Source: a virus
IMG/VR virus record: IMGVR_UViG_3300048838_000879
Coordinates: 1-22,989 of that record
Strand: one strand, 5' to 3'
Length of the DNA stretch: 22,989 nt
The notes beneath the pieces were generated by a model. The model saw only the letters and a program-made list of their open reading frames with translations. It was not told the origin of the DNA and searched no databases. A program made the translations under genes and the position numbers. Each line of letters begins with the position of its first letter. Positions within the stretch are counted from its first letter, which is position 1. Shown in pieces: positions 1-22,989 of this stretch.

Positions 1-127
1 ATTTGAGCCGTGGCTCCCCATATAAATAACGTCGTCTTGGCTCATGCTTTTTCCCCCAGGTAGTGTTTTCTGCTCTTTTTCATCATTCGATCAGCCAACT
101 CTTTTTCGGAGTCGCTCTGATTTTTAA
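1..127. repeat. Terminal direct repeat, copy 1 (circular-assembly overlap)
   Basis: These 127 bases recur exactly at 22863-22989 at an offset of 22,862. The repeat starts and ends inside coding sequence (scaffold and decoration genes) and shows no boundary signal. The length of 127 equals a maximum k-mer commonly used by short-read assemblers. It is therefore read as the overlap of a circular contig, not as a biological terminal redundancy. The genome may still be circularly permuted or linear in the virion. Confidence 0.93.
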
Positions 128-677
128 CGCCATTGTTTAGCTGCTTAGCTTTTTCAACTTTTCTGAGCGTCTCAAGTGTAGGCTCAAAAATCATTGAATA
201 GATACCCTCAACGCGCTCTTGTTTAACATTCTTTGTTAGTTTTAAAAATTGATCAAGCTCAACTTTTTGGCCGCTGGTCAAAAGGTCAAGATTTGCCTGG
301 ACTGCAAAAAACTCCGAAACGATGCCAACTTTGACGGCGCTGGCTTTTTCGATGGCCGTTGCATAGTTTTCTTTTTCTGCTTGATCAAAGAGCCCTTGGA
401 TATTGGGTGGCAATAGCCCAGCATTGTTTTTCACAAAGCTTTTGCTTTCAATATTGAAATTCAAAGCTGACTCCAATGACTTCTCATGTTTCGCTGCTTT
501 TTCCTTTTCCTCAGTATCTTTGCGCACCTTGTCAGCCAAGCTTGGATCATCATCGTCCTTTTTGGGAGCTGGCTTAAGTTTCGATATCTCATCGGCATGA
601 TCCTTTAAAGCCTTAGCATGGTCTGCTTTGATTTTTTCATTTTCGGCTTTCATGGCCGCAATCTCTTCTGGTGTCAC
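42..677 (-). CDS. Probable capsid scaffolding protein (211 aa)
   Basis: The protein is highly charged. A Lys/Glu/Asp-rich, helical, coiled-coil-like N-terminal half (about residues 1-75, with a DDDD stretch near 41-44) is followed by a helical C-terminal part. No catalytic or membrane motif is seen. The start is a GTG at 677, chosen because AAAGGAG lies 6 nt upstream. Its stop overlaps the start of the first decoration-like gene as ATGA (position 45, equal to 22907 in the second copy). It sits between the minor head protein and the decoration/major capsid genes, where phages usually encode scaffold and/or protease. The scaffold role is inferred from position and composition; no family was recognised. 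Confidence 0.5.
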   Translation of the reverse strand: MTPEEIAAMKAENEKIKADHAKALKDHADEISKLKPAPKKDDDDPSLADKVRKDTEEKEKAAKHEKSLESALNFNIESKSFVKNNAGLLPPNIQGLFDQAEKENYATAIEKASAVKVGIVSEFFAVQANLDLLTSGQKVELDQFLKLTKNVKQERVEGIYSMIFEPTLETLRKVEKAKQLNNGVKNQSDSEKELADRMMKKSRKHYLGEKA

Positions 678-692
678 GTATGTCTCCTTTGG

Positions 693-1232
693 TTATCCAA
701 GGTCTAGCTTGGTTTCGTCGGTTAAAATTTCAACTCCGCATTGGCAACCCCATTCGTCGCCTGGCTCTATAGTGTCACCGTCGTCACCGACAGGCAACCC
801 CTCACCAATGGTATATATTTTCCCGTATGCGCTCTGGTGCTGAGGCCTCGGCTCATCGGCGCTTGATGGCAACCAACGGGCTTTTTGGCCACGATATTTT
901 TCCTGAATGCCCTGGTGTACTTGATAAACAATCTCATTTTGAATGCGCTGAATGAATTGCTTGGGATCACTCAAGATAGCCTTTTTTTCAGCAGTGCCAG
1001 CACTCTTTTCGAAGTCATTGGCAATGATCGTGTTGGCAATTCGCTGCTTATATCCAAGCAGTGTTTTCCTAGCGACTTTTCCGAGTGATCCATTGTCGAT
1101 TGGGATTTCATCGGTGCCGATATTCGCTAGAATTGTGCGCTTGACTGAAAGCTGGCCTGAGACCATTCGCTTGATCTTGGCCTTAGGCGCTATTTTAGCC
1201 AGCATCTTGGTTGGATCGAAAATTATTGCCAT
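693..1232 (-). CDS. Phage Mu gpF-like minor head (head morphogenesis) protein
   Basis: The C-terminal third carries the typical pattern of the Mu gpF-like family: ARWLPSSADEPRPQHQ, then YGKIYTIGEGLP, then a PGDEWGCQCG motif near the end. The family helps assemble the head near the portal vertex. At 179 aa the protein is shorter than many gpF homologues, which often carry a longer N-terminal helical part. The start ATG at 1232 overlaps the stop of the 49-aa gene upstream as TAATG. The gene lies after portal and before the probable scaffold, the usual order. The family call is fairly confident; the exact role in this phage is inferred. Confidence 0.72.
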   Translation of the reverse strand: MAIIFDPTKMLAKIAPKAKIKRMVSGQLSVKRTILANIGTDEIPIDNGSLGKVARKTLLGYKQRIANTIIANDFEKSAGTAEKKAILSDPKQFIQRIQNEIVYQVHQGIQEKYRGQKARWLPSSADEPRPQHQSAYGKIYTIGEGLPVGDDGDTIEPGDEWGCQCGVEILTDETKLDLG

Positions 1233-1381
1233 TATTTTTTAAATAAGCCTCTCATGATTCGCTCACGCAATCCCATTGGATCCATTTTTTTAAAGGTGCC
1301 ACCATTCATCATGTGGCGTGAGGCTTTGCGCTGCTTTTTTGAAAACGGCTGACCATGATCGTTAAGCTGACTCTGTTTCAT
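1232..1381 (-). CDS. Small basic hypothetical protein (49 aa)
   Basis: The gene starts at ATG 1381, preceded by GGGGGA a few bases upstream, and ends in TAA at 1232, which overlaps the next gene as TAATG. The product begins MKQSQLNDHGQPFSKKQRKA and is rich in Lys, Arg and Met, so it is basic, possibly nucleic-acid binding or a small virion part. It overlaps the zinc-finger gene upstream by 20 nt in another frame. It fills the only gap between that gene and the gpF-like gene. The Shine-Dalgarno and coupled stop-start support it as real. No family recognised. Confidence 0.6.
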   Translation of the reverse strand: MKQSQLNDHGQPFSKKQRKASRHMMNGGTFKKMDPMGLRERIMRGLFKK

Positions 1382-1556
1382 CAATCCCCCTGGATTTTGT
1401 TAGGTGCCAATGCCCGCAAAGGTGGCACTCATATTTTCTCTGATTAAATTTGGAGGCATATTTCGATGCCTCGGTGCTCTTAAACTTCTTTTTTCTGTCG
1501 CATGACATATAGGCCCATTGGCTTTCGCTATATCGACGCTTACGACCGAGTCCCAT
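1362..1556 (-). CDS. Small CxxC/HxH zinc-finger-like protein (64 aa)
   Basis: The N-terminus is basic (MGLGRKRRYS), and YECHLCGHWHLTKSRG near residues 42-57 supplies C44, C47, H49 and H51, a compact possible metal site. Short phage proteins with a CxxCGxWHLT pattern are common near terminase and portal genes, but I know of no firm function. The start lies 3 nt downstream of the portal stop. Metal binding is inferred only from residue spacing. Confidence 0.62.
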   Translation of the reverse strand: MGLGRKRRYSESQWAYMSCDRKKKFKSTEASKYASKFNQRKYECHLCGHWHLTKSRGIDETESA

Positions 1557-1559
1557 ACC

Positions 1560-2693
1560 CTAAGCCTTTGGAGGGAATGCATTCGGTGGCTTTTGACCTG
1601 GAACTGGTGGCTTTTCAATAGGCTTTCCAGTTTTAGGATCAATTGCCGGTGGTGCATTTGGATCAATGACGGGCTCTGGCTCAGGGCCATCACCAACCTC
1701 ATCCAAATCAAGGCCAAAAGCTTTATTTACGATCAGAGTTTTATTTTCAGCTCCCAGGTGCTCATCTGACGTGCGGTCAAATGTCTCAAGCACTTTGAGT
1801 GCGGTATCAAGGCCCTCAGTATCCTCTGATTTGAATGTAGTTTTTATGGCAAAAAGGCTGTCAATGATCGGCTTGATGACGCTGAAATAGTAACCTTTAA
1901 GGCCACGGTCAACTGCTTTGCTGTCTTTTTTCCCTGAGTCACCTAGGCCCGTTGATTGCTCACCATTGAAATAGCTTGATGGCATCCCCAAATAAAATGA
2001 CTGCTTTTTCCCGATCAATTCTAGGGCCGAATTCGTCGCTGTCATGTCAGGGGTGAGTGACTCAATGATGTCTTTGGCATCCATGAGCACGTCTTTTCCA
2101 GCTCCCAGGCCCTCAGCCATCTTTTTGGCCTGAGCTTTGGCAACGGCACTGTCACTCATGCTCACTGAGCCGCGCAAATCATTGATTTTGATTTGGATGG
2201 CTTTTGACAGGTTGCTTTGTTTCCATAGGCCACCGACAGCGCAATATTCCAGCATAGAGTAAAATCTAACCAGCTTGCTTTTATCATAGTTTTTAAAGGT
2301 GACGAAAATGCCAATCGCACCCTTGTCGAGATTTACGGCCTCAGCTTTTTCCTTGTAGCCATCCCGGATCCTTGTCTCCTCAAGTGAGGTGGCTTTTCTG
2401 ATGACCTTGGTGGATGCAACCCAAACTAAAAATAAATCTTTTTGAGCAACCATGGCTTTGGCAACCAGAGTCACCAGGCCATCTTGGCTTTCAGATGCAA
2501 GGCAATTATCCCAAAGCAGAGTTTTCTTTTCCTCTGGGATGCCCTGAGTGCGCTCAAGGGTATCTGTTAAAATGCGCGTGTAAATATTTTGGACGTCAAC
2601 GTCAACGAATACGGCTGACGCAATCGGTATCGGGTATATATCTGGCAATTCATCAGCAACCGCTGACGTGCCTAAAAATCCAAGCCAACTCAT
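1560..2693 (-). CDS. Probable portal protein (377 aa)
   Basis: Placed between terminase and the Mu gpF-like protein, the standard portal position. The central part has portal-like features: a long helical region, then GKKQSFYLGMPSSYFNGE and a segment resembling portal wing and clip regions (VDRGLKGYYFSVIKPIIDSL). The C-terminal tail, roughly from residue 335, is Pro- and Asp-rich and probably disordered. At 377 aa it is short for a portal (often 400-550 aa), which fits the reduced genome. The start ATG at 2693 directly follows the upstream TAA, with GGAGG within the preceding 10 nt. Identity rests mainly on context and general resemblance. Confidence 0.68.
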   Translation of the reverse strand: MSWLGFLGTSAVADELPDIYPIPIASAVFVDVDVQNIYTRILTDTLERTQGIPEEKKTLLWDNCLASESQDGLVTLVAKAMVAQKDLFLVWVASTKVIRKATSLEETRIRDGYKEKAEAVNLDKGAIGIFVTFKNYDKSKLVRFYSMLEYCAVGGLWKQSNLSKAIQIKINDLRGSVSMSDSAVAKAQAKKMAEGLGAGKDVLMDAKDIIESLTPDMTATNSALELIGKKQSFYLGMPSSYFNGEQSTGLGDSGKKDSKAVDRGLKGYYFSVIKPIIDSLFAIKTTFKSEDTEGLDTALKVLETFDRTSDEHLGAENKTLIVNKAFGLDLDEVGDGPEPEPVIDPNAPPAIDPKTGKPIEKPPVPGQKPPNAFPPKA

Positions 2694-2924
2694 TTATGCC
2701 TCCGGTGTCCAAGCGTCTAGGGATTTTCGAACTGCTTTGGCTGATTGGGCCAAGTCAGCCTCAGCCCTCATCAAAGTTTCGCTGGTTTGAGGCAATTGCA
2801 CTTTTAATTTATTGTATGCCTTGAGCTTTGCTGCATGAGCATTGTAAGCCGCTTGGACATCCAAAGGTGCCTTATTGAAAGCGACTGCAAGCAAAATCTC
2901 TTTATCGTCACGACTGATTTCCAC
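2694..2924 (-). CDS. Hypothetical helical protein between terminase and portal (76 aa)
   Basis: The start is a GTG at 2924, supported by GGGGGA 5 nt upstream. The product is mostly alpha-helical by composition, rich in Ala, Lys and Leu, with heptad-like spacing over residues 10-65. It is encoded 11 nt after terminase and immediately before portal. Small proteins here can be head-assembly or packaging helpers, but nothing in the sequence proves this. Because the terminase carries its own TerS-like region, this is unlikely to be a classic small terminase, although that cannot be excluded. Confidence 0.6.
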   Translation of the reverse strand: MEISRDDKEILLAVAFNKAPLDVQAAYNAHAAKLKAYNKLKVQLPQTSETLMRAEADLAQSAKAVRKSLDAWTPEA

Positions 2925-2935
2925 GTAAATCCCCC

Positions 2936-4465
2936 TTATTTTTTCCCTTTAATATAGCCGATGCATTCAAGACATCGTGCAAGCGAGTCCGGTGCATCGT
3001 CAAATTCAGCGCCATACTCATATTTAATTACATGATCAGTGTAGACCTTATCGGAGTCACGGCTCAAATGTATCAAATTGGCGTAAGATCCAGCGGCCAT
3101 GATGACAGCGTGCTTATTAGTATCTGAATGCTTTCGCACGACACCGATCCCGTGAGGACCAAGCAATGCTCTGAGTTGATCAATGGGCTGACTCCCCGTT
3201 GAATTGGTCTCAAACCACACTTGCTTTACTCCCTTGGACTTGAAAGCTTTTATCATTTCGTCAGTGCAATGATACCAAGCCCTTTTCCAAGCTTTCCCAT
3301 AAACCGCAACGCCATTCATCAAGCCGCGCACAATGCTGATTGCCGTGTAGTCGCCACCGTCAGAGGGATCAATGAACGCGACTGACTCCCCTGCTGGATA
3401 CTGATCAATGTACCTAATGCCTGCAAAGGGCATAGATCCCTCGATCGGGACCTTTAGGTGATAACTCATCTCAATTGATACGGGATCAATCCCGGCCGCT
3501 AACATGGCCTTTAAATCGGCATCTAGTTGAGGGATCGTCCCGTGAGGCACTTCGAGCTTTTTCAATATTGGACGCAATGTGGCATAAAGATCATCTGCAT
3601 GAGCTGGCTGACCGATCACCAGCACGTTTTTGCAGAGCTTGTAAGCCTCATCGTATTTGCGCTTAACGAGCTTTCGCATGGCTGCTGAGATGTCCTCCTC
3701 AGTCACGGGATCATCCATGATGATATTCTTTGGATGGCGACCACGCATTGAGGTCCGAATGGTGATGGCCTCGACGCTGTAGTCCTTACCTATATTGCCT
3801 TTGACCTTGATGTATTTGGAGTTTCGCTTTTCCATGATGACAGCGTTGGCCTCAAGAGCGTTGGCAATTTCCTCTAGGATTGCAGCGTTTCGAGCGGCGG
3901 TCTTTGTGACGATCAGGATCCTGGCATCAGAGCCATATAAATACACGTGGTAAGCGGCTCCCATGATCGTTATGTAGTCGGTTTTGCCGTATCCCCTTGA
4001 GCCCAAGAGGAGCCTTGCGTCCTCATCGTTAAATGCGAATTCATACATCCCGACTTGAGCGTCAAATGGCTCTGGATAACCGGCCTTTTTGCAAAACTCT
4101 TTGAAAGTGAGCTTTCCAGCGGGTGGGACGAATGCTGGATCGGTTATGTCTTGAGGAGGTGGCCTATCGGGGTTTTCATTGGGGAGCATCTTTTTATCAA
4201 GGTAGATGGCCATGGTGGCCGCTCCCGGGCCCATGCGCTCCATGATCTCAAATTGGGCTTTTCTGAGCCTAACTCGACCGGCCAAAACCCTTTTGCTCCA
4301 GATGTCCGATAGTTTTTCGCCAAGGTCACGCTGACAGAGCTTGTCTAGCCAGTCTTTTGAGATGTCAAACCAGGCCGCAACCTCATCCTGGGTGCATTGC
4401 ATGCCTACGAGTCTATGAAACTCGTCCCAGTTGATCTTTTTGCGCTCAGGTCCCCTTTTTCCCAT
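2936..4465 (-). CDS. Terminase large subunit with N-terminal TerS-like HTH region (509 aa)
   Basis: DNA-packaging motor. Walker A is GSRGYGKT (155-162). Walker B is IIMDD (248-252). The RNase H-like nuclease acidic residues are seen at FIDPSDGGDY (D366), WFETNS (E419) and EFDDAPDS (D490/D493). Residues about 12-95 resemble the HTH region of small terminase subunits: CTQDEVAAWFDISKDWLDKL, then RVRLRKAQFEI and ATMAIYLDKK, the pattern usually seen in a separate TerS gene. No separate TerS is evident, so one chain may supply both DNA recognition and ATPase/nuclease. There is no strong Shine-Dalgarno before ATG 4465. Confidence 0.93.
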   Translation of the reverse strand: MGKRGPERKKINWDEFHRLVGMQCTQDEVAAWFDISKDWLDKLCQRDLGEKLSDIWSKRVLAGRVRLRKAQFEIMERMGPGAATMAIYLDKKMLPNENPDRPPPQDITDPAFVPPAGKLTFKEFCKKAGYPEPFDAQVGMYEFAFNDEDARLLLGSRGYGKTDYITIMGAAYHVYLYGSDARILIVTKTAARNAAILEEIANALEANAVIMEKRNSKYIKVKGNIGKDYSVEAITIRTSMRGRHPKNIIMDDPVTEEDISAAMRKLVKRKYDEAYKLCKNVLVIGQPAHADDLYATLRPILKKLEVPHGTIPQLDADLKAMLAAGIDPVSIEMSYHLKVPIEGSMPFAGIRYIDQYPAGESVAFIDPSDGGDYTAISIVRGLMNGVAVYGKAWKRAWYHCTDEMIKAFKSKGVKQVWFETNSTGSQPIDQLRALLGPHGIGVVRKHSDTNKHAVIMAAGSYANLIHLSRDSDKVYTDHVIKYEYGAEFDDAPDSLARCLECIGYIKGKK

Positions 4466-4497
4466 GATTAGATGGTATCAGGCATTGAGACACCCGA

Positions 4498-4776
4498 TCA
4501 CCCTTTGGGTTTTTTTGTGGGGAGTAAACTGAATACGACGCGGCTAGAGTCGAGCTGAAACACGTAACCGACCTGAAATTCGAGCGGCCTTGACTCAGTA
4601 AAACCCCTCGCCTGGTGTTTAGCTGCATTGGGATTTTCTGGCTCTGGATCCCATTCTTTTAAAATCACGATGTCACCATACTGAAACCCCCGGTCATTTT
4701 CTCTGACCTCGAATGTCTTAGTGCCATCGGCAACCCTGCAATAATATTGAGGCCAAATCTTTAGCTCATGCCTCAT
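4498..4776 (-). CDS. DUF3850/ASCH-like RNA-binding-fold protein (92 aa)
   Basis: The N-terminus (HELKIWPQYYCRVADGTKTFEVREND, given here as the pattern HELKIWP...GTKTFEVR.ND) and the following RGFQYGDIVILKEWDP match the DUF3850 pattern, an ASCH/PUA-related fold thought to bind RNA or modified bases. Such genes are frequent in phages but lack a proven role. The ATG at 4776 follows the upstream TAG by 2 nt, so translation is probably coupled. It lies between an unknown gene and terminase. Confidence 0.72.
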   Translation of the reverse strand: MRHELKIWPQYYCRVADGTKTFEVRENDRGFQYGDIVILKEWDPEPENPNAAKHQARGFTESRPLEFQVGYVFQLDSSRVVFSLLPTKKPKG

Positions 4777-4778
4777 GA

Positions 4779-5003
4779 CTATTTACCGTGCGTGAAAATA
4801 AACCAGCCATCTCGAATTGCGGCCTGAGGGCTTTCATAAGCTCTTGTTTTTCTGGGTTTTGATGCAGTTAAAAGAAAAAATCGGTCATTGCCGAAACGCT
4901 TTTTTGCGCCATGATATTGATATGAGCCGACTGAGGGCTTGAAACCACGCTTTTTATTAGTCCAAACTGAGCCGCGTTGACGATTGTCTTTAGATTTTGC
5001 CAT
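4779..5003 (-). CDS. Small basic hypothetical protein (74 aa)
   Basis: The start is placed at ATG 5003 because GGAGG lies 5 nt upstream; a frame extension upstream would put the start before this ribosome site. The product begins MAKSKDNRQRGSVWTNKK and is rich in Lys, Arg, Gly and aromatic residues, suggesting nucleic-acid contact. It ends with GWFIFTHGK. No recognised domain. It follows the methyltransferase-like gene with a 52-nt gap and precedes the DUF3850-like gene by 2 nt. Confidence 0.62.
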   Translation of the reverse strand: MAKSKDNRQRGSVWTNKKRGFKPSVGSYQYHGAKKRFGNDRFFLLTASKPRKTRAYESPQAAIRDGWFIFTHGK

Positions 5004-5055
5004 TGATGCCTCCATTGATTGACAGTGACCAATGGTATCTGAGCTGCAATGAATG

Positions 5056-5500
5056 TCAAAAACGTCTGAGCATCACCCAAAAAGTTTGAGACCGATGACC
5101 AAATTTAGTGTGGTGTCCAAATAAAGGCTCCCAGTGATTTGCCATTAGATTGAGAATCCGGGGGAGTTTTATGTCGTGAGTATTCCATTTGAAAGCCATT
5201 AGAGCACCTGGGATTGAAACCCTATGGGCCTCAGCCGATGAGTGTTTTATGGCGTCCAAAATTTCAGCGGTTGAAAAATTGCCGTATCGTTTCCCCATGT
5301 CACTATTTGGCCCGCATGGCAAATGGGGTGGGTCATACACAATGAGCGTGTAACCGTCACCGACAGCGGCCGGGATGCTCCGCGTGTCGCACACGATGTC
5401 AGGCTCCCATTTCGGGCCTAATATCTAAAAAAGTTGCTAATGGGTTTTTTTTATCAAACCATACAGCTCTTTTTCCAGCTGTTAGATCAAGGATTTTCAT
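5056..5500 (-). pseudogene. SAM-dependent methyltransferase-like gene, split by a one-base frame change
   Basis: Two adjacent frames together make one class I methyltransferase-like protein of about 147 aa. The first frame (start ATG 5500, stop 5399) gives MKILDLTAGKRAVWFDKK, a motif-I-like start, and ends LDIRPEMGA. The second frame (open to 5056) continues EPDIVCDTRSIP and carries LIVYDPPHLP, a DPPY/DPPH catalytic motif. Removing one G from GGG at 5406-5408 would join them as RPEMEPDIVCDTR, the family-like reading. The cause may be a sequencing indel, a real mutation, or +1 frameshifting. The target base is unknown. The start lies one base after the stop of the glycine-repeat gene. Confidence 0.68.
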
Positions 5501-5501
5501 A

Positions 5502-5777
5502 TCAGCCATAGCCAGAGCCATAGCCATCGCCATCGCCAGAGCCATAGCCATCGCCATCGCCAGAGCCATAGCCATAGCCAGAGCCATAGCCATCGCCATC
5601 GCCAGAGCCATAGCCATAGCCATAGCCAGAGCCAGAGCCATCGCCAGAGCCATAGCCAGAGCCATAGCCATCGCCAGAGCCAGAGCCAGAGCCAGAGCCA
5701 TCGCCATAGCCAGAGCCATCGCCATAGCCATAGCCAGAGCCAGAGCCAGAGCCATCGTTAATTTTTATACTTTCCAT
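5502..5777 (-). CDS. Gly-[Ser/Tyr/Asp] dipeptide-repeat protein (91 aa)
   Basis: A short leader, MESIKIND, is followed by 41 Gly-x pairs in which x is only Ser (17), Tyr (14) or Asp (10). Every Gly codon is GGC, and x is always TCT, TAT or GAT. The chain should be disordered or sticky, like other Gly/Ser/Tyr-rich low-complexity proteins; no enzyme or membrane motif is seen. It starts inside the end of the DUF6948-like gene (13-nt overlap), with a weak ribosome site, and stops one base before the methyltransferase ATG. Because 6 bp equals two codons, repeat-number change keeps the frame. Whether this frame is translated cannot be proven, since all frames are open here. Function unknown. Confidence 0.6.
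   Translation of the reverse strand: MESIKINDGSGSGSGYGYGDGSGYGDGSGSGSGSGDGYGSGYGSGDGSGSGYGYGYGSGDGDGYGSGYGYGSGDGDGYGSGDGDGYGSGYG
5505..5756. repeat. Tandem hexanucleotide array (minus strand GGC-TCT/TAT/GAT)
   Basis: About 42 units of 6 bp without a single interruption. On the minus strand each unit is GGC plus TCT, TAT or GAT. A higher-order 24-bp pattern (Ser-Asp-Asp-Tyr units) recurs towards the 3' end, which suggests slippage or unequal exchange on more than one scale. The array leaves all six frames open, which explains the long alanine/leucine/methionine frame on the same strand. Read length may affect the unit count. Confidence 0.96.
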
Positions 5778-6061
5778 TCTGGCACCGACTGAATTGCCTT
5801 GATTGCCTCTTTACGACAAGTCGCAATTTCAAAGCCCTGTGGGCTGACAATTTCAGTTTTCAAAACAGCGCCTCCAAATTTATTAGTACCATTTGCCGGG
5901 CCAGTATTTGCAACCTGGGATAAGCTTGCACCAGCCCATTGCCAAAGACGTCTAGACTCTGAAAGTATAACGGTGTCACCTTTGCGAGATTCTAAATATC
6001 CCGAATGAACACCTGCAGTGTGAGACCTGACTATAACGTATGGTTTTTGTTTTTTTGACAT
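5765..6061 (-). CDS. DUF6948-like phage protein (98 aa)
   Basis: The pattern YVIVRSHTAGVHSGYLESRKG, followed by VILSESRRLWQWAGA, resembles the DUF6948 family of small phage proteins of unknown role. The start is ATG 6061 because AGGAG lies 6 nt upstream; an upstream in-frame codon at 6109 would overlap the previous gene and has no such site. The 3' end overlaps the glycine-repeat gene by 13 nt. The domain call is from memory of the motif; function unknown. Confidence 0.7.
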   Translation of the reverse strand: MSKKQKPYVIVRSHTAGVHSGYLESRKGDTVILSESRRLWQWAGASLSQVANTGPANGTNKFGGAVLKTEIVSPQGFEIATCRKEAIKAIQSVPEWKV

Positions 6062-6093
6062 TTTATCTCCTTTTTTTGGCCGCTTGGCCGTTG

Positions 6094-6324
6094 TTATTTT
6101 TGCCACCATTTCAATCCCTCATCTGAGTCTGCGTTTTCCCTTGGCTGACGCACTTCTTTTTTGCGAAACCTCAGCCTCTCATAAATCTCATTCCAACCCA
6201 TTCGAAAGGCAATTGTTTCAATGGCTAAAAGTTTATGCTCTGCATAGGCATCGTTTGAGCGCATGAGCAGCTCATTGGTGTAGTCGTTGACAATCTCTTT
6301 GGCTGATCGGCGCTCACGTCTCAC
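6094..6324 (-). CDS. Hypothetical charged helical protein (76 aa)
   Basis: The start is a GTG at 6324, overlapping the upstream gene by 11 nt. The product is rich in Arg, Glu and Lys and predominantly helical (RRERRSAKEIVNDYTNELL), ending GLKWWQK. No recognised motif, signal peptide or membrane span. It belongs to the early block between the exonuclease and the DUF6948-like gene. A small regulatory or nucleic-acid-associated role is possible but not shown. Confidence 0.58.
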   Translation of the reverse strand: MRRERRSAKEIVNDYTNELLMRSNDAYAEHKLLAIETIAFRMGWNEIYERLRFRKKEVRQPRENADSDEGLKWWQK

Positions 6325-6508
6325 TGTCAGGATCCTTGATGTAAGCTTGAAATTTTTTAAAACCCCAAGCTGCTTGCAGCATTATCCAAGCGACATTGAA
6401 TGCCTCTAAGTCATGCTTTGGGATTTTATTGAAAGGAGTCGTTCGATATTTTTTGATCAATAGCTTTGACTCTTTGATCGTCGCGTCGATTGTGTCGTAA
6501 GCAATCAT
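6314..6508 (-). CDS. Hypothetical small protein (64 aa)
   Basis: The ATG at 6508 overlaps the stop of the 50-aa membrane protein gene as ATGA, and GGGGGG lies just upstream, so this start is preferred over a TTG four codons earlier. The product begins MIAYDTIDATIKESKLLIKK and contains a central helix with several Trp and Phe residues. No family recognised. Coupling to both neighbours suggests it belongs to the same translational unit. Confidence 0.58.
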   Translation of the reverse strand: MIAYDTIDATIKESKLLIKKYRTTPFNKIPKHDLEAFNVAWIMLQAAWGFKKFQAYIKDPDSET

Positions 6509-6657
6509 GGCACCCCCCAAGGCAAAACCACATAAATATATCCAATCACGAAACCAGCCGTTACGCCAATGAATGCACCAGCAAAAAAACCAACTGACTC
6601 AAAAATTGCCCTTGAAAATATCAATGGGATTGTCAAATTCACTGGCTCTGATTTCAT
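6505..6657 (-). CDS. Small membrane protein (50 aa)
   Basis: The start ATG at 6657 overlaps the exonuclease stop (ATGA), and the stop overlaps the next start (ATGA). The N-terminus MKSEPVNLTIPLIFSRAIF leads into a hydrophobic stretch of about 25 residues with small residues (VGFFAGAFIGVTAGFVIGYI), a likely single or hairpin membrane span with a GxxxA-type helix face. The chain ends VVLPWGVP. It exactly fills a gap otherwise lacking a gene. The role is unknown; a host-membrane or exclusion factor is possible. Confidence 0.65.
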   Translation of the reverse strand: MKSEPVNLTIPLIFSRAIFESVGFFAGAFIGVTAGFVIGYIYVVLPWGVP

Positions 6658-7277
6658 AAAATATCTCGAAACATGATGTCAGTGGGCCTCAAGAGGTCAT
6701 TGATTTTCATGATGTCAAAGTTTTTTCGACCGTGCTCAGCGGTTGAGGCGTAACCATTGTGAGCTATGTATTCGAAAAGCATTTTTTCACGCCTAACGTC
6801 AGCTAAACAATAGCTCACGACCTCGCCACGCCTGCCATCACGCCACATTTTTGGAGCCAGAGCGCCGTCCTCTGTTTTCATAAACTCCTCACCGAATGTA
6901 GCCTTTAAATGATCGTCAAGCCTCATGCCCTTTGGATACCTGTCACCCTCACGCCATCCCATTGCAAGGCGTGAATAGTAAAGGATATCCCAGTGCTTTA
7001 GCTTGTCGTCAGGTAGCAATGGACCGCCTTGGGCCCGCACCAGCTCATTGTCAAAGCCAAGGATATTGAAACCAACTATTAAATCAGCTTGATTGAGGCG
7101 CTCAGCAAAACGCTTGATGTCCTCTTTAAAATAAACCCCATAGTCACCGGTCCTATAGTCGAAAAGACACCCGACAGAAAAGCCCATTTTATCTTTGGTT
7201 GCCCAAGTGACATTTTTGCCATCGACGTCGTTTTCGATTTCGCAATCAAAGACCACGATATTTTTACCCTCTAGCAT
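6654..7277 (-). CDS. DnaQ/RNase H-like 3'-5' exonuclease, DEDDy type (207 aa)
   Basis: Motif I is VVFDCEIE (D11, E13). Motif II is in LIVGFNILGFDNELV (D76). Motif III is YCLADV (Y156, D160), the Y-x3-D arrangement of DEDDy exonucleases. The enzyme would remove nucleotides from 3' ends of DNA, and with the Erf protein two genes upstream it may form a phage recombination or repair pair. The start is ATG 7277, which has AAAGGGGG 4-5 nt upstream; the first in-frame ATG (7307) lies inside the previous gene. RNase T-like activity is an alternative. Confidence 0.8.
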   Translation of the reverse strand: MLEGKNIVVFDCEIENDVDGKNVTWATKDKMGFSVGCLFDYRTGDYGVYFKEDIKRFAERLNQADLIVGFNILGFDNELVRAQGGPLLPDDKLKHWDILYYSRLAMGWREGDRYPKGMRLDDHLKATFGEEFMKTEDGALAPKMWRDGRRGEVVSYCLADVRREKMLFEYIAHNGYASTAEHGRKNFDIMKINDLLRPTDIMFRDIL

Positions 7278-7528
7278 ATTTCCCCCTTTAAGAAATATTT
7301 TGGACATTCATTTCCATTTTTCAAATCATAGTCATGCAAAATAGCGCCAAAAGCGTGCTTTCCAAAGCTTAAATCTTTTTCTTTTCTGTATGTGTTTTGA
7401 TCCCAAAAGTACGTTATCGGCGGCTCTGATACTCCAAAAAAAGATTTCTGATATTGGCCTACCTGCTGCAAAACTTTTATAAAATTATCCTTTGATACTT
7501 CATATGAATTTTCGCCAAGCGGTCTCAC
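7271..7528 (-). CDS. Hypothetical protein (85 aa)
   Basis: The start is a GTG at 7528 whose G is the last base of the Erf gene stop codon, with AAGGGTG upstream, so it is coupled to Erf. The product contains many aromatic residues (QYQKSFFGVSEPPITYFWDQ) and ends with KYFLKGEIC. No domain recognised. Location between the annealing protein and the exonuclease suggests an accessory role in DNA metabolism, but this is inference only. Confidence 0.6.
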   Translation of the reverse strand: MRPLGENSYEVSKDNFIKVLQQVGQYQKSFFGVSEPPITYFWDQNTYRKEKDLSFGKHAFGAILHDYDLKNGNECPKYFLKGEIC

Positions 7529-8223
7529 TAATCACCCTTAATTTCGGTTTTTTGCTGATCGGTGAGAGCCTCAAACATATTCTCTATTTGTGCGACTTGC
7601 ATTTCGTCATACGGTGATCCCCCTATGACATCGCAAAGCTTATCGTATTGGGCTTTTGAAAGTTTCCCAGGCGTACGCTGCACCTTTGCCATGCAATAAA
7701 CTCTTACCGACTCTGGTGGCCATCCCATACCGTGCCCAATGGCATATAGGCGCTTAAGCATTGGCACTGTCGGGCCCTGAGGTGTTTTTGGAGCCTCGGG
7801 TTGCTTTTCTTTTGCATCCTTTTTAGCGCCACCCTGGCTTGCTGCATTGCCATCGTCATCCTCATCTCCAGCAACGAAAAGAAGTGATTGAGCCGCATAC
7901 CTTTTGGCGTATGTCGTGGCGCTCCCAAGACCTTGCATATCTTGCTTTGTCAGCAGCAATTCAACTTTTGATTTTAGCCATTGACCGCTTGAATGAGTGA
8001 TCATGCTTTCAACCACGTATTTATTGCCCTCATTTTCGACGGCCTGCAAAAGCATCAGGCCATGTTTCATCAGTGCTGGCTTTGCTTTTTCAATGGTTAT
8101 CGCTAGGTCAGCGTATTTAGATTTGAAATGAGGATTGGTTTTGTTTAGAGGTAATGACTCTATTTCGCCTAAAGCTTTTGACAGAGCCGTAAATAGCTCA
8201 GTCACCTGATCGGAATGTAACAT
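7528..8223 (-). CDS. erf: ERF-family single-strand DNA annealing protein (231 aa)
   Basis: The N-terminal 115 residues follow the ERF family pattern: a helix with ALGEIESLPLNKTNPHFKSK, then YADLAITIEKAKPALMKHGL, and a later GSATTYAKRYAAQSLLF segment. ERF proteins anneal complementary single strands in phage recombination and, in P22, circularisation of the infecting genome. Residues 120-150 form an acidic then Lys/Pro/Gln-rich linker, followed by a C-terminal helical domain that may bind partners. It is the first gene of the leftward train, right after the control region. The ATG 8223 has GGGGT 4-5 nt upstream. Confidence 0.88.
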   Translation of the reverse strand: MLHSDQVTELFTALSKALGEIESLPLNKTNPHFKSKYADLAITIEKAKPALMKHGLMLLQAVENEGNKYVVESMITHSSGQWLKSKVELLLTKQDMQGLGSATTYAKRYAAQSLLFVAGDEDDDGNAASQGGAKKDAKEKQPEAPKTPQGPTVPMLKRLYAIGHGMGWPPESVRVYCMAKVQRTPGKLSKAQYDKLCDVIGGSPYDEMQVAQIENMFEALTDQQKTEIKGD

Positions 8224-8254
8224 TGAAACCCCGTCTTTTTGTTAGATAGCACCC

Positions 8255-8272
8255 TGCATTTTTTGAAATGCA
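8255..8272. promoter_or_regulatory. Perfect inverted repeat, possible operator
   Basis: TGCATTT - TTTG - AAATGCA, 7-bp arms with a 4-base loop. It lies where a transcript from the weak leftward promoter (-35 at 8301-8306) would begin, so it could be an operator or a 5' leader hairpin for the Erf operon. The binding factor is unknown. Confidence 0.5.
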
Positions 8273-8277
8273 TGACT

Positions 8278-8306
8278 TGATTAAGGACTTTTCGATTGAA
8301 TGTCAA
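8278..8306 (-). promoter_or_regulatory. Weak candidate leftward promoter for the main operon
   Basis: On the minus strand a perfect TTGACA (8306-8301) is followed 17 nt later by TAATCA (8283-8278), a poor -10. It is the only near-consensus -35 seen upstream of the Erf gene. A weak -10 beside inverted repeats would fit an activated or repressed promoter, but this is inference. Confidence 0.32.
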
Positions 8307-8336
8307 GATTAGGGTGCCAACCAAGGGGGATCAAGG

Positions 8337-8361
8337 GATCACCCCTCAGCCGACGGTGATC
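8337..8361. promoter_or_regulatory. Perfect 7-bp inverted repeat with 11-base spacer, possible operator
   Basis: GATCACC (8337-8343) and GGTGATC (8355-8361) are exact complements, and the 18-base centre-to-centre distance is about two helical turns, as for a dimeric regulator. A nearby direct repeat GGGATCA occurs twice within 8327-8341. It lies about 30 bp upstream of the TTGACA of the candidate leftward promoter. Confidence 0.45.
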
Positions 8362-8390
8362 AATGGGATACACCATGCATTATAAAAAGC

Positions 8391-8425
8391 AAAAAAAAAC
8401 CCCAGGATTGACTCATGGGGTTTTT
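8391..8425. terminator. Bidirectional intrinsic terminator hairpin
   Basis: AAAAACCCCA (8395-8404) pairs with TGGGGTTTTT (8416-8425), with an 11-base loop. On the minus strand the hairpin runs into nine T residues, on the plus strand into five. The stronger tail on the minus side suggests it stops leftward transcripts arising within the control region or reading round from the plus-module promoter. Confidence 0.8.
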
Positions 8426-8767
8426 CAAATCTCTAATCAAAGTGCTGACAATGATTGGCTGATTTGCGCTTAGACAAGTGTTTATCAAATCACCCAGTCA
8501 TTGCAAGCCAAAATTCACACCGGGACCGTGAATATTTTCCAGCATTTCCTAGGGGGGATGTCAGAGGGGACAGGGTGGCTGCACAAAAACGCTGAGAGGT
8601 GAAATATCCCTGCGTCCATCACTCGACGTCGCGCAATTTAGTGTCGAGCGGGAGGCCTGCTTTGAATTTTGATATAGGGTGAGCGAAACTTAAAAATGAA
8701 GCGCACCTATTTGGCTCTGACGAATTGTCACGGATGACGCGACAGTAGCTACACCTATGCCCTGAAT

Positions 8768-8786
8768 AAGGGGTTTCACACCCCTT
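8768..8786. other. Strong hairpin AAGGGGT/ACCCCTT
   Basis: Perfect 7-bp arms (8768-8774, 8780-8786) with loop TTCAC. It is followed by AAAA rather than T residues on the plus strand and by TTATTC on the minus strand, so it is not a canonical terminator. It pairs with the hairpin at 8800-8824 as a two-hairpin block and may be part of a structured RNA or an origin. Confidence 0.55.
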
Positions 8787-8799
8787 AAAATCCCCGTGG

Positions 8800-8824
8800 C
8801 CTCGCGGTCTCCTGACCGCCGAGG
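8800..8824. other. Strong GC-rich hairpin with one bulge
   Basis: CCTCGCGGTC (8800-8809) pairs with GACCGCCGAGG (8814-8824), leaving one bulged C and a TCCT tetraloop. It is the most stable structure in the control region and lies just upstream of the rightward promoter. It carries no T tract, so a role in regulation, replication or a non-coding RNA is more likely than termination. Confidence 0.58.
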
Positions 8825-8866
8825 TCTCAAAACATCCCTAAATTTGCATCTTTAAGAGACTCCCCG

Positions 8867-8895
8867 TTGACAAGTTAGACACAATGCGTTAAATT
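8867..8895 (+). promoter_or_regulatory. Sigma70-type promoter for the plus-strand module
   Basis: Perfect -35 TTGACA at 8867-8872, a 17-base spacer and TAAATT (8890-8895, four of six consensus bases). Transcription would start near 8902, giving a very short leader ahead of AGGAGG and the ATG at 8917. It should be active with the host polymerase without phage factors. Confidence 0.75.
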
Positions 8896-8916
8896 AGATT
8901 GATCAGGAGGTTGCGA

Positions 8917-9168
8917 ATGAAAAAAATTATCTTAGCTCTAATCGCTCTGAGTGCAATTGGCTGTGCCTCAACTGAATATAAAAGGGAATGGAAAATTGAT
9001 GCCTCAAATGAGGTTGAGCGTCAGGCTTTCAATGCATCGGTGCGTGAGTGCTCTGATTTCGCCTATAAATCAAAGGTGGCTGGCTCTAGATACACTGAAT
9101 ACGACATCCAAGTGAGCTGTCTGCAGCGAAAAGGTTATCAATCGACAGTATTGGCGGTGAGCAAATGA
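8917..9168 (+). CDS. Small secreted lipoprotein (83 aa)
   Basis: The ATG at 8917 has AGGAGG 7 nt upstream. The signal MKKIILALIALSAIGC ends in a lipobox with C16 as the predicted lipidated residue; the next residues ASTEY carry no Asp at +2, compatible with outer-membrane sorting. Mature chain about 68 aa with two further Cys, at residues 45 and 69. It is the first gene of a module transcribed from its own strong promoter, opposite to the rest of the genome. Phage lipoproteins of this kind can block superinfection or receptor use; that role is inferred. It overlaps the next gene as ATGA. Confidence 0.78.
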   Translation: MKKIILALIALSAIGCASTEYKREWKIDASNEVERQAFNASVRECSDFAYKSKVAGSRYTEYDIQVSCLQRKGYQSTVLAVSK

Positions 9169-9368
9169 AAACATGCAATTGCTGCAATAAGGTTTATAAC
9201 AGCATTCCAAATGAGGCCAAGCTCGCTCTAGATGCCATTTTGCCAGGTTACTATTTCAATTGCTCATGCGGCTCAACGCTTGTTTTTCCGTTAAATAAAA
9301 TTACTGATAAGGCCGTGCTGGCTGACTGCAAAAATTCACTCCAAAAACTCCACATTGATTTGAAATGA
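9165..9368 (+). CDS. Small Cys-rich zinc-ribbon-like protein (67 aa)
   Basis: Starts MKTCNCCNKVYNSIP and later has FNCSCGSTLVFPL, giving two Cys clusters (C4/C6/C7 and C33/C35) that could hold a metal. The ATG at 9165 overlaps the lipoprotein stop (ATGA). It may be a small regulatory or host-interacting protein; no family recognised. The stop TGA at 9366 is followed in the +1 frame by an open stretch to 9504 (next entry), so the real product could be longer if a base is missing or the ribosome shifts. Confidence 0.68.
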   Translation: MKTCNCCNKVYNSIPNEAKLALDAILPGYYFNCSCGSTLVFPLNKITDKAVLADCKNSLQKLHIDLK

Positions 9369-9393
9369 GGGTGATTTCAAGCGTAAAATAGTA

Positions 9394-9504
9394 TTGGACT
9401 TGGGCTACATCGTTGACGCTGTAGCAAAAGCCAAGGCTGAGCCCATACCAGAGCGAAACCCGATCGGATACAATGACATTGACGATGATGAAAACGACTA
9501 TTGA
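9394..9504 (+). CDS. Possible very small acidic protein (36 aa)
   Basis: An open frame starting at TTG 9394 gives LDLGYIVDAVAKAKAEPIPE and ends with an acidic tail DIDDDENDY. The composition looks coding and it fills the gap between two plus-strand genes. There is no ATG and no clear ribosome site, and the frame is in +1 register to the gene before, being open from 9364 onward. It may be a separate gene with a rare start, the tail of the preceding protein after a frame change, or not expressed. Confidence 0.38.
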   Translation: MDLGYIVDAVAKAKAEPIPERNPIGYNDIDDDENDY

Positions 9505-9530
9505 TCTTTTAACCCCCCTAGTCATATAAT
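9501..9530 (+). promoter_or_regulatory. Candidate promoter with palindromic -10
   Basis: TTGATC (9501-9506), an 18-base spacer and a perfect TATAAT (9525-9530). The -10 is inside the 12-bp palindrome ATATAATTATAT (9524-9535), so a TATAAT also exists on the minus strand. Flanking C and G runs (9513-9518, 9538-9541) could make it a hairpin. A transcript would start only about 9 nt before the TTG of the next gene. Confidence 0.45.
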
Positions 9531-9545
9531 TATATTCGGGGTGCT

Positions 9546-9740
9546 TTGGAAAATGCTCAAAGCCTAAAACTCATCGACGACAAGCTTAAAAGACTCCAAA
9601 TAATTCTAGAGGGGTTGATGCCCGTTTGGACTCAAGTCAATAAGCGCATAAATGAATTGAAAAATGGCATCAAGGATCTTGAGGATAAAAGGGATTTGAT
9701 TGTCAACGGCCAGACTGAATTCAACGACCTAGATTTTTAA
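9546..9740 (+). CDS. Coiled-coil hypothetical protein (64 aa)
   Basis: Starts at TTG 9546 with GGGG 4 nt upstream. The product is a near-continuous amphipathic helix with heptad-like Leu/Ile spacing (residues about 5-55, LKLIDDKLKRLQIILEGL and NKRINELKNGIKDLEDK), ending with an acidic NDLDF. It probably forms a coiled coil. It is the last plus-strand gene and overlaps the end of the convergent minus-strand gene by 20 nt. No family recognised. Confidence 0.6.
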   Translation: MENAQSLKLIDDKLKRLQIILEGLMPVWTQVNKRINELKNGIKDLEDKRDLIVNGQTEFNDLDF

Positions 9741-9903
9741 GCTCTATTTCCAATGCCCTGATCATCTTAAGAGCCTTTAAGATTTCCTCAGCCTTTAAAA
9801 CGTCATCACACTCCCCTGAATGCATGAGTCTCACGTTAGCCCAGACAATTTCAATGTCTTTGCGGATCTTTAAGGACCTCAAAAAACGACGTATTAGGCC
9901 CAA
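9721..9903 (-). CDS. Hypothetical helical protein at the end of the leftward train (60 aa)
   Basis: The apparent start is a TTG at 9903, overlapping the endolysin stop by 10 nt, without a clear ribosome site. The product is helical and basic at its N-terminus (MGLIRRFLRSLKIRKDIEIV) and acidic later. Its 3' end overlaps the convergent plus-strand gene by 20 nt. No motif. It could be translated by coupling to the endolysin; its reality is less certain than its neighbours. Confidence 0.45.
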   Translation of the reverse strand: MGLIRRFLRSLKIRKDIEIVWANVRLMHSGECDDVLKAEEILKALKMIRALEIELKNLGR

Positions 9904-10319
9904 GGCAACGCTTTCGGCATCAATACGCCCAAAATGTCGCGGCGTCGGTTAAAAGGCCGTATACGCACGTATGCGTTCTGTGCGCTGGCATCCTCAAGGG
10001 AGTTGGTCTTTGATCCCCCGCCACCAGCCTCAATCATCATTTGGCCCTCGATGATCATGCCTATGTGGGTTATTTGAGTCAGGGATTTGCCAAAGAAAAC
10101 AAGTGAGCCAGTATCTCTTGGGCCCTCTTTTGAGCGGTCCTTGAAATACTCATAAAGCCCTTGAGCCGTTTGATCCCCATCTGGATCAATCCCAACCATG
10201 GCCAAAAGCTCTTGCACCAGGCCTGAGCAATCAAAGCCCTTTATTGGATCATCACCACCCCATTTATAGGGGAGTTTAACGAATTGTAGACAGGCTTGAA
10301 TGAATATTTCCCGGGTCAT
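9894..10319 (-). CDS. NlpC/P60 endopeptidase, probable endolysin (141 aa)
   Basis: The catalytic Cys sits in KGFDCSGLVQELL (C31), after YKWGG, and the catalytic His is in LTQITHIGMII (H85), preceded by the family's TGSLVFF segment. A MIEAGGGG stretch near 95-102 is where the third polar residue of the triad region is expected. Such enzymes cut the D-Glu to diaminopimelate bond in peptidoglycan stem peptides. There is no signal peptide, so release depends on the holin-like gene upstream. The ATG at 10319 overlaps the preceding stop (ATGA). A virion-associated tail hydrolase is an alternative, but it lies in the lysis block. Confidence 0.85.
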   Translation of the reverse strand: MTREIFIQACLQFVKLPYKWGGDDPIKGFDCSGLVQELLAMVGIDPDGDQTAQGLYEYFKDRSKEGPRDTGSLVFFGKSLTQITHIGMIIEGQMMIEAGGGGSKTNSLEDASAQNAYVRIRPFNRRRDILGVLMPKALPWA

Positions 10320-10489
10320 TGGTCACTGACCTCATTTTTGTTTTTATCGACGTTATCAAACAGGTAAATTTCAAAACATGGCTCACAATAAATCATTGTC
10401 ACTTTGTTTTTGAAATTAATAAACCTAAGGTCAGTGAGTCTGATCAGTTCACATTTACAATTAGCGCAATAAGCCGTTGGGGTGCTCAT
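10316..10489 (-). CDS. Small four-cysteine zinc-binding-like protein (57 aa)
   Basis: The start is placed at ATG 10489, where it overlaps the lipoprotein stop as ATGA; two earlier in-frame ATG codons lie inside that gene. The chain has YCANCKCEL near the start and IYCEPCFEIYL about 27 residues later, a treble-clef or zinc-ribbon-like CxxC...CxxC pair. The C-terminus is acidic and Asn-rich. It lies in the lysis block, directly before the endolysin, to which it is also coupled. Function unknown. Confidence 0.63.
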   Translation of the reverse strand: MSTPTAYCANCKCELIRLTDLRFINFKNKVTMIYCEPCFEIYLFDNVDKNKNEVSDQ

Positions 10490-10779
10490 TTGCATCGGTC
10501 CCCACATCGTTTCAGTATTTCACGATAAGACTTTTGGATTTTAGCGTACTCATCAGAGGTCACGCATATATCACCTGGGTTGATTTTTCGGTCATAGGGG
10601 AGTTTTCCAGCCTGATTTAACGGCACCGCATAACAGTTTGAAATGTCATCTGGCCATACAGCGCATGGATCTATTTTTAAAGGGGTGAGCTTACAGCCCG
10701 CCACCATCAGGACCGCGAAGAAAATCAGCAATAGAATTGCGGAGTTTTTCACGCTGCTCAGGACTGACCGGGTTGCCAT
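10486..10779 (-). CDS. Small lipoprotein, probable outer-membrane spanin (97 aa)
   Basis: The start ATG at 10779 is chosen because GAGG lies 6 nt upstream. Residues about 13-30 are hydrophobic (SAILLLIFFAVLMVAGC), ending in a lipobox with the Cys as lipidated residue. The mature part of about 68 residues has Pro and further Cys residues. The gene overlaps the membrane-anchored gene upstream by 89 nt in a different frame, the arrangement expected for Rz/Rz1-type spanins that join inner and outer membranes at lysis. It is longer than typical Rz1, so the spanin call is an inference from context. Confidence 0.6.
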   Translation of the reverse strand: MATRSVLSSVKNSAILLLIFFAVLMVAGCKLTPLKIDPCAVWPDDISNCYAVPLNQAGKLPYDRKINPGDICVTSDEYAKIQKSYREILKRCGDRCK

Positions 10780-10948
10780 CGAATGCCTCATTGTATGCAT
10801 TCTTAAATGATTTGAGTCGTGCGTCAATGGTGTCATTGGTTTCCTTGGCGTCCCGGATCCCATGATACTTTTCAAGGCCCTTAGCGAAAAGCCAAGAGCC
10901 AAGCTTGATTAGAATATTCCCGATTAGGGTTGAAAGCCAGACTGGCAA
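10691..10948 (-). CDS. Membrane-anchored protein, probable inner-membrane spanin (85 aa)
   Basis: The likely start is TTG 10948, one base after the previous stop, with AAAGG 9 nt upstream; no ATG is available downstream of the preceding gene. An N-terminal membrane helix (residues about 3-22, VWLSTLIGNILIKLGSWLFA) precedes a charged helical domain of about 60 residues. This single-span topology, plus an out-of-frame lipoprotein gene overlapping its 3' end, fits an Rz-type i-spanin. A second holin is the main alternative. Confidence 0.52.
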   Translation of the reverse strand: MPVWLSTLIGNILIKLGSWLFAKGLEKYHGIRDAKETNDTIDARLKSFKNAYNEAFDGNPVSPEQREKLRNSIADFLRGPDGGGL

Positions 10949-10949
10949 T

Positions 10950-11156
10950 CTATTGAGCCTTTGGGAGCATTGACTCAACCCAAGCAATTGCGGCGTCGTC
11001 AATTGGAGTGCTGGTTTTTGCAGCAAGCTTTTTTAGCTCCGCAACCAAATCAATCTCAATGCCAACTTGCACTTGCAATTTCAATTGGGGAGTGACGTCA
11101 ACTGATGCCGATCCATACTCACCGATTTTATATTCTAATTCTTTTCCCTCAAACAT
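10950..11156 (-). CDS. Hypothetical protein in the lysis block (68 aa)
   Basis: The ATG at 11156 has AAGGGGACC upstream. The first half is beta-like (YKIGEYGSASVDVTPQLKLQ), the second helical (LVAELKKLAAKT), with an acidic overall character. No signal peptide or membrane span. It lies between the holin-like and the spanin-like genes. No family recognised; it may be a virion or lysis accessory protein. Confidence 0.58.
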   Translation of the reverse strand: MFEGKELEYKIGEYGSASVDVTPQLKLQVQVGIEIDLVAELKKLAAKTSTPIDDAAIAWVESMLPKAQ

Positions 11157-11170
11157 TGTGGTCCCCTTTT

Positions 11171-11416
11171 TTAAGTTATTAACTTTGAAAGCAGTATAGC
11201 CAGCCCAGCGCCCGTACCACCAGATAAAAATACCATGACAGCCATTCCACCCTTTGATCGGTGCATGAAAGCCATGACTAATTTCAGGTCCTCTTTGATT
11301 TCGCCAAGATCACTTGCAATCCCGGCCTCATGCTTGTCTAAGCGGTGATGCGCGGCGGTGAGTTTTGCGTCGAGTGCTCCAATGCGCTCCCTGATATCGC
11401 CTAAGTTATCATTCAT
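11171..11416 (-). CDS. Holin-like protein with coiled coil and C-terminal membrane span (81 aa)
   Basis: Residues 1-48 form an amphipathic helix with heptad spacing (IRERIGALDAKLTAAHHRLD), and residues about 56-78 form one membrane span rich in Gly and small residues (GGMAVMVFLSGGTGAGLAIL). This layout resembles the XhlA-type and other single-span phage lysis proteins. Starts at ATG 11416 with AGGA upstream, two bases after the fibre gene. It heads the lysis block, so a holin role is likely but not proven. Confidence 0.6.
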   Translation of the reverse strand: MNDNLGDIRERIGALDAKLTAAHHRLDKHEAGIASDLGEIKEDLKLVMAFMHRSKGGMAVMVFLSGGTGAGLAILLSKLIT

Positions 11417-11418
11417 GG

Positions 11419-12453
11419 TTAAATCCTAACTATTTTCACTGTCGTATAAACTTCGGCCAAGCTCATTTGTGCAGCCGCGCCAAATCCTTGAGTATTGGAC
11501 GTGCCACCACATTGGTGCTGAATTTCGAAAGTCTTTGATGCCGTGAGTGTCAATAAACCAAAACCCCGAGATTGAGTCTGACCCTGAGATGCATCGCTTA
11601 GTCTTACAATCCTTTCGCTGGTGCCGATGATGTCATTAGTTGAGTCAGTGATATTTCGAAGTTTAGATTTATGCCCGCCAATAGTGCTGCTTGCTGCCCC
11701 TGAGTACGCTGGTGCAGACCATTCAATTTGATAAGTCCCTGGGATTAGAGTGAATTGATTTGATGAAAGGCTAACTATTGTGCTGTCACCTCTAATTGTG
11801 TTAAGCACCCTAGTCTGCATTGAGCCACCAGTAAAAGTGCCACCCTCAGTATTTGCTGACTTTGAGTCCTCTATGATTGCCATTTTTGGCGTTGCAGCAA
11901 TAATTATCCAATTTGCTCCGTTAGATTGTAATTGGAGCCTTTCGCCTTTTGCATAAAGCTTGTAGTCACCGCTTGCATTTGGGCCAACTGTTTGGCCAGA
12001 GGTCGTTGCAATTGTGTAAATGTTCGTCCCGGTCGTGCCGTTATGGATATAGCAATATTTTTTTCCAGCAACGCCAACCGCCGTCGGGAGTGTCGATGTA
12101 AATGAGGATCCGGAAAGCTCCATAGTTTCATCTGAAACGCCGACTGAGTCTGTCGTCGTCACGGCTCTGTAAACTGCATTTTTAAAAGTGCCAACTAGGC
12201 CCTTTTTGGTTTTGTTTGAGTCACCGGTATCAATTAAAGGAAAATAGTCATCATCAGCTGGAGCGACGGCTGTAAGGCCGCTGAAAATATCGTCTTTTAA
12301 ATTTGCCAAAAGCACTGCTTGATTAGCTAAAATAAAAGCCTTTAATTGAGCACCCGTAAATCTATAGCTCTGGATCCCGTTATCTGACGGGACACTCAAG
12401 CCATCAACGATGCTCGAAATTAGCTGCAAATCGGTTATTTTCTTTTTGGCCAT
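11419..12453 (-). CDS. Tail fibre or tail-tip adhesin (344 aa)
   Basis: The N-terminus MAKKKITDLQLISSI resembles fibre attachment segments of small tailed phages. The middle is Gly/Thr/Ser-rich beta material. The last 140 residues (from about TRVLNTIRGDSTIVSLSSNQ) look like a C1q/TNF-type jelly-roll head: LIPGTYQIEWSAPAY, then ITDSTNDIIGTSERIV, ASKTFEIQHQC and AEVYTTVKIVRI, a pattern common in phage receptor-binding tips. It lies last in the baseplate block, as expected. No chaperone gene follows. A good ribosome site (GAGGAG) lies before ATG 12453. Confidence 0.75.
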   Translation of the reverse strand: MAKKKITDLQLISSIVDGLSVPSDNGIQSYRFTGAQLKAFILANQAVLLANLKDDIFSGLTAVAPADDDYFPLIDTGDSNKTKKGLVGTFKNAVYRAVTTTDSVGVSDETMELSGSSFTSTLPTAVGVAGKKYCYIHNGTTGTNIYTIATTSGQTVGPNASGDYKLYAKGERLQLQSNGANWIIIAATPKMAIIEDSKSANTEGGTFTGGSMQTRVLNTIRGDSTIVSLSSNQFTLIPGTYQIEWSAPAYSGAASSTIGGHKSKLRNITDSTNDIIGTSERIVRLSDASQGQTQSRGFGLLTLTASKTFEIQHQCGGTSNTQGFGAAAQMSLAEVYTTVKIVRI

Positions 12454-12456
12454 GAT

Positions 12457-13032
12457 TTACTCCTCACCAACGGTCAATGTTATCTCAGTAAAAATGCCAG
12501 CGGGCACCATTTCAAAAAGCATCTGCTCAAGCTCATATTGCGACTCGAAACCTTTGACTGTCTGAAAAACAATCTCGTCGTCCTCATCATCCACGATGTC
12601 ATAAAAAACATAGGCGTCGTTTTCGATTTCCCTAGCCACAAAATCGGAAAGCTGAAAACCTGCTGCAACGATATTTATTTGGAGCCGACCGGCACCAAGC
12701 AAAGGATCTGGAGGCGTGGTCAAATTGTCGGCAACGAATTCAACCTCGACGTCATCACCGAATATATTGCGAAAAACGGTAAGGTAACTTTCAAAGCTCC
12801 CGGCCGTTAAAAATGCCTCAAATACGGTGGCAAATGACTCTCTAAAAATTGCTCTGGGAATGGCTCTGGCCAGGGGTGCATAGTCATTGTCATAGAGCAG
12901 CTCACCCAAAATAAAACAAGCGTATGCGTCCTCATAAAAGAGATCTTTTTGACCTGACAATTGGTTGCTGATTTCAACGCCCGAATTGTAGTATTTTAGC
13001 TCTGTAGCATCCCCTTTAAAAAACTGAGGCAC
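12457..13032 (-). CDS. Baseplate protein, P2 gpI/DUF2313-like position (191 aa)
   Basis: The start is a GTG at 13032 with GGAGGAG upstream. The chain is acidic. A segment of about residues 55-115 (RAIFRESFATVFEAFLTAGS and ESYLTVFRNIFG) may serve as the fibre-binding region of baseplate wedge proteins. It directly follows the gpJ-like gene and precedes the fibre, the place of the P2 gpI or Mu gp48 proteins. The family match is weak by eye; identity rests mostly on gene order. Confidence 0.58.
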   Translation of the reverse strand: MPQFFKGDATELKYYNSGVEISNQLSGQKDLFYEDAYACFILGELLYDNDYAPLARAIPRAIFRESFATVFEAFLTAGSFESYLTVFRNIFGDDVEVEFVADNLTTPPDPLLGAGRLQINIVAAGFQLSDFVAREIENDAYVFYDIVDDEDDEIVFQTVKGFESQYELEQMLFEMVPAGIFTEITLTVGEE

Positions 13033-14241
13033 TTACTCCTCCACCAATATAATGTTATCAAGTGAAAGCTCAAAAAGATCATCGTAATTTGCATCATAAA
13101 TTTCATTTGACCATGTTGCTGATCCAGCATCATCAGGATCGTAATTATGGCTCCATTCAAGCAAAACTTGAGATGTCCAAGGCGCATCTGATTGAGCAAA
13201 ATATCTTTGCGGCTCAAAATTTCGGCCAAGTCGGTATCTAGCCAAAACTTTCGACAATAGATCCTCTTTAACGACGTCAGGTGATCCAACCAAAAGCTGG
13301 TTATTTTCTGAAAGTGTTAAAGTCAGCCTCAAAGTCGTTTGAATTCTATTTGGCAAATTGAATTTGAAATCAAAACTCTGGCCATTTGAAAGGACTATGC
13401 TTTCAACCTCAGTGCCAATGGTCACTGCACCAGCGACAGTAATTTGAGATATCAAAGTGCAAAGTGCTAAGCGAATTTCATCATAATTTGGATTTTCGTC
13501 GTCACCCTCATTGTCCTCACCACCGGTAAGGAATGCTCCTGAAACCGTCGCGCCGTCACCAGTGCCTAGCTGAGCGTATGCAAGAGCAATTGAATTACCA
13601 GCATCACCGCCGTGTCGTGCCGTTAGATAAACCATGACGCCAATAGCCTGAGCCCTAACAAGCAACCCTGCAACCGCGTGAGCGTTGATTTGGGTGGCCA
13701 ATGACTCTGCTGTCGCTGCATTTGATGTCGCTGCTTGAAATGTGGCCGCGCCTAGAGCTGCTGCTCCCGTTTGAGCCGTGAAAGCTGTCGCACCAACTGT
13801 GATCGTGTCGTCAGTGCCATCAACTAAGTTGGCGTAAGAAGTGATTTCAATATCACCCTCAGCCCTGATCCCGTCATCGGCATCAACGCAAATATTAATT
13901 TTTCCAGCGTCAGCCTCGATCATTTGCTTGACCGATGCAATGTAACCCTCTGTTTCGAGCTTTTCGATGATCCCAGGATTGGTGACTACAGGTCTCGAAA
14001 TTCGAGCATTGATTTGATCAAAGTATGTTTGGAGTTTTTGAAAAATCTCAGAGGTTTTGACCTCATTTTCCTGATGCTTTTGAGCGAGTGCATAAAAATA
14101 TTTATAAGCATTGGTGCCAACGAATGTCTCCATTGTGTAAGGGGGATCAAGCTGAAACTGAGTATTTATATTGGTCATGATTTGGCTCATGATCGTATTG
14201 ATGTCTGCTGGCACGTATCCAGTCTCTTGCGCGTAACCCAT
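13033..14241 (-). CDS. Baseplate J-like wedge protein with inserted beta domain (402 aa)
   Basis: The N-terminal 135 residues (GYVPADINTIMSQIMTNINT and the following helical part) and the C-terminal part after about residue 250 (PNYDEIRLALCTLISQITV) fit the overall layout of phage baseplate J/Mu gp47-like proteins. Between them, residues about 139-246 form a distinct domain: GTDDTITVGATAFTAQTGA, then NAATAESLATQINAHA and QLGTGDGAT. This same domain occurs in the second decoration-like protein at 21670-22485. The Ala-rich, beta-like insert may be surface-exposed on the baseplate. The call rests on gene order and layout. Confidence 0.68.
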   Translation of the reverse strand: MGYAQETGYVPADINTIMSQIMTNINTQFQLDPPYTMETFVGTNAYKYFYALAQKHQENEVKTSEIFQKLQTYFDQINARISRPVVTNPGIIEKLETEGYIASVKQMIEADAGKINICVDADDGIRAEGDIEITSYANLVDGTDDTITVGATAFTAQTGAAALGAATFQAATSNAATAESLATQINAHAVAGLLVRAQAIGVMVYLTARHGGDAGNSIALAYAQLGTGDGATVSGAFLTGGEDNEGDDENPNYDEIRLALCTLISQITVAGAVTIGTEVESIVLSNGQSFDFKFNLPNRIQTTLRLTLTLSENNQLLVGSPDVVKEDLLSKVLARYRLGRNFEPQRYFAQSDAPWTSQVLLEWSHNYDPDDAGSATWSNEIYDANYDDLFELSLDNIILVEE

Positions 14242-14242
14242 A

Positions 14243-14554
14243 TTACCTCACCACCATGCCCGTTGAGTTTTCCTGAGGGCTTATGTTTATATTGTATTGA
14301 TCAAAAAGATCCTGCTTTAAAACAATCAAGCTGGCTACATTTATGCCACGCTGGGCAAGGGCCTGGATCAAATAAGCCTTAAAGCTTTCATCCTGAAATT
14401 GGATTTTTTCTGAAAGGAAATATCTGAGGTCAATGCCAAGGTCAGGAGCGTATTCAAGAGCGCCTAATTGCACTGATAAAATATTTGCGGCCTGCTCTGT
14501 TTGAGTGTCATAGGTCTGCATTCCACTAGAATTAAAATCGACTATATCAATCAT
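14243..14554 (-). CDS. Baseplate wedge protein, gp25/GPW- or Mu gp46-like (103 aa)
   Basis: The central LGALEYAPDLGIDLRYFLSE segment and the following helical stretch (FKAYLIQALAQRGINVA) resemble the T4 gp25/P2 gpW or Mu gp46 baseplate family, which links wedge to tube. At 103 aa it is in the normal size range. ATG 14554 overlaps the upstream stop as ATGA, with GGATGG upstream. It lies immediately before the J-like gene, as in most contractile tails. Confidence 0.72.
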   Translation of the reverse strand: MIDIVDFNSSGMQTYDTQTEQAANILSVQLGALEYAPDLGIDLRYFLSEKIQFQDESFKAYLIQALAQRGINVASLIVLKQDLFDQYNINISPQENSTGMVVR

Positions 14555-14895
14555 TTCAGACCATCCTTAAGCGCATTCAACTCAGTTACAACGGCATTTA
14601 AAGCCGTCACATCTGCTGCAAGCGTTGGCGGTGGCGCTGTCGTTGGCCCTGTCATTCCAGCTCCAATTGCCGTCAGCATATTGCCAATTTTAGTGAGTGA
14701 GTCGCTGAGCTTTTCAATTGTCGTTTTTATGTCGGTGGCACTTGAGGTCAAATACCAGACCTTATCACCGTCTAAAACCGCAACCCCAGAGCTTGCTTGC
14801 TTTCCCTCACTTAAAACTATGGCACCCACGACCTCAACGCCATCGGCGGTCACTTTCCCGCTTGAATTGCACGTCGCTGATAAAATCTTAGACAT
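14551..14895 (-). CDS. Baseplate-region protein, possible spike or trimeric tip (114 aa)
   Basis: The start is ATG 14895 because GGAGG sits 6 nt upstream; a TTG 6 nt earlier would be too close to this site. The first 55 residues look beta-rich (SKILSATCNSSGKVTADGVE and VAVLDGDKVWYLT), then comes a helix, a Thr/Pro stretch (GPTTAPPPT) and a final helix. The place in the baseplate block is where a spike (gpV/gp45-like) is expected, yet no OB-fold or repeat needle was recognised. No function is assigned with confidence. Confidence 0.52.
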   Translation of the reverse strand: MSKILSATCNSSGKVTADGVEVVGAIVLSEGKQASSGVAVLDGDKVWYLTSSATDIKTTIEKLSDSLTKIGNMLTAIGAGMTGPTTAPPPTLAADVTALNAVVTELNALKDGLK

Positions 14896-15328
14896 AACCA
14901 ACCTCCGAGTAAAGGAAACGGAGCGTGTCGCGTGAAAACCAGGCTGAGTATTCCCTCACTCTTTCCCCATCATTCGTGACGGAGCCTGGCAAAATAAGTC
15001 CTGATGATATCATTCGGTTTCCAGCCAAATTTACTGAAACCGTTTGAGTCACTGACTCAATGGGGACTACTAGGCCCTGATTGAAATCATAGACCAAGCC
15101 ATTGGCCTCAAGGACCTCCCATGGCTCACCCTGAAAGTTTTTGGTGGCCGTCACGCCAAGCAAGGCTTTATTTTTTAGCGAGTAACTGGGAGCCGTTAAA
15201 AGATCCTCAAAGGTATAGGCGTCACGCCATGGCACTATTGAAAGCCCAAAACGACTGATGAAATCAGATACCTGACCGACTTTAAACTCTTGAAAAATAA
15301 AAAACCCATGCAGGCATTTAATTCTCAA
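14888..15328 (-). CDS. Baseplate/tail protein of unknown role (146 aa)
   Basis: The start is a TTG at 15328 with GGGGTG 4 nt upstream, overlapping the previous gene by 11 nt. Residues 1-30 (IKCLHGFFIFQEFKVGQVSD) begin a mixed alpha/beta fold; the later part contains VVPIESVTQTVSVNLAGNRM and a C-terminal WFSRDTLRFLYSEVGYV. I recall similar chains in contractile phage tail clusters but not a named function. It may be part of a baseplate hub that is split over several small genes here (14551-16135). Confidence 0.58.
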   Translation of the reverse strand: MRIKCLHGFFIFQEFKVGQVSDFISRFGLSIVPWRDAYTFEDLLTAPSYSLKNKALLGVTATKNFQGEPWEVLEANGLVYDFNQGLVVPIESVTQTVSVNLAGNRMISSGLILPGSVTNDGERVREYSAWFSRDTLRFLYSEVGYV

Positions 15329-15578
15329 CCGGCACCCCTAAAAACACGTCTTGATTGCCGTCCTCATAGATTGCGTGGCTATCAAATGGAAAAGGGTTTA
15401 GGCCATTGAGCCCAAGCGAAAGGAAAACGCCATCGTAAGTGATCCCAAACCCCTGACCTTTGGTGACCAAAATCTCACGCTCACCAATATTTTCAAGAGG
15501 CAACGTATAGGTCTTTGAAACCAGGCCAGTGGCGTTGAATTCAGTTTTATTAAAAATCTTGTACCATATATAATTCAT
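15318..15578 (-). CDS. Small baseplate/tail protein (86 aa)
   Basis: Starts at ATG 15578, overlapping the upstream stop as ATGA, with GGGGATG upstream. Beta-rich, with aromatic and Gly residues (REILVTKGQGFGITYDGVFL, then GLNGLNPFPFDSHAIYED), ending in GVPVEN. It is a typical small protein of a baseplate hub cluster, but no family name can be given with certainty. Confidence 0.58.
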   Translation of the reverse strand: MNYIWYKIFNKTEFNATGLVSKTYTLPLENIGEREILVTKGQGFGITYDGVFLSLGLNGLNPFPFDSHAIYEDGNQDVFLGVPVEN

Positions 15579-16135
15579 GATGCCACATCCCCAGGTAATG
15601 GACTTGGGCCAGATGCAGGCACCTCATCAACTGGATTTTGTTTGGTTGGATTTTTTGCTCCACGCGACAGGCTTATTTTGATTGCAAGCTTGTCTGTGCC
15701 CTCAATGGTTTCAGCCGAATATGAGTGCAAAAGCCCTCTGAAAACCGTCGTTGCTCCATACATAAATGTAATTGCGTATTCTTTGGACGTGACCTTTTCA
15801 TAAACCAAATCAATCAATGCAGATAAAAGGGTGAGCGCAACCGAGTCTTGCTTTCCCTCTATGCTCACCTCAACCCCGGCCTGTATGCCCTTTTGGTTGA
15901 CATCAGGGGTTGCTCCTGAGGTTAGGCTTTCAGTGTCAGTTTCAATATCGACGTTTTTTGCGGTCCCTGAAATCACAATATTAAAAAGCTTTTCACTTAA
16001 ATAAACTGGAATCGGTGGCTGATCAATCACCGTTGGAATTGATGATATTATTGGAATTCGAGCAATGGATCCAGCAGCGGTCCCCGCCAATTTTGAAAAC
16101 TGAAAAATGATAACTGGATCTAAACCGCCAAGCAT
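15575..16135 (-). CDS. Tail/baseplate hub-region protein (186 aa)
   Basis: Directly follows the tape measure gene. The chain has a hydrophobic N-terminal third (GLDPVIIFQFSKLAGTAAGS), then a mixed beta domain (VDIETDTESLTSGATPDVNQ, GVEVSIEGKQDSVAL) and a Pro-rich C-terminal tail. In contractile phages the gene after the tape measure usually encodes a tail-tip or hub-connecting protein. There is no LysM motif and no peptidoglycan-cleaving domain. A possible hub or adaptor, assigned only by position. Confidence 0.58.
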   Translation of the reverse strand: MLGGLDPVIIFQFSKLAGTAAGSIARIPIISSIPTVIDQPPIPVYLSEKLFNIVISGTAKNVDIETDTESLTSGATPDVNQKGIQAGVEVSIEGKQDSVALTLLSALIDLVYEKVTSKEYAITFMYGATTVFRGLLHSYSAETIEGTDKLAIKISLSRGAKNPTKQNPVDEVPASGPSPLPGDVAS

Positions 16136-17167
16136 TTACTCATCCTTTCCCCCGCCAAACATTCCCTTGATGCCTCTGACCATTGGGGATTTCATAAATT
16201 TCCCAACCGCTTGAGTCATGACGTCGATGAATGGCAAAAGTTTTGTGGTGAGGCTCCCGATCAGAGCAACCCCTTGATCAACCAAAGTGAAAATCTTTTC
16301 AGCCGTTTGAGATACGGCGGCCAAGTCGTTATAGCTTTTTATGCGCTGATTTTCCCGGTCAAGCTCAAGCTGAGCGGTCTTGTCTTGGCTCCTGATCATG
16401 CCCTCATTGATGATGCTTGATTTACTTTGCAGGTCCCGAAATTCACGGCCTGATTTCAGAGCATCAGCAAGGTCACTAAGCTGAGCATTTTTATCAATCT
16501 TAGAGCCAACCTTGTCAGAGGTTACGCGGTCAATGCCGGTAATTTTTGCGATCTTTTCAAAGCCCTCAGAGCCTTGCTGTAAGAAGTCGGCCATTTTTAA
16601 TATTTGCTTTTCGCCAAAGACTTGCTCTTGGATCAATATCTGCTGATTTTTATCCATTTTTTGCAGCTGGGTGATGAAACCATAAAACGCCTCAGCCGTG
16701 TCCTTTTGTCCAACAAAGTTTTTAACAGAGTTATTGGCTGGATCATTCGGATTGGCCTGAGCCGCCGCAACCGCTCCCTGAAATTTATTGATCAGAGTAT
16801 AGAGGTTTGACTCATCAAGTCCCGTGGCTTTTGCCAAGGTGACAAGCTTTGTGAGCTTTCCCGTTGTCGTATTGAATTGATTTGCGTTGGTGGCTAAATC
16901 ATCAGAGGTCTTGAGCGTGCGGTCAATGGCCTCTTGCACCTCTTTTAGAGGGTTTAAGAGCTTGTCAATTAGCCCAAGCGCAATGCCCGCGATACCGCCA
17001 CCTTTAAGGACGTTAACCAGGCCTTTTCCAAATGATTTGGTTAGCTTTGTGAAACGAGACTGCAATGCATTTTGCATCGCTTTTAGATCCTTTGGATCAA
17101 GTTTTGGAATGATTTTTAAGATTTCACTAAACACGCCGTCCAGCCTTTTCTTTTTCCAAAAAATCAT
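16136..17167 (-). CDS. Tail tape measure protein, very short (343 aa)
   Basis: Helical throughout, with a Gly-rich hydrophobic segment at residues 51-68 (VNVLKGGGIAGIALGLIDKL region) and another near 295-325 (VALIGSLTTKLLPFIDVM), as in tape measure proteins. It lies right after the tail assembly chaperone. At about 0.15 nm per residue it would set a tail of roughly 50 nm. The start is uncertain: ATG 17167 lies within the frameshift extension of the chaperone gene and has no good ribosome site, while GTG 17134 (residue 12) has AAAGG 10 nt upstream. Few known tape measures are this small. Confidence 0.75.
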   Translation of the reverse strand: MIFWKKKRLDGVFSEILKIIPKLDPKDLKAMQNALQSRFTKLTKSFGKGLVNVLKGGGIAGIALGLIDKLLNPLKEVQEAIDRTLKTSDDLATNANQFNTTTGKLTKLVTLAKATGLDESNLYTLINKFQGAVAAAQANPNDPANNSVKNFVGQKDTAEAFYGFITQLQKMDKNQQILIQEQVFGEKQILKMADFLQQGSEGFEKIAKITGIDRVTSDKVGSKIDKNAQLSDLADALKSGREFRDLQSKSSIINEGMIRSQDKTAQLELDRENQRIKSYNDLAAVSQTAEKIFTLVDQGVALIGSLTTKLLPFIDVMTQAVGKFMKSPMVRGIKGMFGGGKDE

Positions 17168-17650
17168 AGAGGGCTTGCTCTTTTAGCGCCTCATAAAATG
17201 CCAAACTGATGGCATCAACTAAAAATAGCTCTGGATGTCGAGTGAATACGCCCCTGATATCAACTGAAAAGTTTTTCAGTTTTTTTTTTCAGAGGCACTT
17301 AAAAAATTCGGCTCCAAAGCAGCTATGGCTTGAGTCACTGCATGAACTATGTCCATAAACTCTTTTGGATCCAGGTTGGCGGTGTTTTCTTTTGTGAAAG
17401 GCACCCCATTTTTATCAGCAGCAAATTTTAGCAGTGAACTCAACTCATCTCGATCCAAAGTCACCATCAAAACGGCCTGTCTAACGATCTTTTGCCGATC
17501 ATCCAACGGCATTTCCTCGACGTGATCGAAAAACTCCTCAAGGGTTTTCCCCATATACATTGGGAGCATCTTAAGACCAAACAAAAGCTTGATATAAGAC
17601 TGCAAAGCCCAATAAGTATCAGGTCCCTTTAAGGGTAAAACCTTGATCAT
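17127..17650 (-). CDS. Frameshifted tail assembly chaperone product (G-T type, about 174 aa)
   Basis: Expected from a -1 shift at the A AAA AAC heptamer (17285-17279) near the end of the 124-aa frame. The new frame runs for 50 residues (LKNFSVDIRGVFTRHPELFL onward) to TAG 17127, just inside the tape measure start. It is coding-like, with a clear helical C-terminus (AISLAFYEALKEQ, FLEKEKAGRR). The product would be the G-T form that binds tape measure and tube subunits. This is inferred; translation was not seen. Confidence 0.72.
17276..17650 (-). CDS. Tail assembly chaperone, unshifted form (124 aa)
   Basis: Helical, acidic protein between tube and tape measure (FGLKMLPMYMGKTLEEFFDH, then QKIVRQAVLMVTLDRDELSS, EFMDIVHAVTQAIAALEP). 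This position, the size and the frameshift at its end identify it as the G-type tail assembly chaperone. Translation overlaps the tube stop as ATGA. Ends GAA AAA AAA AAC TGA, the unshifted stop. Confidence 0.75.
   Translation of the reverse strand: MIKVLPLKGPDTYWALQSYIKLLFGLKMLPMYMGKTLEEFFDHVEEMPLDDRQKIVRQAVLMVTLDRDELSSLLKFAADKNGVPFTKENTANLDPKEFMDIVHAVTQAIAALEPNFLSASEKKN
17279..17289 (-). other. Programmed -1 frameshift site (A10 run with A AAA AAC heptamer)
   Basis: Ten A residues on the minus strand, read in frame as GAA AAA AAA AAC TGA, so A AAA AAC is in the right phase. Directly after comes CTGAAAA-AC-TTTTCAG, a 7-bp inverted repeat that could form a hairpin, although it begins closer to the site than most stimulators. 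The -1 frame stays open for 50 codons. Confidence 0.8.
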
Positions 17651-18066
17651 GATTTATGATTTTCCGATGAGTCAAAGGTTTCAAATTCAAGGCTGACGTT
17701 CATGCTTTCAGCGGTGTCATCGAGTGCCAATTGCTGAGGCCGATTTGACAAGAGGGCATTTTTCGCCATCTTGCTTGAGCCATCAGTGCGGTCAATCGCA
17801 TAGACATCGCATCGAGTCTGATTTTCAAAACAATCATCTAAAACAGCTTTCAAGGCCGCGCTCATATTCAAAATCGGGAGCGTCCAACGCTTTGGATCTT
17901 TGAGGCCGTCCTTGTATGCCAAACCAGTTTTGTTTTTGGCATTCACTCCGCGAGTGAGACGGTTTCGCTCTGGATCCTCAATTTGCAGCTCTTGAACGTG
18001 CTCGAAATCATACGACACGCCACCAACTTTTATCCCAAAATCACAATTATACATTTTGAAAATCAT
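17647..18066 (-). CDS. Tail tube protein (139 aa)
   Basis: A mixed beta protein right after the sheath gene and before the chaperone, the canonical position of a contractile tail tube. The first part (CDFGIKVGGVSYDFEHVQEL) and the last beta strand (MNVSLEFETFDSS) suit a tube fold; the size is typical. ATG 18066 has AGGGGAG 4 nt upstream. Supported mostly by gene order. Confidence 0.72.
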   Translation of the reverse strand: MIFKMYNCDFGIKVGGVSYDFEHVQELQIEDPERNRLTRGVNAKNKTGLAYKDGLKDPKRWTLPILNMSAALKAVLDDCFENQTRCDVYAIDRTDGSSKMAKNALLSNRPQQLALDDTAESMNVSLEFETFDSSENHKS

Positions 18067-18079
18067 ACTGCTCCCCTAT

Positions 18080-19396
18080 TTAGCTTTGTGTAATTTGACC
18101 GGCAATTCGCCATAATGCGCGTGGCGTTGGCACTGCTATACGTGCAGATGCAACGAAATTGTCCTGCTCAAGTGAAATTTGAATGTCACCCTCAGTGATC
18201 CAGCCTCGGCCAACGTAACCTGGATTGCCGTTTTCAAGACCGTCACCATCAATGACCTTTTGCAATTCATCCTCTAGCAAAGCGGCCTGAGTATGAGTGT
18301 ATCCCGGTTGATTTGCTGAAACGTATTGTAGACCTTTTGATTGCAGGTCAATTTCAAGATTTCGAATGATGTATGGTGCAACGATGGCCTTACCACCAGC
18401 GCAAAATAGTGCTAAGCGGTGACTGAATTCATCGTCACTGATCACAAAGCTGATCTTGTCGTCAAAAAGAGCCTCTGCATTTCCAAGGACATTGACGTCA
18501 TCGGCAACGCCCATTGCAATGTATTGCTGATTTTTCCAATCAAGCGGATTTGATAAGAGCTTTCCAAAAGCAATCATCATATTTTTAGCGCCATTTTCTG
18601 ATTTAATGTGGAAAGCGCAACGGTTTTCGATTGCGGCCTGGGTTGCAAGGAAAGTGTCGTCATCTGAGCTAACACCAACCACGCCCATGAATTCGCCAAC
18701 GTCAAGACCATCACCGACATCTGTCACGGCGGCTGCACCACCAGTAAGCGAAACGGCTGCACCAAATACGGCCTGCACGTCAGCCTCATCACCTGAGTCA
18801 ACTAGGGCCTCAACCAGAGCATTCGAGGCACTGTCAGCGCCGATTGCAGTCGCAATTTGCTGAGCGGTTGTCACGCCGTCCTCAATTACAACGGTGATTG
18901 CTGATCCAACTACTGATGCTGTCGCGTCAGCGGTGCCACCAGTGTCATAGTTGATGGTGATCGAATTGCCAGCAGTGCCAGCAGTTTTTGCTTTAAATAA
19001 AATATCTTGGACTTTCTTTTCAGCTTTGACAGCGGCGCTGATGACTTGAGTCCCGGCCGTTATATCCTCATCGCTGAAATCACTTGAAATCAGGAGCGTG
19101 AAAAACTTATTTAAAGCTGGCTCCTCAGCCAAAAAGTCGGCTAGATCCAAATCAGCAACCGGCATCACATACACGCGGCTAAGACCTGCACTTAAAACGT
19201 CCTTTGGCTCATCGCTGTCAGTCACGGCCTCAACTTGGCCATTCGTGGTGCAGAGCACTGGTACGCCAAGAGTGCCCATGTAACCGTCAACCGGTAACAC
19301 TACAACGCACACTTGTTTTAGGAATGCTGTGCTGGCCGCTGGGGTTGGGTTGATTGCGATAATTTTAAAGAAATAATCAAGCAAAATTTTGGCCAT
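18080..19396 (-). CDS. Tail sheath protein (438 aa)
   Basis: The largest tail protein outside the fibre/tape region, followed by the tube gene. The C-terminus is sheath-like: GRGWITEGDIQISLEQDNFV, then a short ARIAVPTPRALWRIAG strand region. Residues about 130-222 form an Ala/Gly/Thr-rich insert with KAKTAGTAGNSITINYDTGG and TTAQQIATAIGADSASNALV, a type of beta-sandwich insert I have seen in Mu-like sheath proteins. GAGGAG lies before ATG 19396. Contractile tail status of the phage rests on this gene. Confidence 0.8.
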   Translation of the reverse strand: MAKILLDYFFKIIAINPTPAASTAFLKQVCVVVLPVDGYMGTLGVPVLCTTNGQVEAVTDSDEPKDVLSAGLSRVYVMPVADLDLADFLAEEPALNKFFTLLISSDFSDEDITAGTQVISAAVKAEKKVQDILFKAKTAGTAGNSITINYDTGGTADATASVVGSAITVVIEDGVTTAQQIATAIGADSASNALVEALVDSGDEADVQAVFGAAVSLTGGAAAVTDVGDGLDVGEFMGVVGVSSDDDTFLATQAAIENRCAFHIKSENGAKNMMIAFGKLLSNPLDWKNQQYIAMGVADDVNVLGNAEALFDDKISFVISDDEFSHRLALFCAGGKAIVAPYIIRNLEIDLQSKGLQYVSANQPGYTHTQAALLEDELQKVIDGDGLENGNPGYVGRGWITEGDIQISLEQDNFVASARIAVPTPRALWRIAGQITQS

Positions 19397-19798
19397 TTAG
19401 GACTCCTCAATAATTGTGTCTACACTCGTTATGGTACCGATAGCTGGATCGTATTGGCTATTGAAAAAATACGTGAATGAAAACCCACGTTGCACTATGT
19501 CCCTGAAACGCTGAGTATTGGACTCAAAGTCAGCAAAATGCAGGTCTTTGGTCAAAGCTTTTGGAGCCTCTGCAATGGCTTTCGAAAAAAAGCCGAATTT
19601 CAAATCATCATTTCGGCCAAACATGACCGCGTTGCCAGTGACCATTGCCTTAATTCGGCCATCTTTGAATGAAAACTTAGGCTCCTCAATTTCAATGAAT
19701 AGGCAATCCTGCTCTTGGCTTTCCCCAGGGCTGTCATAGGTGATTTTTTGGACTGCAAAAATGGCTTTAAACTTATCAGCCAGCTCTTTTTCAAACAT
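19397..19798 (-). CDS. Head-tail joining or tail terminator protein (133 aa)
   Basis: A mixed alpha/beta protein (FSFKDGRIKAMVTGNAVMFG and RGFSFTYFFNSQYD) between the neck protein and the sheath, where tail terminator or tail completion proteins are encoded. ATG 19798 has AGGA upstream and directly follows the previous stop. Role by position only. Confidence 0.55.
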   Translation of the reverse strand: MFEKELADKFKAIFAVQKITYDSPGESQEQDCLFIEIEEPKFSFKDGRIKAMVTGNAVMFGRNDDLKFGFFSKAIAEAPKALTKDLHFADFESNTQRFRDIVQRGFSFTYFFNSQYDPAIGTITSVDTIIEES

Positions 19799-20299
19799 CT
19801 ATTTCCTCCTGACCTTTGCTCTGATGGCCTTAAACATTTGGCCGGTATCAAACAGATGCCGGTTAAAGCCCTTTGAGTCAGCGGTGACAGGGCTATTTGG
19901 CCCATATTCCTGCTTGAGGATCGGGTTGCGCACGATGGCTTGCAAGAGATTTTCAATGCGCTTGATATTGGCTCCCGGCCGCTTGCATACGACCTTTAAA
20001 AAATACTCAGTGAATTTCAAAATTTGCGAATTGCGCTCCTGAAACGGCCTTAAAAGGATATTGATATTCATGCGTTTCATGTTTTCGACAAGGACCTCAC
20101 CGGTCGTCATCGTGCTAGCTTGGCGAGACGTGCGTCTAACCGGGCCACCGGCATAGTTTTTTAGATCAGGTTGCTCAAATAGGCTCTGCTCGACGGCATT
20201 CATGTGAGGCTTATCCTCAATGACGCCAACCTCAAATTCGAATTTTTCAATTCGGCCTTTGAGCTTTTTAGTCCAATCAGTGCCTAAGTTTAATTTCAA
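19799..20299 (-). CDS. Neck/tail completion protein, HK97 gp10/P2 gpS-like (166 aa)
   Basis: The C-terminus FNRHLFDTGQMFKAIRAKVRRK carries the L-DTG-x-x-x-x-I element typical of phage virion morphogenesis and HK97 gp10-like proteins, which complete the head-tail joint. The start is a TTG at 20299, overlapping the previous stop as TTGA, with GGGGGACG upstream. A long basic helical middle (NIKRIENLLQAIVRNPILKQ) precedes this motif. Confidence 0.65.
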   Translation of the reverse strand: MKLNLGTDWTKKLKGRIEKFEFEVGVIEDKPHMNAVEQSLFEQPDLKNYAGGPVRRTSRQASTMTTGEVLVENMKRMNINILLRPFQERNSQILKFTEYFLKVVCKRPGANIKRIENLLQAIVRNPILKQEYGPNSPVTADSKGFNRHLFDTGQMFKAIRAKVRRK

Positions 20300-20559
20300 A
20301 GAACGTCCCCCAAATATATCTCAGACTTTGCGGTATCAATTGCTGATACATCAAGGCCCTTTGCTTTGAAAAAAGCGACTAGGCGATCCCGCATGGTGCT
20401 AACCGCCTCTCGCGTCTCCAAAATGGCCGCGAGTTGATCGTATGCCTGCTGATTGTATGTCTGCACAACAAGGCCGGTCTGATCAATGCCACTATATTCC
20501 TCATCGGTAAGAGATGAGGTGCCAATGAATGAAAATATAGCGTTTAACCAGTCGCGCAT
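20296..20559 (-). CDS. Putative head-tail adaptor (87 aa)
   Basis: Starts at ATG 20559, chosen because GGGGGA lies 4-5 nt upstream; a TTG four codons earlier is inside the ribosome site. Helical, MRDWLNAIFSFIGTSSLTDE then YDQLAAILETREAVSTMRDR. First gene after the major capsid terminator and before the neck protein, where small head completion or adaptor proteins lie. No named family. Confidence 0.55.
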   Translation of the reverse strand: MRDWLNAIFSFIGTSSLTDEEYSGIDQTGLVVQTYNQQAYDQLAAILETREAVSTMRDRLVAFFKAKGLDVSAIDTAKSEIYLGDVL

Positions 20560-20569
20560 TATATCCCCC

Positions 20570-20602
20570 AAAAAAAAGGCCCAGGCATTTAAGGCCTGAG
20601 CC
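20570..20602 (-). terminator. Rho-independent terminator after the major capsid gene
   Basis: On the minus strand GGCTCAGGC (20602-20594), a 7-base loop and GCCTGGGCC (20586-20578) pair with one G-U, followed by eight T residues. It sits in a 76-nt gap between the capsid stop and the adaptor start. It would raise capsid over tail mRNA if termination is partial. A smaller GGCC/GGCC hairpin precedes it. Confidence 0.88.
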
Positions 20603-20635
20603 GTGTCGGCCTGACGGCCTAAATATCAATTAAGC

Positions 20636-21499
20636 TTATTGGAATGTATGAGGTTGGCGAATGATGCCCTTATACGCCAAAACCTCAACCATTGTGGAGC
20701 CCATCAAAAAGTTATGCCAAACCTCTTTGTTTCGAGCGTCTACACCTTGATCATCCAATTTCGGAGGAGTCGTGTAATGGAGCATGATCTGTTTGAGCGT
20801 CAAAATCATGAAACCATTTGCACCTGATGGCGTAACCTCAGGAGGCAATTCAGTGATCGAATAGTTCGATCCTAAAGCCTTTTGCAAAACATCTCGGAAA
20901 GGCTGGCTTGACGTGCCATATACACCCGAAAGTTTTGTGAGCATCGTTGAGCCATAAAACACTACAACTTTTGGGCCAGCAACGCTGTCGGCTTTGATCT
21001 TTTCAGCAACGACACTCGCGTGTAGTGCTGGCAAATGGCCGTCGGTGTTTGCAAGCTGGCTTGAGTTTTCAAGTAAATAGTTTGGATCATTTGACCAAAA
21101 AAGGCCGTTATTGACCATTGTAGAGGCGCTTGATCCCTCACCCAATAAAACCAAGTCATCTTGCTTTTTATTGTTTTCATCCAAAACTTGCTTGATCACT
21201 GACTCGTTTTGCTCACGATCTTGCAAAGTTGATTGGACGAATTGAGCAGCGAAAAAATACTTCTTAAAAGTTTTGGTTTTTTCGATAGCCGCAATTTGGT
21301 GTACGTGAGTGTCCTTTGGATTGTAGTGCTGAGCGCGAATTTCGCCAACGGCTTCAAGGCGCTTGAAATTCACTTTTCCAACGACTTCAGGGTACGCTTT
21401 CGAATTGCCCAAAAGGATCGGCCAAAAAGGCTCATAGGCTGACTCATAGTCGGCCATGATTTCATTGGTCTCTCTCAATACGATCTTATTTGTGCTCAT
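20636..21499 (-). CDS. Major capsid protein, HK97-like fold expected (287 aa)
   Basis: Position after decoration genes, size of 287 aa and a following strong terminator indicate the major capsid protein. The N-terminal arm region is helical, and the C-terminus has the typical late P/A-domain end, HNFLMGSTMVEVLAYKGIIR. The middle LVLLGEGSSASTMVNNGLFW resembles the family in which bound capsomer loops hold an FGN-type segment. GGGAG lies upstream of ATG 21499. No separate protease is visible; maturation may depend on another protein or not require cleavage. Confidence 0.78.
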   Translation of the reverse strand: MSTNKIVLRETNEIMADYESAYEPFWPILLGNSKAYPEVVGKVNFKRLEAVGEIRAQHYNPKDTHVHQIAAIEKTKTFKKYFFAAQFVQSTLQDREQNESVIKQVLDENNKKQDDLVLLGEGSSASTMVNNGLFWSNDPNYLLENSSQLANTDGHLPALHASVVAEKIKADSVAGPKVVVFYGSTMLTKLSGVYGTSSQPFRDVLQKALGSNYSITELPPEVTPSGANGFMILTLKQIMLHYTTPPKLDDQGVDARNKEVWHNFLMGSTMVEVLAYKGIIRQPHTFQ

Positions 21500-21670
21500 C
21501 TATTCTGCTCCCTGGTTAGTTTTAAATTTAGCGAATTTGGGGTGATCTTGGAAATCACTTTTTGGTTTACTGGACTCAACTGACTCGGCTGGCACTTGGG
21601 CCTCACCGCTTTGGACTGCTTTTTCGGCCTCATCTTTAGAGGGCTTTTTGAATACTGGTTTTTTTGCCAT
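21500..21670 (-). CDS. Small Lys/Glu-rich protein between decoration and capsid genes (56 aa)
   Basis: The ATG at 21670 overlaps the stop of the previous gene as TAATG, and the TAG at 21500 directly precedes the capsid ATG. The product MAKKPVFKKPSKDEAEKAVQ continues with polar residues to KFKTNQGAE, so it is likely disordered. It could be a small head protein. Missed easily because it is short, but coupled starts on both sides support it. Confidence 0.62.
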   Translation of the reverse strand: MAKKPVFKKPSKDEAEKAVQSGEAQVPAESVESSKPKSDFQDHPKFAKFKTNQGAE

Positions 21671-22485
21671 TATAAACCGCCTTGCATATCGACAAGAGCG
21701 CCACCAGTTTCAGTGCCGTCCTCTTGAATTGCAGTTTTCGGACCTGCACAATAAAGCGCGTCTGAAACCGTTGATCCATTGCTGGCAACGTCGGCTAAGC
21801 CAGTCACGTCATTGATATACATTTTCAAACCAGGGACGATGTAGTCCATATCAGCTGGATCATCTGAGCCACCGCCAAGATCGTCGTTTTCATCAACGTC
21901 ACCGCCGATTGTAGCACCGTCACCAGTGCCTAATTGCTCATAGGTAAGATTGATTAACTCATTGCCTGCAACGCCATCGGCTTTTGCATATATAGTCACG
22001 ACTGCACCATTTGCAACCGCATAAACCAAAGCACCCGCTGTCGCGTGAGCATTGATTTGAGCAGCTAAGCTTGTCGCTGCATTCGATGTCCCTGTGCGGG
22101 CATCAAATGTCGCTTGGCCAGCAACGACAGCGCCGTCAGTGGCCGTGAATGCCGTCTCACCAACTGTCACCGTATCATCGGTGCCAGCAATAAGATTTGC
22201 AATATTGGTGATCGTGACGATACCGCTTGCACGCTTTAAGGTGGCTTTCACTGGCACCCTAAGGCCCGCTTGAGTAACGTCAGTTTTTTTATGGTCTGAC
22301 AGAGATTTTCCACGGGAAACGCCGTAACGCATCCCTGCTGATTTTAAAAGTGATGGCAACCCATCTGATCCAAGGCTCACGCATGATCCAGCAAGAAAAC
22401 TCGCTGGATCGACGTTAAAACAAGCCGTATCTTTATGATTGCTCTGAGTGCCTGCAAGCACAATTTTGCTTGAGTCTTGAGACAT
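21670..22485 (-). CDS. Head decoration-like paralogue 2 with inserted beta domain (271 aa)
   Basis: Residues 1-80 and 210-271 match the adjacent 140-aa protein: both open MSQD, share FLAG-C, a DG-L stretch, GKSLS-H and a final GGL, and both end in the bases GGCGGTTTATAATG. Between them, about residues 84-205 hold an extra domain (GTDDTVTVGETAFTATDGA, NAATSLAAQINAHATAG, QLGTGDGAT) that closely matches the insert in the baseplate protein at 13033-14241. The outer part is probably a head decoration or vertex protein; the insert may be exposed on the capsid. Starts at ATG 22485 with TAATG coupling. Confidence 0.7.
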   Translation of the reverse strand: MSQDSSKIVLAGTQSNHKDTACFNVDPASFLAGSCVSLGSDGLPSLLKSAGMRYGVSRGKSLSDHKKTDVTQAGLRVPVKATLKRASGIVTITNIANLIAGTDDTVTVGETAFTATDGAVVAGQATFDARTGTSNAATSLAAQINAHATAGALVYAVANGAVVTIYAKADGVAGNELINLTYEQLGTGDGATIGGDVDENDDLGGGSDDPADMDYIVPGLKMYINDVTGLADVASNGSTVSDALYCAGPKTAIQEDGTETGGALVDMQGGL

Positions 22486-22907
22486 TATAAACCGCCGATG
22501 AAATCAATTCGAGCTGCACCGTCAGTGATTGCTGCACCAGCCTCATCAACTGCGCTTTTTTTGCCCGATACATAAATGGCATTTACAGCCGTACCTGAGG
22601 CAACGGCTTTTCCAGTAGTAGTTGAAATTTGCACCTGAGCGCCAATCACTGGCTCAAAACCAGTATCTAAAAGAATAGGCACGCCTTTGCCTTTTCGAGC
22701 AACCGTTATCCGATTGTGTTCAGACAATGATTTTCCAAGAGAGATGCCAAGTTTTCCACCAGCAGCAGCAGTCAAATCCAAATCACCGTCATCATCTAAG
22801 TGACAGCAAAGGCCTGCTAAAAAAGTCGCCTCTGAGCCAGCCCAGTTATCAGACTCAATGATATTTGAGCCGTGGCTCCCCATATAAATAACGTCGTCTT
22901 GGCTCAT
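22485..22907 (-). CDS. Head decoration-like paralogue 1 (140 aa)
   Basis: Acidic, beta-like, Gly/Ala-rich protein. ATG 22907 overlaps the scaffold stop as ATGA (equal to 45-43 in the first copy of the repeat). Its pattern FLAGLCCHLDDDGDLDL, KLGISLGKSLSEHNRI and the C-terminal YVSGKKSAVDEAGAAI - FIGGL also occur in the next gene. Lacks the insert. A capsid decoration or head surface protein is likely from place before the capsid gene. Confidence 0.68.
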   Translation of the reverse strand: MSQDDVIYMGSHGSNIIESDNWAGSEATFLAGLCCHLDDDGDLDLTAAAGGKLGISLGKSLSEHNRITVARKGKGVPILLDTGFEPVIGAQVQISTTTGKAVASGTAVNAIYVSGKKSAVDEAGAAITDGAARIDFIGGL

Positions 22908-22989
22908 GCTTTTTCCCCCAGGTAGTGTTTTCTGCTCTTTTTCATCATTCGATCAGCCAACTCTTTTTCGGAGTCGCTCTGATTTTTAA
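22863..22989. repeat. Terminal direct repeat, copy 2 (circular-assembly overlap)
   Basis: Exact copy of bases 1-127. When collapsed, gene order and reading frames continue without a break from the probable scaffold (677-42) to the first decoration gene (22907). Confidence 0.93.
22904..22989 (-). CDS. Duplicated 3' end of the probable scaffold gene (partial)
   Basis: The last 86 bases hold only the end of the scaffold coding sequence already present at 42-127 (SDSEKELADRMMKKSRKHYL, then GEKA and the stop). It is an artefact of the overlap and not a second gene. Confidence 0.9.
   Translation of the reverse strand, partial: KNQSDSEKELADRMMKKSRKHYLGEKA

Follow-up and report, generated by a model that had tools for sequence, protein, structure and literature searches.

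The Milano tail sheath protein carries an external sheath extension domain at residues 91-203 (PMC10811340). Ig-like phage domains are presented as promiscuous, outward-facing, dispensable and horizontally exchanged in those parts of the literature that deal with them (Fraser et al. 2006, cited in PMC9230969 and PMC10684548; for Hoc, PMC10385173), and a role in weak adhesion has been proposed for them (PMC9230969; PMC10385173). Here we describe a domain, apparently of the sheath-extension type, that is found in head, sheath and baseplate proteins within one group of dwarf myoviruses.

The stretch of DNA analysed (hereafter the window) is the whole of a virus record of 22,989 bases (IMG/VR IMGVR_UViG_3300048838_000879). 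The minus strand carries its late genes, in the order TerL, portal, Mu F-like, scaffold-like, dec1, dec2, major capsid protein (MCP), sheath, baseplate and fibre, running across the record's ends; several of these names come from gene order and weak profile matches. The Bdellovibrio phages phi1402 and MAC3UK have the same late-gene order, and the identity of the window to them is 41-43% for the MCP (20636..21499, minus strand; the MAC3UK ortholog is annotated as a putative major capsid protein), 47-49% for the sheath and 52-59% for the baseplate flanks. Homologous MCP, sheath and baseplate genes in matching order place the window virus, by sequence, among the phi1402-like dwarf myoviruses. We compared it with phi1402, MAC3UK and Dulem virus 29, the named relatives, and with related IMG/VR records, denoted here by L-numbers. 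Against 50,697 annotated phages, tblastn with the domain described below found no match at E≤0.01 or at E≤1, and tblastn with the whole baseplate protein reached only phi1402, MAC3UK, Dulem 29 and, weakly, Sonora. A scan of genome contigs with a single narrow pattern found no relative. Elsewhere in the window, the hexamer AGCCAT is repeated approximately 42 times in an array at positions 5504-5755 (85% matches), which translates in two minus-strand frames into repeats of the GSGSGY or ALAMAM type, and positions 9897-10319 encode an NlpC/P60 family protein (Pfam E=1.1e-16), probably a lysin.

The second decoration-like gene, dec2 (21670..22485, minus strand), is an open reading frame between dec1 and the MCP gene; its product of 271 amino acids matches the dec family (HMM E=2.8e-61), and gene order suggests a decoration role. 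It bears one insert of a domain that we call type B (amino acids 88-195; 21901..22224, minus strand), delimited by HMM boundaries and by the empty site in paralogs and in L009, within a wider insert at approximately amino acids 83-206. The initial annotation had described the domain as cleanly absent from the tandem paralog, and indeed dec1 (22485..22907, minus strand; 140 amino acids) aligns to dec2 on both sides and has no insert. A second type B insert (amino acids 129-241 by profile boundaries; 13519..13857, minus strand) lies in a 402 amino acid protein at the gpJ/wedge position (13033..14241, minus strand), at a site that is empty in eight relatives. Because this protein has no match to Pfam Baseplate_J, its putative baseplate role comes from synteny: in phi1402 (gp30), MAC3UK (MAC3UK_0032) and Dulem virus 29 (the DUF276 protein), the ortholog comes immediately after the small baseplate gene.

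By BLASTP the two proteins match with E=8e-37, from dec2 residue 85 and baseplate residue 126 onward. The inserts, approximately 110 amino acids long, are 56-59% identical, whereas the host flanks give local scores (20 upstream, 28 downstream) no better than those of shuffled sequence (means 23 and 25). These results confirm that a decoration-like and a baseplate protein have one domain in common, and the empty sites at both places bear out its earlier description as a mobile module carried by head and tail proteins that are otherwise unrelated. The segments first proposed (residues about 96-196 and 139-240) are real, but the domain starts approximately 10 residues earlier in each. The copies are, moreover, far from "almost unchanged" at the DNA level: they are 55-56% identical in nucleotides and 36% at third codon positions, with identical codons at 41% of identical residues versus 33% expected from codon usage. 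Judged by these sites, the window's two copies are old. The region around TVTVG-TAFT is locally high, with 83% nucleotide identity over 10 codons. AlphaFold2 models of dec2 (pLDDT 86) and of the baseplate insert (pLDDT 87, with a central 14-residue helix) were obtained, and the insert would be an autonomous module of approximately 110 residues, built of beta strands and one main helix. In Foldseek the whole-dec2 model gave weak matches only, to the E217 and Pa193 decorating proteins, and the host fold is not firmly identified.

The initial annotation had given the domain two homes, in head and baseplate. Both are real, but the account was incomplete: the tail sheath is a third home, and probably the original one. 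The window sheath protein (18080..19396, minus strand; 438 amino acids; sheath-family HMM E=2.6e-179; MAC3UK ortholog annotated as putative tail sheath) has at the extension-domain place not type B but another domain, type A (amino acids 125-220; 18737..19024, minus strand), where relatives have type B or an empty slot. Pfam and PDB searches with this sheath gave no useful match, only a weak one of the type A domain to Phage_sheath_domII. Nine relatives (L003, L004, L005, L006, L008, L009, L010, L011 and L055) have type B in the sheath at approximately amino acids 114-234, where it separates the conserved sheath body into two halves; in other sheaths of the group the halves are directly joined at this position. 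A classical sheath in L012 (phrog_165) also bears a type B domain.

A type B profile built from 20 copies matched, by hmmsearch against PDB sequences, the 7-7-1 sheath 9hz7 (E=5.1e-4, residues 98-191) and the Milano sheath 8fop (E=0.004, residues 99-191). By these profile matches the type B inserts belong with Milano-type sheath extension domains. In a Foldseek comparison of the domain model with the PDB, sheath chains make up nine of the 11 best matches, with probabilities up to 1.0 and E-values no better than 0.011; for the A-1(L), Milano and 7-7-1 sheaths the TM scores are 0.49-0.58 (probability 0.44-1.0, weak E-values of 0.011-0.32). Among predicted viral structures, the domain is similar to regions of major tail proteins, a baseplate J-like protein, tail tubular protein B and sheaths. 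The direction from the sheath, the probable original home, to the other proteins follows from the wider distribution in sheaths and not from a rooted tree. Copies are also seen in other phages. A 652 amino acid protein on a 42-kb viral contig (L036, 1827-3785), adjoining tail-fibre-like genes, carries a type B domain approximately 60% identical to the copies of phi1402-like phages, possibly by transfer between different phage types, and the major tail protein of phage Sonora, a siphovirus (L042, 2710-4629), has a distant type B copy at amino acids 44-148 (27.8 bits).

We recorded the slot states of each genome as dec2/sheath/baseplate, with 0 for empty and nd for not seen. The window and L007 are each B/A/B, and the L039-L053 genome is B/A/0. 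Type B fills all three slots in L003, L011 and L006 (B/B/B each), followed by L004 (B/B/0), L005 (B/B/nd), L008 (nd/B/B), L009 (0/B/nd) and L010 (0/B/0). The remaining states are A/B/B in L055, A/nd/nd in L059, 0/0/B in L033, 0/0/0 in both L052 and L056, 0/A/0 in both phi1402 and MAC3UK, and nd/0/0 in Dulem 29. A head state of 0 means that no filled gene was seen in L033, L056, phi1402 and MAC3UK, where a single decoration-type gene was found, and in L010, whose decoration-type gene is a weak match; in L009 and L052 both decoration genes are present, neither has an insert, and the site of the second is empty. The baseplate site is empty in L004, L010, L052, L053, L056, phi1402, MAC3UK and Dulem 29. 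A type A profile made from sheath inserts only matches the dec2 inserts of L059 (E=1.5e-12) and L055 (E=1.4e-10), and therefore the head and sheath slots accept either domain. The loci with type A in the dec2 slot are 9114-9827 in L055 and 8999-9745 in L059; type A is otherwise found in sheaths. Thus all three slots are polymorphic, each being empty in some relatives, and the sheath and decoration slots also take type A. On the sheath-core tree, which is poorly resolved, the three slots need at least 6, 6 and 7 changes.

The two domain types may themselves be related. In type A the AGN-hairpin is followed by the helix, while in type B the helix comes before the AGN-hairpin, and the two profiles match piecewise in swapped order (hhalign, probability 34%). 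Type A positions 7-37 match type B positions 75-106 with a mean of 8.3 bits; after shuffling, the mean is -1.2 and the maximum 8.5. A tandem-duplication test for circular permutation brought no gain in score, because single copies already give the piecewise match. At these low scores, A and B are possibly circular permutants of one fold.

The inserts and their hosts have different histories. Between the window and L007, the dec2 inserts are 69% identical and the host flanks 46%; the pattern is reversed between the window and L003 (inserts 52%, hosts 68%). In the insert tree, the dec2 inserts of the window and L007 are sisters (100/95), and the dec2 and baseplate inserts of these two genomes form one clade (99/97). 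In the dec2 host tree the window and L007 stand far apart and their pairing is rejected (AU p=2e-8). AU tests against each host class as a single clade are borderline (p=0.06-0.11). On these alignments the insert trees conflict with the host trees. Exact runs of at least 28 nt between copies in different proteins occur in 5 of 13 intragenomic pairs versus 0 of 197 intergenomic pairs, and the longest, of 35 nt (L005 dec2/sheath) and 34 nt (L003 baseplate/sheath), were never reached in 1,000 codon-usage randomisations. The excess codon identity has a mean z of 2.6 within genomes versus 0.5-0.9 between genomes. Which segments are shared varies between genomes, as patchy conversion would predict. 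These findings suggest patchy gene conversion between copies in one genome among the relatives; no exchange between genes was seen in L004 and L055. In the window pair the sign of exchange is weak: the longest run is 16 nt (p=0.035), and the nucleotide identity has a z of 0.7. Exchange between genes of one genome, as proposed initially with the help of a phage Erf protein, is thus supported in relatives by the long exact runs, though not as a recent event in the window. The window does encode an Erf-family recombinase (7528..8223, minus strand; Pfam ERF E=1.4e-20), as do most longer related records: 9 of 15 group records have a match (the window and eight others, phi1402 among them), and several of those without one are short fragments. 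Erf might be the agent of the exchanges. In phi1402 itself, gp01 (L016, 1-1098), annotated as "putative SSB protein," matches the ERF family above the curated cut-off (E=5.6e-8).

We propose that the module is of the tail-sheath extension-domain type, that its original home was probably the outer face of the sheath protein, and that in this dwarf myovirus lineage it was also placed in a loop of dec2 and in a loop of the baseplate protein at the gpJ position. Each of the three genes would have a slot, empty or filled, with the head and sheath slots taking A or B, and copies would be gained, lost, replaced and partly homogenised. The pattern points to homologous recombination as the most likely route, between genes and between co-infecting phages, possibly mediated by the Erf single-strand annealing protein. 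We are rather confident of this account of the module's nature and distribution, adhesion left aside. A more far-reaching version, possible but doubtful, has two interchangeable surface modules (A and B, as circular permutants of one fold) forming a common pool in one small phage lineage and moving by recombination among three fixed slots on head, tail sheath and baseplate, with intragenomic concerted evolution and a coordinated particle surface.

Several other readings of the distribution must be weighed. It is very unlikely that the decoration and baseplate proteins ancestrally had the segment as an integral part, with loss in some lineages. Losses alone could yield some of the empty states, and the poor resolution of the sheath-core tree leaves this reading some room, but one domain is common to unrelated host proteins, the dec1 paralogs and distant relatives (Dulem 29, phi1402, L010) have no domain in baseplate or head, another domain fills the dec2 slot of L055 and L059, and insert and flank trees conflict. 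With so many empty sites among relatives, it is not an ancestral part of all such proteins. Hardly credible is the initial proposal that recent gene conversion in this very genome homogenised both window copies. The local identity around TVTVG-TAFT, the 16-nt run and the presence of an Erf gene would fit it; against them stand the low overall nucleotide identity, the third positions and a codon identity barely above expectation (0.41 vs 0.33), and the age of the pair at third positions leaves recent conversion in the window without support. Recent conversion of the whole domain is refuted there by diverged synonymous sites. That head, sheath and baseplate made separate acquisitions from other phages, so that intragenomic similarity reflects a common donor pool and codon usage, is less easily dismissed but still unlikely. 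The domain does occur in other phage types (the L036 protein, the Sonora major tail protein, the L012 sheath) and the window pair is old, but exact runs of 28-35 nt are found solely within genomes, above codon-usage randomisations, and the excess codon identity is likewise intragenomic.

A slotted module exchanged among three genes would most likely serve as an accessory contact of the virion with its surroundings rather than as an essential structural part of head or baseplate, since relatives do without it at every site (L052 and L056 at all three) and its counterpart in the solved Milano sheath points outward. By homology with the Milano extension domain, it would be exposed on the outer particle surface. 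Weak adhesion to cell surfaces is a fair guess at its role, though one that we would more readily bet against than for. The main rival to an accessory contact is a structural brace making inter-subunit contacts in sheath, capsid and baseplate, or a fibre anchor, and we find this conceivable but improbable. The Milano extension domain joins a disulfide network via Cys182 (PMC10811340), additional domains in sheath proteins have been suggested to lend the sheath stability (PMC9230969), and the A-1(L) wedge insertion domain holds the tail fibre (PMC10966104); that wedge is absent from the Foldseek matches of this domain. Yet as a brace the same module would need to serve three different lattices, each of which some relatives build with an empty slot.

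The distribution of the module takes the shuffling of phage domains beyond receptor-binding and Ig-like parts, to a non-Ig domain of the sheath type, and shows a single module on proteins of the head, the tail and the baseplate within one small virus. It also offers a case, at the level of sequence, of different structural genes exchanging material within the same genome. The natural empty, A and B variants at two slots provide a ready-made comparison for what peripheral phage domains do, and the slots point to sites at which the virion proteins of dwarf myoviruses naturally accept the insertion of a whole domain.

How does the module compare with known families and systems? Its best Pfam resemblance, for type A and two type B members, is PF17481 (Phage_sheath_domII), where two type A sheaths score 11.7 and 13.3 bits versus a curated cut-off of 31.4 bits and the two type B members have E-values of at least 0.014, also below the cut-off. 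PHROG 28344, an uncharacterised family of 205 positions, covers the domain, and only the C-terminal half of the family corresponds; its profile matches the window baseplate protein with E=4e-4 and relatives with E-values down to 1e-12, with eight related records at E≤0.01. The domain mosaicism of Smug et al. 2023 (PMC10684548) is similar in that domains are shuffled between proteins of different function. A three-slot case is not described there, as the words "sheath" and "decoration" are absent from the paper's text, and in the part of the literature covered by our searches we found no account of a single domain of this kind shared by the head, the sheath and the baseplate of a phage. The extension domain of Milano gp20 and 7-7-1 gp126 resembles the module in sequence profile (E=0.004 and 5e-4), place in the sheath and strand/helix order; there it is part of the sheath, whereas here it is found in head-surface and baseplate proteins as well. 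The module also behaves like the promiscuous Ig-like phage domains, occurring in several kinds of virion protein and being present or absent among close relatives, yet by Pfam it is not one of them: neither the host proteins nor the 20 domain copies match the Ig, FN3 or Big families. In contrast to Ig-like domains, it has the central 14-residue helix, and a single small genome may encode it in as many as three proteins, in some genomes with its sequence homogenised.
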